A stretch of 64,000 nucleotides of DNA, taken from the NCBI RefSeq assembly GCF_029626175.1, contig NZ_JARUBM010000002.1:1364001-1428000 (forward strand), read 5' to 3'. The notes under the pieces are model-generated. The model ran no database searches, was not told the DNA's origin, and saw nothing but the letters and a program-made list of their open reading frames with translations. Made by a program: the position numbers and the translations under genes. This DNA is from Micromonospora sp. WMMD1082 (GTDB lineage Bacteria > Actinomycetota > Actinomycetes > Mycobacteriales > Micromonosporaceae). Every line of letters starts with the position of its first letter. The first letter of the stretch is position 1. This document shows positions 1 through 64,000 of this stretch, piece by piece.

Positions 1-1135
1 GTCCATGTTGTTCGATCGCATCAGCGGTGATCCCAGCTCCATAGTGGTCGTCGGGGAAACCGGTCTCACGCCAAACGGCTGAGAAGCCAACAGAGCCGGG
101 TTTCCCCGAGCGAATGATGGCGTGCTGAGCTAGCCGCAGACGGATCCCGCCAGCGTTGTGGATCGACACATTCAGGATGGTGTCCACGATGTCGACGGCG
201 CGCGAGACTGCACCGGCAGCGGTCGTGTTGCCGAGGTCGACGCGCACAAGGATGTCGACGTCGGACTCCTCGTCGACCATCTTCGCAACCTGGAACATAA
301 GGCCGTCCCGGACCAGCTCCGAGAGCTCTGCCTTGTGGGCGAAGTCCTGCCCGCCAGGCTCGGCGTTCGGAACGGCCCAGTGGGCGTCGAGGAAGGACAC
401 ACGCCCGGCAGAGAGATGAAGATGAAGGCGTCCTTGGTAGCCCAACCAGACAACGATCGGTTCGACCTGGGCAGGTGTGCCGACGAAGGTACGCGCGTTC
501 GTCAGCCGCTGATCGAGGGGCACGTCCTTCTCGCCGATGGGGATATCGTTAGGGTCGCGGCCGAAGGCCACGATCGACACGAGATCGCGGAAGGCCCTCT
601 CCGCGCTGAGGCCCCGCCGCTGCAGTTGCTCGAACAGAAGCTCAGCGATAGGGCGATACTCTCGCCGCGCCAGGGTCCGATCCTGCGCGGTCACGACCAG
701 ATCGTCCCAGCTGGCGCGTGCCGCATCGTCCGAGCCGAGCTCGGCGAGAAGATCCCGCGCGGTGGAGAGCAGGTTTGTCCAGGCCGCGTCAGTACGAGTG
801 CCGGGCGGCTGGGCGAGTACCGCCGAGGGGCTCGTGGAGAGCTGCAATAGGGCTGCTCGGAATGCGGACAACTCCCCTGCGATGTGATTGCTGAGGGTTG
901 CGCCGACCGCAGCTACCGATTCGTCGAGGTCAAACTGGAGAGAGTCGCGGTTGTAGCGCCTCTTCCACGCGTCGGTGCCGCTGGCAAGCTCGACCCACTC
1001 GGCGATCTCCTCGACGATGACCGTGAGCGGCAAAACGCTGCTGAGGCCGTGACGGCGGTCGAGCGATGAGACCAGGGATTTCGGCCAATCGGGACCGTCA
1101 TCGGACCAGTGGTCGCTGACGTTGTGGTCGATCAT
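1..1135 (-). CDS. Unknown protein, truncated by the window start
   Basis: An open frame of 378 codons runs from an ATG at 1133-1135 down to base 1 without a stop, so the C-terminus lies outside the window. I do not recognise the family. The visible protein looks soluble, with no membrane segment or cysteine cluster. A helical N-terminal part (about residues 1-185) precedes a segment that looks conserved, with FGRDPNDIPIGEKD near residues 191-204 and LTNARTFVGT near 211-220. No good ribosome site precedes the ATG, so the true start may differ. Codon use is less GC-biased than in the chromosomal genes to the right, in keeping with an acquired accessory gene. Bases 1136-1408 upstream hold no convincing gene. 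The reading is certain; the function is unknown. Confidence 0.75.
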   Translation of the reverse strand, partial: MIDHNVSDHWSDDGPDWPKSLVSSLDRRHGLSSVLPLTVIVEEIAEWVELASGTDAWKRRYNRDSLQFDLDESVAAVGATLSNHIAGELSAFRAALLQLSTSPSAVLAQPPGTRTDAAWTNLLSTARDLLAELGSDDAARASWDDLVVTAQDRTLARREYRPIAELLFEQLQRRGLSAERAFRDLVSIVAFGRDPNDIPIGEKDVPLDQRLTNARTFVGTPAQVEPIVVWLGYQGRLHLHLSAGRVSFLDAHWAVPNAEPGGQDFAHKAELSELVRDGLMFQVAKMVDEESDVDILVRVDLGNTTAAGAVSRAVDIVDTILNVSIHNAGGIRLRLAQHAIIRSGKPGSVGFSAVWRETGFPDDHYGAGITADAIEQHG

Positions 1136-1414
1136 TATGGGCGTTCCGTTCAGAGGGGTGTTGCCACGACAATGACCCTGCTGTCGTAGCTGTAGTCACC
1201 ACGGTAGCCACCACCGCACAGCCACCCGTTCGGGGTCGAGGCAGCCGGTCGTCACACTGGACCACACGTTCGCCATGGGCTCGATCCCGACGGGCCGCAG
1301 GCTCCAGTTTGACGCGCACTGATCTGCCGCTACCGGCGCACTGCCCTTGCTTCTCCTTCTTGCCGTCTTTGAATTGGAAGGCGGGATTGATCTTCGCTGG
1401 TCATACTGGTGCCC

Positions 1415-1879
1415 ATGAAGCTTGCTGAGGCTCTTGCGCTGCGCGCGGATGCGGCGCGTCGTGCCGAACAGCTCCGTGCCCGCATCGTCGGCAGCGCTCG
1501 ATACCAGGAGGGTGAGACGCCTGCTGAGGACGCTGTGGCCCTCCTGGCGGAAGCCGGCGAGGTGCTAGGTGAGCTGGAGACGCTAATTCGACGAATCAAC
1601 CGCACCAACGCTGCCACCCCGGTTGACGGTGGCACACTCACCGATGCGCTGGCACGTCGCGACGTGCTTCGTTTGCGGCACCGCATGGTCACCTCTGCCG
1701 CCGACGCCGCTGCCGGGGAGGGGCAGCGCGGGTTTCGGCAGTTGCGGTCGGAACTGAAGATGATCCCGGCCCTGCCGGTGGCGCAACTGCGCAGCCAGGC
1801 CGACGACCTCGCCCGGCAACTCCGCGAGGTCGACACGGTGATCCAACGTACGAACTGGGAGGTCGACCTGCTGGACTGA
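1415..1879 (+). CDS. DIP1984 family protein
   Basis: This 154-residue protein is a clear match to the DIP1984 family: it opens with MKLAEALALRADA and carries the family hallmark RINRTNAATPVDGGTLTDAL (about residues 56-75) and ALARRDVLRLRH just after. It is predicted to be almost entirely helical, probably a coiled coil, with no membrane segment. The biochemical role of the family is not known to me. I chose the ATG at 1415 over the GTG two codons upstream because family members start at MKLAEAL. The sequence just downstream (1909-1998) can be drawn as a tRNA-like fold. The gene sits among accessory genes at the left edge of the element. Confidence 0.88.
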   Translation: MKLAEALALRADAARRAEQLRARIVGSARYQEGETPAEDAVALLAEAGEVLGELETLIRRINRTNAATPVDGGTLTDALARRDVLRLRHRMVTSAADAAAGEGQRGFRQLRSELKMIPALPVAQLRSQADDLARQLREVDTVIQRTNWEVDLLD

Positions 1880-1908
1880 GAGGTTGCGGAGCAGGTAGCC
1901 GACGTGGA

Positions 1909-1998
1909 GGCGTGCACGAACCCGAGAGCCGGCGGGTATTCCGGTTCACTCCTGGCGCGCCGAGGGCAGGCGCAGGGGTTCGACTCCCCAGCACACAA
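1909..1998 (+). other. tRNA-like structured sequence
   Basis: A 90-base stretch 30 bases after the DIP1984 gene can be drawn as a cloverleaf with a long variable arm. It has a D-like hairpin ACCCG/CGGGT with GG in its loop, an anticodon-like hairpin CCGG-TTCACTC-CTGG, a variable hairpin GCGCC/GGCGC, and a T-like arm GGGG-TTCGACT-CCCC. The acceptor pairing is poor (only GTGC/GCAC is solid) and no CCA follows, so it is not a normal tRNA. It could be a decayed tRNA, a tRNA-mimicking RNA or coincidence. By eye I cannot separate these. Confidence 0.25.
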
Positions 1999-2199
1999 CG
2001 CAGGCCCAGCACAGCACACAGGTGACGGCGCACAGGGCACAGCACACCACCAAGTGCAGATCCACGACGGCGAGGGTGGGACAGGGGCCTACCGCAACCC
2101 CCATAGGTACAGATCGTTCGCTACAACGCTCGATGCCCGCACTGATCTGCCGCAGTCGCGAGATCCGGGCAAGCTCGCTGGAAACAGGGGTGCGCCCGG

Positions 2200-2559
2200 T
2201 CAGGTGCCGGGATCAGTGTCGGCCTGTCGCTCCTCGCCGGTGTCGAAGAACCTCGTCAGGTAGGCCGGCGGCCCCAGAGCGCTGGCCCGAACCAGAGAGA
2301 AGACCTCCGCCCCATGCCCGGGCTCACTAAACAGCCGGTATGCCTGGGCAAGTCCCACAAATTCCATGTCGGACTGCTCGGCCGCATACCCGAGCGCCTC
2401 GTCCTCGGCCAGCGCGATCGCCTCGTCGAAAGCCTCGGCGCGCCACAGCGTCAGCCGTTCCTCGTACACCTGGCTCGCCGAGTCGCCACCCACCCGAAAG
2501 ACGCAGCGAACGCAGAACCAACCGACCTCGGCCTGCGTCTCTTCGTTCGGTCTGGTCAT
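2200..2559 (-). CDS. DUF4288 domain-containing protein
   Basis: This 119-residue protein has the recognisable DUF4288 pattern: WFCVRCVFRVGG, then VYEERLTLWRAEAFDEAIAL and AYRLFSE near the C-terminus. The start is set at the internal ATG at 2559 (MTRPNEE), just before the conserved domain. The 37 codons upstream in frame do not look like protein and would run into the next region. The domain is small, soluble and of unknown function; members are common as single genes in actinobacteria. Upstream, 2560-2838 shows no supported gene. Confidence 0.75.
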   Translation of the reverse strand: MTRPNEETQAEVGWFCVRCVFRVGGDSASQVYEERLTLWRAEAFDEAIALAEDEALGYAAEQSDMEFVGLAQAYRLFSEPGHGAEVFSLVRASALGPPAYLTRFFDTGEERQADTDPGT

Positions 2560-2838
2560 CCATACATCGTCCCGCCTCGGCTCGCAGGCAGCGAACCCGT
2601 CTACCAGGGCCACACTCTTCCGCCGAACACTCGTAGCAGGAGGTGAGGTGGGCTGCCCGGTCGGTGGCACCCCGACGTAGTCATGATTGGGCGGCCTGCC
2701 GTATCGCCCAGGCTGAGGCCGGCCACGTGCCGGCGCTCGTCGAGGTCGTGTCCGTCATCAACGCCACGCGGAGTGCGCCAAGTCAGCGCCTTGCCCTGCA
2801 TCCGCTTCTGCCGCGAGGTGTTCGTCTACATTGGGTGA

Positions 2839-3015
2839 CTGTTCCTTAAGGTCCGCAGCCTGCCCAAGAGCGATCTACAGCTGAGCCTCAACCCGGTGCA
2901 GGCCCCCGCCCCCGCCGCCGCTCTGCTTCGCGCCGCCGCCACCGCCGACCGAGACCTCACCCGCTACCTGATTGAGGTTCCGGCACCTCGCGCTGCTGCC
3001 GGCGACGAAGACTGA
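2839..3015 (+). pseudogene. Remnant of an unknown gene (3' end)
   Basis: An open frame of 58 codons ends with LIEVPAPRAAAGDED and a TGA at 3013-3015. It starts immediately after an in-frame TGA at 2836-2838 and has no plausible start codon or ribosome site. A strong hairpin just downstream (3033-3071) suits the end of a transcribed gene. I read it as the 3' remnant of a gene whose 5' part is lost or frameshifted. The parent protein is not recognisable. Confidence 0.3.
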
Positions 3016-3032
3016 ACAGCTCTCGTAGGACG

Positions 3033-3071
3033 GGTGCCGCCGGGGCCGGACTGACCTGGCTCGGCGGCACC
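3033..3071. terminator. Hairpin terminator between convergent genes
   Basis: Perfect 10-bp inverted repeat GGTGCCGCCG (3033-3042) / CGGCGGCACC (3062-3071) with a 19-base loop. It lies between the end of the remnant at 3015 and the end of the minus-strand gene at 3081, the place expected for a bidirectional terminator. No U-tract follows, which is usual in high-GC actinobacteria. Confidence 0.6.
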
Positions 3072-3080
3072 TGTCGGTAC

Positions 3081-3737
3081 TCAGACGGTTGGCCCGGAGG
3101 AGCTACCGTCCGCCGCGCAGGCGGCGGCAAGCAGTCGTTGCGCGGTGCGTTGCGTGATGCCGAGCTGTTCGGCGAGTACGATGCCGAGGCCGCGTCGGTT
3201 GCGCCCGGTGCGGTCGGCCTCGGTTAGGAGTGCGATGGCGGCGGGTAGCCGAGGGTCGTCGGCGTAGGGGTGTGGTTTGCGGGCACCGGTGGTGCCGGGG
3301 GTGCGGCCGGTGGACTGTCGTCCGGTGCGGGCGTCGGCTACGGCCCACACGGTGCGCCGGTACCACAGGCGGCGGATTCGCCCGTCCGGCAGATGCTCAA
3401 TGCGGTCGGGGCGGTTGAGCAGGGTGTCGGGCAGGTTGCGGTACGAGCTGTAGCCGAGAACCCTCGCCGCCGCGCCTGAGCCGACGAGGTCTTCGGGGTC
3501 GCCGCGGCGGTCGACCTTGGTCAGCGCGGCGCGTTTCGCGGCCTGGTGCGCGGTGTGGAATGCCTCGATGTCGTCGAGCCAGAACCACTCGCGGCGGTCG
3601 TGCTGGAAGCCTTCCGGGAAGCCGAACCGAGCGCGGTGGCGGTGCCAGTGGTTGACCGTGGTGTAGGCCGCACCGGTGAACGCGGCGACTTCGGTTCGGT
3701 TTAGGGCGATCCGTCCGCCGATCATGCGTCGTCCCAC
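3081..3737 (-). CDS. Helix-turn-helix DNA-binding protein of the element
   Basis: The protein has about 218 residues and two DNA-binding-like parts. Near the N-terminus, IALNRTEVAAFTGAAYTTVN followed by FGFPEGF and EWFWLDDIEAFHTAH resembles the MerR/excisionase-type fold. Near the C-terminus, GLGIVLAEQLGITQRTAQRL is a classic helix-turn-helix. I chose the GTG at 3737 because AAGGA lies seven bases upstream; an ATG at 3725 is the alternative. It is the last gene of the left minus-strand group and may regulate transfer genes. The target is unknown. Confidence 0.7.
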   Translation of the reverse strand: MGRRMIGGRIALNRTEVAAFTGAAYTTVNHWHRHRARFGFPEGFQHDRREWFWLDDIEAFHTAHQAAKRAALTKVDRRGDPEDLVGSGAAARVLGYSSYRNLPDTLLNRPDRIEHLPDGRIRRLWYRRTVWAVADARTGRQSTGRTPGTTGARKPHPYADDPRLPAAIALLTEADRTGRNRRGLGIVLAEQLGITQRTAQRLLAAACAADGSSSGPTV

Positions 3738-3935
3738 GCCCTCGTCCTTCCTCCGGTGGTGGCTCGGTGGCGGTGCCGTGCCGTCGAGGCGGATACGGCT
3801 CGCCGTAGTATCGGCGGCACGCCCCGGCTTGGGTAGAAGCGGCGTTGTGTCCGCAGGCGGCCCGGAGTGGGCGAGGTGGCCGGTCGGGATTTGCGCGCAC
3901 CCTCGGGTGTGCCCGCCGGCCACCGACCCACCTCG

Positions 3936-4334
3936 TTACTCCCGTGGGCGCAGTATCTTCCACGCCACCTGCGCCATGTGGTCGATGCGCAGTGCGGCCA
4001 GTTTCGCGCGGGTGGCGGGTTTGAGTGCGTCGTACACGGTCAGGATCGCGGCGGCGGTGGTCGCGTCCACCAGCACCCCGTCGATCTTGCGGCACGCGCC
4101 GCCCTTCGCCTCCCGCAGCAACTCGATCACCCGTGGGTCACCCGCTGTCGCATCGTCGGGAAGGGCGTCGATGTCGGCCAGTCCTTCGCAATCGGGGCAG
4201 GTCACGAGGTGCGGGTCCTGGGTGACGCGGCTCAAGGGCACGCCGTCTGTGCCGCACACCGGCCCTATCCGGCGGCGGGCCTTCGCGTGAGTCAAGGCGG
4301 GCCAGCCGGGCCGCCCCGTGGTGTCGGTGGTCAT
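3936..4334 (-). CDS. Unknown zinc-ribbon protein
   Basis: A 132-residue soluble protein with cysteines in the patterns PVCGTDG (about residues 25-31) and VTCPDCEG (about 44-51), suggesting a zinc site. The C-terminal half is helical. I do not recognise a family. Its ATG overlaps the stop of the next upstream gene (ATGA at 4331-4334), so the two are probably translated in series. A gap of about 200 bases separates its stop from the start of the helix-turn-helix gene and may hold that gene's promoter. Confidence 0.7.
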   Translation of the reverse strand: MTTDTTGRPGWPALTHAKARRRIGPVCGTDGVPLSRVTQDPHLVTCPDCEGLADIDALPDDATAGDPRVIELLREAKGGACRKIDGVLVDATTAAAILTVYDALKPATRAKLAALRIDHMAQVAWKILRPRE

Positions 4335-4996
4335 GGTGCCTCCCCCGCCGGGTGGGTCCAGATGCCGAGCGGGTGACCGGGGGCGATGCGGCCTCGGCCG
4401 GGGGCCAGGGTGTCGAACACGTCAGAGTACCGCTCGTGGAGTTGGCCCCGGGTGCGCATCAGGTGTTTGCCTCGGGTGAGCTTCGCGGGCAGGGACTCGA
4501 CCACCCGGCCGATCAGCCCGTACAGGTCCCGGGCTTCGATGAGGTCCGCGCAGCCCTGGCATGCCGACCAGCGTTCGCCCCACGCCTGGGTAAAGGCGTG
4601 CTCGGTGTCGGTGCGGCGTACCCGCGCCGCGTGGTGCCGCACCTGGTAGTCGCCTACGGCGACCACGCGGGCGGTGACTCGGCGGGCGTCGGTGACCTGG
4701 TTGGCGCATCGGTAGATCCAGGCGGCGTCGGGTGCGGTGCAGAAGTCGCATTCGATGATCGGGTCGGCAATCTCGGTGATGGGCACCGGCTCGGGCCGAT
4801 GGTCGCTGCGCTGGCCGCGCTGCTCGGCCGCGTGCAGATACTCGACGACCATGCCGAGGTTGTTGAAGCGGAGGTTGAGCGCGCGACGGCAGCGGCGGCA
4901 GTAGAGCGACCCCGGGACCGGCGCCATGCTCACGTCGAGGGCTACCGCCTCGGGGCCAGGGCCGGATTCCTCGGGGTCCGGGGAGTGCGGTGGCAT
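4331..4996 (-). CDS. Unknown protein with several CxxC motifs
   Basis: A 221-residue protein with three cysteine pairs: YCRRCRRA near the N-terminus, CDFCTAP near residue 80, and SACQGCADL near residue 145. This suggests two zinc ribbons. No membrane segment is seen. The start is the ATG at 4996, which shares one base with the TGA of the upstream gene (TGATG), and the gene's stop overlaps the next start (ATGA). Tight packing places it in the same minus-strand operon. The function is unknown; nucleic-acid binding is only an inference from the zinc motifs. Confidence 0.72.
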   Translation of the reverse strand: MPPHSPDPEESGPGPEAVALDVSMAPVPGSLYCRRCRRALNLRFNNLGMVVEYLHAAEQRGQRSDHRPEPVPITEIADPIIECDFCTAPDAAWIYRCANQVTDARRVTARVVAVGDYQVRHHAARVRRTDTEHAFTQAWGERWSACQGCADLIEARDLYGLIGRVVESLPAKLTRGKHLMRTRGQLHERYSDVFDTLAPGRGRIAPGHPLGIWTHPAGEAP

Positions 4997-5415
4997 CACT
5001 GGTCGCCTCCATCCTGGTTGCGGGTGGGCTGCGGCCAGGCGGGGTTGGCCGGGTCGAGGGTCAGCCCGAGACGCAGGCTCGCGAGGTCGACCACCCGCCG
5101 CAGCAGGCTCGCCGTTCCGTTGCTGAGGTCGGCGTCGTAGTCGTGGGCGATGCGGCAGGCATCGCGCAACGCCACGCACGCGGTGGTGAACGCGGCCTCC
5201 AGGGCGGCCCGGTCGTCCGCCCGGGTGGCTCGCCTGACCTTCGCGGCCGGGTAGGTGCGCTCGACGCCGTTGGGAAAGCGGAGGGTGTAGCGGCGGGCGT
5301 AGGTGGTGTGCGGGGTGGAATAGCGGACGTCGGTGACGGCGCCGAGGCGGTACTCAGTGGCGTCGGACGGCTTGATCACCCGGGCGGTGTCGCCGTACTC
5401 CAGGGACCGGTACAT
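4996..5415 (-). CDS. Unknown operon protein
   Basis: A 139-residue protein of unknown function. The N-terminal half is beta-rich (YRSLEYGDTARVIKPSDATE), and the C-terminal half is helical and leucine-rich. The ATG at 5415 has GGAG six bases upstream and is preferred over the GTG five codons earlier. The stop is fused to the next start as TGATG, implying translational coupling. Confidence 0.68.
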   Translation of the reverse strand: MYRSLEYGDTARVIKPSDATEYRLGAVTDVRYSTPHTTYARRYTLRFPNGVERTYPAAKVRRATRADDRAALEAAFTTACVALRDACRIAHDYDADLSNGTASLLRRVVDLASLRLGLTLDPANPAWPQPTRNQDGGDQ

Positions 5416-5440
5416 CACAACTCCGTTCACGGGGTGAGGG

Positions 5441-5773
5441 CTAGCTGGTGGGGTGGTCGATCTCGCCGCCGCCGTTGACCTCGAAGGCGATGAGGCGGTC
5501 GCTGGTCTCGGTGGTGTCGGCGTGCAGGTAGAGGTCGGCGGTGCGGCGTTTCACGCCGATGGAGACGCCGTGCACGTCCAGCACCACGTAGCTGGTGCGG
5601 TCGGTGGGCTCGGCGGGGTAGACGCGCAGGTTGAGCCGGCCGATCACCTCGGCGCAGACGGGGTCGACCGAGTCGAGCTGGGCCAGCGCGTCCGCGAGCT
5701 GCGGGCCGCTGAGGGTGCGTTGCCTGTCGCCGAGGCCGTCGGTGTCTTGCGAGGGGTCGATCCAGGGCGTCAT
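5441..5773 (-). CDS. Unknown small acidic protein
   Basis: A 110-residue acidic protein starting MTPWIDPSQD. The second half, VVLDVHGVSIGVKRRTADLY followed by an EVNGGGEID tail, looks like a compact beta-sheet domain. Its ATG at 5773 overlaps the TGA of the upstream gene (ATGA), so the two are coupled. I do not recognise the family. Nothing suggests secretion. Confidence 0.68.
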   Translation of the reverse strand: MTPWIDPSQDTDGLGDRQRTLSGPQLADALAQLDSVDPVCAEVIGRLNLRVYPAEPTDRTSYVVLDVHGVSIGVKRRTADLYLHADTTETSDRLIAFEVNGGGEIDHPTS

Positions 5774-6234
5774 GCCGGCTTCCCCTCGTCGCTGGGCGGC
5801 TCGTCGGCCGGCGGGGTGGGTGGGAAGGCGGGGAGGATGCTGGCGAGGATGCTGCCGTTCGGGTGGTCGGTGAGGGCGGCGCAGGCGATGAGCGCGGCTC
5901 CAGCGGCGGCGGCTTGGGCCGGGGTGTAGCGCACGCGTACGGTGCGGGTGCCGTCGAGGGTGGTGGCGCGGACCTCGACGCGGGCCTGTTGCCAGGTGGC
6001 GACGGGCAGCCGCTCGTCCGGCACGGCGTGGACGGTGCCGCGTAGTGCCTCGCGCAGCGCGGCGCGCAGCTGCTCGCGTCGGTAGGCGGCGGTGCCCTCC
6101 CACCGCGATGCCGCTTTCCGGTGGGCGGCGCGGTCGTCGCCGGTGGCGACGGCCGCGCGGGCGTGGAAGCGTTCGGCGTTGCCGATGGCGTGGGCGAACT
6201 CGGCGGCGAGGTCGAACAGTTGGTCAGGATGCAT
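5770..6234 (-). CDS. Unknown helical protein
   Basis: A 154-residue protein. The first 70 residues are Ala/Arg-rich and helical (LAAEFAHAIGNAERFHARAA). A beta-rich stretch RVEVRATTLDGTRTVRVRY follows, then an alanine-rich helix and a proline-rich tail. The ATG at 6234 follows GGAG with a seven-base spacer. The gene overlaps its downstream neighbour by four bases. The function is unknown. Confidence 0.68.
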   Translation of the reverse strand: MHPDQLFDLAAEFAHAIGNAERFHARAAVATGDDRAAHRKAASRWEGTAAYRREQLRAALREALRGTVHAVPDERLPVATWQQARVEVRATTLDGTRTVRVRYTPAQAAAAGAALIACAALTDHPNGSILASILPAFPPTPPADEPPSDEGKPA

Positions 6235-6326
6235 GCGGATGCTCCATGGACGAGTCGAATGGGTGTCGCCGGTGGTGCCGCGCGGCCCCGGGGTCGGACC
6301 GGGCCGCGCGGCATCCGTCGCGGCGG

Positions 6327-6947
6327 TCAGGGATGGGTGGCCGGTGGTCCGGCGGCACCGTTCGGGGTGGCCGGTTGGCCGGTGAATCCGGGCGTGACGA
6401 ACGGCGGGGCGGCCTTCACGTGAGGCAGACCGGGGTCGAGTTTCTGGCCGATCCGGTCGAGAGCGATGGCCCCGTGCGCGGTGAGGTGCGCGCCCACGGC
6501 GAGGGCCTGCGCCCCGGTGAGCAGCACGACGAGGCGACGGACCGCCGTGTCGTGCACGTGCAACTCGACATGGCCGTTCGTTAGCGGGCGGACCGGCAGG
6601 AACCGCTCTACCTGCCCCACCCTCGGCAGCACCGTTCGGATTGCCTCGACCAGCGCCGGCCACCGCTCGTTGACCAGGGCGTCCCACTGCGCGGCCCGAG
6701 CGGACAGGTGGGCGTGTTCGGCCTCGCTGGCCGAGTGCCCGGCCATCGCGCGGGCCACCTCGGCCGCCGCGAAGGTCGCGCACATCTCGTTGGCCAGCTC
6801 GATCACCACCTCGGCGGTGACCGCCGGTGCATGCAGCGGCGCCACGGTCGGCTCGGTGGGCTCGGTGGTGGTGTCGGCGGTCCCGGCGGCGGGGTGCGCG
6901 CCGGGGCCGGGCGGGTTGGTCCCGCGCCGGCCCCACTGCCGGCCCAC
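6327..6947 (-). CDS. Unknown protein downstream of DUF932 gene
   Basis: About 206 residues. A low-complexity N-terminus precedes a helical core (VIELANEMCATFAAAEVARA) and a beta/alpha region with VELHVHDTAVRRLVVLLTGA. The C-terminal 30 residues are Gly/Pro-rich. The GTG at 6947 begins one base after the stop of the DUF932 gene and is the most likely start, although its ribosome site is weak. The family is not recognised. Co-transcription with the DUF932 gene is likely. Confidence 0.65.
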   Translation of the reverse strand: MGRQWGRRGTNPPGPGAHPAAGTADTTTEPTEPTVAPLHAPAVTAEVVIELANEMCATFAAAEVARAMAGHSASEAEHAHLSARAAQWDALVNERWPALVEAIRTVLPRVGQVERFLPVRPLTNGHVELHVHDTAVRRLVVLLTGAQALAVGAHLTAHGAIALDRIGQKLDPGLPHVKAAPPFVTPGFTGQPATPNGAAGPPATHP

Positions 6948-6948
6948 C

Positions 6949-7935
6949 TCAGACCGCCAGCAACTCGAACGCGCGGGCCTTGACGTCCGCACCGGCACCG
7001 GTCAGCGCCCGCGTCGCCCGAGCAAGGCCGGTCTTCGCGGGGGCGAAGTGGTCCACGTACTCGGTGATGGCCTGGTATCCAGCCCACCGGGTGCCCTTGA
7101 TCGCCTTCTGCGTGTCCGCGTCCCGGATCAAGTACCGCAGCGTGTTCGTACGCTGCTTCGCAAGGTTCTTCCCCACGTCGGAGGCGTCCTCGTCCAGGGG
7201 CCACACCTGCGCGACGATCTTCTCGAACTCACCCAGGGTCAACGACTCGTTGATCATCTTCTCGGCCTCGGTCTCGAAGTCGGCGAACGCGCGCCACATC
7301 AGGCCGAGAGCCTGCCGCGCCTCGGCGATCTTGGCGCCGACGTTCGAGGTGTGCCGGAACGTGTACGAGGCGCGCGAGCGCTGGTAGGCCAGGGCCTGCG
7401 TGTTCGCGCACACGATCCGGACCGGGGTGGCGTCCAGGCGCAGCGCGGCGGTGCCGTCGTGGGAGGTGGTGGCGGCGAGGTAGAGGTCCATGTCGTCCAC
7501 CCCGGCGATCCGCATCGCCTGCGGCAGCTTCATGGTCACGAAGACGCTGCGACCCCTACGCATGGAGCCGGCGGTCTCGAAGTGCGCGCCAGACTGATCG
7601 ACCAGGAGGTTGAGGGTTTCGGCGACCTGCTCGTTCTGCACCACCGAGTAGTCCTCGCCGACCACACCGAGGTACTCGACCTCACCGGTGACCGGGTTGG
7701 TGCGGACGGTCATGTACTTGTCGGGGCAGTCGACCTTCGTCACCCCACGCTCGGTGACCTCGATGCCCTGAAGGGCGATCTTGCGGACCTCCCAGCCGCC
7801 GAGCCACGCCTTGCTCATGACCTCCTGCGCGGTCATGCACGCCTCGGTGACGGTGCCGAGCTGATGCCAGGCCGACAACCGCGCGGAGGCGAACGCGGTC
7901 TCGCCGTTGGCGAACGTTTCCAGTTCGTGTGCCAC
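6949..7935 (-). CDS. DUF932 (phage/plasmid-like TIGR03299) protein
   Basis: A 328-residue member of the DUF932 family, found on plasmids, phages and integrated elements. Recognisable parts are the N-terminal AWHQLGTV motif, GVVGEDYSVVQNEQ (about residues 100-113), and the conserved CANT followed by FRHTSNV (about residues 180-200). The exact function is unknown; family context suggests a role in plasmid or element maintenance. The GTG at 7935 is supported by AAAGGAGAG just upstream. It is the first gene of the left minus-strand operon. The region upstream carries a pair of direct repeats and faces the divergent recombinase cassette. Confidence 0.88.
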   Translation of the reverse strand: MAHELETFANGETAFASARLSAWHQLGTVTEACMTAQEVMSKAWLGGWEVRKIALQGIEVTERGVTKVDCPDKYMTVRTNPVTGEVEYLGVVGEDYSVVQNEQVAETLNLLVDQSGAHFETAGSMRRGRSVFVTMKLPQAMRIAGVDDMDLYLAATTSHDGTAALRLDATPVRIVCANTQALAYQRSRASYTFRHTSNVGAKIAEARQALGLMWRAFADFETEAEKMINESLTLGEFEKIVAQVWPLDEDASDVGKNLAKQRTNTLRYLIRDADTQKAIKGTRWAGYQAITEYVDHFAPAKTGLARATRALTGAGADVKARAFELLAV

Positions 7936-8132
7936 GATCTCTCCTTTATTGCATTGGATGAATGATTCGAGGGGTTCGGTGTTCGTTGTCGTTGTTGGCA
8001 AAGGGATTCCGAGCGGGTGAGCTTTCGGGTTGGTGGTCAATGTTCTGGTGGCCGTGACCTGGGCGGGTGGACCTCGTTTGCATTGGATGAACGATGCGTT
8101 CGTCTGTCTTCCCTTCGTTCGGAGGTGCGGCG
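7936..8132. promoter_or_regulatory. Divergent promoter region with paired 16-bp repeats
   Basis: This 197-bp spacer separates the DUF932 gene (minus) from the recombinase cassette (plus). It contains two direct copies of GCATTGGATGAAYGAT at 7951-7966 and 8080-8095, 129 bp apart, one near each start codon. The arrangement suits an operator pair for a shared regulator. The XRE protein at 9274 is the nearest candidate, by inference only. Ribosome sites are AAAGGAGAG for the minus gene and GGAGG (8121-8125) for the plus gene. Confidence 0.55.
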
Positions 8133-9290
8133 GTGCGTGCCAAGCGCCAGCCCGTGGTGGAGTCGCTGCCTGGCGCAGCGTCGGCGGTGCTGGCCTCGGG
8201 CGTTCGGTTTTTGCAGCCGGAGGAGGCGGTGCTGGACGCGATGCTGGCGGGGTGGGCGGCGCAGCAGCGCTCACGCCTGTTGAGCGCGCACACGATCGAG
8301 CAGCGGACGCTGCAGGTACGCCGGTTCGTGGGATTCACGAACGACTACCCGTGGCAGTGGACGCCGGTCGATGTCGAGGAGTGGAGCTCGGACCTGGTTG
8401 GCCGTGGGTTGGCGCACTCGACGGTGCGGAGCTACCAGAACGCGGTCTCGATGTTCCTGGGGTATGTGACCGCGCAGTGTTACGGCTGGGACGAGGTGTG
8501 TCAGCGGCAGTTCGGTACGCACCCGGTGCAGGTCTTCCACGAGTGGAACACCGCCGTGCATCGCAGCGAGACCGAGGCGCGGCCGGGGAACCGGCCGTTG
8601 AGCCGGGACGAGCTGCAGGCGTTCTTCGACCACTGCGACGCCGAGGTGGAACGCACGGCGAAGTCGGGGCGTAAGGGCTGGCTGGCCGCGTACCGCGACG
8701 CCACTCTGTTCAAGGTGGTCTACGGGTGGGGCTTGCGCCGTCGCGAGGCGTCCAAGTTGGACACGGCGGACTGGTCAGCGAACGCGGCGGCGCCGGAGTT
8801 CGGTCGGCACGGGGCGTTGTCGGTGCGGTTCGGCAAGGCGATGCGGGGCAGCCCGCCGCGTCGGCGCACGGTGCTGACCACGATGGGCTGGGCGGCGGAG
8901 GCGGTCGGCGAGTGGATGGCTGACATTCGGCCGCTTTACCGCGTGGCGGGCACCGCGTTGTGGCCGACCGAGCGGGGCGGGCGGGTCTCGGTGGAGCACA
9001 TCAACGCGCGGTTCGCCGCCTACCGTGACGCGCTGAACTTGGCTCCGATCCTCAGCCCGCACTGCCTGCGCCACTCGTATGTGACGCATCTGTTGGAGGA
9101 CGGCTTTGACCACCTGTTCGTGCAGCAGCAGGCCGGTCATTCGTGGGGGTCGACCACGGCGATCTACACCAGCGTCGGCTCGGATTTCAAGAACACCGCG
9201 CTGCGCCGTGCGCTGGATCGGGCCTTCGAGCCAGGACCGGCCGGACGGGACGAGATGAAAGGGGGCGCGGCGGATGGCTCGTGTTCGTAA
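8133..9290 (+). CDS. Tyrosine recombinase of a three-gene cassette
   Basis: A 385-residue tyrosine recombinase. A SAM-like core-binding domain occupies about residues 45-150. The catalytic domain shows box I as GWGLRRREASKLD, box II as LSPHCLRHSYVTHLL (H-x-x-R), then QAGHSWGSTTAIYTSV with the conserved His and the Tyr nucleophile. The family cuts and rejoins DNA through a 3'-phosphotyrosine. GTG 8133 is chosen because GGAGG lies seven bases upstream; an ATG at 8094 is weaker. Its end overlaps the XRE gene by 17 bases, giving a three-gene operon 8133-11969. It is distinct from the element integrase at 34837 and may mobilise or invert a separate unit. Confidence 0.9.
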   Translation: MRAKRQPVVESLPGAASAVLASGVRFLQPEEAVLDAMLAGWAAQQRSRLLSAHTIEQRTLQVRRFVGFTNDYPWQWTPVDVEEWSSDLVGRGLAHSTVRSYQNAVSMFLGYVTAQCYGWDEVCQRQFGTHPVQVFHEWNTAVHRSETEARPGNRPLSRDELQAFFDHCDAEVERTAKSGRKGWLAAYRDATLFKVVYGWGLRRREASKLDTADWSANAAAPEFGRHGALSVRFGKAMRGSPPRRRTVLTTMGWAAEAVGEWMADIRPLYRVAGTALWPTERGGRVSVEHINARFAAYRDALNLAPILSPHCLRHSYVTHLLEDGFDHLFVQQQAGHSWGSTTAIYTSVGSDFKNTALRRALDRAFEPGPAGRDEMKGGAADGSCS

Positions 9291-9612
9291 GTTGGGGTAC
9301 CGGTGGAACCTGCGCACGCTGATGGCGACGCAGGGCATGTTCTCCACCACCGACCTGGCGCCGCTGCTGGCCGAGCGTGGGGTCGTGCTGTCCGCGGCGC
9401 AGGTGTATCGGCTGGTGGCGCAGACTCCGGAGCGGCTGAGCCTGCGCACTCTGGTCGCGTTGTGCGACATCCTCGACTGCACACCGGCCGACCTGATCGA
9501 ACCGGTCGTCGAGGCGGCCAAGGCGCGGGCGACCGCGACCGGCGGCGGCGAGGTGCCGGCTACCGTGCGGGAGCGCCGCCCGCGGCGGGCGGAGATCCGC
9601 CGGGTCCAGTGA
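9274..9612 (+). CDS. XRE-family helix-turn-helix regulator
   Basis: A 112-residue protein with a Cro/C1-type domain at about residues 8-75: the turn region is SAAQVYRLVAQTPERLSLRT, and the family-typical LVALCDILDCTPADLIEP follows. The C-terminus is a basic tail. It begins inside the recombinase gene and ends with TGA overlapping the GTG of the next gene (GTGA at 9609-9612), so all three proteins are translationally linked. It probably acts as repressor or accessory DNA-binder for the cassette. Confidence 0.88.
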   Translation: MARVRKLGYRWNLRTLMATQGMFSTTDLAPLLAERGVVLSAAQVYRLVAQTPERLSLRTLVALCDILDCTPADLIEPVVEAAKARATATGGGEVPATVRERRPRRAEIRRVQ

Positions 9613-11969
9613 GCGGTGAGCCGTGCGCCTGGTGCGGGCGGAGGGTGCGGCTGCGCGGCGTCACCCCGCGAGGACGGATCTGTTCGAACTGTTGCGCCAA
9701 GCGGCGCAGCGGCGTATGTGAATGCTGCGGACAGGCGGGCCGTTTCGACGGCCGAGATCCGGACGGGCGGCGCTGGTGCCAGCGGTGTGCGCGGCGGAAG
9801 CAGGCGGCCACCACGGTGCAGCAGCACCTTGACAAGATCGTCGTCGCTGTCGTCGCAGTCGAGCCGCACCTGGACGCTGCGGCGATCGAACACGCCGTGA
9901 CCATGGCGGCCGCAGCGCCACGTGCGCTGAGGCGGCTCGCCGAGCATCTGGCAGCGCATCCGGAGTCGCTGACCGACGGGCCGACCAGTCCCGTGCCGGT
10001 CCTGCACCGGCTGGCTGAACACTTGGCCGACGCCGGTGCTCAGCGGATCGGCCCTCGCCATCCCGCCTGCGTCTTGTGTGGGCAGTCACGTGCACCACAT
10101 ATGCGGGCGGGCGGCGGCTGGCTGTGCGGCAGCTGCCATGGCCGCCTCCTGCGACCGTGCAGCAGGTGCGGTCAGCTTCGCCGGACCTACGCACGCGACG
10201 CGTCCGGCCACCTCTGCCAGAACTGCGTCAATCGGCGGCGACAGCGCGACCGGGACACCACCGTCACGGCAGCGATCGTGGCCACCATCCGTGTCACCCT
10301 CGCCCCAATGCTCTCCGACAAGGCGCTCACCGCGATTGTCCGGGACGCCGCGCCGCGCCCGCTGGACCGACGGCTGCTCGCCGCACACATCGAAGCGATC
10401 CCGGCCGAGCTGCGGCAGCCACCGCTGCCGCTAGCCAGGCTCATCCTCGCGCTCGCCGGCGTCGAGGTCGCCGGTCTACCCCGGCTGGTCTGCACGGGCT
10501 GCGGCACCCACGCCGGGCCGGACGGCCATGCCTCCACAACTGGTGTGCGTTGTGGACCATGCGCTCGCACCTGTCCCAGCTGCACACGACCCTACCGACG
10601 TGCCGGTGAGCGGATGTGCAGCCGATGCCGCCGCGACGTTCATCGTCGGCGTGGAGACTGCGCCGCCTGCCAGCGCACCGACCGCATCCTCGACGCCCGC
10701 GGTCGATGCCACCACTGCAGAGCCGACCGACGGTGCGCCGACTGCAACAATCCAGCCGCGCCGGTACGGCATGTCGACGGCCTCGGCGTCTGCGACCGGT
10801 GCGCGCTGCGCCGCACCCTCGACCCGCTCCTACCCGAACAGACCGCCGAACCACTACGACGGCTCCGCCAGGCGATCCTGGCTGCCGAACCGGTCGCCAC
10901 CCGAGCCTGGCTCAACCGGCCCCGCACCACAGCGATCCTCGCCGACCTGCACCACGGCCGGCTCGAATGCAGCCATACCGCGCTGGATGCGCTACCCGCC
11001 GGCCAGGACCTGGAGCATTTGCGTGCCCTGCTGGTCGCGGCCGGGGCACTGCCCACCGACCCGCACCGGCTCCTCGACCGGCTCACCTCGGAACTGACCG
11101 ACACCATCGGCGGCTGCGGCGAGCCCGACCGACGCGTTTTACATACCTGGATACGGTGGCGCCTGCTGGCCCGGCTCCGCCGCACCGTCGATACCGGCGC
11201 CGACCTGACCGCGCCGATCTACCACGCCCGCGCCACCGTCGGACAGGTCACCGACTTCGTCACCCACCTGCACCGCGCAGACCGCGCTCTGGCGACCTGC
11301 CAGCAAGCCGACCTGGACGAGTTCTTCGCCGCAACGCCGTCCACCAGCAGCCACATCCGCTCGTTTCTCACCTGGGCACAGCGCCGCCGGCATCTACCTG
11401 GCACGCTGCAGCTACCGCCCAGCCGGCGGGGAGCTCTGGCTGCCCCCGCCGATGCCGAGCAGCGGTGGAGCATCGCCAGACAGTTGGTGCACGACGGCAG
11501 CCTCGACATCGCTGACCGCGTCGTCGCCGCTCTCGTCGTCCTCTACGCCCAGCCGATCAGCCGGATCGTTATGCTCACCACCGCCGACATACACCCAGCC
11601 GAAGGCACGGTCACGGTCGCGTTCGGCGCGGACCGGCTCGAACTGCCCGAGCCGTTCGCCTCACTGATCACCAAGCTGCCACACCGTCGCCGCGTCGGGA
11701 CCTGCGCGCACCTGCCCAACCAGTGGCTGTTCCCCAGCGCCCGCGCAGGCAAGCACGCCACCCCCAGAGCCATCTCGACCCGGCTACGACGCATCGGCAT
11801 CGAAGTCCGCGCCATGCGACAAGCCGCACTGATCCAACTCGCAGCCGAGATCCCACCAGCAATGCTCGCCGGGATCCTCGGCATCCACCCCACCACAGCG
11901 GTCAAGTGGACCAGACTCGCCGGAGGTAACTGGACCGGCTACGCCGCTACCCGAGCGTCCGGCAGATGA
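9609..11969 (+). CDS. Zinc-finger, catalytically degenerate recombinase-like protein
   Basis: A 786-residue protein. The first 350 or so residues carry repeated zinc-binding pairs (CAWCGRR, CSNCCAK, CECCGQ, CVLCGQS, CSRCGQL, CTGCGTH, CPSC, CSRCRR and others). The last 250 or so have the layout of a tyrosine recombinase catalytic domain. The active site is degraded: the H-x-x-R box reads RAMRQAAL, and the region that should hold the nucleophile reads TAVKWTRLAGG, with no tyrosine in place. I infer a non-catalytic partner that reads DNA for the active recombinase at 8133. The start GTG overlaps the previous stop. Such recombinase/XRE/Zn-finger trios recur in actinobacteria, to my knowledge. Confidence 0.8.
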   Translation: MSGEPCAWCGRRVRLRGVTPRGRICSNCCAKRRSGVCECCGQAGRFDGRDPDGRRWCQRCARRKQAATTVQQHLDKIVVAVVAVEPHLDAAAIEHAVTMAAAAPRALRRLAEHLAAHPESLTDGPTSPVPVLHRLAEHLADAGAQRIGPRHPACVLCGQSRAPHMRAGGGWLCGSCHGRLLRPCSRCGQLRRTYARDASGHLCQNCVNRRRQRDRDTTVTAAIVATIRVTLAPMLSDKALTAIVRDAAPRPLDRRLLAAHIEAIPAELRQPPLPLARLILALAGVEVAGLPRLVCTGCGTHAGPDGHASTTGVRCGPCARTCPSCTRPYRRAGERMCSRCRRDVHRRRGDCAACQRTDRILDARGRCHHCRADRRCADCNNPAAPVRHVDGLGVCDRCALRRTLDPLLPEQTAEPLRRLRQAILAAEPVATRAWLNRPRTTAILADLHHGRLECSHTALDALPAGQDLEHLRALLVAAGALPTDPHRLLDRLTSELTDTIGGCGEPDRRVLHTWIRWRLLARLRRTVDTGADLTAPIYHARATVGQVTDFVTHLHRADRALATCQQADLDEFFAATPSTSSHIRSFLTWAQRRRHLPGTLQLPPSRRGALAAPADAEQRWSIARQLVHDGSLDIADRVVAALVVLYAQPISRIVMLTTADIHPAEGTVTVAFGADRLELPEPFASLITKLPHRRRVGTCAHLPNQWLFPSARAGKHATPRAISTRLRRIGIEVRAMRQAALIQLAAEIPPAMLAGILGIHPTTAVKWTRLAGGNWTGYAATRASGR

Positions 11970-12201
11970 CGGGAGCCGGTCTCCAAGTTGCCTGGCAAAC
12001 CGTCGACCTCTTGCGACGGATGAAGAGCACGGCGATGGGGTGGTCGGATGCCCCAGAGGGAAGCCCGACCGGATCTGTCGACCACCGTTGGCCCGCACGA
12101 TTGGATACGCTCAGCCGCCTTCGACAATCGCCGTTGTGATCGATTCGATCATGCTGCTAGCCTTCGCTGGCGCCCTCGATTGCATAAAGGAGGTGGGAAC
12201 C

Positions 12202-12258
12202 GTGGCCACGATGACAGTCACGTGCTCCCACCCGACTGCGAGGGCGTCGAGGATCTGA
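12202..12258 (+). CDS. Possible 18-residue leader peptide before GNAT gene
   Basis: A GTG at 12202 preceded by a near-perfect AAGGAGGTGGG ribosome site opens an 18-codon frame ending TGA at 12256-12258, 33 bases before the acetyltransferase start. The peptide (MATMTVTCSHPTARASRI) has no recognisable domain. It could be an upstream regulatory ORF or the end of a longer frame that is open from 12040. The rest of the 320-bp gap 11970-12291 shows nothing else I can support. Confidence 0.3.
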   Translation: MATMTVTCSHPTARASRI

Positions 12259-12291
12259 ACGGGAGCACATCGCTACCCGGAAGGAACTCAC

Positions 12292-13194
12292 ATGACCGAC
12301 CTGGTCATACGTCCCCTCGCCGCCGGCGAGGAAGATCTCTTCGAATCCCTGCCCGATCCCGGGCTCGTCGGGTTCGCCGCGTTCGGCGACACCTACACCG
12401 ACATGGCCGCAGCCAGCCAGTACCGCCCGGAGTGGACCTGGGTTGCCCTGCGCGACAACGTCGTGGTGGCCCGTGCCGCCTGGTGGGCCGGCCCCAAAGA
12501 TGACAAACCGCTGGCCCTGGACTGGTTCGACTTCACCGACCAAAACGCCGCAGTGCAGTTACTGCGCACGGCGCCGCTACACGCCGAGTACTCCCTGCTG
12601 CTGCCCACCGGCTGGCGCGAGGACCCCGCGGTCCGGCAACAGGCCCAGTCCCGCATCGACGCGGCCACGGCCGCCGGTCTGTCACCGCTGGTCGAGCGCT
12701 ACCGGTACCGATGGACCCCGAACTGCGGAGTGCCCCAACGTCCGGGCCGCCTCGAATTTCGGCCCGAACCCGATGACGCAGCGATCTTCGACGTCTTCCG
12801 CCGGATCCACCAGGGCAGTCTCGACGCCCACGCACGCCGGACCATCACCAGCTCCGGGCTGGACGCGGCCGCCCAGGAAGCACTGAACTACCTACGCTGG
12901 AAGCCGAGCCCACGCGACTGGTGGCGTCTGGCCTACACCCCTGCAGGAGAACTGGTCGGCCTCAGCGTCCCCAGCCGCAACTACGGCGACCCGGTCATCG
13001 GCTACATCGCAGTCGTGCCCGAGCACCGCGGCCATGGATACGCCTACGACCTCCTCGTCGAAGCCACCCACATGCTCGCCAACGAAGGCGCAGACCGCAT
13101 CGTGGCCGCCACCGACCAGACCAACCACCCGATGGCCGCCGCCTTCGCCAAAGCTGGCTACCCGATCGTCCAGGAACGCATCGACCTGATCTGA
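12292..13194 (+). CDS. GNAT family N-acetyltransferase
   Basis: A 300-residue acetyltransferase. The C-terminal GNAT fold carries the acetyl-CoA motif A as YIAVVPEHRGHGYAYDLL (about residues 233-250), followed by the conserved DQTNHPMAAAFAKAGY. The N-terminal half is a divergent second GNAT-like domain. A GGAAGGA ribosome site lies just upstream of the ATG. The substrate is unknown. The gene sits between the recombinase cassette and the minus-strand transfer genes and ends at a strong hairpin, so it reads as a cargo gene with its own transcription unit. Confidence 0.88.
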   Translation: MTDLVIRPLAAGEEDLFESLPDPGLVGFAAFGDTYTDMAAASQYRPEWTWVALRDNVVVARAAWWAGPKDDKPLALDWFDFTDQNAAVQLLRTAPLHAEYSLLLPTGWREDPAVRQQAQSRIDAATAAGLSPLVERYRYRWTPNCGVPQRPGRLEFRPEPDDAAIFDVFRRIHQGSLDAHARRTITSSGLDAAAQEALNYLRWKPSPRDWWRLAYTPAGELVGLSVPSRNYGDPVIGYIAVVPEHRGHGYAYDLLVEATHMLANEGADRIVAATDQTNHPMAAAFAKAGYPIVQERIDLI

Positions 13195-13237
13195 CCAGGA
13201 AGAACAGGCCAGCCCACCACTGACCAATATGTGAGCG

Positions 13238-13270
13238 GTGTGGAGGGCAGGGCCAACTGGCCCTCCACAC
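13238..13270 (+). terminator. Terminator hairpin after GNAT gene
   Basis: Perfect 11-bp inverted repeat GTGTGGAGGGC (13238-13248) / GCCCTCCACAC (13260-13270) with an 11-base loop, 44 bases after the GNAT stop. Between here and 13394 I see no gene. Confidence 0.7.
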
Positions 13271-13394
13271 CCAACTCAATGTCAAGAAGCAAGCGCATCA
13301 AGGCGCAGCCCGTTCAAGCGAGACCTATTCCCGGGGTTCGAATATCCCGGTACTACCGGTTGTGGCACCCCTTCCAGGTTGTGTTTGGGCGGGC

Positions 13395-13427
13395 GACGCG
13401 GCCGGGGCTACGACCCCGGGCCGCGCC
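13395..13427 (-). terminator. GC-rich hairpin after the minus-strand gene at 13530
   Basis: An imperfect inverted repeat, GCGGCCGGGG / CCCCGGGCCGC around a CTACGA loop, lies about 100 bases past the stop of the gene ending at 13530. It may serve as that gene's terminator. There is no U-tract, so the call rests on position and stem strength only. Confidence 0.45.
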
Positions 13428-13529
13428 GTCACTAACAATGTTTCCTGCCTCTACCGGCGGATCAAGACGATCGGGTCGAGCCGATCGAGGTTTCTGCGGC
13501 GAATCTGACGCCCGCCGCCGGGGCGTGGC

Positions 13530-14087
13530 CTACCGGGTGTCGGCGGCCGGGTGGATGCGCCCGTCCGGGCCGTACACATAGGTGTGCACGGTTTTGAACG
13601 GGGCCGGTAGGTACACGGCGATCCCGTGTTCGGGGACGAACCGGGTCCGGTAGGCGCGGGTGACGCCCAACAGGTACCGGTCGGGTTTGTCGCCGTGCGA
13701 CCCCGGTGGAATGATGCCTGCCCCGGGCCGGTCGGCGCGGGCGCGGCGGTGCCGACCAAGCGCGATGTGTGGGCACAGCGACAGGGCGGCGGTCATGCAG
13801 TCGGGGTGTCCCGGCGGGTCGGCGTAGCGCATCAGCTCAGCGGCCCGGGGTCCGCCGAGGAACGCCACCCAATACCCCATCGGGTCGCCGCACAGCGAGC
13901 ACCGGCGTTCGACCGCGAGACGGGTTGAGACAGCGGTGTTGATCGTGGTGAAGTCCACATGCGCCCCGCCGCCGGTCGGGTTGGGGTGGATGTTGACCGG
14001 CGGGATGGGCAGGCCGCGCCGCGCGTCGTACGGTCGCGCGGCCAGCGACGCCGGGATGTCCGGTACGTCGGCGGGTGGTCGGGTCAT
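13530..14087 (-). CDS. Unknown element protein with a CxxC motif
   Basis: A 185-residue protein with a RRCSLCGDPMGYW motif near residue 60 and two further cysteines (DCMTAALSLCPH), a likely zinc site. The C-terminus HTYVYGPDGRIHP is predicted beta. The ATG at 14087 overlaps the TGA of the upstream gene (ATGA). The family is not recognised. It is the last gene of its operon, followed by a GC-rich hairpin. Confidence 0.68.
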   Translation of the reverse strand: MTRPPADVPDIPASLAARPYDARRGLPIPPVNIHPNPTGGGAHVDFTTINTAVSTRLAVERRCSLCGDPMGYWVAFLGGPRAAELMRYADPPGHPDCMTAALSLCPHIALGRHRRARADRPGAGIIPPGSHGDKPDRYLLGVTRAYRTRFVPEHGIAVYLPAPFKTVHTYVYGPDGRIHPAADTR

Positions 14088-14734
14088 GACGGGCCGTCCG
14101 CGTGGCCGGAGCGGGTGTCGGTGATGACGAGGCGCGGGTTGGCAATCCGCACGATGGGCGCTGCGTGTTCCCATTTCGACGCGCTCAGCGTGTACGCCTC
14201 GGCGGTGATTCCGGCGGCCTCCATCACGCAGATGTGGGCGCCGGCACTGCCGGGGTCGTCGAACACGGCCACCATGTCGCCTCCGGCGACCACGTACACC
14301 CGAGGTTCGTCGGCAGGTAGGGACAGTGGGACGCTACGGCGGTGTCCGGCCACCCACCGGCCAATCAACTCAGCCGGTTCACCCGTCACGGAGGCGGTGT
14401 CGTAGCCCTCGCCATCGAGCCACGCAAGGTGCTCGGCGACGGTCCAATCAGGATGGGCGAGCCACGATTGCCGTACGGCCTGCCACATGGTCAGGCGCGG
14501 CGCAACGCCGATCGGTTCGGCCGGTTGCGAGCCGTTGGGGCCGGGCACCGGGCATAGCGGGGTGCCGTCGTGGTGCGACGCGGCGGCCGGGCGTGGGGTG
14601 CATCCGTTGAGGGGCCAGTCACGCGGCGGCACCGGGTGGGCCGGTTCCCCGCATTCGGGGCACCGTAGCGACCCCGGCGGAAGCGTCGGGCCGTGGTCGC
14701 GGTTGTGGTGGGGGTGGTCGTGAGGGATCGTCAC
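14084..14734 (-). CDS. Unknown zinc-ribbon element protein
   Basis: A 216-residue protein with an N-terminal zinc-ribbon-like segment LRCPECGEPAHPVPPRDW, a helical middle (MWQAVRQSWLAHPDWTVAEH) and a C-terminal alpha/beta part with RVYVVAGGDMVAVFDD. The family is unknown to me. It overlaps its downstream neighbour by four bases and lies 83 bases from the upstream winged-helix gene, so one transcript is likely. Confidence 0.68.
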   Translation of the reverse strand: MTIPHDHPHHNRDHGPTLPPGSLRCPECGEPAHPVPPRDWPLNGCTPRPAAASHHDGTPLCPVPGPNGSQPAEPIGVAPRLTMWQAVRQSWLAHPDWTVAEHLAWLDGEGYDTASVTGEPAELIGRWVAGHRRSVPLSLPADEPRVYVVAGGDMVAVFDDPGSAGAHICVMEAAGITAEAYTLSASKWEHAAPIVRIANPRLVITDTRSGHADGPS

Positions 14735-14817
14735 GGGTCTGTTCCTTCCGTGCGGTTGTGGGTGGGCGTGCCGGTGCCGGGGCCGGGCATGGTGCCCGGC
14801 CCCGGCAGGGGGGTGGG

Positions 14818-15966
14818 TCAGGCGGCGACCGGCGCGGCGGTGGCCTCGTCGCTGCCGGCCTCGTCACCGGCGGCGGTGTCGGTCTGCGGCGAGGTCATGA
14901 GCGCGCGCACGTCGGCGGTCGGGGCCGGCGGGTCGGCCGCGAGGGCGTAGATTTCCCGTGCCTCACCGGTCAGGACCAGCACCCCGAGCCCGGTCAGCTT
15001 GGACATGGCGTTGCGGACCGCCCCCGGGCTACGCCCGCCCAGCTCGCGGGCGACGGTGCCGGGGGTCAGCTGGTGGCCGGGGCCGAGGTCACGGACGAAC
15101 GCCTCGACCCGGTTACGCAGCTCGTTCTTGCCCAACTTGGCCGACCCGTCGCTGTTGATCTCACCCGTGGCGCGGCCGGTCCCGGTGGCGCGGCGCGCGG
15201 AGGGGCGACGGATCTTGCGGGTGTGCCCGCACGTCGGGCACGTGGTGTGCGCCGGGGCGTTGGCCGGGTCCACCGTGGCGAGGTCACCATCGGCGATGAC
15301 CCACAACTCAGTGCCGTCCTCGGTGACCGGCAGGCGACACGCGGCCCCGGCAACCTCCATCGCGGCGAGGATCGTGTCCCCCATGACCACCGACAGACCG
15401 CTCTCGCTGATCGCCGCGTCGGCCGTGATGCCGTCCGGGTGCCCACCCAGCACACCAGCCATGATCAACACTCGCAGGTCGGGCTGACGCGGCCCGACCG
15501 GTGCCCCCGACACCGGCACGCCGGACACGGGCACGCCGGACACCGGGGCCTCGGGCAGCGCCGCCTCGTCGGCGGTGGCCGGGGCATCGGAGGCGGGAGC
15601 CGACTCGTGGGCCGCGTCCGGCGTCGCGCCGCCGGTCACCGGGGTGTCGTCGTCGGCGGGCGTCGGATCGTCGGTGGTGGGGGTCGATTCGTCGGCCGCG
15701 TCCGGCGTCGCGCTGATGGCGCCGTTGGTCGTGGCGACGGGCTCCCAGGTGTCGGCGTTCTTGCGGTTGCCCTTGGCCGGATCAGGGACACGGGTGGCGG
15801 TCCCGGCGGCTTCCATGAATCGGAGCGCCTCGGTGACGACCGGCAGCGAAAGATTCTCCTGCCCGGCCAACTTGCGGGCGGTGACGCCGGGGTGCCGGCG
15901 CAGCGCGGCGGCGACGACGGACCGGGCCTCGTCGGTACCCGGGGTCAGCGTCATGTACGCGGTCAT
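14818..15966 (-). CDS. Winged-helix protein with three HTH-like modules
   Basis: A 382-residue protein with three winged-helix-like modules: the N-terminus (VVAAALRRHPGVTARKLAG), the centre (LIMAGVLGGHPDGITADAA) and the C-terminus (LTPGTVARELGGRSPGAVRN). A Thr/Asp/Pro-rich linker contains short tandem VSG-PV repeats (about residues 140-155), and a CPTCGH zinc pair follows the central module. The ATG at 15966 has GGAGGTG eight bases upstream. It is probably an element regulator or DNA-binding accessory protein. It heads a three-gene operon and faces a 420-bp noncoding region rich in inverted repeats. Confidence 0.72.
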   Translation of the reverse strand: MTAYMTLTPGTDEARSVVAAALRRHPGVTARKLAGQENLSLPVVTEALRFMEAAGTATRVPDPAKGNRKNADTWEPVATTNGAISATPDAADESTPTTDDPTPADDDTPVTGGATPDAAHESAPASDAPATADEAALPEAPVSGVPVSGVPVSGAPVGPRQPDLRVLIMAGVLGGHPDGITADAAISESGLSVVMGDTILAAMEVAGAACRLPVTEDGTELWVIADGDLATVDPANAPAHTTCPTCGHTRKIRRPSARRATGTGRATGEINSDGSAKLGKNELRNRVEAFVRDLGPGHQLTPGTVARELGGRSPGAVRNAMSKLTGLGVLVLTGEAREIYALAADPPAPTADVRALMTSPQTDTAAGDEAGSDEATAAPVAA

Positions 15967-16385
15967 GGCAGTAACACCTCCACAAAAAGGGGTCGACAAA
16001 TAGCGATTCCGCGCGCGTGGTGCGCTTCTGTTTGGCGGTTTCGCCCGGGGCGTTTTTGTTGCCCACGTCCATGGACGCTCGATGCCCGATGGTTGTCAAC
16101 CCCGTTGCGCAAGACTCTTTACACGGGCCGCGCCGCACCCCTTTCCGTTCTCGATTCAGGGGGCTGCCACCGCCGCCCGGAACGCCATTTGAACGGTCTT
16201 ATCCCGACGCTGTGACACGTTCGGCGCCCTCCCCTGGTTGCTGCCAGGGTTGCCGGTGCTGGGTCCGCTCGCACCGTTTGGCGGGGTCGCGGTTTCGGGC
16301 GGAAACGGCAACGGCGGGCGTCCGGCGGGCCGGACGGGCGGCGCTCACCGCGCCCGTAGGGTCCTTCTCGGATTGTGCCGAAAAT
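15967..16385. other. Structured noncoding region, candidate transfer origin or promoter
   Basis: No gene is supported in these 419 bases. The region has lower GC patches and several inverted repeats: CGTCCGGC/GCCGGACG with a two-base loop (16319-16336), CCCTGG/CCAGGG (16232-16249), and repeated GTTTGGCGG/GGTTTCG patches near 16030-16050 and 16275-16300. Before the transposon insertion at 16391 it extended directly to the end of the wall-hydrolase gene at 17514. Its place inside the transfer module makes an origin of transfer possible, but nothing proves it. Confidence 0.35.
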
Positions 16386-16390
16386 CACTT

Positions 16391-16415
16391 TGTAGGTTCC
16401 CGTCAGAAATGTCGG
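16391..16415 (+). repeat. Left terminal inverted repeat
   Basis: A 25-base end reading TGTAGGTTC-N9-ATGTCGG, preceded by the CACTT target duplication. It matches the right end at 18 of 25 positions, all concentrated in the outer 9 and inner 7 bases. Two direct copies of TCTCATCRATYTGTCG follow inside at 16451-16466 and 16476-16491, 25 bp apart. Confidence 0.72.
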
Positions 16416-16634
16416 AGCCGATGCTGTTGACCTGGCGTGAGTTCGGGCTCTCTCATCGATTTGTCGGCGGATTCTTCTCATCAATCTGTCGTTTTCTTGA
16501 TGATCTCGTTGGTAGGCGAGTCCAGTGCCCGAGTTGGTGAGGCGGGAGAAGGCGCGGTTGTGGGTCGCTGGCAGCACGTGGTGACTGGATCTTGACTCGG
16601 CGGTTTTGTCGTACCCGGCTCCTACGATGTGCCG

Positions 16635-17384
16635 ATGACACGATTCGTGCAGCAGCCCGACTACGAGGGTGCAGAGTTCATCGACTTGTCAATGGCCAGC
16701 GCGACCTTCCGCGAGGTGGATCTCAGCGGCGCCCGGATGCGTGGCGTGCTGCTGTTCAACGCCGACATCGACGGGGCGATCGACGGGCTGCGCATCAATG
16801 GCGTGGAGGTCATGCCGTTGATTGAGGCCGAGTTGGATCGCTTGCACCCCGAACGGCTGCGACTGCAGCCGGCCACACCCGAGACGATGCGCGACGCGGT
16901 GGATGTCATCGAGGAGCTTTGGCAAGCGACCGTCCGACGCGCGAGCGCGTTGCCGGAGGAAGCCGCCTACAGATCAGTGAACGACGAATGGTCCCTCGCC
17001 CAAACCCTGCGCCACACGATCTTCGTCCTGGACGCCTGGTACGGCCATGCGGCGGCCCTTCGGCCGAACCCGTTCCATCCGATCGGCGTGCCCGCATCGT
17101 TCACCACCAACGGCGCCGAGTTCGGCATCGACGAGTCGGCCGCGCCGACCCTCAGCGAGATCCTCGCCGTGCGCGCCGAACGGATCGCCGATCTGCGCGC
17201 GTATCTGGCAGAGGTCACACAGGAGGAGCTGGACCGGGTGCGGGGGCCGAACACCGCGCTCGGCTGCCCGCCGCCAGGTGAACGCACTGCGGCTAAATGC
17301 CTGCAAGTCATCTTCAACGACCAGTGGGCGCACGTGCAGTTCGCCAACCGCGACCTGGCCAACCTGGAACAGGAGTATGCGTGA
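16635..17384 (+). CDS. DinB family protein with N-terminal pentapeptide repeats
   Basis: A 249-residue two-part protein. Residues about 10-60 are pentapeptide repeats (AEFIDLSMASATFREVDLSG). Residues about 85-245 form a DinB-like four-helix bundle with candidate metal-binding histidines in LRHTIFVLDAWYGH and QWAHVQFA. DinB proteins are small metal-dependent enzymes, many acting as thiol (bacillithiol/mycothiol-type) transferases; the substrate here is unknown. The ATG at 16635 is chosen over a GTG two codons earlier. It is the only gene inside the mini-transposon, and its base composition is less GC-rich than the flanking transfer genes. Confidence 0.85.
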   Translation: MTRFVQQPDYEGAEFIDLSMASATFREVDLSGARMRGVLLFNADIDGAIDGLRINGVEVMPLIEAELDRLHPERLRLQPATPETMRDAVDVIEELWQATVRRASALPEEAAYRSVNDEWSLAQTLRHTIFVLDAWYGHAAALRPNPFHPIGVPASFTTNGAEFGIDESAAPTLSEILAVRAERIADLRAYLAEVTQEELDRVRGPNTALGCPPPGERTAAKCLQVIFNDQWAHVQFANRDLANLEQEYA

Positions 17385-17476
17385 TGTTACCTTCAGACCG
17401 AAAACCTCAACGCCACACCGAGCGCTTCTCAGAACCCTGTCGGAACCGACATCCGCACCGACACAGTTCTGAGAAA

Positions 17477-17501
17477 CCGACATCGCCATTGCGAACCTAC
17501 A
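17477..17501 (-). repeat. Right terminal inverted repeat
   Basis: Read on the minus strand, this end is TGTAGGTTC-N9-ATGTCGG and is followed outward by CACTT. Just inside it, TCTCAGAAC (17427-17435) and GTTCTGAGA (17466-17474) form an inverted repeat around further CCGACA sites. This could be both a terminator for the DinB-like gene and part of the transposase-binding end. Confidence 0.72.
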
Positions 17502-17513
17502 CACTTCACGGAT

Positions 17514-18588
17514 TTACAGGGTCACGCCTTTTTGCCGCATGAATGGAATCGGGTCAACGGCATTGTGTTCGGTGGCGGGATAGCCTTCGTGGATCTCGTA
17601 ATGCAGATGTGGTCCGGAGGAGTTTCCGGAGCTGCCGACGTGGCCGATCGGCTGCCCTACGATCACCGTCTGCCCTACCTGCACGATGGGCTGTCGGACC
17701 AGGTGGCAGTAGCGCGACACGATGCCGTCTGCGTGGTGGATGTCGGTGTACCAGCCGCACCCGCCGAGGCCGGGGTAGCCGTCACGGTCGCAGGGCATCG
17801 GCCCGCCGGTGGGTTCCCACGAGTCGCGGCCGATGTTGCACCGCACGCGCACCACGACGCCGCCGGACGCGGCCCGGACGACGGTCCCCTTCGGCGCTGC
17901 GATGTCGATCCCGTCGTGGTCGGGCCGGCCGGCCGCTGGTGCGGAAGCCGGACCCGGCCGTACCCGCCACCGGGCGGGTCCACCCGGCGGCACTGACCGG
18001 CCCACTGCCGCACCCGGGCAGCGTCCCGCCGCTGTAGGCGGCGACGATCTCGGTTGCCCGCGTCTCGTGCCGGGCGTAGGCGTCCGGGTACGCCGACCGT
18101 TGCACCGTCTGGGCGGCCTGGGTGAGCGGTAGCCGTTCCCACCCGGGCACCCGCAGCAACGCCTCGTAGAACTTTCCGGCGGCGTATTCGGGTTTCGTGA
18201 TCTGGTGCGGGGTGCCCCATCCCTGCGACGGTCGTTGTTGGAACAGCCCCAACGAGTCATGATCATTCGCGTCACCGAGGTGCCCGTGGTTGATCAACGA
18301 GGACTCCTGGAGCGCGGTGGCAACGGCGATCACCCACCCGCGCACCGGCACCCCCATCCGATCACCTACAGCCATGATCACCGAAGCGTTACGGGTCTGC
18401 TCCGCCGACAACCCCGCCGGAGCTGCCCCCGGCACCGTCACCGCCCCGATGCAGCTACCCCCACCCCCGCCGCCTCCGAGCAGCGACGAGACGACCCCGG
18501 TTGACGAGACGATTCCGGCGGTGGCGGAGGTGAGCAGCAGCAGCGCCACGGCGGCCCCGACCGCGACCCACAGCGCTACCCGTCCCAC
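17514..18588 (-). CDS. Lytic transglycosylase/M23 peptidase of the transfer system, frameshifted
   Basis: Wall-opening enzyme, VirB1-like role. After a GTG at 18588 come a membrane anchor (VALWVAVGAAVALLLLTSA) and a lysozyme-like domain with LQESSL and GLFQQRPSQGWGTP. The C-terminal M23 metallopeptidase domain has HDGID, HADG and GPHLHYE. The two parts lie in different frames. The break is at the tandem (GGCC)3 at 17923-17934; removing one GGCC restores a smooth join, SGRPDHDG. This is either a natural slippage mutation, a phase-variable tract or a sequencing error. The gene overlaps the upstream replication-relaxation gene by 13 bases. If the frameshift is real, the product is a secreted transglycosylase without the peptidase. 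Confidence 0.82.
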
Positions 18589-19484
18589 GACGTGCCGCCC
18601 CCGGTCGGCGCGGGCAGGTGGGCCAGGCGTACCCGGTCGTGGTGCCCGACGATGCGCCAGACCGGCCCCGCCGGGCCGGGCGCGGCGGCGTGTTCCCTGG
18701 TCGCGGTGGCCACGGTCAGCCCGTCCGGCAGCCCGGCCCGGTGGAGGTGGGTGTGCAGGTTGGCCTCCCGGGCGGCGGTGGGTAGCCAGAACAGCACCGG
18801 GTACGCGCGGCGGGGCGGTAGCGCGGCGTAGCCGGTCAGCTTGCCCACGACGCGCGGCAGGGTTTCGGTGCCGAGGTCTGCCTCGACCCAGAACGGCACC
18901 GCCCGCCCACCACCGGCCCGCGTGTCGTCGGACCAGACGCCGTGCCCATCCGGGCGGACCAGGGTGCCGCACGCCTCGCGGCAGCGTGCCTCGTTCCACC
19001 ACCGCACCAGCCGCGCCCCGGGGTGCGCGCGGGCATGAGCGGTGAGCGCGACGAAGAACCCGTTCACCGTGAGCAGGTGCGCCAGGGTCGGGGACATGGC
19101 AAGACGCGCAGTAGCGTCGCGCACCGCCGCCGGGCGGGGTAGCGCCTCGTCGCGTCCGGCCGCGAGCAGGGCCGCGCCGACCGGGCCGAGGGTCCAGCGC
19201 CAGGCTTGCGAGCCGGGGCGTTGGTAGTGGCGGAATCGGTCGAGGATGCCTCGATCGTGGAGGGTGTTGAGGCGGTTGCGGGCACGGCCGACGGAGCCGA
19301 AGGCGAGGTCGACGAGTTGGTCGGTGGTGAACGTGCGGTGTTGGTCGAGCAGGTTGAGCAGGTGCCGGTCTCGGGGGGTGAGCCGGCCGAGTTCGGCGGC
19401 CACGACCGACGACGTCAGGCGGGAGCTGCCGGTGGCAGATGTGTGGGTAGGAGGGATATCTCTTATCAGTCGGTTCCGGTCCAC
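18576..19484 (-). CDS. Replication-relaxation family protein
   Basis: A 302-residue member of the replication-relaxation (Replic_Relax) family, linked to plasmids and integrated elements. The N-terminal winged-helix region has LTPRDRHLLNLLDQHRTFTT and GRARNRLNTLHDRGILDRFR. A second half then matches the family layout (HLLTVNGFFVAL, WWNEARCRE). The start GTG at 19484 has AGGAGG five bases upstream and lies inside the end of the ATPase gene, so the two are coupled. No classical relaxase is seen in the window, which makes this protein the nearest candidate for DNA processing or its control; that role is inference. Confidence 0.85.
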   Translation of the reverse strand: MDRNRLIRDIPPTHTSATGSSRLTSSVVAAELGRLTPRDRHLLNLLDQHRTFTTDQLVDLAFGSVGRARNRLNTLHDRGILDRFRHYQRPGSQAWRWTLGPVGAALLAAGRDEALPRPAAVRDATARLAMSPTLAHLLTVNGFFVALTAHARAHPGARLVRWWNEARCREACGTLVRPDGHGVWSDDTRAGGGRAVPFWVEADLGTETLPRVVGKLTGYAALPPRRAYPVLFWLPTAAREANLHTHLHRAGLPDGLTVATATREHAAAPGPAGPVWRIVGHHDRVRLAHLPAPTGGGTSWDG

Positions 19485-21064
19485 CAGTCCTCCTCACCCC
19501 GGTCGACGTGCGCGTACGCCGTGTTGAAGGGGGTGTGTTCACCCGGTGGTTCGTGGTCGTTGCGTTCCTCGTTGGATCGCTCGTTAGACCTCTCGTTAGA
19601 ACCCTCGCCCTGAACAGCGAAGGTGTTGCGACCTACCAGTCCCACCGCCGGGTCCTCGGCTGGTGCCGAGGGTCCGGCCTTGCCTACGCCGGTTGCGGTT
19701 TCGCCGAGCAACCGGTGACGTTCCTTGATGGCGAGGCCGGTGTGGTCGCGGGCCGCGTGGCGCAGCTCGCCGGCTCGTCCTGGCACGGCCGGTGGTGGGG
19801 GCTCGGTGTCGGCGGTGACCGGTGGCACGACCCGACCGCCCGCGACCGGGCGGAGGACGACTTCGTAGCCGCCGAGACGGATCAGGTCCCCGTCATCGAG
19901 ATACGGCCGCAGGTGGCGGGCCTGGTCGATGGCGTCGCGGGGCGCGAGGGCGAAGTACACCTTGTTGCGGGCGTTGGCGTCGATCGCCTCCACCATGTCG
20001 CCGGACAACTGGCCGAGGTACTGGTGCGCGAGGAGCCAGGACACGTGCAGGCCGCGGGACTCGGCGAGCGCGTCATCGATCCCGATGGGCAGGTGCAGGA
20101 AGTTGTGGCACTCGTCCAGGACGATCATCGCGTCGGGGCGGTCGTCTTCGCGGATGCGGGCGCGGGCGGTGGTGGCCTGCCACAGCCCGGCGAGGAGCAG
20201 GGAGCCGACCAGGCGGGTGCCGTCCTCACCAAGCATCCCCTTGGGTAGTCGGGCGAGCAGGACGCCACCGTCGAGGATGTCGGAGAAGGAGAACGTGGTG
20301 GCCGGCACCCCAAACAAGCTGTTCGCCATCGGGTGCGCCAGCACCAGGCGCAGGCGGGACAGCAGCGGGGCGACCAGGCCGGAGCGCTGCGCGGCGGGTA
20401 GCTCGTTGAACCCGTCCCAGAACTCGCCGAGGGTGTTGCCCTCCCACGCGCCCAAGGACCTCGTCACGGCGTTGACGCGGCTGGTCCGCCACGTCGAGTC
20501 CGACAGCAGCCGGGGTAGTTGAGCGAGGGTGGCGCCGTCGAGGTGGGCGAGGGTGAGCAGGCCGTGGTAGCAGATGTCGGCGGTGCGGTGCCCCCACCAC
20601 CGGGACCACACCTTCGCCATCACCGCCGTCAGATTCGCGGCCACATCGTGTGGGCTGCCGCCGTGCACGGCCGGGTCGAGCAGGTTGATCGCCGCAGGCG
20701 CACGGCGTTCGTCCGGGTCGATCAGCACCAGCCGGTCCCCACACGACGTGGGTAGCCGGGCGAGCAGGTCACGGATGAGATCACCCTTGGCCGGGTCGAA
20801 CGCGGCGACACCACGTCCGGCCTCGACGTCGTCGAGGATCATCCGCATCAGCAGGGTCGTCTTGCCCGTGCCAGTCGGCCCGAGAACGTGCAGGTGGTAC
20901 CGGCAGTCGGCCAGGGAGATCCCAACCCGCATCGCGGGGCCGGCGTTGGCGACGCCGATGACCTTGCCGCCCAGGCCCTGCCGATCCTCCAGCGGCACCA
21001 GGTTCAGCCGGCGGTCCTCCGGCGGGGTGTTCGACACGTCGGCGTTGACTTCGGTCTTGGTCAC
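19466..21064 (-). CDS. VirD4/TraG-like conjugative coupling ATPase
   Basis: A 532-residue P-loop ATPase. Walker A is LGPTGTGKTTLL (about residues 59-70). FDPAKGDLIRDLL follows, and a Walker B region MIVLDECHNFLHLP lies near residues 300-315. The arginine-rich C-terminal tail contains short NERSNERSNEERN repeats. No membrane segment is present; the membrane part seems to be encoded separately by the upstream gene, whose stop overlaps this GTG (GTGA at 21061-21064). Coupling proteins bring the DNA to the type IV channel. It is in the same operon as the VirB4 gene. Confidence 0.88.
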   Translation of the reverse strand: MTKTEVNADVSNTPPEDRRLNLVPLEDRQGLGGKVIGVANAGPAMRVGISLADCRYHLHVLGPTGTGKTTLLMRMILDDVEAGRGVAAFDPAKGDLIRDLLARLPTSCGDRLVLIDPDERRAPAAINLLDPAVHGGSPHDVAANLTAVMAKVWSRWWGHRTADICYHGLLTLAHLDGATLAQLPRLLSDSTWRTSRVNAVTRSLGAWEGNTLGEFWDGFNELPAAQRSGLVAPLLSRLRLVLAHPMANSLFGVPATTFSFSDILDGGVLLARLPKGMLGEDGTRLVGSLLLAGLWQATTARARIREDDRPDAMIVLDECHNFLHLPIGIDDALAESRGLHVSWLLAHQYLGQLSGDMVEAIDANARNKVYFALAPRDAIDQARHLRPYLDDGDLIRLGGYEVVLRPVAGGRVVPPVTADTEPPPPAVPGRAGELRHAARDHTGLAIKERHRLLGETATGVGKAGPSAPAEDPAVGLVGRNTFAVQGEGSNERSNERSNEERNDHEPPGEHTPFNTAYAHVDRGEEDWWTGTD

Positions 21065-22398
21065 GGGGCGCTCCAGACGGTCGGCGAATCGTCGGCCCCG
21101 GTCGCATCGGGCTGTGCCGGCGCCGTGGTGCGCGGGTGCGTCTGCCGACCGGAGGTCCGGAAGACGTCGCGGGTCGCGGCCCGACGGCGGGACGCCGCGC
21201 TGGGTAGGCCGTGGGCGGCCGGTTCGGCGGGCAGGCCGGCGAGGGCAGCGGCTTCGGTGACGGAGACGAGGCTCATCCGGGCCTCGGGCACCCACCGGTC
21301 GGCCACCGCGCCGCGCCGGAGTCGGCGGCGGGTGACGTGTGCCGACAGCAGTGAGAACCCGGAGCTGACATCGGCTGCGGCGGCGCGGGCCGCAGGCTTG
21401 GTGGGGCCTACGGCCACCGTGTGCATGGCGATGAGCAGGTGGGGTGCGTCGGCGTACTTCGCCCGCGCCTGCCGTGCCAACTCGGCGACGTAGGGGTCGG
21501 TCGGGCTGGTGCGTCGCCTTGTGCTCGACGGGCCGGGGGTGACGATGTTCAGGACGCCGAGGATCAGCGCCCGCAGCCCATCGGCGAGCAGCCCGGCTGC
21601 ACGGGCGGTCCCTCGGGGCCGGCGGGCGCGTTCGGGGTTGGTCATCGCGCGGCGCAGCAGCCGCAGCCGGTGGGCCGGTGCCCGGCCGAGGTGAACCTGC
21701 AACAGTGCACCGCCGGTGCGTCCGGCCGAGGCGAGCCCGCCGTAGACGGCGCGAAGCCGGTCCTCCTCGGGGGCGCCCGCGTCCGTGCCTCGACGCGTTG
21801 GCGGGGACGGATCTTCGACCAGGGGCAGCCAGTCGGGCTGGGTGGGCCAGACCGCGAGGGCAGCCACGGCCCCGGTCGTCGGGACGGCCGGTGGGCGGGT
21901 TTGCTCGGCCCGTGCGCCGGGCCAGGCGCGGTGCAGCAGCCGCAGCACGGCGGTCGGGTTGACCCCGGGTGGTAGCCACAGGCCGCAGCGCATCCCGTCC
22001 GGGTCGGCGGCGACCTCCCAGACGAGCCGGGCCGGGCGCAGCGCCCACCGGCGCGGCGCGGGCAACACCGTGGCCAGCAGCCGCCACAGCCCCACCGTCG
22101 CGGCCGGAGTCGCGGTCACCGGCGGGGTGATCTCCAGCCACCGTGCTCCGGTGGCGTGCCGCCGCCAGACGCGACGCCGCCACAGCGCCCAGAGGACGCG
22201 GATGGTGATGAGCGCGGCCAGGGCGGCGAGCAGCAGCGGCCACCGGTCGCGGACGAGACGCCACACGGCGTCGGTGGCGTCGTCGCCCCACGAGCCGCAC
22301 AGCAGCTCGCCCACCACCGAGTCGGGCACGCCACCCTGACCAGGCACACACCCGGTGGGCTCCGGAGGCGGGGATGGGGACAACAAGGTGGCAGGCAT
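21061..22398 (-). CDS. Membrane partner of the coupling ATPase
   Basis: A 445-residue protein with one or two membrane segments near residues 53-72 (PLLLAALAALITIRVLWALW) and a long basic, proline/arginine-rich cytoplasmic part. Its stop overlaps the start of the P-loop ATPase gene. It supplies what that ATPase lacks (membrane anchor and N-terminal domain), so the pair reads as a split VirD4. I do not recognise a named domain. A start at 22398 is supported by the ATG and spacing from the VirB4 gene (40 bp). Confidence 0.72.
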   Translation of the reverse strand: MPATLLSPSPPPEPTGCVPGQGGVPDSVVGELLCGSWGDDATDAVWRLVRDRWPLLLAALAALITIRVLWALWRRRVWRRHATGARWLEITPPVTATPAATVGLWRLLATVLPAPRRWALRPARLVWEVAADPDGMRCGLWLPPGVNPTAVLRLLHRAWPGARAEQTRPPAVPTTGAVAALAVWPTQPDWLPLVEDPSPPTRRGTDAGAPEEDRLRAVYGGLASAGRTGGALLQVHLGRAPAHRLRLLRRAMTNPERARRPRGTARAAGLLADGLRALILGVLNIVTPGPSSTRRRTSPTDPYVAELARQARAKYADAPHLLIAMHTVAVGPTKPAARAAAADVSSGFSLLSAHVTRRRLRRGAVADRWVPEARMSLVSVTEAAALAGLPAEPAAHGLPSAASRRRAATRDVFRTSGRQTHPRTTAPAQPDATGADDSPTVWSAP

Positions 22399-22438
22399 CG
22401 GAAGCTCCGATCGCTGGTGAGAGAGAGGCCGGGGCGGG

Positions 22439-24220
22439 TCAGCGGCGGCCGGTGACCGGGCCGGTGACGATCAACTCGTGCTCTTCGGGCGAGGCGTGGC
22501 TGTGGAAGGCCACCCGCGCCGATCCGGCCGTGAGGAGCGCGTCTCCCTGTTGGCAGGACAGCAGGAACGCGCGCTCGCCGTCGGTGAGTCCGAACGCCTC
22601 GGCCACGGCGTCGATCGCCTGCGGCGCCTGCCGCAACAGGATCTGTGTGGCGGCGTTGGAGACGACGGCGCGGCCGGTTTTGGTGGCGAGCACGTCGGCG
22701 GCGTCCTGGGTGACCACGGTCAGGCCGACGCCGTACTTGCGGGCGGACTTGGCCAGGGTTTCCAGGAACACGCCGCCGCGCCCGCCGGAGAGCAGTCTCC
22801 ATGCCTCGTCCACCAGCACCATCCGCAGCACGTTCGGCCGTGCGCCGGAGGCGGTGGCGGCGCGTACGGTGCGCCAGATCGTGTCCAGGGTGAGCAGCGT
22901 GCCCACCGGGTGCAGTTGTTCGGGGAGGTCCTTGATGGCGAAGACCACGAGGTGCCCGAGTGGGGCGGTGGTGGTTGGTCCGTCGAACAGGCCCTTCATG
23001 CTGCCGGCGACGTAGGGGTGCAGGCGGGCGGCGACGCGGCGGCCGGCGTCGTCGGTGTCCTCCAGCGCGGCCATCACCTCACCGAGCAGGGGGGCCGGTC
23101 GGCGCCAGGTGCGCGGGTCGGTGGTGATGCCCTTCGCCCGATACGCGGCCAGGACGGCGACGTCGAGGGAGCGGGCTTCGTCGCCGGGCAGCGGCGGGCT
23201 GACGGCGGTGTCGCCGCTGCCCATCACGGTCACGAGCGTGTGCAGGAACCGTGCCCGGTCGTTCAGGGCGTCGTCGTCGCCGGGTGGCAGGTCGAGAGGG
23301 TTGATCTTCACCCCTGCCGCGCCGAGGCGGATGACCGTGCCGCCGACCGCATCGGCCAGCCGCAGGTACTCGTCCTCGGGGTCGATGACGAACGCTTCCA
23401 CCCCGAGGCACAGGTTGCGCAGCAGGTCGAGCTTGACCAGGTACGACTTGCCCTCCCCACTTCTTGCGAGGATGACGGCGTTGTAGTTGGACTGCGCCCA
23501 CCGGTCCCAGACCACGACGCCCGGCGAGTGCAGGTTGAGCCCGAACAGCACGCCCATGCCGCTGTCGCCTGCGGTATCCGGCAGGTCCGGCGACGTGAAC
23601 GGGAAACTCGCGGCGAGGGCGTCGGTGTCGAAGACCCGTTTCATCCCGAGCGCGTCGACGGCGAGGGGTAGGCCGCTGATCCAGCCCTGCAGCTGCCGCC
23701 AGGTCACCGGCGCGGTGTCCAGCAGCAGCGAGGAGGCCAGGGACCGCACCTCGCTCACCCGGTCGGCCAACTCATCCGCGCTGGTGCCGTGCACGGTCAG
23801 GTACAGGCCGAGCCGGAACAGGCGGGCTTCGCCTCGTGCCACACGGCCGGCCAGCTCGGCGGCGTCGGCCGCGGCGGCGTCGAGGTCCGGGTCGTCGAGG
23901 CGACCTTTGGCCGCGTCGTGGCGGCGGGAGGACTCGAACCGGCCGCGCTGTTTACGCAGCCGCTGCGAGGCCATCGCCGGCGGGACCGGCTCGATGTGGA
24001 AGGCGACGTCGACCAGGCCCGGGTAGGCCAGGAGCGGCTCCGCCCACCCCGGACCCACCTCAGCCGGATAGCCGACAACGGTCAAGGTGGCGGTGTAGCC
24101 GGCCCCGACCCGCACGAACCGGCCGTCGACCTCAACGGCATCCGGGGAACCAGGCAGGACCGTGGCCGGCGCGGGCGCGGCACGCCGCCGCGTCGGCAGC
24201 AGTGCGGAGAACAGACTCAC
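22439..24220 (-). CDS. VirB4-like type IV secretion ATPase
   Basis: A 593-residue ATPase of the VirB4/TraC family. The N-terminal CagE/TrbE-type domain (about residues 1-230) includes GLYLTVHGTSADEL. The ATPase domain has Walker A ILARSGEGKSYLVK (about residue 255), FVIDPEDEYLRLA, Walker B MVLVDEAWRLL (about 470) and the conserved ARKYGVGLTVVTQDAADVL. VirB4 energises assembly of the transfer channel. The start GTG overlaps the stop of the PrgI-like gene (GTGA). It is the best single marker that this is a T4SS-type element. Confidence 0.93.
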   Translation of the reverse strand: MSLFSALLPTRRRAAPAPATVLPGSPDAVEVDGRFVRVGAGYTATLTVVGYPAEVGPGWAEPLLAYPGLVDVAFHIEPVPPAMASQRLRKQRGRFESSRRHDAAKGRLDDPDLDAAAADAAELAGRVARGEARLFRLGLYLTVHGTSADELADRVSEVRSLASSLLLDTAPVTWRQLQGWISGLPLAVDALGMKRVFDTDALAASFPFTSPDLPDTAGDSGMGVLFGLNLHSPGVVVWDRWAQSNYNAVILARSGEGKSYLVKLDLLRNLCLGVEAFVIDPEDEYLRLADAVGGTVIRLGAAGVKINPLDLPPGDDDALNDRARFLHTLVTVMGSGDTAVSPPLPGDEARSLDVAVLAAYRAKGITTDPRTWRRPAPLLGEVMAALEDTDDAGRRVAARLHPYVAGSMKGLFDGPTTTAPLGHLVVFAIKDLPEQLHPVGTLLTLDTIWRTVRAATASGARPNVLRMVLVDEAWRLLSGGRGGVFLETLAKSARKYGVGLTVVTQDAADVLATKTGRAVVSNAATQILLRQAPQAIDAVAEAFGLTDGERAFLLSCQQGDALLTAGSARVAFHSHASPEEHELIVTGPVTGRR

Positions 24221-25146
24221 CGCTGGTCACCTCCGGCAGGCGTGGCGTAGGCACTGTGTGAGGTCGGGGCGGTGGGGTTGAGGCTGGCCGCGAGCCGCAC
24301 CGCCGCGCCCGGTCCGTCGAGGACCCGGGCGGGCACCTCGCAGCCGCCCAGGGCGCGGACCGCCTCGGCGGCCGTGTGGGCGGTGTGGTGCGGGCCGCGT
24401 CGGCTGCGCACGGCGACGGTGACCTGCCGGTGCAGCAACTCGCGCCGCGCGGCCAGCTCATTGAGGAACGCCGCGTGCGCGTGGGCGGCGTCCTCCAGCG
24501 CGGGATGCGGCAGCCCGGGGGCGGTGGTGAGGAACCGGTCGGCGAGGTAGGTCAGGTCGACCCGCTGCGCCCGCACGGCGATCTGCGCCGGGCCGTCGAG
24601 GCTGTGCAGCCAGCGGGCGAACCCGGCCACCAGGCCGTTCTGCTCGCCCGGGGTGCGCAGTCCGAAGGCCACCGTGGAGGCGGCGACCACACCTACCGTG
24701 CCGTCCGGGCCGAGATCGATCAACCCCTCGCCGGTGATGCCCCTCGCCGGTAGCCGCAGCGGTGCGGGCAGCGGCAGCCGGTCACCCGGCCCGGCCGTGG
24801 TCTGCACCCACGCCGGAGCCGAGATGACCGGTCCGGCGGCCGGCACGAGCCGACGCGGGCTGCGCCGATGCCGCACCGCCGCGAGGACCCACGCGTCGAG
24901 GCTGAGCCCGTCGCGGCGGCCGACCGCGAGCAGGAACGCCCCGGCAGCGACCGGCATCGCACCGGCGAGGAACACCAGCGGATGCACCACCGTGGCCACC
25001 GCCGTCCACACCCCATACAGCAACAGACCCGCCACCGCGAGGATCACCAACTGCCGCCCCGACATGCCGAACGCGATCCGATCAGCGCGCTCGATGTCGG
25101 CGGGCACCCGCGCCCGCACCGGCGCCTCCTCACTACGGCGGCTCAT
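24217..25146 (-). CDS. PrgI-like membrane protein with SCO6880-type layout
   Basis: A 309-residue protein. Residues about 15-80 look like the PrgI family: VPADIERADRIAFGMSGRQL, then two membrane helices (LVILAVAGLLLYGVWTAV and PLVFLAGAMPVAAGAFLLAV). The remainder is a soluble domain with GVVAASTVAFGLRTPGEQNG. PrgI proteins sit beside VirB4 in Gram-positive transfer systems and act as VirB3-like partners. The gene overlaps both neighbours by four bases, tying it to VirB4 and the TrbL-like gene. Confidence 0.82.
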   Translation of the reverse strand: MSRRSEEAPVRARVPADIERADRIAFGMSGRQLVILAVAGLLLYGVWTAVATVVHPLVFLAGAMPVAAGAFLLAVGRRDGLSLDAWVLAAVRHRRSPRRLVPAAGPVISAPAWVQTTAGPGDRLPLPAPLRLPARGITGEGLIDLGPDGTVGVVAASTVAFGLRTPGEQNGLVAGFARWLHSLDGPAQIAVRAQRVDLTYLADRFLTTAPGLPHPALEDAAHAHAAFLNELAARRELLHRQVTVAVRSRRGPHHTAHTAAEAVRALGGCEVPARVLDGPGAAVRLAASLNPTAPTSHSAYATPAGGDQR

Positions 25147-27146
25147 CGCCGATCACCCCTCGGCCTCGACGACGAACGCCGCCCAGGAGGGGCCGACCCA
25201 CCTGGCGGCGGGGACGACGGGGACGGCTCGGTCGGGACGGCGGCCGGACCCGCCGATGCCGCACCACCAGTCGGGGACGACATCGCCGCAGGCGCGGACG
25301 GGCGCAGCGGCGGGGACGGTGGCACGGACGGGACCCGTGGACCGGACCGAGGCGTGCCGGTGACCGGGGTGACCGGGTTCGCGGCGGCGTGCCCGCTCGG
25401 GCCGGCACGCCGCGCGGCCGTGGGCCGTGTAGCTGGGGTCGAGGCGCGTCGTGGCCCGCCGACCGCCGGTGCGGCCGGAGCTGCGGAGAACACCGGCGTG
25501 ACCGGGGCCGGTGTCCGGCGCGGGGCGCTCTGCCGCGCTGGTGCGGCCGAGAACGTCACCGCCGGTGCCCGACCGCTGGATGCGCGTGTCGGTGTCGTGG
25601 TGGTGGCGTCGCTGAAGGCGACCCGGGCCGGTGGCGCGGCCGGGGACGGCGGAGGCGGCTGGGGCGGGGACGGGTGAGAGAACTGCACAGCCGGGACACC
25701 GGAGCGGGGTGCCGATGGGGTGGACGGGGCGGTCGGGTGGCTGAAGGTGGGTGCGGCGTTCGTCCCGGACGGGACAGGCAGCGGTGTGTGGGTGATCGGG
25801 GCGTGGCTGAACGCGGCCGGTCCCGGCGGGGACGGCGGGACGGGAGCCGGCCCCGGACGAGGCGGACGGACGGGGCGGGGCGGGCGGGGGCCACCGGGCG
25901 GCGGACGGGGACCGGACGGCCGAGGTGTCGGCTGGCTGGCGGTCCGGGTGGTGTTCGCGCCGCGTAGGAGGCCGGTCGCCGCGCCGAGGGTTTTGATCAT
26001 CAGGACGGCGTGGATGAGTTGACCGACCAGTCCTCGGCCGTGGCGTTGTCCGAGTGGGCCGAGGACGAACTGGCGCATCCAGCCGGGCAGTTTGATCAGC
26101 AGCCACAGCATCGTCAGGCACACGATGACGCCGAGCAGTCCGCCGCCGGTGGCGGGCATGCCCATCACGGTCGGCCCGGCGGGGGTGAGGAACACGTTCA
26201 CGGTGGCCAGGACGATGATGGCCTGGGCAAGCTGCAGGCCGAGGCAGGCGAGGAAGGCACGCCACCACAGGTGAGCGACGCCTTCGGTGAGCGGGCTGGC
26301 GTGGCAGATCAACGCCGCCGGGGCGACCCCGAGCAGGATGACCAGCGCCGCCAGGCGTAGGACGAAGGTGAACTCCAGCACGAGGCACATCACGATCACG
26401 GCGATGGCCAGCAACGCCATCAGGAACCCGTGGGTGCGCAGGGTCTCGTCCACGATCTGCCGGATCGCGGTCGCCGCGCTCGGCCCGTCGACCGTGTTCC
26501 CGGCGATGGCGACGGTGAGGGCGTTGGTCAGCTCGATGGCCTTCTGCCCGATGATCAGGCTGCAATTGGCGAGGACCGCGCCGACGGCGAGGCGGGGTAG
26601 TACCTGCTTGAGCCCGAACTGGGTTTGCAGGGTCTCCCGGGCGCTGATCAGGAACCCGCCGGCCACGACGAACAGCACGAAGACGCCGTTGGCGGTGATC
26701 AGGCTGGTCGTCCAGATCGCCCGCACCTGCTCGTTGACGGTGAGGTCCGGGGTGGACAGCCACGACGCGCCGAGGGCCTCCATCACCGGCTGCAGGGCCT
26801 GCTCGGCGGTCCACGTCACCAGGTTCACCACGGCCTTGCGCACCTGGCCGCTGATGTCGTACCAGGCCGGATCATCGTCTGCCGAAGGCGGGACGGGAGT
26901 CGGGGCCGGGCCGGGCGCGGGTGCCGGCGTCGGCGCAGGCGGTTCCGCTCCCGGCGGGCGCACGCCCGGATCCGGCACCCCCGGCAGCGCGTCCGGCGCG
27001 GTGGAGGGCGGGCCGGGTGCCGGGCTCGGCTGGGCGTGCGCCGGCCCGGCCCAGGTGAGGGCCAGGCCGGCGAGGACGACCACGCCGAGCAGCAGCAACA
27101 CCAGCCAGCGGGCGGCAGGGTGGGGTCGGATCGGCGGGGTGGCCAT
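25143..27146 (-). CDS. TrbL/VirB6-like polytopic channel protein with disordered FS-motif tail
   Basis: A 667-residue protein. A signal-like N-terminus (WLVLLLLGVVVLAGLALTWA) leads to a proline-rich linker, then five or six membrane helices between about residues 145 and 350 (including VFVLFVVAGGFLISA and LLIKLPGWMRQFVLGPL). This is typical of TrbL/VirB6 inner-membrane channel proteins. The last 270 or so residues are a Pro/Ala/Ser-rich disordered tail with six short phenylalanine-serine motifs (AFSHAP, TFSHPT, QFSHPS, AFSDAT, TFSAAP, VFSAAP) about 20 residues apart. The ATG at 27146 shares a base with the upstream stop. The tail may be a docking platform; that is inference. Confidence 0.85.
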   Translation of the reverse strand: MATPPIRPHPAARWLVLLLLGVVVLAGLALTWAGPAHAQPSPAPGPPSTAPDALPGVPDPGVRPPGAEPPAPTPAPAPGPAPTPVPPSADDDPAWYDISGQVRKAVVNLVTWTAEQALQPVMEALGASWLSTPDLTVNEQVRAIWTTSLITANGVFVLFVVAGGFLISARETLQTQFGLKQVLPRLAVGAVLANCSLIIGQKAIELTNALTVAIAGNTVDGPSAATAIRQIVDETLRTHGFLMALLAIAVIVMCLVLEFTFVLRLAALVILLGVAPAALICHASPLTEGVAHLWWRAFLACLGLQLAQAIIVLATVNVFLTPAGPTVMGMPATGGGLLGVIVCLTMLWLLIKLPGWMRQFVLGPLGQRHGRGLVGQLIHAVLMIKTLGAATGLLRGANTTRTASQPTPRPSGPRPPPGGPRPPRPVRPPRPGPAPVPPSPPGPAAFSHAPITHTPLPVPSGTNAAPTFSHPTAPSTPSAPRSGVPAVQFSHPSPPQPPPPSPAAPPARVAFSDATTTTPTRASSGRAPAVTFSAAPARQSAPRRTPAPVTPVFSAAPAAPAVGGPRRASTPATRPTAARRAGPSGHAAANPVTPVTGTPRSGPRVPSVPPSPPLRPSAPAAMSSPTGGAASAGPAAVPTEPSPSSPPPGGSAPPGRRSSSRPRGDRR

Positions 27147-27592
27147 CACGCCACCCACCCGCCGACGATGGTCACGAACAGCGGCGCGAGCAACGCCAGG
27201 GCGTAGCCGAGCGCGGCGGACCGCAGCGCGAGCTTGGCCTTCTCGACCTCGCCGGGGTCGCCGTTGGCGGCCAAATACCTCAAACCGCCAACGGTCAGGA
27301 ACAGCGTGGCGACGGCGACGAGGATCCCGACGAGCCAGGCACGGATGTTGTTGGCGACCTGTTGGATCGACTCGACGGCCAGCACCACCGAGGCGGGCTC
27401 GGCCGCGTACGCCGCATCCCCGTCGGCGGCGAGGACCACCGTCACCGCGGCGGCACCGAGCAGCACCACCAGCCCGACGCGGACCGGTTGAGGAAGGTAT
27501 CGACGTAGACGAGGGACGGTCGGCCGCCCTCGCCTGCCCGTCCCGAGACGGCGAACAGCCGCCTCGGGACGCGGGACAAGACGATGATTCAT
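27146..27592 (-). CDS. T4SS pilin-like small membrane protein
   Basis: A 148-residue protein with a signal/membrane helix (GLVVLLGAAAVTVVLAADG) followed by a short periplasm-like part and two hydrophobic segments: WLVGILVAVATLFLTVGGLR and ALGYALALLAPLFVTIVGGW. The connecting NGDPGEVEKAKLALRSA is the hallmark of the VirB2/T4SS_pilin group. The ATG at 27592 has GGAGGTG eight bases upstream. It lies directly before the TrbL-like gene with a TGATG junction. It is probably the major extracellular or cell-surface subunit of the conjugative channel. Confidence 0.85.
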   Translation of the reverse strand: MNHRLVPRPEAAVRRLGTGRRGRPTVPRLRRYLPQPVRVGLVVLLGAAAVTVVLAADGDAAYAAEPASVVLAVESIQQVANNIRAWLVGILVAVATLFLTVGGLRYLAANGDPGEVEKAKLALRSAALGYALALLAPLFVTIVGGWVA

Positions 27593-27879
27593 GGAATGGG
27601 GCACCTCCGGTGCGCACGCCAAAGGCAGCCCCGTGGCGGGGCATGGGTGCGCGAGTGGATGGGCGAAGGCGGGACCAGGCGGTGCGGGGTGACCTGGGAT
27701 GCCGACCGGCGCGGCCGTCCTCCTCACCAGCAAATTCGGCGGGCGGGCCAGGGAGGGCCGTGCGGGGTGTCAGCGCCGTCAACGGGTCCGGTCGGGAGGT
27801 CACCTGCGCGGAAGAGTCCCGCACTAAGGGATTACAAATCCGGGCCTCGGATTGGAAACCGGCAGCTCAGACGGCCTGC

Positions 27880-28701
27880 TTACGGGCGCTTCCGGGCGGT
27901 CGGGGTGTCGAGGACGACCGTTGCGGTGGCCTCGGTGATCACGTCGGCGTACAGGTCGGACAGCTCACCGGACTCGATCGCGGCCGTCAGTCGGGCGACG
28001 GCGGCGGTGCGCCGCTTGTACAGGTTCCAGCGCGGCTGGCCGGTGCGTTCGGCGTACGCGGTCAGGCCGACCTCTTCCAGGTAGGTCGCGCCGATCAACT
28101 CCGCCTCCTGCACGGAGATGACCCCGGCGTCGACTGCGCGGGTGAGGACGAGATCCGGGTGGCCGAACGGGGCCGGCGGCAGCACCGACCCGGCGGCGTG
28201 GTTCGGTGCACCGGACGAGGCCGGCTCCAGTCCACGCAACTCGGCGCGGGCCTTGGAGAACGCGGCGGACAGCAGGTTGCCGACCACGCCCGGCCTGGCC
28301 AGGTCGACCGTGCCGAGAGCACGCAGGAAATGCTCGACGATGGCCGCCTGCACGTCACCGGTGAACAGCTTCGCCAGCAGGTACGCCTTGAACCGCAAGC
28401 CCGGCAACGCGACACCGACCGCACCGGCCCGCCACGCCGGGTCACCGGTACGGGCACGCTGCACCAGCAGCCGCCACACCGCATCCCGTGCCGGGTAGCC
28501 GCAGGACGGGTGCATCAGAATCGCCGACAACTCCGGCAGGGCGATAGCCCGGCGAGGCAGGCCCTGGCCGAGGCGGCGGCCGTCCACCGACAGCGGGCAC
28601 GGTCCCTGCCCCAGCAGCCGGAACCGGTAATCGATGTCAGTGAACAACCTCTCGCCAGGCCGGGGAACGGCCGGGGCTGCGGCGGGGGTACGACGGACCA
28701 T
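27880..28701 (-). CDS. Sigma-factor-like regulator of the transfer operon
   Basis: A 273-residue soluble protein. The centre, WRAGAVGVALPGLRFKAYL and AIVEHFLRALGTVDLARPGV, resembles the helical region 2 seen in sigma-like proteins of actinobacterial elements. The C-terminal part ISVQEAELIGATYLEEVGLT followed by RTGQPRWNLYKRRTAAVARL resembles a region-4 helix-turn-helix. I am not sure it acts as a true sigma factor. It is the first minus-strand gene after a 570-bp region full of TGTTCAA motifs and precedes the pilin gene by 287 bp, a good position for the master regulator of transfer. Confidence 0.6.
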   Translation of the reverse strand: MVRRTPAAAPAVPRPGERLFTDIDYRFRLLGQGPCPLSVDGRRLGQGLPRRAIALPELSAILMHPSCGYPARDAVWRLLVQRARTGDPAWRAGAVGVALPGLRFKAYLLAKLFTGDVQAAIVEHFLRALGTVDLARPGVVGNLLSAAFSKARAELRGLEPASSGAPNHAAGSVLPPAPFGHPDLVLTRAVDAGVISVQEAELIGATYLEEVGLTAYAERTGQPRWNLYKRRTAAVARLTAAIESGELSDLYADVITEATATVVLDTPTARKRP

Positions 28702-29274
28702 GGTGGTGCTCCCTCGTGATGACCATTTGCCGTCCGGCGGGAATGCCGGTCAGCGCTGTGCCACCCACGCCACCAGAGCCTTTGAACAGATCAAGAACAC
28801 CCGTGATCTTGTTCAAAGCGGGTCAACTCGTGTTCAACCCAGCCGCCGCCGATCCCCATGAATCGGCTCTGCCACCACCTCAGCCAGCGCACGGCGCTGG
28901 GTGTGCAACCCCTGGTCAGGGCTGTTCAACACCATCCACACCGCGAAGCCGCGTCGAGACGACAACCTTGAACACGCCCAGCTCTGCCGCGTCCACCGGC
29001 ATCCAGCAACACGGCGAGGGACCACTGCGGGCGCGCCCACGCTCTTGGGCGATCGTGTTCAAGCAGGTGACTATGACGGACGAGAGGGCTACACGGGGAC
29101 TGCCATCATGGCCCCGCACGGGCTGAATGTCGCTGCTGGCGGGTACCGAACGTAGTTGCCGCTGGTGGCTTACCCAGCAGCGATCGGCGCCGCCCCGCGC
29201 GATGTCTGCGGCCAGATGCGGATACTCAATCTGAGTTCTGGCCGGCCGTCGCAATCGGACGGGGCCGGCAGCAG
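28702..29274. promoter_or_regulatory. Regulatory region with six TGTTCAA motifs
   Basis: No gene is supported here. TGTTCAA occurs in either orientation at 28782-28788, 28810-28816, 28831-28837, 28923-28929, 28968-28974 and 29055-29061. The first two form a larger inverted repeat, CTTTGAACAGATCA against TGATCTTGTTCAAAG with one extra base. The cluster lies upstream of the sigma-like gene and downstream of the NACHT gene. It looks like an operator array or iteron-type origin of the element. Which protein binds is unknown. Confidence 0.55.
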
Positions 29275-32200
29275 TCATCTAGACCGCGTCATCTCGATCC
29301 TCTTGATCGCCTGCATCGCCACCTGCCGCACATCCGCGTGATCGTCGCTGGTGGCCCGTTCCCGCAGCCACGGCAAGGCGTCCGGGGCGTCGGCGAACCA
29401 TGCCGCGACCGCCCACACCGCCGCCTGCCGCACATGCTCGTCGTCGTCGGTGGTGGCCCGTTCCCGCAGCCACGGCAGGGCGTCCGGGTTGTCGGCGAAT
29501 CTCGCCGCGACCGCCCGCATCGCCTCATATTGCACGGTCCACGAGTCGTCGGTGGTGGCCCGTTCCCCCAGCCACGGCAGAGTGTCCGGGTCGTCGGCGA
29601 ACCCCGCCGCGACCGCCCGCACCGCTGCGTGCCGCACATGCTCGTTGTCGTCGGTGGTGGCCCGTTCCCGCAGCCACGGCAGGGCGTCCGGGGCGTCGGC
29701 GGACCTAGCCGCGACCGCCCGCACCGCCGCGTGCCGCACATCCGCGTTGTCGTCGGTGGTGGCCCGTTCCCGCAGCCACGGCAGGGCGTCCGGGGCGTCG
29801 GCGGACCTCGCCGCGACCGCCCGCACCGCCTCATATCGCACGGCCCACGAGTCGTCGGCCGTGGCCCGATCCCGCAGCCACGGCAGAGTGCCCGGGTTAT
29901 CGGCGAACGTCGCCGCGACCGCTCCCACCGCCCCCCGCCGCACATCCTCGTCGTCGTCAATGGTGGCCCGTTCCCGCAGCCACGGCAGGGCGTCCGGGTT
30001 ATCGGCGAACCTCGCCGCGACCGCCCGCACCGCATCACATCGCACGGCCCACGAGTCGTCGGCCGTGGCCCGATCCCGCAGCCACGGCAGAGTGCCCGGG
30101 TTATCGGCGAACCTCGCCGCGACCGCCCGCATCGCCGCCTGCCGCACATCCTCGTCGTCGTCGGTGGTGGCCCGTTCCCGCAGCCACGGCAGAGTGCCCG
30201 GGTTATCGGCGAACCTCGCCGCGACCGCCCGCATCGCCGCCTGCCGCACATCCTCGTCGTCGTCGGTGGTGGCCCGTTCCCGCAGCCACGGCAGAGTGCC
30301 CGGGTTATCGGCGAACCTCGCCGCGACCGCCCGCATCGCCGCCTGCCGCACAGTCGCGTGATCGTCGGTGGTGGCCCGATCCCGCAGCCACGGCAGAGTG
30401 CCCGGGTTATCGGCGAACCTCGCCGCGACCGCCCGCACCGCCGCCTCGCGGGTAGGCCAGTGTGGGTCGGTGGCGTCGTGGCGGAGGGTGCTCGGGTCGG
30501 GGTTGGTGAGCGCGTTGCGGATGTCCGCGGCCGTCCGGGCGGCGGTGTACGAAGCAAGTCCGGCGAGTTGGTGGGCGTTGAGGCGGTACCAGTCCTGGTA
30601 GATGCCGGCGGCAGGCCAGGTGGGGACGAAGAGGGCTGTCAGGTGGGGTGTGAGCCGTTCGACGGCGTCGGGCAGAGCGCGGTCGTAGCGGTCTTCGCGG
30701 GTGGCGGTTTCGGTCAGCAGTGTGGTGAGGGCGCGGGTCAGAGCCGGAGCGTGAGGAGCCAGGGTGGTGGTCTTGCGGATCTCGGTGGCGGCTTGCAGGG
30801 CGAGGATCAGGTGCCGGGGGACGCCTGGCCAAAGCCGCCAGCGGGGATCGGCGTCCAGCAGGGCGGTGATGGCTTGGGCGGCGAGCCGGTCGGGGATCAT
30901 CCCGGTGAGCAGGAGCAGGACCTCGGTCCAGGCCGGGTCGGCCCACCGCCGGGCGTAGATGTCCAGGAGATCTTCTTGGCGGAGGTCGAGGTTGGTCAGG
31001 CGCCGCGTCAGATCGTCGGCGGCCAGGTACTCCAGGAACGCCCGGTGGACGAACCCGTACACCTCGGAGCCGAAACGGGCCAGGATGAAGTTGCGTTCCC
31101 GGAACTGGACGAGCATGGCTCTTGCAGCGCGGATCGCCCGGTCGGCGGCCAAGTTAAACCGTTCCTGCAGGTAACCGCGGAATTGGTCGGTCAGGTCAGG
31201 GCCGGGGATGTGGTTGCCGGCCAGCCCGGCCGGGGCATGCTGCATGTGCCGGGCGACCAGGTGCAGCAGTTCGAGCTTGTCCTGGGCGTCGAGGTAGTCG
31301 ATGGTGATCCGCTCGTCGCGCAGGTGCTTGTTCACGTCCCAGTGCTCGATGAGCACCGTGACCGCGTGTTCGTACACGCTGCGCCGGTCGCGGGGCAATT
31401 CCCGGCGCCGGCCGATGATCGCGAGGATGGTCAGCAGCATCGGGTTGCCGGCCAGCTCCGCCACCGCGGTCGAGGCGTCGACTGCGGCCAGGAGCCGGTC
31501 ACGCAGCCGCCGGGCCTGGCCAGGGTCGTCGGGGCATGATCTGGTGTACCAGCCGGTGGTGAAAGCCCGGACCTGGCCGGGGTCGAGGTCCTGCAGCATC
31601 CAGTGGCCGAACCCGGCCGCGTCAAACAGCTGCCGCTGGTAGCCGATCACCCGGGACGTGACCACCACCTGCGTCCGGGGATAGCGGGCGGCGAAGCCTT
31701 CGATCTGCGCAGCGATCTCCGCCCGCAGGCGCGGCTCGAACACCTCGTCCAGTCCATCGAACACCACAAGTGCCGCGCCACCACCGCCCAAGAACGGCTC
31801 CAGAACACTGCGGGCCAGCCCCACATCTTGCGTGGTGTGCAAATGATCGATCAAATCCAGAAACGTCACGCTCCGCCCACCACGCCATTCCGGATCGGCG
31901 TACACACGCAGCTCCACCAGCAGCGGCAGCACCCCGGACAACCGCCCCGGTGCCAGCCCAGCCGGGCCGGACGCCGCAGATGGATCCATCGCCCCGCCGT
32001 CGGCCAGGCCGCCCCCGCCGGGGACGAGGTCACCCCGGCCATCGTCGTCAGGTTCGCCGGCGCTGCCGGCATCGCGCCCGGCCAGGGTCAGCATCAGGTA
32101 TCGGGCCAGGGTGGACTTCCCGGCTCCCGGATCACCCAGCAGGACCAGCTTCCGTCCCGCAGGGTCGGCGAGTACCTCCAGCACAGGCCGGGCGGGCCGG

Positions 32201-32817
32201 TCGTGGTAGGCGCGCAGCGCCGTCTCCAGACTTTCCCGGTCGACCTGCTCGGGCAGGTGAAACTCACCGTCGTCGTACCCGGCCCGAGCCAGCCGCTGCC
32301 ACACCTCCCGCGGCACCTCCACCGGGGGCGGATTCGCCCGCACATGCTGAGCAACGAAGACCTGCTCCAGCAGCATCACTGGATGGGTGCCCTGATCAGT
32401 CAGCGGCGTCAGAATCTCCAGATCCACCTGCCGGTAACGGTCCCGGATCCGCGACAGATACCGCTCCCGGGCAGCCACGAACGCGGCCCGCGCGGCTTCG
32501 CCGCTGTCCACGGCCCTGCCGATGCAAGGGTATGTCGCGTCGAACCTCTGCCGCCAAACCGCAAGATCCGTCATCGTGGCAGGCAACGACAGCTCACGAT
32601 GCTGCGCATACCTGATGCAGGCGTCGACGAAGGCGTGAACGGTCGCCCACCGCAGGCCACCGCTGCCGGGCAGGACGCTGGCCAGAGTTGACTCGCCCAC
32701 ACCATGCCCGGCACGGTCACTGTGCGCCTTCAAGCTGGTCTTCGTTGGGCGTCCGGCCAGGTCGTGAAGCTCACGCAACTGCCGGCGCAGATTCCCGCCC
32801 AGCTCCTGATCCGTCAT
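29275..32817 (-). CDS. NACHT STAND NTPase with HTH-like N-terminus and HEAT repeats
   Basis: A 1,180-residue STAND protein. The N-terminus has a helical HTH-like domain common in actinobacterial STAND proteins (STLASVLPGSGG, VHAFVDACIRYA). The NACHT domain has Walker A VLLGDPGAGKSTLARYL (about residues 225-241), Walker B ALVVFDGLDEVFE (about 350), sensor QVVVTSRVIGYQ and a winged-helix part with GNPMLLTILAIIGRRRELPR. Eleven near-identical 34-residue HEAT repeats plus a partial one close the protein. Bacterial NACHT proteins of this layout include anti-phage sensors. No separate effector domain is obvious. The ATG at 32817 follows GGAGG at seven bases. A small membrane protein is encoded divergently. 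Confidence 0.9.
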   Translation of the reverse strand: MTDQELGGNLRRQLRELHDLAGRPTKTSLKAHSDRAGHGVGESTLASVLPGSGGLRWATVHAFVDACIRYAQHRELSLPATMTDLAVWRQRFDATYPCIGRAVDSGEAARAAFVAARERYLSRIRDRYRQVDLEILTPLTDQGTHPVMLLEQVFVAQHVRANPPPVEVPREVWQRLARAGYDDGEFHLPEQVDRESLETALRAYHDRPARPVLEVLADPAGRKLVLLGDPGAGKSTLARYLMLTLAGRDAGSAGEPDDDGRGDLVPGGGGLADGGAMDPSAASGPAGLAPGRLSGVLPLLVELRVYADPEWRGGRSVTFLDLIDHLHTTQDVGLARSVLEPFLGGGGAALVVFDGLDEVFEPRLRAEIAAQIEGFAARYPRTQVVVTSRVIGYQRQLFDAAGFGHWMLQDLDPGQVRAFTTGWYTRSCPDDPGQARRLRDRLLAAVDASTAVAELAGNPMLLTILAIIGRRRELPRDRRSVYEHAVTVLIEHWDVNKHLRDERITIDYLDAQDKLELLHLVARHMQHAPAGLAGNHIPGPDLTDQFRGYLQERFNLAADRAIRAARAMLVQFRERNFILARFGSEVYGFVHRAFLEYLAADDLTRRLTNLDLRQEDLLDIYARRWADPAWTEVLLLLTGMIPDRLAAQAITALLDADPRWRLWPGVPRHLILALQAATEIRKTTTLAPHAPALTRALTTLLTETATREDRYDRALPDAVERLTPHLTALFVPTWPAAGIYQDWYRLNAHQLAGLASYTAARTAADIRNALTNPDPSTLRHDATDPHWPTREAAVRAVAARFADNPGTLPWLRDRATTDDHATVRQAAMRAVAARFADNPGTLPWLRERATTDDDEDVRQAAMRAVAARFADNPGTLPWLRERATTDDDEDVRQAAMRAVAARFADNPGTLPWLRDRATADDSWAVRCDAVRAVAARFADNPDALPWLRERATIDDDEDVRRGAVGAVAATFADNPGTLPWLRDRATADDSWAVRYEAVRAVAARSADAPDALPWLRERATTDDNADVRHAAVRAVAARSADAPDALPWLRERATTDDNEHVRHAAVRAVAAGFADDPDTLPWLGERATTDDSWTVQYEAMRAVAARFADNPDALPWLRERATTDDDEHVRQAAVWAVAAWFADAPDALPWLRERATSDDHADVRQVAMQAIKRIEMTRSR
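29332..30453 (-). repeat. Tandem 102-bp repeats encoding HEAT units
   Basis: Eleven in-frame 102-bp units encode 34-residue HEAT repeats of the pattern VRxAAxRAVAARFADNP followed by LPWLRERAT. Units 2 and 3 (in protein order) are identical in protein and appear identical in DNA; others differ at the tip residues between D-D and V-R. This points to recent duplication or gene conversion, and the copy number may vary among strains. Confidence 0.85.
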
Positions 32818-32956
32818 ACCGTGCCTCCAAGCAGGACCATGACACGCGACACCGGCGCAGCCGTCTGAAATCTGAATGATCCGAGACCAGACCGGCCCAG
32901 ACACCACGCCGATCAACCTCAATCACATCCAGTTCCCTGCCGTTAGGAGCGTCGTG

Positions 32957-33136
32957 ATGTGGTCCGAGATCGTCGCATTCATCGTCCAGACCGCCTGGCC
33001 GATCCTGCCAGAAGTCACCATAGGACTGCGATTCGTCACCGCATTGATCGGATTCGCCCTCGCCATCGGCCTGCTCCAGCGTCGAATCCGCCGATGGGCG
33101 CGCCAGGCCGACCGGCGGCCCGAACAGCGCCGGTAG
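32957..33136 (+). CDS. Small membrane protein divergent from the NACHT gene
   Basis: A 59-residue protein with a hydrophobic stretch in two pieces (IVAFIVQTAWPILPEV and GLRFVTALIGFALAIGLL) followed by a strongly basic tail RRIRRWARQADRRPEQRR. The ATG at 32957 has TAGGAG upstream. Its start lies 139 bp from the NACHT start, so the two genes share one divergent promoter region. It could be a holin-like or membrane effector partner, an unrelated membrane protein, or chance. No family is recognised. Bases 33137-33382 hold nothing else I can support. Confidence 0.55.
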   Translation: MWSEIVAFIVQTAWPILPEVTIGLRFVTALIGFALAIGLLQRRIRRWARQADRRPEQRR

Positions 33137-33382
33137 CCGGCAGACAGTCAGTCGCCGCCCATCGCCCTGGCCGGCGCTCAACTGCGCGACCAGGGCCTTC
33201 GCACTCGCCCAATACCTGGCTCGCCGCAAGCCACCACCGATGGATGAGCCCCACCAGCGAAAGGGATCGTGTCCCACCAGCGGCCGATCACCTCGCCGGT
33301 ATGCCGCTCGCCGGCCGTCACCTTCGGACGTTTCGGGACCTGCTCGCGTTCGGCACCACCGCCACCGGTGAGGAGAACCCCC

Positions 33383-34627
33383 GTGTCTGAGCCTCGCCCG
33401 CCGTTCCACACCGCCGGGCCGCACGACCCCGCGCCGCCGTACCCCCGGTCAGACCTGGCGGACCTGCCCGCCGAGGGGTACCTGGGCTCGGTCTGGCTCA
33501 CCGGCCAACACCCGTCCCGCGACCTGCGACGCGGCCGATACACCCCCGAGTCGATGAAGCACCCCGGCAAGATGCTGCCCACCATCGCCCGGTACGCCAT
33601 CCGCACCTACACCAACCCCGGGGACCTAGTGCTCGACCCCATGGCCGGCATCGGCACCACCATCATCGAAGCCATGCACCTCGGCCGCCACGGCGTCGGC
33701 GTCGAGTACGAAGCCGAATGGGTCGCCCACGCCGCCGACAACATCCGCCGGACCGGACAGGCCGGCACCGCGGGCCGGGGCGAGATCTACCACGGAGACT
33801 CCACCACCCTACCGGCCCTGCTCCCGGCGAGCCTGCACGGACAGGTCTCCCTGGTGATCACCTCGCCGCCGTACGGGCCGTCCACCCACGGCCACGCCCG
33901 CACACCCGGCCCGAAACGCGGCAAAGTCCGCAAGATCCACCACAAGTACGGCGGCGGGGACAACCTCGCCTACCGCAGCCACGGCGAACTGGCCGACGGG
34001 TTCACGGCGATCCTCGCCGGCTGCCGCACACTGCTGCGCCCCGGCGGACACGTCGTGGTCACCGCCCGGCCCTACCGGCGTCACGGCGAACTCATCGACA
34101 TCCCCGGCATGGTCGCCGCCGCCGGCATCAACGCCGGCCTGCAACTGGTCGAGGAATGCATCGCCCTCATCTGCGGCATCCGCCACGGCGTGATCATCCC
34201 CCGGGCCTCGTTCTTCCAGCAGAAGAACACCCGCGACGCCGTGAACGCTGGCGACCCGCAATGGCTCCTCCAACACGAAGACGTGGTGATCTTCAAAGCC
34301 CCGATGTCGCAGGACCCGTGGCGTGACTCGGCGGCGAGCGGATGCGCCCCGGCCACTGCGCACACCGGCCACAGGCTTGATGTCTTGACCCCCGACCGCG
34401 TGGATCGACGTCCACACGCGCACGCCGTGAACGCCAGTCCCGACGGCAGCGCTACCGGCACCCGGTCCCAGCCGGACCGGGACGTGGAAAGGACATCTGA
34501 CCCGTGCCCGCCATCAACACCCCCCACCACGGGGGACGTACGGTCCGACACCGCCGCCCGGCGGGCCACCGCCCCCGCCAAACCCCACCCGCAGGACGGT
34601 TCGCCCGTCACGGCAGGCCGGCGATGA
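33383..34627 (+). CDS. Orphan DNA methyltransferase (N4/N6 type)
   Basis: A 414-residue site-specific DNA methyltransferase. The catalytic motif IV is LVITSPPYGPST (about residue 155). The AdoMet motif I is LVLDPMAGIGTTIIEAM (about residues 80-96), followed by GRHGVGVEYEAEW. The SPPY form and motif order suit the N6_N4_Mtase family; N4-cytosine or N6-adenine cannot be decided by eye. No restriction endonuclease is next to it. The GTG at 33383 has AGGAG upstream. Its last codons overlap the excisionase start (ATGA), so it is expressed with the xis-int pair. It may protect element DNA after entry into a new host. Confidence 0.88.
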   Translation: MSEPRPPFHTAGPHDPAPPYPRSDLADLPAEGYLGSVWLTGQHPSRDLRRGRYTPESMKHPGKMLPTIARYAIRTYTNPGDLVLDPMAGIGTTIIEAMHLGRHGVGVEYEAEWVAHAADNIRRTGQAGTAGRGEIYHGDSTTLPALLPASLHGQVSLVITSPPYGPSTHGHARTPGPKRGKVRKIHHKYGGGDNLAYRSHGELADGFTAILAGCRTLLRPGGHVVVTARPYRRHGELIDIPGMVAAAGINAGLQLVEECIALICGIRHGVIIPRASFFQQKNTRDAVNAGDPQWLLQHEDVVIFKAPMSQDPWRDSAASGCAPATAHTGHRLDVLTPDRVDRRPHAHAVNASPDGSATGTRSQPDRDVERTSDPCPPSTPPTTGDVRSDTAARRATAPAKPHPQDGSPVTAGRR

Positions 34628-34833
34628 GCGCCCCGCCCGCCGCCGCTTGGCGGCCCGACCCGCTCTTGACCATCGATGACGTTGCGCTCTGGTTGGGCAA
34701 GCCGAAGAACACCCTCTACGCCTGGCACAGCCGAGGCAAGGGACCACGCGCCATCCGCGTCGGCAACACCCTGCGCTACCGGCGCAGCGAAGTCGAACGC
34801 TGGCTCGACGCCCACACCGACCCGGAGCGATGA
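34624..34833 (+). CDS. xis: Excisionase-like helix-turn-helix protein
   Basis: A 69-residue MerR-like/excisionase protein: LLTIDDVALWLGKPKNTLYA is the winged-helix turn, followed by GPRAIRVGNTLRYRRSEVER and a WLDAH ending. This is the typical directionality factor placed before actinobacterial integrases. Its ATG at 34624 overlaps the methyltransferase stop and its own stop is three bases before the integrase ATG. Confidence 0.9.
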   Translation: MSAPPAAAWRPDPLLTIDDVALWLGKPKNTLYAWHSRGKGPRAIRVGNTLRYRRSEVERWLDAHTDPER

Positions 34834-34836
34834 GCC

Positions 34837-36054
34837 ATGGCCCGACCACCCCTACCCCTCGGCACCTGGGGCACCATCCGCACCGAGAAACTCGGCCCCC
34901 ACCGGTTCCGCGCCCGAGCTCGATACCGCGACTACGACGGCACAACCCGCGACGTCGAAGCCACCAGCACCACCGGACCCGCCGCCATCCGCGCCTTGAA
35001 GGAAAAGCTGCGCGACCGCGCCACCCCGAACGACGACGAGATCACCAGGGAGACCCACGTCAGCACACTCGCCGACCTGTGGATCGAGGAGGTCACCGCG
35101 GAGGAACGGGTCGCGCCACAGACCATCAACAACTACAAGACCAGCCTGCGAACCTCGATCCTGCCCACCCTGGGCAACCTGCGCATCCGAGAGGCCACCG
35201 TAGGCCGCATCGACAAGTTCCTCCGCGAGGTCGCCAAGACCCGCCCGTCAGCAGCAAAGAACGCGAAGGTCGTCCTCGGCCAGATGTTCGCTCTGGCGGT
35301 ACGCCGTGGCGCGCTGACGACCAATCCTGTCCGGGAAACCGGTCGCCTTCGCAAACCACGACGTACCGTGCGCGCCCTCGAAGCCGATCACCTGGAAGGC
35401 GTCCGCTCGGCGATTCGCCACTGGCAGCAGCCCACGCCCGGCAAGCCGGGACCTCGGCACACCGGCGACCTGGCCGACATCGTCGACCTCATGCTCGCCA
35501 CCGGCGCCCGCATCGGCGAGATCCTGGCCGTGCGGTGGGAAGACGTGGACCTCGCCGCCGAGCACCCGACCGTGACCATCTGCGGCACCATCGTCTACCT
35601 CAAGGGCAAGGGCTTCTTCCGACAGGAATGGACCAAGAGCGACGCCGGATACCGGACCGTTGTCCTGCCCCGATTCGCGGTCGGGATGCTGCTCGCCCGT
35701 AAGCTCACCGCCGCCGGCAACCCCCACGACGCGATCTTCGCCTCCCGGCGCGGCACCTGGATGTCCCCGCACAACGTGCGGCGCCAATGGCGCCAAGCCC
35801 GCGCCGACACCGGCCTCGAATGGGTCACCCCACACACCTTCCGCAAGACCGTCGCCACGCTCATCGACAAGGAGGCCGACGCCAAAAGCGCCGCAGCCCA
35901 ACTCGGGCACGCCAGCGAGGACGTCACCAACGCGTACTACATCGTCAAACCCGCCCTCGCCCCAGACATCTCCCACATCCTCGAACAGCTTGGCGCCAGC
36001 CCGACGACAACCACCCCCGAACGCCCTGACCATGGGCCGTCCCGGACAGCGTAG
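34837..36054 (+). CDS. int: Tyrosine integrase of the element
   Basis: A 405-residue phage-type integrase. An N-terminal arm-binding segment (FRARARYRDYDGTTRDVEAT) is followed by a core-binding domain around residues 75-165. The catalytic domain has the Arg in ATGARIGEILAVRW, a Lys in EWTKSDAGYR, HTFRKTVATLID (H-x-x-R), LGHASEDVTNAYY with His, and the Tyr nucleophile. It ends 159 bases from the 3' end of tRNA-Ala, the usual position relative to the attachment site. With xis it drives integration and excision of the element. Confidence 0.95.
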   Translation: MARPPLPLGTWGTIRTEKLGPHRFRARARYRDYDGTTRDVEATSTTGPAAIRALKEKLRDRATPNDDEITRETHVSTLADLWIEEVTAEERVAPQTINNYKTSLRTSILPTLGNLRIREATVGRIDKFLREVAKTRPSAAKNAKVVLGQMFALAVRRGALTTNPVRETGRLRKPRRTVRALEADHLEGVRSAIRHWQQPTPGKPGPRHTGDLADIVDLMLATGARIGEILAVRWEDVDLAAEHPTVTICGTIVYLKGKGFFRQEWTKSDAGYRTVVLPRFAVGMLLARKLTAAGNPHDAIFASRRGTWMSPHNVRRQWRQARADTGLEWVTPHTFRKTVATLIDKEADAKSAAAQLGHASEDVTNAYYIVKPALAPDISHILEQLGASPTTTTPERPDHGPSRTA

Positions 36055-36168
36055 ACACGCACAATCGAACGCCTGACACCCGCACCCAACATCGCCGAAC
36101 GAACCCGGCCGCGCCCACCCGTTTGTGGGGGGTTTTCGGGGGGTGATTCAAAATCATATAGACAAACT

Positions 36169-36206
36169 TAAGGCCCTGACCGACATTCTTGCTGGTCAGG
36201 GCCTTA
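36169..36206. terminator. Perfect 13-bp hairpin between integrase and tRNA-Ala
   Basis: TAAGGCCCTGACC (36169-36181) pairs perfectly with GGTCAGGGCCTTA (36194-36206) around a 12-base loop. It lies seven bases past the tRNA 3' end, and on the minus strand it is followed by AAGTTTG, so it most likely ends the tRNA transcript and may also stop read-through from the integrase gene. Confidence 0.8.
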
Positions 36207-36212
36207 GATGTG

Positions 36213-36286
36213 TGGAGCTGAGGGGATTTGAACCCCTGACCCCCTCGATGCGAACGAGGTGCGCTACCGGTCTGCGCCACAGCCCC
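36213..36286 (-). tRNA. tRNA-Ala (CGC)
   Basis: A 74-base cloverleaf on the minus strand. The acceptor is GGGGCTG/CAGCTCC with one G-U pair, the anticodon arm is CCTCG-TTCGCAT-CGAGG giving anticodon CGC, the T-arm contains GGTTCAAATCC, and the discriminator is A. CCA is not encoded. It marks the chromosome/element junction: the integrase lies just past its 3' end, so the 3' half of the tRNA is the likely attachment core. I searched for a same-strand copy of the 3' half at the left and found none in this window. Confidence 0.95.
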
Positions 36287-36485
36287 TCCGCCGGCGGACC
36301 GGCGTCGGTCCCACCCGGCTGACACCGGGCGGGCCGGCGACAAGGCTAACAGGTCAGCCTCCCCCGCCGCGAATCACCCCTCCGCGGTCGAGCCGACGCG
36401 AGCTGCGGCGAACAGGGCCTTCCCGCGCCGGGATGGGCCCAGCATGCCGCATGTCGCGCCACGCCAACCGCAAGCCGGCACCCAC

Positions 36486-37370
36486 TCAGGCGCTGTGGGA
36501 GCCGCGGCCGGCCTCGTAGGGGCGGCCGCGCAGGCCACCGGTCCGGCGGTAGGAGACCGAGCCGCCGCTGGCCGCCGCCGGCAGATCGGCCGGGCGGTCC
36601 AGGCCCATGGCCGTACGCCGGACGGACTCCCGCTGGGCGGCCAGGCGGCGCTGGGCCTCCCGGCGAGCCGCGGCGCGGCGGGCCTGCTCGCGGCGTACCT
36701 CGGCCTGCCGGGCGGCCAACCAGGCGGCCTCGCGGGCTCGGGCGCGGCGGCGGCGACGGTCGGCCAGCGCGCGGGCGCGCAGGTGTACGACGTACACCAG
36801 CAGCAGGGTGGCGGTGACCGCGAAGCTGATCCAGAAGCCGGGGCCGACCACCGCGACGCCGACCAGCTCGACCGCGTTGAGCAGCACCAGCGCGGCGAGC
36901 ACCCGGCGACGGCGGTAGATGGCGGGGGTGTGCTGGCGGCGGCCCGGGCGTCGGCGGGGTCGGCCCCCGGCGGGCGGCACGGCCCGCAGCCGGCTGGGCC
37001 GACCGGAGCGGCGCGGCAGCGACCGGTCATCCCGCTCCCCGCCGGAGCGAGGCGGAGTGGGCTCCTCGCCGGAGCGGCGTGCGGCGGGATCCCTGCCGGA
37101 GCGGCGCGGCGCGGGCGGGCCGGAGACCGGGGGGGCGAGCGCGCCCGAGCCGGCGTCCTCGCTGAGGGTGACCACCAGGGCGCGGGACGGGTTGACCGGT
37201 TGCCGGCCCGGGACAGTACGGCGTCGCCGGCGGCGCTGGAGCACCCGCGCCGTCGACTGCGCCCGCTCCGCCACCAGCCGCTCGGCGGCGTCGTACCGGC
37301 GTACCAGCGCCGGGGCGAGGGCGAGCAGACCGGCGGCGGCGAGGACGGCGAGGAGCACCGAGGTCGGCAC
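36486..37370 (-). CDS. sepX: Divisome membrane protein SepX/GlpR
   Basis: A 294-residue protein with an N-terminal membrane helix (SVLLAVLAAAGLLALAPALV), an Arg/Pro-rich cytoplasmic linker, two more membrane helices in the centre (VLAALVLLNAVELVGVAVV and FWISFAVTATLLLVYVVHL), and a long Arg/Ala-rich helix (REAAWLAARQAEVRREQARR). This is the layout of SepX of Streptomyces and the Glp receptor GlpR of corynebacteria and mycobacteria, which bind the gephyrin-like Glp protein and help organise the divisome. The GTG at 37370 follows GGGAGGGG. The neighbouring rimJ-like, moeA/glp and galU genes match the known gene order. Confidence 0.85.
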   Translation of the reverse strand: MPTSVLLAVLAAAGLLALAPALVRRYDAAERLVAERAQSTARVLQRRRRRRTVPGRQPVNPSRALVVTLSEDAGSGALAPPVSGPPAPRRSGRDPAARRSGEEPTPPRSGGERDDRSLPRRSGRPSRLRAVPPAGGRPRRRPGRRQHTPAIYRRRRVLAALVLLNAVELVGVAVVGPGFWISFAVTATLLLVYVVHLRARALADRRRRRARAREAAWLAARQAEVRREQARRAAARREAQRRLAAQRESVRRTAMGLDRPADLPAAASGGSVSYRRTGGLRGRPYEAGRGSHSA

Positions 37371-37554
37371 CCTCACCCCTCCCGTCGCCAGATTCGGAGC
37401 AAGCGCCATCCGGCCGCAGGATCTTTCACCGATCGGCGTCGGTGAGGTGAATCGTGCGGGGCGGGCAGCGCCTGCCGCAGCTTGCAGTTACCTGAGGTTA
37501 CGGGTCACCGTCACCGGAACCACCGCGCCGCGCCGATCCCGCACGTGGGACGGC

Positions 37555-38220
37555 TCACGGCGTACGCGCGCGCAGCCGGTGCCAGCGGGCCAGCAGGCCG
37601 CCCTCGGCGGCGACTTCCTCGCTGGTCATCGCGTATCCGATGTGGTCGCGCCAGGCGCCGTCGATATGCATGTAGCGCGCGTGGTACGCCTCCTCGCGGA
37701 AGCCCAGCTTCTCCACCACCCGGCGGGACGCCCGGTTCTCCGGACGGATGTTGACCTCGATCCGGTGCAGCCCACCGGGGCCGAAGGCGTGGTCGACGGC
37801 GAGCGCCAGCGCGGTGGGGATCACCCCCCGGCCGGCAACCCGACGGTCCACCCAGTACCCGACGTACCCGGAGCAGAACGCCCGGCGCACGATGTTGCCC
37901 ACGTTGATGTGCCCCACCAGCCGCTCGTCGCCGCCCTCGTGCAGGCAGACCGCGAACGGCATCCCCTCACCGGTACGCGCCGAGCGCCGCTGGTCGCGGT
38001 ACATCCAGCGGAAGGTGGCCGGTGAGTTCAGCTCGTCCCAGTCACCGGGCACCGACGACTCCCACGGCGCCAGCCAGTCCCGGTTCGTGCGGCGCACCTC
38101 GGACCATGCCGCCGCATCCGAGCGCCGGTACGGCCGCAGCAGCACCACACCGTCGGAGAGCACCGCCGGCCAGCCGGGCGCCCGTCGGAACCGCACCGAA
38201 CCTCCACTCCCGAGCTTCAC
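37555..38220 (-). CDS. RimJ/RimL-type GNAT acetyltransferase
   Basis: A 221-residue GNAT protein of the RimJ/RimL subgroup: LLRPYRRSDAAAWSEVR, the RNRDWLAPWE-like start (here TNRDWLAPWES), VGYWVDRRVAGRGVIPTAL as the acetyl-CoA loop, and RIEVNIRPENRASRRVVEKL with GFREE. Such enzymes acetylate protein N-termini or small molecules; the substrate here is unknown. The GTG at 38220 begins six bases after the moeA stop. It corresponds in position to Rv0995 of M. tuberculosis. Confidence 0.9.
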   Translation of the reverse strand: MKLGSGGSVRFRRAPGWPAVLSDGVVLLRPYRRSDAAAWSEVRRTNRDWLAPWESSVPGDWDELNSPATFRWMYRDQRRSARTGEGMPFAVCLHEGGDERLVGHINVGNIVRRAFCSGYVGYWVDRRVAGRGVIPTALALAVDHAFGPGGLHRIEVNIRPENRASRRVVEKLGFREEAYHARYMHIDGAWRDHIGYAMTSEEVAAEGGLLARWHRLRARTP

Positions 38221-38227
38221 CGGCGAT

Positions 38228-39541
38228 TCACCGTCGACGGTCCAGCAGCAACACGTCCACGGTGGAGCCGGCGGCGGCAGCGGTGACCCGCTCGCCGAGA
38301 ACGAGAAGTCCGTTCGCCTCCGCCAGGCCGGAGAGGGTGAACGGGCCGCCGTTGAGCGGCTGGACAGTGTAACCCCCGCCGCGCCGCTCGGCGACGTGCG
38401 CGGGCCGGAACTCACGCAGCCCGGCCGGGGAGGAGACGGTCTCCAACAGGTGCGCCCGGACGCTCGGGCGGAACACCGGCTCGGCGCCGGCCAGCAGGTT
38501 GATCGCGGGGCGGGCCAACACCTCGAAGCCGATCATCGCGGCGCCCGGGTCGCCGGGCAGGCAGACCACCGGCACCTCTTCGGCACCGACCGTGCCGAAG
38601 CCGAGGGCGGTGCCCGGATACAACGCCACGTCGGTGAAGGTGACCGGGCCGGCCCGGCTGCCCTCCCGGCGGGACAGGATGCGGCGGACCATGTCGCCCG
38701 GGCCGGTGCCGGTGCCACCGGTGGTGATGATCAGGTCGGCGCGCAGGGTCTGGTCCTCCAGCAGCCCGCGCAGCCCTTCCGGATCGTCGTCGCAGATGCC
38801 CACCCGGTACGCCAGCGCCCCCGCCTCCGCCGCCGCGGCGGTCAGGGCGTGCGAGTTGGCGTCGACGACCTGGCCGGGCTGGCTGCCCCGGCCGACGTCG
38901 ACGAGTTCGTCGCCGGTGGCCACGATGACCACCCGAGGGCTCGGGCGTACCACCACGTGGCCGATGCCGGTGGCGGCGAGCACCGCCACCAGCGCCGGCG
39001 AGACGTAGGTCCCGGAACGGGCGAGCAGGGCGCCGGCGGTCACCTCCTCACCGGTCCGTCGTACGCCGTACCCCCGTTTGGGGACTCGGAAGATCTCCAC
39101 CGCCGCCATGCCCTGATCGGTCCACTCCACCGGGACCACCACGTCCGCGGCGATCGGCAGCGGCGCACCGGCGGCGACCGAGAAGCACGCACCCGGGGTG
39201 AGCCGGACCGGCCGCCAGCTCGCCGCGCCGAGGTCACCAACGACGTTGAGGCGTACGGTGCGCCCGCCCGGGCCGCCCGACTGGGCCGGCACGAAACCCG
39301 CGCCCCGGCCACCGCCGGCGATGTCCTCCCAGCGTGCGGCGTACCCGTCCACGGCCGCCTGGTCGAAGGCCGGGAACGAGTGCGGCGCAACGACGTCCTC
39401 GGCGAGGACGTTGCCGTACGCCTGGGTGAGGTCGAGGTCGAGCGGCGGCAGCGCGCGTAACCTGCGCAGCACACTGCCCAGGTAGTCGGCGAGCGGCGTC
39501 AACCCGTTTTCGGCCGCCTCGGCGTCGGCCGGCGCGGTCAT
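38228..39541 (-). CDS. glp: MoeA/Glp molybdopterin-transferase-like, gephyrin family
   Basis: A 437-residue MoeA-type protein with the full domain order: domain I/II (ALPPLDLDLTQAYGNVLAED, HSFPAFDQAAVDGYAARW), the MogA-like domain III (VVIVATGDELVDVG, IITTGGTGTGPGDMV, CLPGDPGAAMIGFEVL), and C-terminal domain IV. MoeA inserts molybdate into molybdopterin. The copy located beside galU and sepX/glpR in actinobacteria is the gephyrin-like Glp that partners GlpR in division. Both readings are possible; context favours Glp. The ATG overlaps the galU stop (ATGA). Confidence 0.9.
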   Translation of the reverse strand: MTAPADAEAAENGLTPLADYLGSVLRRLRALPPLDLDLTQAYGNVLAEDVVAPHSFPAFDQAAVDGYAARWEDIAGGGRGAGFVPAQSGGPGGRTVRLNVVGDLGAASWRPVRLTPGACFSVAAGAPLPIAADVVVPVEWTDQGMAAVEIFRVPKRGYGVRRTGEEVTAGALLARSGTYVSPALVAVLAATGIGHVVVRPSPRVVIVATGDELVDVGRGSQPGQVVDANSHALTAAAAEAGALAYRVGICDDDPEGLRGLLEDQTLRADLIITTGGTGTGPGDMVRRILSRREGSRAGPVTFTDVALYPGTALGFGTVGAEEVPVVCLPGDPGAAMIGFEVLARPAINLLAGAEPVFRPSVRAHLLETVSSPAGLREFRPAHVAERRGGGYTVQPLNGGPFTLSGLAEANGLLVLGERVTAAAAGSTVDVLLLDRRR

Positions 39542-40491
39542 GTATTCGGACCGCCCGACGCGTCGGAGTTGACGAACTCGGCCAGCCACTTGCGGAACTC
39601 GCTGCCCAGGTCCTCGCGCTCGGCGGCGATCTGGACCACGGTCTGCAGGTAGCCCAGCGGCATGCCGGTGTCGTAGCGGATGCCCCGGTAGACGATCGCG
39701 TGCACCGGTGTCCCCTCGGTACGCAGCAGTTCCATCGCGTCCGTCAGTTGGATCTCCCCACCGCTGCCGGGCTCGGTCCGGCGGATGGCGTCGAAGATCT
39801 TGCCGGGCAGCACGTACCGGCCGAGCACGGCCAGGTTGCTCGGCGCGTCCTCCGGCTTGGGCTTCTCCACCATGCCGGTCACCTTCACGACCTCGCCGAT
39901 GTCGGTCAGCTCGGACTCCGCCGGCTCGACCGAGGCGATCCCGTAGCGCTTCGTCTCGGCCGGGTCGACCTCGAAGAAGGCGAGCACCACACCGCCGGTA
40001 CGCGCCTGCAGCTCCAGCATGGCCGGCAGCAACGGCTCGGAGAGGTTGACGAACTCGTCGCCGAGCAACACCGCGAAGGGCCGGTCCCCTACGTGCGACT
40101 CGGCGTACCCGACCGCGTGGCCGAGGCCGAGCTGCTCCGGCTGCCGGCAGGTGTAGATGGCCGCCAGTTCCTCGGTCCGCTTGACGGCGGCGAGCAGGTC
40201 GGGCTTCTCCGCGAGCCGTTCCTCCAGGTCGGGGCGGCGGTCGAAGTGGTCCACCATCGACGTCTTCCCCCGGCCGGTGATCAGCAGCACGTCGCCGATG
40301 CCGGCCTGGGCGGCCTCCTCGACGATGTACTGCAGCACCGGACGGTCGACGACCGGCAGCAGCTCCTTGGGGACCGCCTTGGTGGCCGGCAGGAACCGGG
40401 TGGCCAGGCCGGCGGCCGGGATGACGGCCTTGACGGCACGGGGACGACCGGTGGCGGCGGCCGCTGAAGGGTTCGCTGAGTGCTCCGACAT
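39538..40491 (-). CDS. galU: UTP-glucose-1-phosphate uridylyltransferase
   Basis: A 317-residue GalU. It starts the catalytic domain with AVIPAAGLATRFLPATKAVP, then KELLPVVDRPVLQYIVEEA, and has PFAVLLGDEF and VKVTGMVEKPKPEDAPSNLA, all classic for the family. It makes UDP-glucose for cell-envelope and storage sugars. Downstream overlap with glp/moeA by four bases indicates one transcript. Confidence 0.95.
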   Translation of the reverse strand: MSEHSANPSAAAATGRPRAVKAVIPAAGLATRFLPATKAVPKELLPVVDRPVLQYIVEEAAQAGIGDVLLITGRGKTSMVDHFDRRPDLEERLAEKPDLLAAVKRTEELAAIYTCRQPEQLGLGHAVGYAESHVGDRPFAVLLGDEFVNLSEPLLPAMLELQARTGGVVLAFFEVDPAETKRYGIASVEPAESELTDIGEVVKVTGMVEKPKPEDAPSNLAVLGRYVLPGKIFDAIRRTEPGSGGEIQLTDAMELLRTEGTPVHAIVYRGIRYDTGMPLGYLQTVVQIAAEREDLGSEFRKWLAEFVNSDASGGPNT

Positions 40492-40500
40492 GCCGCGAGA

Positions 40501-42747
40501 CTATCGGCCAGGGCCGCGTCCCGGCGGGTGAGGACCGGAAGACGCGCCGCCTGCCGGGTCGGTTCTGCCGGTGCCGGCGCGACCTGCTCCGGCGGCTCCG
40601 CCCGGCGTGGCCGAGGGGCCGGGAGCGGTACCGGGTCCGGCGCGCGGCAGCTCGTCGGACGGGGTGCGCGCCGCCGGGGGCACCGGCATCTCCCGGGTCG
40701 TCGACGCCTCCCGGGTGGCCGCCACCCGCCAGGTGTCGCGGCCGGCCCCCTTCGCCGCGTACAACGCCTCGTCGGCCGCCTGGAGCACCTGCGGGCCGGT
40801 GTCGGCGTGGTCGGGAAAGACGGCGATACCGATGGAGACGGTCACCGTGATCGGCTCTCGGACACCGGCGTGCCCTACCACGGTCACCGGGGTGTCCCGG
40901 ACGGCCGCGCCGAGCCGCTCGGCGACGATCGTCGCGCCCCGCGAATCGGTCTCCGGCAGCAGCACCACGAACTCCTCCCCGCCCTGGCGGAAGGCGAGGT
41001 CCACCTCGCGGATCTCCCCGCGTACCCGCCGGGCGAACTCGGCCAGCACGGTGTCGCCGGCCGCGTGGCCGTACGTGTCGTTGACCTTCTTGAACCGGTC
41101 GAGGTCGAGGGCGAGGACGCTCACCATCCGGCCGAACCGGCTGGCCCGCTCCACCTCCCGACGCAGCGACTCGCGCAGGTAGCGGTAGTTCCACAGCCCG
41201 GTCAGCGGGTCGGTGAGCGACAACCGCTGGTTCTCCTCGTGGACGCGTACGTTGTCGACCGCGACCGCCGCGTGCCCGGCGAAGGTGCGCAGGGTGATCA
41301 GGTCGTCGTCGTCGAACTCCTCCCCGCCGAGCCGGTCGTAGAGGGCCAGGACGCCCAGCGCCGGTTCCGCCGGGTCGCCGGCCGGGCTGCCTGGCGGGGT
41401 GTCGCTGTCGGCCGGACGGGTCGACCCGGGCTCACCGCGACCGGCGGGGGCGGCGAAGGGTACCGCGATGTACGTCCGGCAGAGCGGATCGCCAGGGGCT
41501 GCCGGGGCCGGACCCGCCCGGCCCCGGCGAGCCTGGCCGGTCGCCGCGACCGCGCCCACCACGCCGCTGCCCGCCGGTATCCGCAGCGTGCCGGTACCGG
41601 GCCGGCGCCCGTCGAGCCCCTCGGTGCACTGGGCGACGAGCATGCCCCCCGGCTCGGTGAGCAGCACCGCACCGGCCCGGGCACCGGTCGCGGCAAGCGC
41701 GCTGTGCAGGATCACCCGCAGGATCCGTTGCAGGTCGTGGGTGCTGGCCAGCGTGTCGCCGAGCACGGCCAGGTGCCCGCGCAGCTGGTCCCGGCTGCTG
41801 GCCAGCGCCGCCAGGTAGCTGTCCGTCTCACGGGTCATCCGGTTGAAGGCGACGGCCAGCCGGCCGACCTCGTCGCCGGCGCGTACCGGCACTCGTGCGG
41901 TGAGATCGCCGGCGGCGACCCGGTCGACCGCGCCGGCCAGTTCGACCAGCGGGCGGGTGGTCACCCGGGCCAGCCGCCACGCGACGGTCACTCCCAGCAG
42001 GGCGGCCAGCAGCACCACGGCGACCAGCACCGCGTGCAGGCCGGGCGGCTGGTCGCTGGGCACGGAGAGCACCAGGGGCAGCGGTTGCCCGGCCGTGGGG
42101 CCGGCCCGGCGCACGTACCGGCCGTCGGGGGTGCCGGTGACGTGCTCGCCACGCAGGGCCGCAGCGGCGGCGAGCACCGCGTCGCGGCCACCGGCGGACT
42201 CGGTGGTGTGGGCCGCCTGGACGGGCGCGGCAGCGCCGTCGAGCAGGGTCACCGCCACTCCGGTCACCGCGGCGAGCCGCGCGACGAGCACCGGGTCGAC
42301 CGGCTGAGCGGCGGCGACCGTACCCAGTGCCGCGCCGGCGGGGTCGCGCAGTTCCACCCGGACCACGAGGGCGCCGACCGCTCCGCCGGGCGGTTCCGGC
42401 GAGGCGCAGTCCCGCCAGGGGGCCGGCGGTGCGTTCGGGGTGGCGTAGCTGACCCGCCCGGCCACGTCGGTGACGAGCACGGCGGCGGCCAGGCCCCGGC
42501 TGACCACCTGGGTCGCGGCATTGGCGTGGTCGGCGGTGAGGGCGACCGCGTCCGCGGCGGCCCGCAGTTGCTGGCAGAGCGCATCGATCGAGGTACGCAC
42601 GGCGTTGGCGGCCACCGCCAACCGTTCGGTGGCGCGACTACGGTCCACGGCCGTCACGGTCGAGGCGACGAAGACGGCACCGAGCAGGACCGGGCCGAAC
42701 GCCACGGCCAGGAAGGCTGCGGTCAACCGCCCGCGTAGCGTCAACAC
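40501..42747 (-). CDS. Membrane diguanylate cyclase with HAMP, GAF and GGDEF domains
   Basis: A 748-residue sensor. Membrane helix 1 is near the N-terminus (AAFLAVAFGPVLLGAVFVAS), an extracellular sensor domain runs to about residue 240, helix 2 is AVLVAVVLLAALLGVTVAWRL, and a HAMP domain (AAGDLTARVPVRAGDEVGRL) follows. Next come a GAF domain and a GGDEF domain with GGEEF at the active site. REVD lies nine residues before it as an inhibitory site, so it should make c-di-GMP with product feedback. A Pro/Gly-rich tail ends the protein. The GTG at 42747 is chosen by frame; its ribosome site is weak. The gene lies 9 bp upstream of galU on the same strand. Confidence 0.88.
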   Translation of the reverse strand: MLTLRGRLTAAFLAVAFGPVLLGAVFVASTVTAVDRSRATERLAVAANAVRTSIDALCQQLRAAADAVALTADHANAATQVVSRGLAAAVLVTDVAGRVSYATPNAPPAPWRDCASPEPPGGAVGALVVRVELRDPAGAALGTVAAAQPVDPVLVARLAAVTGVAVTLLDGAAAPVQAAHTTESAGGRDAVLAAAAALRGEHVTGTPDGRYVRRAGPTAGQPLPLVLSVPSDQPPGLHAVLVAVVLLAALLGVTVAWRLARVTTRPLVELAGAVDRVAAGDLTARVPVRAGDEVGRLAVAFNRMTRETDSYLAALASSRDQLRGHLAVLGDTLASTHDLQRILRVILHSALAATGARAGAVLLTEPGGMLVAQCTEGLDGRRPGTGTLRIPAGSGVVGAVAATGQARRGRAGPAPAAPGDPLCRTYIAVPFAAPAGRGEPGSTRPADSDTPPGSPAGDPAEPALGVLALYDRLGGEEFDDDDLITLRTFAGHAAVAVDNVRVHEENQRLSLTDPLTGLWNYRYLRESLRREVERASRFGRMVSVLALDLDRFKKVNDTYGHAAGDTVLAEFARRVRGEIREVDLAFRQGGEEFVVLLPETDSRGATIVAERLGAAVRDTPVTVVGHAGVREPITVTVSIGIAVFPDHADTGPQVLQAADEALYAAKGAGRDTWRVAATREASTTREMPVPPAARTPSDELPRAGPGTAPGPSATPGGAAGAGRAGTGRTDPAGGASSGPHPPGRGPGR

Positions 42748-42856
42748 TTCCCCCCGGAGGTTGCGCGACCGTTGCCTGCGATGCTGACACAGAGCAACGA
42801 CAAGACGCGCCTTGCGTGAGGAGTGTTGCGTGCCGGAATTTGCTGAAGGAGCGGAA

Positions 42857-43495
42857 GTGACGCATGACGCGAAGCGGGCGGCGCGGGTCGAGCTGCTCGC
42901 GCGCCGCCGGGCCCGCCCCGAAGCCGAGCGCGCGACCGCCGCGGCACGCATCCAGGCCGAGCTGACCGCCCTGGTACGCCGGCTGCGGCCGCACCGGGTG
43001 GCCGCGTACGCGCCGGTGGGCGGCGAACCGGGCGGCCCGGACCTGCCGGCGACGCTCGCCGACGCGTTGCCCTCCGGTGGGAAACTGCTGCTGCCGGTGC
43101 TCCGCGACGACCTGGACCTCGACTGGGCCGTCTGGGCGGGGCCGCAGGCGATGGTCGCGGCCGGGCGGGGCATCCGCGAACCGGCCACCCCCGGGTTGGG
43201 GGTCACCGCGATCGCCACGGCCGAGCTGGTCGTGGTGCCCGCGCTGGCCGTGGACCGCCAGGGCGTACGCCTGGGCCGGGGCGGCGGCTCGTACGACCGG
43301 GCCCTGGCTCGGGTGCCGCAGACCGTCCTCACGGTGGTGCCGCTGCACGATGGCGAGCTGCTGGACGTGCTGCCCGCCGAGCCGCACGACCGGACGGTAC
43401 GCGCGGTGATCACCCCGACCGGCGGTCTACACCCGCTGCCGGCCCTCCCAGGTGTCATGCCCCACACTTCCGCTGGACGAACCGGGGGCCGATGA
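42857..43495 (+). CDS. 5-formyltetrahydrofolate cyclo-ligase
   Basis: A 212-residue enzyme that converts 5-formyl-THF to methenyl-THF with ATP. Family marks are KRAARVELLARRRA at the start, AAYAPVGGEPG, the ELVVVPALAVDRQGVRLGRG segment and GGGSYDRAL near the C-terminus. The GTG at 42857 has GGAG five bases upstream; GTG 42830 and ATG 42812 are alternatives. It is divergent from the diguanylate cyclase and followed by the CIRCE-controlled FmdB-type gene, as Rv0992c/Rv0991c are in M. tuberculosis. Confidence 0.92.
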   Translation: MTHDAKRAARVELLARRRARPEAERATAAARIQAELTALVRRLRPHRVAAYAPVGGEPGGPDLPATLADALPSGGKLLLPVLRDDLDLDWAVWAGPQAMVAAGRGIREPATPGLGVTAIATAELVVVPALAVDRQGVRLGRGGGSYDRALARVPQTVLTVVPLHDGELLDVLPAEPHDRTVRAVITPTGGLHPLPALPGVMPHTSAGRTGGR

Positions 43496-43502
43496 CGCAC
43501 CA

Positions 43503-43529
43503 TTGGCACTCGAATACGTCGAGTGCCAA
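43503..43529. promoter_or_regulatory. CIRCE element (HrcA operator)
   Basis: TTGGCACTC (43503-43511) and GAGTGCCAA (43521-43529) form a perfect 9-bp inverted repeat with the exact nine-base spacer of CIRCE. It lies eight bases after the cyclo-ligase stop and 29 bases before the FmdB-type start. HrcA represses through CIRCE and lets go upon heat or protein-folding stress, so the downstream gene should belong to the heat-shock regulon. Confidence 0.9.
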
Positions 43530-43557
43530 CCGGCCGTGCCCAGATCCGGAGGAGAAC

Positions 43558-43935
43558 GTGCCCACGTACCAGTACGCCTGCACCGCGTGCGGTCACCAGC
43601 TCGAGGCGGTGCAGTCCTTCTCTGACGAGCCACTGACCGACTGCCCCGCGTGCGAGGGGCGGCTGCGGAAGCTGTTCAACTCCGTCGGCATCGTCTTCAA
43701 GGGCTCGGGCTTCTACCGCACCGACTCCCGCTCCTCCGGGTCGGACACCACCTCGAACGGCTCCACCAGCAAGTCGGGCGCGTCGGAGTCGTCCTCCGGC
43801 TCGACCAGCTCGGACACCTCGTCAAGCACGTCGTCGTCCGGTTCCGCCTCGTCCGGTTCTGGCAATGGCGCGTCGGGGGGTTCCTCCGGCGGCGGCGGCG
43901 CGAGCAAGGCGCCGGCCGCGGCCAGCACCTCCTGA
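43558..43935 (+). CDS. FmdB-type zinc-ribbon protein, Ruc-like chaperone
   Basis: A 125-residue protein. The N-terminal 50 residues are an FmdB zinc ribbon (TYQYACTACGHQLEAVQSF then TDCPACEGRLRKLF, four Cys). FKGSGFYRTDSR and a Ser/Gly-rich disordered tail follow. The same layout and neighbourhood occur in M. tuberculosis Rv0991c (Ruc), a redox-regulated chaperone with an unstructured C-terminus. The GTG at 43558 follows GGAGGAG. The CIRCE operator upstream supports a heat-shock chaperone role. The molecular function here is inferred from the homologue. Confidence 0.85.
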   Translation: MPTYQYACTACGHQLEAVQSFSDEPLTDCPACEGRLRKLFNSVGIVFKGSGFYRTDSRSSGSDTTSNGSTSKSGASESSSGSTSSDTSSSTSSSGSASSGSGNGASGGSSGGGGASKAPAAASTS

Positions 43936-43947
43936 TCCCGCCGCCGG

Positions 43948-43964
43948 CCCCCGCCTCGCGGGGG
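43948..43964. terminator. Bidirectional terminator between convergent genes
   Basis: CCCCCGC (43948-43954) and GCGGGGG (43958-43964) form a 7-bp stem with a CTC loop in the 36-bp gap between the FmdB-type gene and the convergent small gene at 43972. Confidence 0.65.
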
Positions 43965-43971
43965 GAGGCGG

Positions 43972-44145
43972 TCAGTCCCAGTGCGGCGGGCGCTCCGCGA
44001 GCAGCCAGTCGTCGTTGCGGCCGCCCTGCTCTCCCCACCCCTGGTCGGTGTCGTCGGCGGTCTGCTCGGGCAGCACCACGAAGTCGTCGCTGAGGTCGAC
44101 CGTGCGGTCCTCGTCGCCCCGCCCGCCGGGATCCTGGATGGTCAC
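43972..44145 (-). CDS. Small acidic unknown protein (57 residues)
   Basis: A GTG at 44145 opens a 57-codon frame encoding a very acidic protein (TIQDPGGRGDEDRTVDLSDD ... DDWLLAERPPHWD). Composition and clean reading suggest a real small gene, and I believe similar short proteins occur beside FmdB genes in Micromonosporaceae, though I cannot check. It shows no domain. The ribosome site is weak. Confidence 0.6.
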   Translation of the reverse strand: MTIQDPGGRGDEDRTVDLSDDFVVLPEQTADDTDQGWGEQGGRNDDWLLAERPPHWD

Positions 44146-44359
44146 GAGCGGCAAGGGTAACGCAGCCGCACCCGTGGCGCGCGCGTCAACGTCGGGCCTG
44201 CGTAAACCGGCCACGGCTGGCGGCAACTCGGGCCCGCACGCCGACGGCAAGGCCCAACATGCCGCACCTCGCGGCCGGAGGGCGATCGGCGCGAGGAGTG
44301 CGCTCGGGTCGGCGCGGCCCGACCACACGGCGGTGCGGTGGTTGGTAGCGTCGGACGGC

Positions 44360-44713
44360 GTGACGACCCCCCGACCCGGTCCGGCCCCTGACGACGCATG
44401 GCGCCGGCCCGACACCGGCGACGGGTCGACGTCCGGCGCCCCGTCGGGCCGCCAGCCGGCCCCGGACGGCACACCCCGCCCGACCGGCGCGGCGGGGTAC
44501 GGCGGGCCCCCGCCCACCACGGCCCCACCGCCCGGTTGGCGGCCCCCGGTGCACGTGCAACCGGCGCCGCCCCGCCAGTTGCCGGCGCAGGACATGGTCG
44601 CGCTGGACGCGCAGGAGCAGCGGGCCCAGCGGGTGACCTGGATCATCGGCGCGGTCGCCGGCGCCGTCCTGCTGATCCTGGGGTGTCTGCTCTGCACCCG
44701 AGCACTGTTCTGA
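44360..44713 (+). CDS. Unknown tail-anchored membrane protein, proline-rich
   Basis: A 117-residue protein. About 75 residues of Pro/Gly/Ala-rich disordered sequence precede VALDAQEQRAQRVTW and a single C-terminal membrane helix, IIGAVAGAVLLILGCLLC. The GTG at 44360 is the best start in frame; earlier codons look noncoding. The function is unknown. It converges on the DUF2231 gene, 27 bp away. Confidence 0.65.
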   Translation: MTTPRPGPAPDDAWRRPDTGDGSTSGAPSGRQPAPDGTPRPTGAAGYGGPPPTTAPPPGWRPPVHVQPAPPRQLPAQDMVALDAQEQRAQRVTWIIGAVAGAVLLILGCLLCTRALF

Positions 44714-44740
44714 GCCGTCACACGGGTCGTCGGCCGCCGG

Positions 44741-45226
44741 TCACTCGTAGGTGTTGCCCCAGACCATCTCGGCACCCGAGTGGCCGGTGAACCAGACGTA
44801 GACGAGAGCGGCGACGCCCAGCCCCACCACCACGACCGACAGCACCGGCGGCACCCAGCCGGGCAGCTTGGGCGCCCGCGGATGACCGCTGGTCGCCACC
44901 AGCAGGAGGATGACCGCCAGGGCGAGCCCCAGCGTGAAGCGGAACAACACCTCGCCGTACGCCGCATGCTCGTTGATCTTGTCGAGGATCTCGCCGGAGA
45001 AGCCCCGCGCGATCTGCCGGGCCTGGAGCGCCTCGCCGGACTCCACGCCGACCCACGCCGTGATCGGCGCGACCACTGCCAGGACCGCCAACGCCCAGTC
45101 CAGCCGGGACCGGAACCGGGGCAGCACGATGTACGCGAGGGCGAGCAGCACCAGCAGCGGCACGAAGACGACGACCGCGTGCACCACCAGCACGTGCACG
45201 GGCAGGCCCAACACCTTCTCGAACAT
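44741..45226 (-). CDS. DUF2231 integral membrane protein
   Basis: A 161-residue protein with four membrane helices, starting FEKVLGLPVHVLVVHAVVVF, the DUF2231 signature with paired histidines near the first helix. EHAAYGEVLFRFTLGLALAV follows in helix 3. The histidines hint at haem or metal binding, but the function is not established. The ATG at 45226 has GGAGG five bases upstream. Confidence 0.85.
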   Translation of the reverse strand: MFEKVLGLPVHVLVVHAVVVFVPLLVLLALAYIVLPRFRSRLDWALAVLAVVAPITAWVGVESGEALQARQIARGFSGEILDKINEHAAYGEVLFRFTLGLALAVILLLVATSGHPRAPKLPGWVPPVLSVVVVGLGVAALVYVWFTGHSGAEMVWGNTYE

Positions 45227-45410
45227 CGGCACCTCCGGGTAGATGATCGTGGAATGTCAGCGTACGGTGCCCTGGTCGATCCGCCAGGGGCCCCGCTGCT
45301 CCACACGCATCGCCGACCGGCGGGGTTCAAGCCGCTCGCCCCGGTCGGGACGACGCGACCGATTCGGACGGGCGGTTGTCGCCTCGGGGCGGCCGTGCTG
45401 TCATTGACGC

Positions 45411-45839
45411 ATGTCTGGCCGTGAGGACCTGCTCCGGGCGAGAGGCCTACGGGTCACCCGGCCGCGCCTCGCCGTGCTCGATGTCCTGGCCGAGGGCGGT
45501 CACCTGGAGGTCGAGGAGATCACCCGACGGGTACGCGAGCAGTTGGGCTCCGTCTCCACCCAGGCCGTCTACGACGTGCTGGGTGCGCTCTCCCGCGCCG
45601 GGCTGTCCCGCCGGATCGAGCCGGCCGGCAGTCCCGCCCGTTACGAGGCCCGGGTCGGCGACAACCACCACCACGTCGTGTGCCGGGGCTGTGGCGTTAT
45701 CGCCGATGTCGACTGCGCCGTCGGTGCCGCCCCGTGCCTCGACCCCGACACGGCCCACGGCTTCCAGGTCGACGAGGCGGAAGTGACCTTCTGGGGGCTC
45801 TGCCCCACCTGCCAGGCCCGCCGCGTCGCCGACGACTGA
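45411..45839 (+). CDS. Fur-family metal-dependent repressor
   Basis: A 142-residue Fur-family regulator. The winged helix contains LRVTRPRLAVLDVLAEGGHL and VSTQAVYDVLGALSRAGLSR. The metal-binding region is DNHHHVVCRGCGVI with a C-terminal CPTCQARR pair, giving the structural zinc site. This subtype resembles CatR/FurA, which usually controls catalase genes; no catalase is next to it here. The ATG is at 45411. A DUF2236 gene follows 38 bp later on the same strand. Confidence 0.92.
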   Translation: MSGREDLLRARGLRVTRPRLAVLDVLAEGGHLEVEEITRRVREQLGSVSTQAVYDVLGALSRAGLSRRIEPAGSPARYEARVGDNHHHVVCRGCGVIADVDCAVGAAPCLDPDTAHGFQVDEAEVTFWGLCPTCQARRVADD

Positions 45840-45877
45840 CGGCCCGCTTGATCGACCCGGCGTGGCACCCTTGACGG

Positions 45878-46735
45878 GTGGATTCCGTCGACGTCGGCCT
45901 GTTCGGCCCCGATTCGGTCACCTGGAAACTGCACCAGGAGCCCATCCTCTTCGTCGCCGGGCTGCGCTCGCTCTACCTCCAGGCGCTGCATCCCCGGGCG
46001 ATGGCCGGCGTGGCGCAGAACAGCAACTATCGCAGGGATGCCTGGGGTCGCCTGATCCGCACCGCCGACTACGTCGGGACCACCATCTACGGCACGACCG
46101 CCGAGGCGGAAAAGGCCGGGCTGCGGCTGCGCCGGCTGCACGCCCGGCTGACGGCGGTCGATCCAGCGACCGGCGAGCGGTTCCGCATCGACGAGCCGGA
46201 GCTGCTGCGCTGGGTGCATGTCACCGAGGTGGAGTCGTTCCTCGACACCGCGCGCCGGGCCGGCGTGCCGCTGGCCGCCGACGAGGTGGACCGCTACTAC
46301 ACCGAACAGCGCCGCACCGCCGTCCTCGTCGGGCTGGCCCCGGAGACGGTCCCCGGCACCGCCGCCGAGGTGGCCGACTACTACCGGCGGATCCGACCCG
46401 AGCTGCGGATGACCCGGGAGGCCGCCGAGACCGCCCTGTTCCTGACCGCCCCGCCGCTGCCCTGGCGGCGGCTCAGCCTGCCCGCCCGGGTCGGGCTCAA
46501 CCTCGGGCCGCCCCGATGGGCGTACCTGGGCGTCGCCGGCACCGCGTTCGCCCTGCAGCCGGCCTGGGCGCGGAGGCTGTACGGCGGGCTGGGCCTGCCG
46601 ACCACCGCCCTGTCGGCGGACGTGACGGTACGCGCGCTGCGGCTCGCCCTCACCGCGCTGCCCCGCGACTGGCGGGAAGGCCCGATGCAGCGCGCGGCCA
46701 AGGAACGCGCCGCTCGGCTGGCGGCCGCCGACTGA
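45878..46735 (+). CDS. DUF2236 / MpaB-type oxygenase-like protein
   Basis: A 285-residue member of the DUF2236 family (related to the latex-clearing and mycophenolic-acid MpaB oxygenases). Marks are FGPDSVTWKLHQEPILFVAG, LYLQALHPRAMAGVAQNSNY with the conserved HP, and RWVHVTEVESFL near residue 110, which supplies a candidate haem-ligand His. The GTG at 45878 is the family-typical start. The substrate is unknown. Confidence 0.88.
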   Translation: MDSVDVGLFGPDSVTWKLHQEPILFVAGLRSLYLQALHPRAMAGVAQNSNYRRDAWGRLIRTADYVGTTIYGTTAEAEKAGLRLRRLHARLTAVDPATGERFRIDEPELLRWVHVTEVESFLDTARRAGVPLAADEVDRYYTEQRRTAVLVGLAPETVPGTAAEVADYYRRIRPELRMTREAAETALFLTAPPLPWRRLSLPARVGLNLGPPRWAYLGVAGTAFALQPAWARRLYGGLGLPTTALSADVTVRALRLALTALPRDWREGPMQRAAKERAARLAAAD

Positions 46736-46754
46736 TCAGTCCTGCTCGGGCCGA

Positions 46755-47690
46755 TCAGTCCTGCTCGACGGCCGGCGCGGCGGAGCGTTCGACCGCCGCC
46801 CATGGCTCCTTGCCCGGCACCGCCGCGCCCGCCGGGCAGCTGCGCCGGAAGTCGCACCAGGCGCAGCGCGGGCCGGGGGTGGTCGGGAAGGCGTCGTCGG
46901 GGTCTCCGCCGTCGGCGACCGACCGCTCGGCGGCCATGATGTCGCGGGCGGTCTCCTCGGCCCGGGTCACCTGCCGCGCCAGCGACTCGACACTGTGCTC
47001 GTGCGCGGCGACCGTGCCACTGGGCAGGTGGTGCAGCTCGACCCGACGGCACGGTCGGCGGAACACCCGCTCGGCCGCGTACGCGTAGAGTGCCAGCGCC
47101 TGCGAGCCCCGCGCGTCGTCGCCGTCCAGCCCGGTGCGGCCGGTCTTGTAGTCGACGATGACCAGCTCGGACCCGTCCGGGCCGGGCCGGGAGTCGATCC
47201 GGTCGGCGCGCCCGTTGAAGGCCAGCACCCCGGTCTTCACCGCCACCACGCGTTCCACCCCGACCGGCTCGTCGGCCGGATCCAACCCGCCGACGTACGC
47301 CTCCAGCCAGCCCAGGGCGCGCCGGTAGGCGTCCCGCTCCTGCTCGTCGTCGCGGTAGCCGTCGCGCACCCAGGTGCCCTTGAGCAGGGTGGGCAGCACC
47401 TCCGGACGGCGCCGGTCGGCGGGCAGCGCATACCAGTTCTTCAGGGCGGTGTGCACGCTGGCGCCGAGCGAGTTGTGCGCCCAGGGCGGGCCCTTCGGCG
47501 GCGCCGGACGGTCGACGTAGGAGTAGCGGTAGCGCCGGGGGCAGTCAGCGTACGCGCCGAGTTTGCTCGGGGTGCAGACGAACAGCCGCTCCGGCATGCC
47601 CTCGAAGCCGAGCTGCTCGGGCTGCGCGTCGCGGAGCCGGGGCGCGCGGCCACCGGCGGCGGGTCGTCCGGATGGGGAGGCTCGTCGCAC
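46755..47690 (-). CDS. RecB-family PD-(D/E)XK nuclease
   Basis: A 311-residue Cas4/RecB-like nuclease. It contains TPSKLGAYADCPRRYRYSYV, GASVHTALKNWY, the catalytic core FNGRADRIDSRPGPDGSELV followed by IVDYKTGRTG (D and K of PD-ExK), and a C-terminal GPRCAWCDFRRSCPAG. With the N-terminal CPRRY cysteine the latter could hold an iron-sulphur cluster. Members act in DNA repair. It is a stand-alone gene convergent with the DUF2236 gene. Confidence 0.9.
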   Translation of the reverse strand: MRRASPSGRPAAGGRAPRLRDAQPEQLGFEGMPERLFVCTPSKLGAYADCPRRYRYSYVDRPAPPKGPPWAHNSLGASVHTALKNWYALPADRRRPEVLPTLLKGTWVRDGYRDDEQERDAYRRALGWLEAYVGGLDPADEPVGVERVVAVKTGVLAFNGRADRIDSRPGPDGSELVIVDYKTGRTGLDGDDARGSQALALYAYAAERVFRRPCRRVELHHLPSGTVAAHEHSVESLARQVTRAEETARDIMAAERSVADGGDPDDAFPTTPGPRCAWCDFRRSCPAGAAVPGKEPWAAVERSAAPAVEQD

Positions 47691-47733
47691 ACTGCGATCC
47701 TGCCATCCAACCCCGACAGAACGCCGCCGGTGG

Positions 47734-48348
47734 TCAGCCGCCGCCGCTGTAGTTGGTCACGAACGCCGCGATCGCGTCCGCGATGAGCTGCACGGCGATC
47801 GCGGCCAGCAGCAGGCCGGCGATCCGGGTGAGCACCTCGATCCCACCCGGACGCAGGACCTTCACGATCCCGCCGGAGAAGCGCAGCACGATCCAGACCG
47901 TCAGCATCACCGCGACGATCGCGGTGGCGATGGCGGAGTAGTCCGCCACCCCGTCGGCGCGCTGGACGAAGAGCATCGTCGCCACGATCGCGCCGGGTCC
48001 GGCCAGCAACGGCGTGCCCAGCGGCACCAGGGCGATGTTGGAAGTGGCCTGCTTCGTCGGGTCGTCGGCCTTACCGGTCAGCAGTTCCAGCGCGACCAAT
48101 ACCAGCAGCAACCCACCGGCCGCCTGCAACGCCGGCAGGTCGACGTGCAGGTAGGCGAGGAGCGTCTGACCCGCCACCGCGAAGACCACAATCACGCCGA
48201 GCGCCAGCGCGACGGCCTGCCAGGCGGCGCGGTTGCGCTCCCGGGCCGCCAGCGGGCCGGTCAACGCGAGGAAGATGGGCATCATGCCCGGCGGGTCGAC
48301 GATGACCAGCAGGGTCACGAAGACCTCACCGAAGAGCTTGAGATCCAC
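47734..48348 (-). CDS. MarC family integral membrane protein
   Basis: A 204-residue protein with six predicted membrane helices and the MarC signature: VTLLVIVDPPGMMPIFLALT near the N-terminus and LVPLGTPLLAGPGAIVATML in the middle. The family's transport role is not settled. The GTG at 48348 lies just after the PHP gene stop on the same strand. Confidence 0.92.
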   Translation of the reverse strand: MDLKLFGEVFVTLLVIVDPPGMMPIFLALTGPLAARERNRAAWQAVALALGVIVVFAVAGQTLLAYLHVDLPALQAAGGLLLVLVALELLTGKADDPTKQATSNIALVPLGTPLLAGPGAIVATMLFVQRADGVADYSAIATAIVAVMLTVWIVLRFSGGIVKVLRPGGIEVLTRIAGLLLAAIAVQLIADAIAAFVTNYSGGG

Positions 48349-48388
48349 ACGGTCACCGTAGCCGTGGGCGTCGGGGCCGGAACCCGGG

Positions 48389-49249
48389 TCAGCCCGAAGC
48401 GACCTCGATCACTCCGGAGGAGGCGGCGACGATCCGCTCGTACGCCTCGGTGCTGGTGGTGAAGGCACCCAGCCGGACCGTCTTGTGGGTGCCGTGGAAG
48501 TCCGACGAGCCGGTCACCAGCAGGCCCAGCTCGGCGGCGAGCCCGCGTACGTGCGCCCGCTCGGCGGGCGAGTGGTCCTCGTGGTCGGCCTCCAGGCCGA
48601 CCAGGCCCGCCGCCGCCAGCCCCGCGACCAGCTCGTCCGGGACGATCCGGCCGCGCCGGCTGGCCCGCGGATGGGCGAACACCGGCACACCGCCGGCCGC
48701 CCGGATCAGCCGGACGGCCCGGAAGACCTCGATGTCCTCCTTGGGCAGCCGGTACCGCTCCCCCAACCAGTCCGGCCCGAACGCCTCGGTGGTGGTGGCG
48801 ACCAGACCGGCCCGGATCAGCGCCTGGGCGATATGCGGACGGCCCACCGTCCCGCCGCCGGCCAGGGCGAGGATCTGCGGCCAGTCCACGTCGATGCCGT
48901 CGGCGCGCAGCAACGCCACGATCCGTTCCCCCCGCTCCACCCGGGCGGCCCGCACCCCGGCCAGCTCGGCGGCCAGTTCCGGGGCGTCCGGATCGAAGAG
49001 GTACGCCAGCAGGTGCAGCGGCACCGGTGGCTCCTCCCCGTACCAGCGGCAGGACAGCTCCGCGCCGCGGACCAGACGCAGCCCGGACGGCAGCGCCCGC
49101 AGCGCCGGCCCCCAACCGCCGGTGGTGTCATGGTCCGTGATCGCCACCACGTCCAGGCCGACCTCGGCGGCGGCGCGGACCAGTTCGGCGGGGCTGAGCG
49201 TGCCGTCGCTGGCCGTGGAATGGGTGTGCAGGTCGATCCGGGGGATCAT
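48389..49249 (-). CDS. PHP-domain phosphoesterase
   Basis: A 286-residue PHP metallo-phosphoesterase. Metal ligands are seen in RIDLHTHSTASDGTLSP, VAITDHDTTGGW, RGAELSC, VFAHPRASR and GSSDFHGTHK. Related proteins hydrolyse nucleoside 3',5'-bisphosphates or oligonucleotides (YciV/RNase AM type). The ATG is at 49249. The insertion between the second and third motifs is of normal family length. Confidence 0.93.
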   Translation of the reverse strand: MIPRIDLHTHSTASDGTLSPAELVRAAAEVGLDVVAITDHDTTGGWGPALRALPSGLRLVRGAELSCRWYGEEPPVPLHLLAYLFDPDAPELAAELAGVRAARVERGERIVALLRADGIDVDWPQILALAGGGTVGRPHIAQALIRAGLVATTTEAFGPDWLGERYRLPKEDIEVFRAVRLIRAAGGVPVFAHPRASRRGRIVPDELVAGLAAAGLVGLEADHEDHSPAERAHVRGLAAELGLLVTGSSDFHGTHKTVRLGAFTTSTEAYERIVAASSGVIEVASG

Positions 49250-49273
49250 CGGCCGCTGCCACCGGAGGTCCGG

Positions 49274-50527
49274 TCAGGCACCGCTGACCACCACCGGAGG
49301 CTCCCCGGCCGCGACGCTGGGCAGCGCGACCCGGGCCGCGGGGCGGCTGGCGCCCGCCCGGTCGACGGAGAACCGGAGCAGGTCGCCGGCGGCGGCGTAG
49401 TACGCCGTGTCCGGCGCACTCCAGGCCACGGTGCCGGTCATCGCCGGACCGGCCCGCCGCACCTCGGCGGACGGTTCGAGCCGCTCCAGGTCCACCAGCA
49501 GCGCCGAGTGCTGACCGCCGGACCGACCGTTGACCAGCAGCCAGCGCCCGTCCGGTGACACCGAACCCCGGCCGTCGCCATCCAGTTCCGGCCCGCATTC
49601 CGGTTGGGCGGGAACGAGATCCCGCGTCGGGTCCAACAGGGTCAGGCAGGCCGGCTGCCCGGCACCTCGCGCGACCTCGCCGACCAGGCGCCCGTCCGGC
49701 AGCGCGTCGAAGACCCTGACGCTGGCCCGGTCGCCGCCCCGGTCCAGCGGGCCGGGATTCCGGCGCCACAGCACGTGACCAGGGCGGTCGGGCGCCAACC
49801 GCACCAGCACCGCATTGTTGACGAACCGCAGCAGGACCGCCTCGGCCGGCGCCTCGGCGCGCACGGTGGCGACGAGTTCGCCGTTGACGATCCCGGCGGC
49901 GGCCAGCTCCGTGCCCTGCTTCCAGGCGACCTGCCGGCCCTCCCGATCGAGAACGATCTCGTCGGCACCGGCCAGCAACACCTGCGCCGCGCCGTCCGGG
50001 GCCACCGCCCACAGGAAGCGCCCGGCCATCGTCGGTGCCCCCACGGCCAACCAGCCGCGGCCGTCGGTGAGGCGGTGCGCCCGCTCCACCACGCCGGCAC
50101 CGAGCAGCGGCACCCGCCGACCCTGCGCGGTGGCGATCGTCCGCCCCAACACCAGGTCGACCTCGGCGACCGGACTCTCGGTATCCGGCCCGGGCGGCGG
50201 CATGGTCCGGGTGACGGCCGGCGACTCATCCGGCTCGCCGATCACCACCGAACCGCCCGGCGGGCCGTCGCGCAGGTGCATACCGCCGGCGCTGACCAGC
50301 ACGATCGCCGCCGCAGCCAGGCTCAGCCCGGTCAGGGAGCGGCGGCGCTGGATCCGGTTCGCCCGCCGGATCACCGCACTCGCCGGATCGCCCGCCACCG
50401 CGCGCGGCGCAGCCACCTGCCGGGAGAACACCTCCCGGACGGCACCTTCCAGCTCCGTCAGCGGCACGTTCAAGGAACGATCCGGAGCCCCGTCCGGGTT
50501 GTCACGACCTCTGGAAGCCGCGTTCAC
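49274..50527 (-). CDS. Membrane-anchored beta-propeller partner of SigE-family factor
   Basis: A 417-residue protein. A cytoplasmic N-terminus (about 65 residues, TELEGAVREVFSRQVAAPRA) and one membrane helix (LTGLSLAAAAIVLVSAGGMHL) are followed by a large extracellular part with repeated beta-propeller-like strands (DGRWLLVNGR, DTAYYAAAGDLLRFS). Its GTG overlaps the stop of the sigma gene (GTGA at 50524-50527). The layout fits a sensor or anti-sigma-like partner, although no ZAS zinc motif is present. Confidence 0.72.
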   Translation of the reverse strand: MNAASRGRDNPDGAPDRSLNVPLTELEGAVREVFSRQVAAPRAVAGDPASAVIRRANRIQRRRSLTGLSLAAAAIVLVSAGGMHLRDGPPGGSVVIGEPDESPAVTRTMPPPGPDTESPVAEVDLVLGRTIATAQGRRVPLLGAGVVERAHRLTDGRGWLAVGAPTMAGRFLWAVAPDGAAQVLLAGADEIVLDREGRQVAWKQGTELAAAGIVNGELVATVRAEAPAEAVLLRFVNNAVLVRLAPDRPGHVLWRRNPGPLDRGGDRASVRVFDALPDGRLVGEVARGAGQPACLTLLDPTRDLVPAQPECGPELDGDGRGSVSPDGRWLLVNGRSGGQHSALLVDLERLEPSAEVRRAGPAMTGTVAWSAPDTAYYAAAGDLLRFSVDRAGASRPAARVALPSVAAGEPPVVVSGA

Positions 50528-51276
50528 CGTCGCTCTCCGACCAGGGCACTGCCCGGCCGCGGTACCGCCACCGGCAACGGTTCCGCCTGGCCGGCCCGGC
50601 CGTCGCTCCGGTCATCGGCGCCGTCGGCCCCCCCGAGGGCGGTGCCCGCCGGGTGCGCGCCGGCCTGCGAATGGTCGGGCAACGTGCCGGCCAGCGGGTG
50701 CTCGGGAAGGGTGTCGGCCGGCTGACTGGCTGGCGGCGGCTGGCTGGCGACAGACGTGGAGCGAGCGGACTGCCCGAAGGTCTCCTCCGCACCCATCCGG
50801 CGGCGCAGGGTGGCCAGCGCGCGGAAGGTCTGGCTCTTGACCGTGCCCGGCGATATGCCGAGCAGAGCGGCGGTCTGCGCCTCCGACATGTCCTCGTAGA
50901 AGCGCAGCACCAGCACGGCACGCTGCCGGGCCGGCAGCGCCCGCAGGTGCCGCCAGAGCACGTCCCGGTCCAGCTGCTGCTCGATCTCGTCGGCGGCGGC
51001 GCGCTCGGGCAGCACCTCGGTCGGGCGCTCGCCGTGCCAGCGGCGCCGCCACCAACTCGTCGACGTATTGACCATCACGCGGCGGGCGTACGGCTCGATC
51101 GCCTCGATCCTGCCCAGGCGCTTCCACGCGAGGTACGTCTTGGTCAGCGCGGTCTGGAGCAGATCCTCCGCGATACCCCAGTCGCCGGTGAGCAGGTACG
51201 CGGTCCGCAGCAGGGCGCCGGAGCGGGCCGTGACGAAGTCACGGAACTCCTCTTCCAGCGGGCTGCTGTCGGCCAC
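50524..51276 (-). CDS. SigE-family ECF RNA polymerase sigma factor
   Basis: A 250-residue ECF sigma factor. Region 2 includes LLRTAYLLTGDWGIAEDLLQ and region 4 includes LPARQRAVLVLRFYEDMSEA with AALLGISPGTVKSQTFRAL. A Pro/Ala-rich tail of about 80 residues follows, longer than in simple ECF proteins and possibly regulatory. The GTG at 51276 has GGAGGTGG upstream. It is co-translated with the membrane propeller protein, a common arrangement for this SigE group in actinomycetes. Confidence 0.92.
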   Translation of the reverse strand: MADSSPLEEEFRDFVTARSGALLRTAYLLTGDWGIAEDLLQTALTKTYLAWKRLGRIEAIEPYARRVMVNTSTSWWRRRWHGERPTEVLPERAAADEIEQQLDRDVLWRHLRALPARQRAVLVLRFYEDMSEAQTAALLGISPGTVKSQTFRALATLRRRMGAEETFGQSARSTSVASQPPPASQPADTLPEHPLAGTLPDHSQAGAHPAGTALGGADGADDRSDGRAGQAEPLPVAVPRPGSALVGERR

Positions 51277-51387
51277 GCGCCACCTCCGTGCCTGATCCTG
51301 CCGCAGCCTGCCACAGCCGGACCAGAGGGACGAGGACGAAAGGTGCCAACATCTCCGATGTTCGGTCGAAAAGTTTCAAGCGCCTGC

Positions 51388-52263
51388 TCAGGCCCCGTCG
51401 TCGGCCTTGGCCTCGTCCTGCTCCTTGCCCAGCCGCGCCTCGACCGCCTGCGGCTCGTACATCTCCTCGACGACGCGCAGGTAGAGCTCGTTGGGATTGG
51501 GCAGGTTCTTGACCTCGCGCAGCGCCTGCTCCTGACCGGCGGACTCCAGCACGAAGGTGCCGTAGTTGAGCGCCCGGCCGGCCGGCGACTGTTCATACTT
51601 CATGTCGGTGACCCGGACCAGGGGCATCATGGCGACCCGCCGGGTGATGATCCCGTTGACCACCATGACCCGCTTGTTGGTCAGGATGAATCGGTCGTAC
51701 CACCAGTCGGCGACCCGCCACGCCACCCAGCCCATCACCGCGAACCAGAGCAGGACCGCGACCGTGGTGAGCGCGCCGACATCCTGACCGGCGAGGAAGC
51801 CGGAGAGGTAGCCGAGCACGAACGTGGCGGCCACGCCGATGATGATCGGAGTGACGAGGTGGATCCAGTGTCGCTTCCACTCGCCCCGGTAGCGCTCGGT
51901 GGGAAACAGGTAACGGGCGACCAGCGAGCTGGGCTCGTCCTCCAACGGCAGCACCCGCCGGGGGGTGGCACCGCTCGCGTCGGCCCGCAGCCCGGCCAGC
52001 TCCTCCTCGGAGATCTGCGGGGGAAGGTAGCCAGCCTCCGGATCGCGCACCCAGGTCCGGCCTGACCGGCCCTCGCCGGCGTACCCCGGACCGTCGCCGT
52101 AGCCGGCGTCGTCGGAGAAGGACGGACCGTCGGAGAGACCAGCGCCGGAGCCGTAGCCCGGCCCGTCGTCGGGGTCGACCCGGGGGATCGGCTCGGTGTC
52201 GCGTTCCCGGCGGGCCCGGTCGGGGTCGTCGGGATCGAAGGGTGGGCCGGAGGGGCTTCCCAT
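51388..52263 (-). CDS. Membrane protein with bacterial PH domain
   Basis: A 291-residue protein. The N-terminal 100 residues are Gly/Asp-rich and disordered. Two membrane helices follow (WIHLVTPIIIGVAATFVLGY and LTTVAVLLWFAVMGWVAWRV), then a bPH_2-type PH-like domain, RFILTNKRVMVVNGIITRRV ending in KNLPNPNELYLRVVEEMY. The function is unknown; members are widespread in actinobacteria. The ATG at 52263 lies seven bases after the stop of the 52-residue gene upstream. Confidence 0.88.
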   Translation of the reverse strand: MGSPSGPPFDPDDPDRARRERDTEPIPRVDPDDGPGYGSGAGLSDGPSFSDDAGYGDGPGYAGEGRSGRTWVRDPEAGYLPPQISEEELAGLRADASGATPRRVLPLEDEPSSLVARYLFPTERYRGEWKRHWIHLVTPIIIGVAATFVLGYLSGFLAGQDVGALTTVAVLLWFAVMGWVAWRVADWWYDRFILTNKRVMVVNGIITRRVAMMPLVRVTDMKYEQSPAGRALNYGTFVLESAGQEQALREVKNLPNPNELYLRVVEEMYEPQAVEARLGKEQDEAKADDGA

Positions 52264-52269
52264 CGGAGA

Positions 52270-52428
52270 CTAGGCGACCAGGGAGGTGAAGAAGTCGCCG
52301 AAGCCCTGGGCGATGTCCACGATGCCGCCGCCCAGCGACTTGAACACGTCCGCGGCGGAATTCGGCCGGTAGGCGACGAAGAAGATCAAGAATGCGATTC
52401 CGGCCCAGGTGAGGACCTTCTTGACCAT
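52270..52428 (-). CDS. 52-residue membrane protein
   Basis: A short gene below the usual size cut-off: ATG 52428, TAG 52270. The product starts MVKKVLTWAGIAFLIFFVAY, a single membrane helix, followed by an amphipathic part SLGGGIVDIAQGFGDFFTSL. The clean start with GAGAGG upstream and a sensible protein make this a real gene. I believe near-identical short proteins occur in related actinomycetes. The function is unknown. It is probably transcribed with the PH-domain gene. Confidence 0.75.
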   Translation of the reverse strand: MVKKVLTWAGIAFLIFFVAYRPNSAADVFKSLGGGIVDIAQGFGDFFTSLVA

Positions 52429-52543
52429 GGCGGGCCATCCTCTCGCGCGGCGCCGGGTCCCATTACCGCAGCGGCACCCAGAGTATCAGCGTGGTGTCTT
52501 ACCGTGAATATCTGCGTCCGTTCTCCGACATTCCGGGGGCTTG

Positions 52544-53227
52544 TCAGGCCTTCCCGTGCAGGTACGGAGATGGTGCGCCATACACGAGCTCGGGTGGTGT
52601 CCACTCGACCAGGTCGTGCAGCAGCACGTCCTCCGCGAGCAGATGCCCCGCACTCGCCGGCCAGGCTATCGCATACAGCCACATTCCCCGAGCCTCGCCG
52701 GCGTACGCGCTTCGATCTGGCAGCGAGTTCACCAACCATAGTGGAGTGGGATGGCCGGCCACTCTGATCCCGGCGCGCCCGACATGCCCGGCGTGTCCCG
52801 GCCCCGGGTCGGTCAGCGCCTCGGCCAACTCCGGGCCGGCGTCCGGGCCGGGCACACCGGCGTACCGCGCGCCCAGGCCCACGCCGGGCTCCTCGGCCAC
52901 GAAGACCACGTCGGCCGGACCGCCACCGAGCGGGGCGGGACCGGCGCAGGCGACCGCCGTGGCGCGCACCCCGAGCCGGTCGTCGCCGGCCCACGCCACG
53001 CCGGTCGTCGTCCAACCGGGAGGCAGCGGCCACGGACACCACAGCGGAACCGCCGGAGACTGCGGCGGGGTGGCGGCCCGGATGTGATTGACCACGCTGG
53101 CCACGATCTCCGCGCCGATGTGCTCGGGCACGTGCAGTGGCGCGATCGGACCGCAGTCGGTGCAGCGGGACTCGCCGTGCATCAGGTCCGGCGGCCGCAC
53201 CGATCCACCGCATCTGGGACAACTCAC
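52544..53227 (-). CDS. DUF6758-like phosphotransfer-region protein with zinc ribbon
   Basis: A 227-residue protein with an N-terminal zinc ribbon (SCPRCGGSVRPPDLMHGESR then CTDCG) and a conserved-looking core, PLWCPWPLPPGWTTTGVAWA, VVFVAEEPGVGLGARYAGVP. It ends LLHDLVEWTPPELVYGAPSP. This matches what I know of actinobacterial DUF6758-type proteins, whose function is unknown. Starts at GTG 53227 (GGAGG 11 bases upstream) or GTG 53239 are both possible. Confidence 0.7.
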   Translation of the reverse strand: MSCPRCGGSVRPPDLMHGESRCTDCGPIAPLHVPEHIGAEIVASVVNHIRAATPPQSPAVPLWCPWPLPPGWTTTGVAWAGDDRLGVRATAVACAGPAPLGGGPADVVFVAEEPGVGLGARYAGVPGPDAGPELAEALTDPGPGHAGHVGRAGIRVAGHPTPLWLVNSLPDRSAYAGEARGMWLYAIAWPASAGHLLAEDVLLHDLVEWTPPELVYGAPSPYLHGKA

Positions 53228-53299
53228 CGCAACAGTCACCTCCCCACCGTCACCCCCCGCCCGCCCCACGTCAAGCCGAGCCCCCGACCCCTCCACCCG

Positions 53300-53360
53300 G
53301 TTGATCATGAAGTTGTTGTCACCCCGCCCGGCGTGTCGCGACAACAACTTCATGATCAAC
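53300..53360. repeat. Long perfect inverted repeat, REP-like element
   Basis: A perfect 21-bp inverted repeat: the left arm 53300-53320 begins GTTGATCATG and the right arm 53340-53360 ends CATGATCAAC, with a 19-base spacer. The arms are AT-rich for this genome. It lies between the SpoU gene stop and the start of the next gene. It may act as a terminator for the SpoU gene, or be a dispersed intergenic repeat; I recall similar motifs being frequent in Micromonospora but cannot verify. Confidence 0.7.
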
Positions 53361-53404
53361 GCCCAGGCCGGCGGGAGGCCGGGGTGGGGAGAGGAGGGGG
53401 TGGG

Positions 53405-54025
53405 TTAGGGGGTGGCGTGGGTGCGGGTCCAGGCGTGCATGGCTATGCCGCTTGCCACGCCGGCGTTGATGGAGCGGGTCGAGCCGTACTGGGCGATGGA
53501 GAAGAGCTGATCGCAGGCGTTCCGGGCGGCGTCGGACAGGCCCGGGCCCTCCTGGCCGAAGAGCAGGACGCACCGCCGGGGCAGCGTGGTGGTCTCCAGC
53601 GGACGGCAGCCGGGCAGGTTGTCGATCCCGATCAGCGGGAGAGCATGCCCCGCCGCCCAGGCGACGAACTGCTCGATCGTCTCGTGGTGGCGTACGTGCT
53701 GGTAGCGATCGGTGACCATGGCGCCGCGCCGGTTCCACCGCCGCCGGCCCACGATGTGCACCTCGGCGGCGAGGAACGCGTTGGCGTTGCGGACCACGGT
53801 GCCGATGTTCAGGTCGTGCTGCCAGTTCTCGATCGCCACGTGGAAGTCGTGCCGTCGCCGGTCGAGGTCGGCGACGATCGCCTCGCGCCGCCAGTAGCGG
53901 TAGCGGTCGACCACGTTGCGCCGGTCGCCCGCAGCGAGCAGCTCCGGGTCGTAGCGGGGATCATCCGGCAGGTCCCCGGGCCAGGGTCCCACGCCGACGT
54001 CGGGCTGCTCACCGGTCACGGTCAC
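53405..54025 (-). CDS. SpoU/TrmH-family RNA methyltransferase
   Basis: A 206-residue 2'-O-methyltransferase of the SpoU class. The three motifs are clear: motif 1 HDLNIGTVVRNANAFLA, motif 2 CVLLFGQEGPGLS, motif 3 QYGSTRSINAGVASGIAMHA. It should fold with a trefoil knot and methylate tRNA or rRNA. The N-terminal 65 residues lack a known substrate-binding domain, so the target is unknown. Confidence 0.93.
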   Translation of the reverse strand: MTVTGEQPDVGVGPWPGDLPDDPRYDPELLAAGDRRNVVDRYRYWRREAIVADLDRRRHDFHVAIENWQHDLNIGTVVRNANAFLAAEVHIVGRRRWNRRGAMVTDRYQHVRHHETIEQFVAWAAGHALPLIGIDNLPGCRPLETTTLPRRCVLLFGQEGPGLSDAARNACDQLFSIAQYGSTRSINAGVASGIAMHAWTRTHATP

Positions 54026-54152
54026 GCAGGTTACGCTCCGCCGCCCGGCCTGCCGGCGCCGCGGGTGGGCACCGCCAGGGGCTGGGCACGCCAGGCTGAG
54101 CAGGCCGGCTGGGCGGGCCGAGGGCTAGGCACGCCAGGGCCGGCTGGCCCGG

Positions 54153-54644
54153 TCAGCGCAGGGCGAGCGCTCCACCGAGTCGATCGAGGAAGCGACGGTC
54201 GGCGGGGGCCAGCGCGCCGCCCGGCGTCATCGCGGACGCGGTGCGGCAGACGCGGGCCGCGACCGACTGCACCCACTGCCGGTACGCCGCCGAGTCGGCC
54301 GGGTCGGCGCGGCGGCCGAGCACCCGTACGACGGCCCGGCAGCCGGCGAGCACGTCCACCGGGTCGACGAGTTGGGCAGCCGGTGCGGGTACCCCGTCGT
54401 GCCGGGAGTAGATCGCGGCCACCACCGCCCGGACCAGGTCGCTGTCGAAGGCTCGACCGGCGGCCATCGCGTCCAGACCGGCCAGCCCGGCGGCCACGCC
54501 CCGGAACGGTCGCCCCGGGCCGGGCTGCGCGGTCGCCACGATCACCCGTCCCGGCAGGTTGGTGAGCAGATCCCACTCGGTGGCGGAGTAGATCGTCGGG
54601 GTGGTGGTAGTCGTGATGGTGATTCGCTCGCCTCGCTTGCTCAT
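54153..54644 (-). CDS. Unknown soluble protein
   Basis: A 163-residue protein of unknown family. It begins MSKRGERITITTTTTPTIYS, has VIVATAQPGPGRPFRGVAAG, and ends in an alanine-rich helical half. No membrane segment. The ATG at 54644 follows GGAGG at eight bases, which supports the start. Confidence 0.68.
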   Translation of the reverse strand: MSKRGERITITTTTTPTIYSATEWDLLTNLPGRVIVATAQPGPGRPFRGVAAGLAGLDAMAAGRAFDSDLVRAVVAAIYSRHDGVPAPAAQLVDPVDVLAGCRAVVRVLGRRADPADSAAYRQWVQSVAARVCRTASAMTPGGALAPADRRFLDRLGGALALR

Positions 54645-55280
54645 GGCGGGACCTCCGGCGCCAGCATATGCGGCCGAACGAGGACCGGAGCCGGTCCGGA
54701 GTGAACCCGTTACGGCGCGCCGTCGTGAGGTCGAGGGCGTCGTGACCTCCCCGCTCGCCCGGCAGGGTGGACTCGCCGTAGCTCGGGTCGCGGTGGAAGG
54801 TGCCGGAGGCGGCGCGACGGGCGGGGCCGATGGCCACCGGCCGGGGCCGGACGCAATGAGCGGCGGGGCCCTCCCCGGCACCCGCCGCCCACGCTCTGAT
54901 GTTCAAGATTCTGCCGTACGCTCGTCCGGCTGCACAGAGACCGAGGTCACATTTATCTTTTTGTTACATTACCCAGAGTGACTGATCATCAGTCATGAAG
55001 CGATCTCCGCAGGTCGAATAGGTGCTAGTCAACGCCGAAATTGCTGACACACGGGCCCGATTGCCGGTTGATCTCACTGGAAACGCTCCCATCACGGCCG
55101 GTGACGCAAGTGCGACATGCATTTGCACATGCGAACGCTGGCGGAACCGACGGCGGTCGATGCGGACAAAGGCCCCAGCCGGGCCGGAGCCAGGGTTTCG
55201 GCGGCACCACGTCGGGAATGCGATGGGGTACGCCCGGGTTCCACCAGACGTAGCTGTTCCGCGTGATCGGAGAGATTCAG
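54645..55280. promoter_or_regulatory. Gene-free region before thioredoxin with a 17-bp palindrome
   Basis: No gene is supported in these 636 bases. At 54950-54975 is the most AT-rich stretch of the chromosomal part (TTTATCTTTTTGTTACATT). It is followed at 54979-54995 by the palindrome TGACTGAT-C-ATCAGTCA, a likely operator. The thioredoxin ribosome site GGAGAG lies just before 55281. Which gene the palindrome controls is not clear; the next gene to the right is 285 bp away. Confidence 0.45.
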
Positions 55281-55643
55281 ATGGCAACCGTCGAGCTGAC
55301 CACGGCTAATTTCGACCAGGTGACCGAGAGCAACGGCATCGTGCTGGTTGACTTCTGGGCCGACTGGTGCGGCCCCTGCAAGCGGTTCGCCCCCGTCTAC
55401 GAGCGCTCCTCGGCGAAGCACGCGGACATCACCTTCGGCAAGGTGGACACCGAGGCGCAGCAGGACATCGCCGCCAAGTTCGACATCCGGTCCATCCCGA
55501 CCATCATGGCGATCCGCGACGGAGTGATCGTCTTCGCCCAGCCGGGCGCGCTGCCGGAGTCGGCCCTGGAGAACCTCATCGAGCAGGTCCGCGCCCTCGA
55601 CATGGAGGACGTGCGCAAGAAGCTCGCCGAACACAAGCACTGA
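55281..55643 (+). CDS. trxA: Thioredoxin
   Basis: A 120-residue thioredoxin with the active site FWADWCGPCKRFAPV (WCGPC) near residue 30, the cis-proline segment RSIPTIMAIRDG near 75, and the usual length. It ends in a charged extension (EDVRKKLAEHKH). The ATG at 55281 has GGAGAG upstream; six codons further upstream an alternative ATG exists. It is a cytosolic disulphide reductase. Confidence 0.95.
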   Translation: MATVELTTANFDQVTESNGIVLVDFWADWCGPCKRFAPVYERSSAKHADITFGKVDTEAQQDIAAKFDIRSIPTIMAIRDGVIVFAQPGALPESALENLIEQVRALDMEDVRKKLAEHKH

Positions 55644-55705
55644 CGCCCGGCTCGACACCAACGACCTCGCACGCCCGGCGCGACGGCGAGTTGCTTGCGC
55701 GGGCG

Positions 55706-55721
55706 TCGTACGTATGTTCGA
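55706..55721. promoter_or_regulatory. LexA (SOS) box
   Basis: TCGTACGTATGTTCGA matches the actinobacterial LexA consensus TCGAAC-N4-GTTCGA at all but one position of the arms. It lies eight bases before the ATG of the radical SAM gene, so LexA would block transcription directly. The M. tuberculosis homologue Rv2578c is a known SOS-regulon gene. Confidence 0.82.
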
Positions 55722-55729
55722 ATGAGTTC

Positions 55730-56770
55730 ATGCGCTGGGAGAACCTCACCGCTCCCCCGGTGGAGGAAGTTCCCGGACGGGCAGCGCCAGCGACACCACC
55801 CCTGCCGCTGGCGCTGCCCGACGCGGTTGTCCGCACCTTCGACACGCCCGGTTTCGCGGGGATGACCTTCTACGAGGTGCGCGCCAAGTCGATCCTCAAC
55901 CGCGTCCCCGGCACATCGCGCGTCCCCTTCGAGTGGACGATCAATCCGTACCGTGGCTGCAGCCACGCCTGTTTATACTGCTTTGCCCGAAACTCTCACA
56001 CGTACCTTGACTTCGACGCGGGAGCGGACTTCGACCGGCAGGTGGTCGTCAAGGTCAACGCCGGCGAGTTGCTGCGTCGCGAGCTGGCCGCACCGCGCTG
56101 GCGGGGCGCGCACGTGGCGATGGGCACCAACGTCGACTGCTACCAGCGGGCCGAGGGGCGCTACCGCCTGATGCCGCCGATCATCGAGGCGCTGCGCGAC
56201 TTCGCGAACCCGTTCTCGATCCTGACCAAGGGCACCCTGATCCTGCGTGACCTGCCCCTGCTGCGGCAGGCGGCCGAGATCACCCGGGTCGGCGTCGCCT
56301 TCTCCGTGGGCTTCGTCGACGAAGGGCTGTGGCGCTCGGTCGAGCCGGGCACGCCCAGCCCGCGCCGGCGACTCGATGCCGTACGCCAGTTCTCCGACGC
56401 CGGATTCGAGGTCGGGGTGCTGATGGCGCCGATCCTGCCCGGCCTCAGCGACTCCGACGAGTCCATCGAGGCCACCGTCGCGGCGATCGCCGCCGCCGGC
56501 GCGGCCAGCGTGACGCCGCTGCCGTTGCACCTACGCCCCGGCGCCCGCGAGTGGTACGCACACTGGCTCGCCCGGGAGCACCCGCACCTGGTCCCCCGCT
56601 ACCGGAAGCTGTTCCGGTCCGGCGCCTACGCGCCGCAGCCGTACCAGCGGGAGCTGACCGCCCGGGTGCGCATCGCCGCCCGCCGCCACGGGCTGCACCG
56701 CCCCGAACGCGGCGACCACCGTGCGGTGCCCCCGTCGCCACCCGCACCGGAACAGCTCAGCCTGCTCTAG
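55730..56770 (+). CDS. Rv2578c-family radical SAM protein (SplB-like)
   Basis: A 346-residue radical SAM enzyme. The iron-sulphur motif is GCSHACLYCFARN (C-x3-C-x2-C, near residue 85), preceded by WTINPYRG and followed by AMGTNVDCYQRAEGRYRLM and SILTKGTLILRDLPLL. These are hallmarks of the Rv2578c group related to spore photoproduct lyase. A role in DNA damage repair is likely. The ATG at 55730 is chosen because it lies directly after the LexA box; no strong ribosome site precedes it, so the mRNA may be leaderless. Confidence 0.93.
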   Translation: MRWENLTAPPVEEVPGRAAPATPPLPLALPDAVVRTFDTPGFAGMTFYEVRAKSILNRVPGTSRVPFEWTINPYRGCSHACLYCFARNSHTYLDFDAGADFDRQVVVKVNAGELLRRELAAPRWRGAHVAMGTNVDCYQRAEGRYRLMPPIIEALRDFANPFSILTKGTLILRDLPLLRQAAEITRVGVAFSVGFVDEGLWRSVEPGTPSPRRRLDAVRQFSDAGFEVGVLMAPILPGLSDSDESIEATVAAIAAAGAASVTPLPLHLRPGAREWYAHWLAREHPHLVPRYRKLFRSGAYAPQPYQRELTARVRIAARRHGLHRPERGDHRAVPPSPPAPEQLSLL

Positions 56771-56816
56771 GGCAGCCGGGCCGGCGGCGCCGGTAGGGCG
56801 GGGTTACAGTCGGCGG

Positions 56817-57224
56817 GTGCGTTCCGCTCAGCAGATCCTCGCCGACTCCGCCGTGATCGCCGTCGTGGGCGCGTCCCGCGATCCGTTCAAGGCCGCGCAC
56901 CGGGTGCCGGCCGAGATGCAGCGGTACGGCTGGCGGATCATCCCGGTCAACCCGACCGCCGACGAGTTGTTCGGCGAGCCGGTCTACCGGTCCCTGGCCG
57001 ACATCCCGCACCCGGTCGATCTGGTCGACGTGTTCCGGCCGGCGGAGGACGCCGTCGAGGTGGTCCGCCAGGCGGTGACGATCGGTGCTCCAGCGGTCTG
57101 GTTGCAGCTGGGCATCGTGTCCCGGCAGGCACGTGAGATCGCGCAGCAGGCCGGGATCGACTACGTCGAGGACCGCTGCCTCATCGTCGAACGGGCCGCC
57201 GCGAACCTCACCCGACTGGGCTGA
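56817..57224 (+). CDS. CoA-binding domain protein (YccU-like)
   Basis: A 135-residue Rossmann-type CoA-binding protein: VIAVVGASRDPFKAAHRVPA, IIPVNPTADELFGEPVYRSL, VDLVDVFRPAEDAVEVVRQA and VWLQLGIVSRQA. The length fits the single-domain family. The GTG at 56817 starts just before the conserved domain. The cellular role is not established. It follows the radical SAM gene after 46 bases on the same strand. Confidence 0.92.
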   Translation: MRSAQQILADSAVIAVVGASRDPFKAAHRVPAEMQRYGWRIIPVNPTADELFGEPVYRSLADIPHPVDLVDVFRPAEDAVEVVRQAVTIGAPAVWLQLGIVSRQAREIAQQAGIDYVEDRCLIVERAAANLTRLG

Positions 57225-57364
57225 GCGGTGCCTCCCGCATCAGCCGCCCGATCTCGTACTCCGCTGTGAAAGTTCACCGCTGCGGGTAGCGTCCCGCAAT
57301 GAGGGCGTCGCCCACCGGGCGAACGGCCGCGCGGAGGCCGTACGGCGGGACGGAGGAGGAGAGC

Positions 57365-57871
57365 GTGGGCCAACCACCGGAGCCGGACCAGCCGCCGTCG
57401 CCCTACGAGCCGGACCAGCCGCCGTCGCCGTACGAGCCACCGCCCGGCGGGCCGCAGCCGCACTACGGACAGCCGTACGGACAGCCGCCGGGTGGGCAGC
57501 AGCCGCACTACGGGCAACCGTCGTACGAACACCCGGGTCAGCCGCCGCACGGCCAGCAGTGGGGACAGCAACCGCCGTACGCCCCGCAGGTGCCCTACGG
57601 GCAGTACGGCCCGCCGTCTCCCCCCGGAGGTGGCGGCGGCACCAACGTGCTCGCGATCCTGTCGCTGGTCTTCGCGTTCGTCTTCGCCCCCGCCGGCATC
57701 GCCCTCGGGCATCTGGCCAAGCGCCAGCTCCGGACCAGCCGCGAGGAGGGCGAGCAGCTCGCCACCTGGGGCCTGATCCTCAGCTACGTCTTCACCGGGG
57801 TATTCCTGGTGGCCTGCTGCGGCTGGCTCGCGCTGGTGCTCTGGGCCGGCTCCGACGGCACCCGCACCTGA
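57365..57871 (+). CDS. DUF4190 membrane protein with Pro/Tyr-rich N-terminus
   Basis: A 168-residue protein. About 85 residues of disordered Pro/Tyr/Gln repeats (PYEPDQPPSPYEPPPGGPQP) precede two membrane helices of the DUF4190 domain: NVLAILSLVFAFVFAPAGIA, GHLAKRQL and ILSYVFTGVFLVACCGWLAL. The GTG at 57365 follows GGAGGAGGAG. A second DUF4190 gene lies at 58933, so the two may be ancient duplicates. Confidence 0.85.
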   Translation: MGQPPEPDQPPSPYEPDQPPSPYEPPPGGPQPHYGQPYGQPPGGQQPHYGQPSYEHPGQPPHGQQWGQQPPYAPQVPYGQYGPPSPPGGGGGTNVLAILSLVFAFVFAPAGIALGHLAKRQLRTSREEGEQLATWGLILSYVFTGVFLVACCGWLALVLWAGSDGTRT

Positions 57872-57879
57872 GAGCGGCA

Positions 57880-57897
57880 CCGGGGGCCGGCCCCCGG
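57880..57897. terminator. Bidirectional terminator hairpin
   Basis: The perfect palindrome CCGGGGGCCGGCCCCCGG fills the 34-bp gap between the convergent DUF4190 and SDR genes and should fold as a very stable hairpin in either transcript. Confidence 0.7.
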
Positions 57898-57905
57898 AAC
57901 GGGGC

Positions 57906-58661
57906 TCAGCGGAACTGGGCCTCCCGCACGCTGTTACCGCCGTCGACCACCAGCATCTGGCCGGTGATGTACGACGCGGCCGGCGAGCAGAGGAACGTGA
58001 TCGCCGCGGCCACCTCGTCCGGCGTGCCGGGGCGCCCCACCGGCGTACCGAGGCCCTGCTTGATCTCGGCCATCGTCGAGGCGGCGGTGTAGATGGTGCC
58101 CGGGGCCACCGCGTTGACCGTCACCCCGTCGGCGATCATCTCCATCGCCAGTGCCCTGGTCAGCCCCACCACGCCGGCCTTGGCCGCCGCGTACGCCGCC
58201 TCGGTGGGCAGCGCGTTGACCGGCCCGGCGGTCGCCGCCAGGTTCACGATCCGGCCCCAGCCCCGCTCGGCCATCCCGCCGATGAACGCCCGGCTGCACA
58301 GGAACGCGGTGGTGAGGTTCCGGTCGATCTCGCCACGCCACTCCTCGTAGCTGAGCTGGGCGACCGGGCGCAGCACCTCCGGGCTGGCACGGCTGGCCAG
58401 GCCGGCGTTGTTGACCAGCACCTCGACGTCACCGAGCTGCTCGGCGACGGCGTCGGCGAGCGCCCCCACCTCCGACTCGTCGGTGAGGTCGGCGACGAAA
58501 CCGGTCACCCCGAGCTCACCGGCCCGTTCGTGGATGCGCCGGGTGGTCGAGACGATCGCCACCCGGGCGCCGAGGTCGGTGAGCCGGCGAGCGGTGGCGT
58601 ACCCGATGCCGTCCGCGCTGCCCGCCCCGGTCACCAGCGCGACCCTGCCGTCCAACCGCAT
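57906..58661 (-). CDS. Short-chain dehydrogenase/reductase
   Basis: A 251-residue classical SDR. The cofactor motif is [24 protein letters not shown] appears in [13 protein letters not shown], and the catalytic residues lie in [20 protein letters not shown] followed by AAAKAGVVG (Y-x3-K). The C-terminus [10 protein letters not shown] is typical of FabG-like enzymes. The ATG at 58661 is used; a GTG two codons earlier is possible. The substrate is unknown. Confidence 0.92.
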
Positions 58662-58932
58662 CGTCACCGGCTCGGGCAGCGACGCCGGCGCGTCCTGGTC
58701 GCCGGGCGCGGGCGCCGTGGCCGGGCGGGTACGCCGGCCGGCACCCGGACGGCTGACGTCCCGTCTCGGTCTGTTGCCGGAACGGTCCGCCGCGCGCGCG
58801 TCAATCCCCATGCCGAGATCCTGCCCTCTGCCGCCGTGCCGGGCAACGCGCACCCCCGTGCCGGGCGCGTCGCGATGTGCGCGGCGATGACTACCCTGAC
58901 TGCGCCACAACAGCGCGACGGAAGAGAGCCCG

Positions 58933-59490
58933 ATGACACAGCCCCCGCCGTCCGGCGGCTGGCCCGACCCCGCGTCGACCGGCCAGCCGTCCAGCCCGCC
59001 CGTCGACCCGACCCTGCCGGTGAGCCCGCAGCCGCAGGTGCCGGCGCAGCCCACCGGGTACGACCCGTACCAGCCGGCCGCCGACCCGTACGCCGGCGTG
59101 CCGGCGGACCCCGGCTCACCGCAGGCCGCCGCGCCGTACCCGCCCGCCGGCTATCCACCGGCCCCGCCCGCCGGTTACCCGCCGGCCCCGCCCGGCTACG
59201 GCTATCCCCCGCCGCCCGGCTACGGCTATCCGCAGCAGCGGACGAACTCGCTGGCCATCGTCGCGCTGGTGCTCTCCCTGATCGGGGTCGGTTCGTGCAT
59301 CACCGCCCCGATCGGCGCGATCATGGGGCACGTGGCGATGCGCCAGATCCGGGAGACCGGCGAGGGCGGCGAGGGGATGGCGAAGGCGGCCATCATCGTC
59401 GGCTGGATCCTCACCGGCCTGCTCGCCCTGGTGATCATCGGCTACGGCGTGGCGATCGCCTTCGCCATCGCGAACTCGTCCTCCGTCTGA
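58933..59490 (+). CDS. DUF4190 membrane protein
   Basis: A 185-residue protein with a Pro/Tyr/Gly-rich disordered N-terminus ([20 protein letters not shown]) of about 100 residues and two membrane helices in a DUF4190 domain: [58 protein letters not shown]. The ATG follows GGAAGAGAG. The function is unknown; the layout matches the gene at 57365. Confidence 0.87.
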
Positions 59491-59494
59491 CCGC

Positions 59495-59529
59495 CACGCC
59501 CGCCCCGGCCCGAGGTCTGGGCGGGCGTG
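59495..59529 (+). terminator. Terminator hairpin after DUF4190 gene
   Basis: Perfect 11-bp inverted repeat CACGCCCGCCC (59495-59505) / GGGCGGGCGTG (59519-59529) starting five bases after the stop codon. Confidence 0.72.
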
Positions 59530-59609
59530 CGCGGAGACCGGCGACAGCGCCGGGCCCGCCTGACTTAACGATCACTAAGACGTTGGTGACGTCACGGTAA
59601 CCTCATGCC

Positions 59610-60455
59610 GTGACCGCGGTGAATGGACCTGTGGCAGATCGCACCGACCGTCGACTGGTGGTTATCACCGGGGCCAGCTCCGGCATCGGACTGGCCGCCG
59701 CGATCGACCTGGCGCGTCGCGGTGACCAGGTGGTGCTCGTCGGTCGCGACCCGTCCCGGCTGCGGGTCGCGGCCGACGAGGTACGCGAGGCGTCCGGGGA
59801 GCGGCCCGAGGTGTTCCGGGCCGACTTCGCCGTCCTCGACGACGTCCGGCAGTTGGCCGCGCAGCTGCGCGCCGCGTACGACCGGATCGACGTGCTGGCC
59901 AACAACGCCGGCGCGATCGTGCTGCAACCGGTCACCACCGTCGACGGCTTCGAGCTGTCCATCCAGGCCAACCACCTGGCTCCCTTCCTGCTCGGCAACC
60001 TGCTGGCCGACCGGGTCCGTCGGATGGTGGTGACCGCCTCCGGCGCGCACCGCAGCGGCGCGCTCGACCCCGACGACCTCAACGCGCCGCTGCGCCGCTA
60101 CCGCCCGCTGTCCGCGTACGGCACCAGCAAGCAGGCGAACATCCTGTTCACCGCCGAGGCGGCGCGGAGGTGGCCGCGCGTCGACTCGTACTGCTTCCAT
60201 CCCGGGGTGGTGCGGACCCGCTTCGGCAACGAGAGCCGGGTGGTCGCCCTGGGCATGCGGCTGCTGCCCCTGCGCGGGCCGGTCAAGGGTGCGCGGACGC
60301 TGGTGTGGCTGGCCAACCAGGACCGGTCCCGCCTGATCAACGGCGGCTACTACTTCGACTGCCGCCCGCGCCGCCCGTTGCGCAGGGCGGCCGACCCGCG
60401 ACTCGCGGCGCGGCTCTGGATGGCCAGCGCCGCCGCGCTCGGCATCCCCGCCTGA
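59610..60455 (+). CDS. Short-chain dehydrogenase/reductase (retinol dehydrogenase type)
   Basis: A 281-residue SDR. VVITGASSGIGLAAAIDLAR is the cofactor motif, VLANNAGAIV follows, and the active site is VVTASGAHRSG with YGTSKQANILF (Y-x3-K). The longer C-terminus and YCFHPGVVRTRFG resemble the retinol dehydrogenase/oxidoreductase subgroup. The GTG is at 59610. It is transcribed away from the DUF4190 terminator. The substrate is unknown. Confidence 0.92.
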   Translation: MTAVNGPVADRTDRRLVVITGASSGIGLAAAIDLARRGDQVVLVGRDPSRLRVAADEVREASGERPEVFRADFAVLDDVRQLAAQLRAAYDRIDVLANNAGAIVLQPVTTVDGFELSIQANHLAPFLLGNLLADRVRRMVVTASGAHRSGALDPDDLNAPLRRYRPLSAYGTSKQANILFTAEAARRWPRVDSYCFHPGVVRTRFGNESRVVALGMRLLPLRGPVKGARTLVWLANQDRSRLINGGYYFDCRPRRPLRRAADPRLAARLWMASAAALGIPA

Positions 60456-60550
60456 CCCGCGGGCCCGCCGGCGCTGGCCCGCCCGATGCCGCAGCGGAGG
60501 CAACAGCAACGGGGTCGCGGGGATCGAGGGAGCGTTGCGATACTCCGGCC

Positions 60551-61279
60551 ATGAGCACCCAGGAGAACCATGCCGGCGCCAGTCTGCGCGTGCTCGGCAA
60601 GGACGCGGAACTGGCCGCCCGGCTGGACGCCGAGCTGACCGCCTTCAACCAGCAGGCCACCGGGGCCGGCGACGAGGCGGACCTCTCGGTGCGGGTCACC
60701 GGCGGAGACGGTGAGCTGATCGCCGGGCTGACCGGGTGGAGCTGGGGTGCCTGTGCCGGGATCAACATGGTCTGGGTCCACGAGGAGCGCCGCGGCGAGG
60801 GCTGGGGCGGGCGGCTGCTGGCGGCGGCCGAGCAGGAGGCCCGGCGGCGGGGTTGCACCGAGATCTCGGTCGCCTCATTCTCCTTCCAGGCCCCGGGCTT
60901 CTACCGTCGGCACGGCTATCTCGACACCGGCCGTCGGGAGGGCATCCCGGGCGGCCACGTCGACCACCATTTCTGGAAGTCCCTGGTCACCGACCCGGCC
61001 GCCGCCGTGCGCCTGGTCGCGTTGGTGGCGATGCCGCCCGACGGGGTCGAGGTCGGCCAGCGGTACGAGGACACGGTGCTCGCCCTGCTGCCGCGCCACG
61101 GTGCCCGGCTGGAGCGGCGACTGCGTACCGGCGACGGGCGTAGCGAGGTGCACGTCATCCGGTTCGACACCCGGGCCGGCTACGAGGCGTTCCTGGCCGA
61201 TCCGGAGCGGACCGCACTGCGGACGAGCCTCGGTGAGGCCGCGCCGGAGACCCGCGTCCTGGAGGTGCACGAGGTCTGA
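60551..61279 (+). CDS. GNAT acetyltransferase with C-terminal dimeric-barrel-like domain
   Basis: A 242-residue fusion. Residues about 15-145 are a GNAT domain with MVWVHEERRGEGWGGRLLAA as the acetyl-CoA loop and FQAPGFYRRHGY. Residues about 150-240 (VRLVALVAMPPDGVEVGQRY ending RVLEVHEV) resemble a small ferredoxin-like (DUF1330/EthD type) barrel. The combination is unusual to me. The ATG is at 60551. The substrate is unknown. Confidence 0.83.
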   Translation: MSTQENHAGASLRVLGKDAELAARLDAELTAFNQQATGAGDEADLSVRVTGGDGELIAGLTGWSWGACAGINMVWVHEERRGEGWGGRLLAAAEQEARRRGCTEISVASFSFQAPGFYRRHGYLDTGRREGIPGGHVDHHFWKSLVTDPAAAVRLVALVAMPPDGVEVGQRYEDTVLALLPRHGARLERRLRTGDGRSEVHVIRFDTRAGYEAFLADPERTALRTSLGEAAPETRVLEVHEV

Positions 61280-61295
61280 CCGGGGGCCGCCGGTG

Positions 61296-62258
61296 TCACT
61301 CGCGGACCGGGGCCGCGTCCGCCGGGACGGCGGTGCTGACCCGTGCCGTACGCCGGGCCGTCCTGGCGGTGGACAGCACCACCACGGCGACGCCGACCAG
61401 CAGCAGCGACAGGCCGGGCAGCGTCACCGGGTCGGGCAGCTGGCCCAGCCACGCCCAGCCGATCAGGGCCGCGCCCGGGGCCTCCAGCAGGATCAACACG
61501 CTGACCGTGGTGGCCGAGATCCGCCGCAGCGCGTAGCTGAACATCGAGTGGCCGAGCAGCTGGGCACCGGCGACCAGGGCGAGCACCGCCAGCCAGGTCC
61601 CGGTGTCGAAGCCGCCCAGCGGCACCCGGCCGACCAGGCAGACCACCAGCAGGATCAGCCCGCACACCCCGTAGCAGATCGTGGTGTAGGTGGCGGTGCT
61701 GACCGTGACCCGGGCACGCTCGCCCAGCGCGGTGTACACCGCCGCGAACAGACCACCGGCGAGCGCCAGCAGGTCGCCGGTGAACGCCTCGCCGGAAACC
61801 GTGAAGTCCGCCCCGGTCGCCAGCACCGCCCCGACGACCGCCACCCCGATCCCGGCCCAGACACCCGCCGGCAGCCGGCGACCCTGGGCGCGCGCGATCA
61901 GGCCCTGCCAGACCGGCTGCGTGGCGACCAGGGCCGTCGCCGCGGCGACCGAGGTGAGCTTCGCACTCGGCATCCAGGTGGCGAAGTGCGCCGCCAGCGC
62001 CACCCCGGAGAGCACGCAGAACATCCCCTCCCGCCGGCCGACCCCGGTGACCAGGGAGCGGAACTCGGACCGCCGGCGGGCCAACGCGAAGGGACTCAGC
62101 ACGGCGACCGCGAGCACGTTGCGCCAGAACGCGACGGCGAGCGCGGGCGCGGCGGCGAAGGCGATCAGCGGCGCCGACGACGAGACGGCGACGACGGCAA
62201 CGGCCAGCGCCGCGCCGGTCAGCAGGTTCAGCGGCGGGCGCGGGGATTCGGGGGGCAC
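61296..62258 (-). CDS. EamA/DMT-family transporter
   Basis: A 320-residue protein with ten predicted membrane helices in two EamA repeats (for example AFWRNVLAVAVLSPFALARR in the first and SYALRRISATTVSVLILLEA in the second). It is a drug/metabolite exporter-type permease of unknown substrate. I prefer the GTG at 62258, which has GTGAGGA nine bases upstream, over the TTG three codons earlier. Confidence 0.92.
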   Translation of the reverse strand: MPPESPRPPLNLLTGAALAVAVVAVSSSAPLIAFAAAPALAVAFWRNVLAVAVLSPFALARRRSEFRSLVTGVGRREGMFCVLSGVALAAHFATWMPSAKLTSVAAATALVATQPVWQGLIARAQGRRLPAGVWAGIGVAVVGAVLATGADFTVSGEAFTGDLLALAGGLFAAVYTALGERARVTVSTATYTTICYGVCGLILLVVCLVGRVPLGGFDTGTWLAVLALVAGAQLLGHSMFSYALRRISATTVSVLILLEAPGAALIGWAWLGQLPDPVTLPGLSLLLVGVAVVVLSTARTARRTARVSTAVPADAAPVRE

Positions 62259-62364
62259 GAGATGCAATCCTCACACGGCGCCGGTCACCACTTTCCGTCA
62301 GCATTCGGTTACGATCATGCGCGTTCTCGTCGGGGCTCTCGTGATCGCCCGGAGGCAGCTCCCC

Positions 62365-63075
62365 ATGCCCAGGTTCCAGGCGGTGCTGTTCGACTTCTTC
62401 GGCACGCTGACCCGTCCGGTCCAGCGTGGCGCCGGGCACCGCACCACCGCCGAGCTGCTCGGCTGCCCGCCGGACACCTTCGTGGAGGTGCTCGACCGCA
62501 GCTTCTACGAGCGCGCCAGCGGGCGCTTCGGCAGCGCCGAGGCGACCCTGCGCTGGGTGTGCGACCAGGCCGGCGTACGCCCGCCGGAGGAGGCGCTGCG
62601 GGCGGCGGTCGCCCTCCGGCACCAGGCCATCCGCGCGGACACCCGGCTGCGCGAGGAGGCGGTGCCGACCCTGCGGGCGCTGCGGCGGCGGGGCGTGCGT
62701 ACCGGTCTGATCAGTGACTGCACCCACGAGCTGCCGCTGTTCCTACCAGGGCTGGCGATCGCTCCGCTGCTCGACGTCCGGGTCTTCTCCGTACAGGTGG
62801 GACGGTGCAAGCCGGACGCGGCGCTCTACCTGGCCGCGTGCACGCGGCTGGGCCTGCACCCGCGCAACTGCCTCTACGTGGGTGACGGCGGCAGTCAGGA
62901 GCTGACCGGCGCGCAGCGCGCCGGGATGAGCGCCGTCCGGCTGGCCGCACCCGACCTGGTCGACCACCTGGTATTCAACCTCGACGCCGGCTGGTCCGGT
63001 CGGGTGATGACCAGTCTCGGTGAGGTGATCGACCTGGTCGAGGAGGTCACCACCCCGGTGGGCGCGCCGTGGTGA
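62365..63075 (+). CDS. HAD-superfamily hydrolase
   Basis: A 236-residue HAD phosphatase. Motif I is VLFDFFGTLTRP with the first catalytic Asp; the second position is Phe-Gly-Thr rather than DxD, seen in a known subset (DFFGTL). Motif II is TGLISDCTHEL, Lys of motif III is in GRCKPDAALY, and motif IV is CLYVGDGGSQEL. The ATG at 62365 follows GGAGG at eight bases. It is probably a small-molecule phosphatase. It is divergent from the transporter gene. Confidence 0.92.
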   Translation: MPRFQAVLFDFFGTLTRPVQRGAGHRTTAELLGCPPDTFVEVLDRSFYERASGRFGSAEATLRWVCDQAGVRPPEEALRAAVALRHQAIRADTRLREEAVPTLRALRRRGVRTGLISDCTHELPLFLPGLAIAPLLDVRVFSVQVGRCKPDAALYLAACTRLGLHPRNCLYVGDGGSQELTGAQRAGMSAVRLAAPDLVDHLVFNLDAGWSGRVMTSLGEVIDLVEEVTTPVGAPW

Positions 63076-63108
63076 ACTCGGTCGGGCACGATCGGCTGCG
63101 CGGCGGCG

Positions 63109-63612
63109 TCAACGACCCCGGACGCGGTGCAACCGGAACGGCTTGCGGGTGGCCCGGGTCGCCGGCGACGGCCGGGGCGGCTCGGCCAGCGAACCGGCGG
63201 GCAGTTCGGCGCCGTGCACCGGCTCGCCGCCGGGAGCGAGTCGGACCAGTGCGCAGCCGTCGGCGGCCCAGCGGGCCACCAGGTCCGCGGTGGAGCCCCG
63301 GGCGTTCAACCGCTTGGCACCCACCAGCGGGGCCAGCGTGTCCCACTCCTCGGTGCCCGGGGTCACCCGGGTCACCCGCGCCGGCCAGGTGACGATCCGG
63401 CCACCATGGTCACCGCGCAGCGTCACCCGGGCCTCGTCCGCCTCGGCCAGCCCGGGCGCGGACTGCTCTCCCGGGCCAGTGACCACGAACAGGGCATTCT
63501 CCAGGGGTACGCACCACAGGGCGTGCGACGGGCCGTCGGCCACCCCTACCCAGGCCACCGAGGCCTTCTTCATCGCCTCGTCGACCAGGGCGCTCTCGTG
63601 CTCGTCGGTCAT
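63109..63612 (-). CDS. Pyridoxamine 5'-phosphate oxidase-like split-barrel protein
   Basis: A 167-residue protein that looks like a split-barrel flavin-binding fold: MKKASVAWVGVADGPSHALW, LFVVTGPGEQSAPGLAEADE, ARVTLRGDHGGRIVTWPARV. No clear FMN-binding signature is present, so the enzymatic role is uncertain. The Arg-rich C-terminus is unusual. It is convergent with the HAD gene and 40 bp from the PhzF gene upstream. Confidence 0.75.
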   Translation of the reverse strand: MTDEHESALVDEAMKKASVAWVGVADGPSHALWCVPLENALFVVTGPGEQSAPGLAEADEARVTLRGDHGGRIVTWPARVTRVTPGTEEWDTLAPLVGAKRLNARGSTADLVARWAADGCALVRLAPGGEPVHGAELPAGSLAEPPRPSPATRATRKPFRLHRVRGR

Positions 63613-63652
63613 CGCCGCATCCTCTCGTACCCGGGCCGGTCCGCGCCGACGG

Positions 63653-64000
63653 TCAGCCGACGAACGGCGGGATCAGGATCTCCCCCCGCGCCACCGGCAT
63701 CACCTGGCCGGCGACGCTCGCACCCAACACCGTGCCACCGGCCGCGGTCACCGTGCACGCCAGCGAGGACGGCCGGCCCATCTCGGCACCCTGGCGGACG
63801 GTGTACGACGATCGCCCGTCGCCGGGCAGCAGGCCGCTGGCGACCAACCACACCCCCAGGCCGAGCCCGGCGGATCCGGTCGCCGGGTCCTCGGGCACAC
63901 CGAGACCGGGCACGAAGACCCGGACATGCGCGGTTTGCGCGGCGGCGTTCCAGGAGAAGACGCTGACATGATCGATTCCGTACCGCCGTGCCGCCACCGG
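63653..64000 (-). CDS. PhzF-family isomerase/epimerase, truncated by the window end
   Basis: C-terminal part (at least 115 residues) of a PhzF-family protein. The family signature DPATGSAGLGLGVWLVA is present, followed by the strand-rich end VRQGAEMGRPSSL. The full gene continues beyond base 64000. PhzF enzymes include diaminopimelate-epimerase-fold isomerases; the substrate here is unknown. Confidence 0.9.
   Translation of the reverse strand, partial: PVAARRYGIDHVSVFSWNAAAQTAHVRVFVPGLGVPEDPATGSAGLGLGVWLVASGLLPGDGRSSYTVRQGAEMGRPSSLACTVTAAGGTVLGASVAGQVMPVARGEILIPPFVG

Follow-up and report, generated by a model that had tools for sequence, protein, structure and literature searches.

A probable mini-Tn7-like element, lacking transposition genes, behind a hydrolase gene of a Micromonospora conjugative element

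The unit, its host element and its empty site

We analysed a 64,000-nucleotide stretch of the Micromonospora sp. WMMD1082 genome, referred to here as the window. It carries a conjugative element with Replic_Relax, TraG/VirB4-like ATPase and PrgI genes and an integrase gene adjoining tRNA-Ala; a TrbL match in the same element is sub-threshold. Near these genes, positions 29275-32922 of the reverse strand encode a HEAT-repeat protein of 1215 aa. Its NACHT match stays below threshold, and it is a possible defence protein. The 3' part of a conjugation cell-wall hydrolase gene, identified by its Pfam Peptidase_M23 match, occupies 17514-18275, also on the reverse strand. Across 17514-19000 (-), the N-terminal and M23 parts of this hydrolase lie in different frames, and in the related locus L105 they share one frame. 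The window gene appears frameshifted relative to L105, through either sequencing error or real decay.

Behind the hydrolase gene lies a mini-element of 1111 bp (16391-17501) with inverted TGTAGGTTC...ATGTCGG ends. It is flanked by a perfect 5-bp target duplication, CACTT, at 16386-16390 on the left and 17502-17506 on the right; in related loci without the insertion, this sequence occurs once. The left (L) end, 16391-16586 on the forward strand, opens with the TGTAGGTTC terminus, followed further in by TGTCG(G) at 16410, 16462 and 16487 as subterminal sites. The right (R) end, 17387-17501 on the reverse strand, reads TGTAGGTTC...TGTCGGTTTCTCA...TGTCGG...TGTCGGTTCCGACA inwards from 17501. Each end thus has internal TGTCG(G) sites. 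The terminal 25-nt inverted pair (16391-16415 and 17477-17501) is the longest reported for 16200-17700; it is 72% complementary over 25 nt and its outer TGTAGGTTC is perfect. Between the ends we recognised one gene, at 16635-17384 (+), which encodes a 249-aa protein with a DinB_2 domain (PF12867, E 9e-17, residues 93-235). The inverted ends, the CACTT duplication, the internal TGTCG sites and a DinB-like gene as the sole passenger had all been proposed in an earlier note on this DNA, and each is confirmed here. A PDB search with the cargo protein returned repeat-protein matches to residues 11-58 and nothing else. Its DinB_2 family prompts the guess that it may act as a thiol-dependent S-transferase. 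The whole unit is present once in its own genome.

Related loci without the insertion provided a direct view of the site before integration. Looking for related conjugative elements with the M23 side of the junction as query, we fetched 20 loci and tested 14 of them (L105-L118), leaving out the window itself (L104) and five loci that match the gene interior alone (L119-L123). In all 14, the alignment runs straight through the joined window flanks with no insert, and the insertion is therefore not a product of chance. In 12 of the 14, CACTTCAC occurs once at the junction, and two (L116 and L117) read AAAATCACTTCACGG, matching letter for letter the empty site that the earlier note had predicted.

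Tn7 has TGT ends, a 5-bp duplication and a set orientation. The window unit has the same duplication length, and its TGT...ACA ends with multiple, apparently TnsB-type, subterminal repeats are likewise Tn7-like. Searching the unit by tblastn gave no tns match, so that it lacks the TnsA and TnsB by which a Tn7-like transposon is recognised and constitutes a non-autonomous derivative rather than a complete member of the group. Anatomically, the case for a mini-Tn7-like element attached behind a hydrolase gene of a conjugative element is solid.

Relatives with and without transposition genes

The end plan of the window unit is also used by elements that encode TnsA, TnsB, TnsC and a large TniQ/TnsD protein. 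Two of these are complete. The Micromonospora element L184 (genome G050) spans 6591 bp at an M23 site with a CGCCC duplication and encodes TnsA (288 aa), TnsB (658 aa), TnsC (365 aa) and TniQ (849 aa). The Acrocarpospora element L144 spans 7426 bp at an NlpC site with a CCGTT duplication and encodes TnsA (NF033179, E 8e-65), TnsB, TnsC (TniB/AAA) and a TniQ of 1006 aa. Two others, L042 and L153, are cut by contig ends and keep tnsA-B-C and part of tniQ. In these autonomous relatives the first gene inside the R end encodes a TnsA-like endonuclease (NF033179; tblastn). PF08722 matches their TnsA weakly; for TnsA and for the rve region of TnsB, Pfam matches fall below curated cut-offs, and Mu-transpos_C exceeds its cut-off for L184 only. 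In L016/L047, the stretch immediately internal to the R end also matches the TnsA_like_Actin model (NF033179; E 9e-26, 91 bits), as a fragment below the curated cut-off of 110 bits. These relatives supply the full-length, TnsB-encoding elements that had been called for, and they bear out the view of the window unit as passenger-only with TnsB-type ends. The earlier assignment to a Tn7/Tn5053-like (TnsB/TniA) group holds for its TnsB part; because the relatives combine TnsA with TnsB, they are Tn7-like and not of the Tn5053/TniA type.

Comparison of 21 R ends revealed a largely shared arrangement, TGTAGGTTCTCA-N7-TG.CG..TTCTCA followed by further TG.CG sites, with the largest departures in L047 and L050. 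The L ends follow a second plan, common to the window and its relatives, that includes a TGACC block and TCTCATCGAT-TGTCG repeats; the exceptions are L144, which has TGTAGCGTC, and L050, which has an internal loss. Among the autonomous elements, we found none with the internal R repeats of the window, which read TGTCGG at every site: repeats are TGTCAC-type in L184 and TGACGC/TGTCG-type in L042, and the L end of L144 carries TGTAGCGTC.

Most delimited members of the family resemble the window unit in showing no TnsB. Both ends could be located for ten elements, nine with exact 5-bp duplications (the window, L051, L044, L047, L092, L050, L144, L184 and L220) and one, L046, with a single mismatch. 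Only L144 and L184 gave a TnsB match; the other eight did not. As the earlier note had anticipated, the same end plan encloses other cargos: an EryCIII-like glycosyltransferase (L092), a phosphoribosyltransferase (L044, together with a further ORF that we take to be transposase-like) and, as read from translations, ABC-transporter-like (L047) and response-regulator-like (L220) regions. L050 is a 217-bp form with no cargo. We did not accept partner ends for L098 and L085, where the duplications were mismatched, or for L185, L186 and L041, where the candidates were unlike the L plan. When we examined 29 R ends for tns genes, 1 kb or more of internal sequence was available for 25, and four of these 25 carried tnsA, tnsB and tnsC. 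R ends with no located partner may be solo remnants. Elsewhere on its chromosome, the window's own genome contains a second family R end (G000:C2:3505652; L218:7653 +), 9 bp behind an NlpC/P60 gene, for which we found no partner with the same duplication in the examined stretch and no tns match in 10 kb.

Units of this kind could arise in place, if an autonomous Tn7-like element inserted, lost its tns genes and left a small remnant that never moved. Such deletions do occur in the family: in L047 (9393-10062) and L044 (11021-11279) the start of TnsA runs directly into the end of TniQ, as left by internal deletions of the tns core, and pieces of TnsA persist in L092 and L220. For the window unit, a second copy largely refutes this account. 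Among 160 genus genomes, one other, that of Micromonospora endolithica (G035), has a full-length copy, with the same ends, cargo and boundaries. This copy is 1138 bp long, is flanked by a separate duplication (ATCAG) and follows an NlpC/P60 gene, whereas the window copy lies behind an M23 gene. Aligned positions are identical at 172 of 194 in the L end, 716 of 800 in the cargo block and 98 of 115 in the R end, or 85-89% by segment. The shared layout at another gene, with another duplication, indicates that the dinB unit moved as a unit. The deleted form must already have been the moving form, unless two deletions shared endpoints, and we consider decay in place very unlikely. Searches returned no empty form of the M. 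endolithica site, which could not be shown because its left flank is not conserved.

If the unit moves in trans, its helper appears to reside elsewhere today, as far as these searches reach. At E 0.001, TnsA matched in 33 and TnsB in 31 of the 160 genus genomes, with no match to either in the window's genome or in M. endolithica; the TnsB profile consists of three rows and could miss distant forms. We used this alignment in place of PF00665 (rve), which had no match in the window's genome, because PF00665 matches the family's TnsB weakly.

The cargo has a history of its own. Copies in other genomes share a homologous block corresponding to 16587-17386, and dN/dS in four pairs of copies is 0.13-0.24, so the gene product is apparently used and the gene apparently under purifying selection. 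Nine further genus genomes (L003-L011) carry the dinB gene at 90-92% identity, adjoining an 18-bp terminal sequence, CTAGATCGTTGACCGGTA, which, allowing up to 3 mismatches, flanks the gene on both sides in six of the nine and on at least one side in all nine. These copies sit in an unrelated IS-like unit, ruling out an ordinary chromosomal gene. In L003 this unit includes what we take to be a transposase-like tail, for which a Pfam search gave no match. In a midpoint-rooted tree of 13 rows (L011 omitted), the window gene branches before the M. endolithica and IS-borne copies (support 93/86, not starred), an order that, on thin data, would fit movement of dinB from the Tn7-like unit into the IS-like unit.

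Attachment genes and insertion distance

The ends recur well beyond the window, as the earlier note had asked. End patterns matched 9 genomes in the genus set of 160 and 12 in the class set of 394, against no match for a reversed control pattern in either set. Matches also occur in 22 stretches of the genome_contigs collection; a strict end pattern had none in the viral_contigs collection. R ends were collected irrespective of their flanks, except that L184 was found via TnsB. They lie behind an NlpC/P60 or M23 gene in 10 of 12 examined cases from the genus set, behind NlpC/P60, M23 or dnaB in 15 of 22 from genome_contigs (six of the 22 already in the genus set), and behind NlpC/P60, M23, dnaB or rsmB in 10 of 15 class matches (five of the 15 being earlier places). 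Merging by hand left 39 distinct R ends (12 + 16 + 1 + 10), which are places and not independent events: L204 and L206 are alike, as are L041, L043 and L095, and these insertions are therefore probably inherited or near copies. Just 3' of an attachment gene are 29 of the 39 (NlpC/P60 14, M23 9, dnaB 5, rsmB 1), and in all nine elements with exact duplications the R end faces the gene. Such placement is not random, and oriented insertion at a fixed attachment site is a Tn7-like trait.

Attachment domains were confirmed by Pfam for the window (M23), L051 and L217 (NlpC), L153 and L082 (DnaB) and L213 (RsmB/F), and the remaining genes were assigned by reading C-termini. In L213, a gene for an rsmB-like rRNA methyltransferase (Methyltr_RsmB-F, NusB) ends 11 bp before the R end, making rsmB a possible further attachment gene. 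Ten R ends adjoin no recognised attachment gene (L045, L049, L083, L087, L090, L097, L102, L205, L212 and L215); four of them (L049, L083, L090 and L212) stand next to a remnant or to the end of another element. Two family ends, or an end and a remnant, lie side by side at L049:9975-9983, L083, L090/L211 and L212, which suggests repeated insertion at one site.

The earlier note had placed the window insertion in noncoding DNA of a transfer module. Its setting in a conjugative element stands, but the position is not arbitrary: the junction falls 12 bp past the M23 stop codon and 54 bp beyond the point where the DPIPFM codons begin. Across M23 insertions, the junction lies 51-57 bp beyond the DPxPFM codons (n=9, sd 1.9). 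Measured from the stop codon, the values spread over -5 to 12 (n=8, sd 5.2); L184, the ninth case, shows no stop codon within the translated stretch. For NlpC/P60, the AP(H/Q/K)(S/T)G codons lie 94-100 bp from the junction in eight of nine cases (sd 2.0), and the ninth, L046, has an APRSG variant at 97 bp by hand count; stop-codon distances are 1-19 (sd 6.3). At dnaB, the KHRNGP codons lie 91-94 from the junction (n=4, sd 1.1) and the stop codon 10-12 (sd 1.0), so this gene does not separate the two references because the stop predicts the junction equally well. These motifs were chosen after viewing the sequences, and the sole fresh set is the six copies from the class scan, which gave 92-96 for NlpC (n=5, wider pattern; stop distances 5-9) and 94 for dnaB (n=1). 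In L184 and L050, the junction precedes any stop codon of the hydrolase gene. For M23 and NlpC, the junction is nearly fixed relative to a coding motif rather than to the stop codon.

This pattern bears on whether selection, and not a target selector, created the preference. Insertion just behind a gene does little damage, so 3' ends could simply be safe places, and the genes include dnaB, which is essential. Against such filtering, the same few gene families recur, the distance follows a coding motif in the M23 and NlpC cases, and the L184 and L050 junctions come before any hydrolase stop codon; we regard it as highly improbable. Mobilisation of a Tn5053/Tn402 (TniABQR) type element by TniA without TnsA is hardly credible: TG.CG-rich ends and 5-bp duplications are found in that group too, but the autonomous relatives here carry TnsA, with none showing a transposase in its absence, and the insertions lie at gene 3' ends.

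We conclude that the window unit is very probably a mini-Tn7-like element of natural origin, which TnsABC would mobilise in trans together with a TnsD homing to conjugation-hydrolase genes. The L end, dinB-type cargo and R end would form the mobile unit. Judging from the anatomy of the ends, TnsB from an autonomous relative would bind the repeated TG.CG sites on both sides, and TnsA and TnsB would cut the unit out. Binding of a large TniQ/TnsD protein to coding sequence at the 3' end of the hydrolase gene would recruit TnsC, which would direct insertion at a fixed distance downstream, with the R end towards the gene and a 5-bp duplication. More broadly, and with moderate confidence, we propose that actinobacterial TniQ/TnsD selectors home to the 3' ends of conjugative hydrolase genes (M23, NlpC/P60), and that transposase-less units carrying dinB, a glycosyltransferase, a phosphoribosyltransferase, a regulator or no cargo parasitise this route.

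Relation to known systems

Laboratory mini-Tn7 vectors carry a cargo between two ends, with TnsABCD supplied in trans. The window unit shares this layout but is natural and belongs to a non-model clade. Tn402-type class 1 integrons, tni-defective elements and MITEs also have ends without a transposase and use a helper in trans, as the window unit presumably does; they differ in their dependence on TniA or other transposase types. Matched ends, a duplication, no transposase and a related autonomous element are all traits that the unit shares with MITEs and mini-transposons. A review of MITEs names Tn7 for its target site and in references only (PMC10969869).

At glmS (attTn7), TnsD recognises the 3' coding part of the gene and insertion occurs just downstream (PMC2918618). 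The window's family is similar in inserting just 3' of a conserved gene and in having autonomous relatives with TnsA, TnsB, TnsC and a TniQ-domain protein, but its attachment genes are NlpC/P60, M23, dnaB and rsmB genes rather than glmS, and the window unit has no tns genes. The autonomous relatives probably belong to an Actinobacteria-dominated TnsB clade of Tn7-like elements that Benler et al. 2021 describe as experimentally uncharacterised (PMC8649781). Because that survey starts from TnsB and another Tn7 gene, a transposase-less unit cannot be its starting point. Its main text contains none of the words peptidase, NlpC and dnaB, and that of PMC10293859 contains neither dnaB nor peptidase. 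In the open literature, with most subscription papers, preprints and supplements lying outside it, we found neither transposase-less Tn7-like units nor these attachment genes. The suggestion of an undescribed family therefore stands in part: Tn7-like elements of Actinobacteria have been surveyed (PMC8649781), and it is the transposase-less forms and the attachment genes that we did not find in print.

Surveys of Tn7-like cargo that begin with TnsB do not start from ends-only units, and eight of the ten elements delimited here show no TnsB. L184 and L144 offer compact (6.6-7.4 kb) systems for protein-guided targeting in an experimentally uncharacterised clade. Since the attachment genes include a conjugation hydrolase, the units should travel with their host element. 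If our reading is correct, they would reach vehicles of transfer by a sequence-specific route; in Tn7, access to such vehicles is ascribed to TnsE (PMC10293859).
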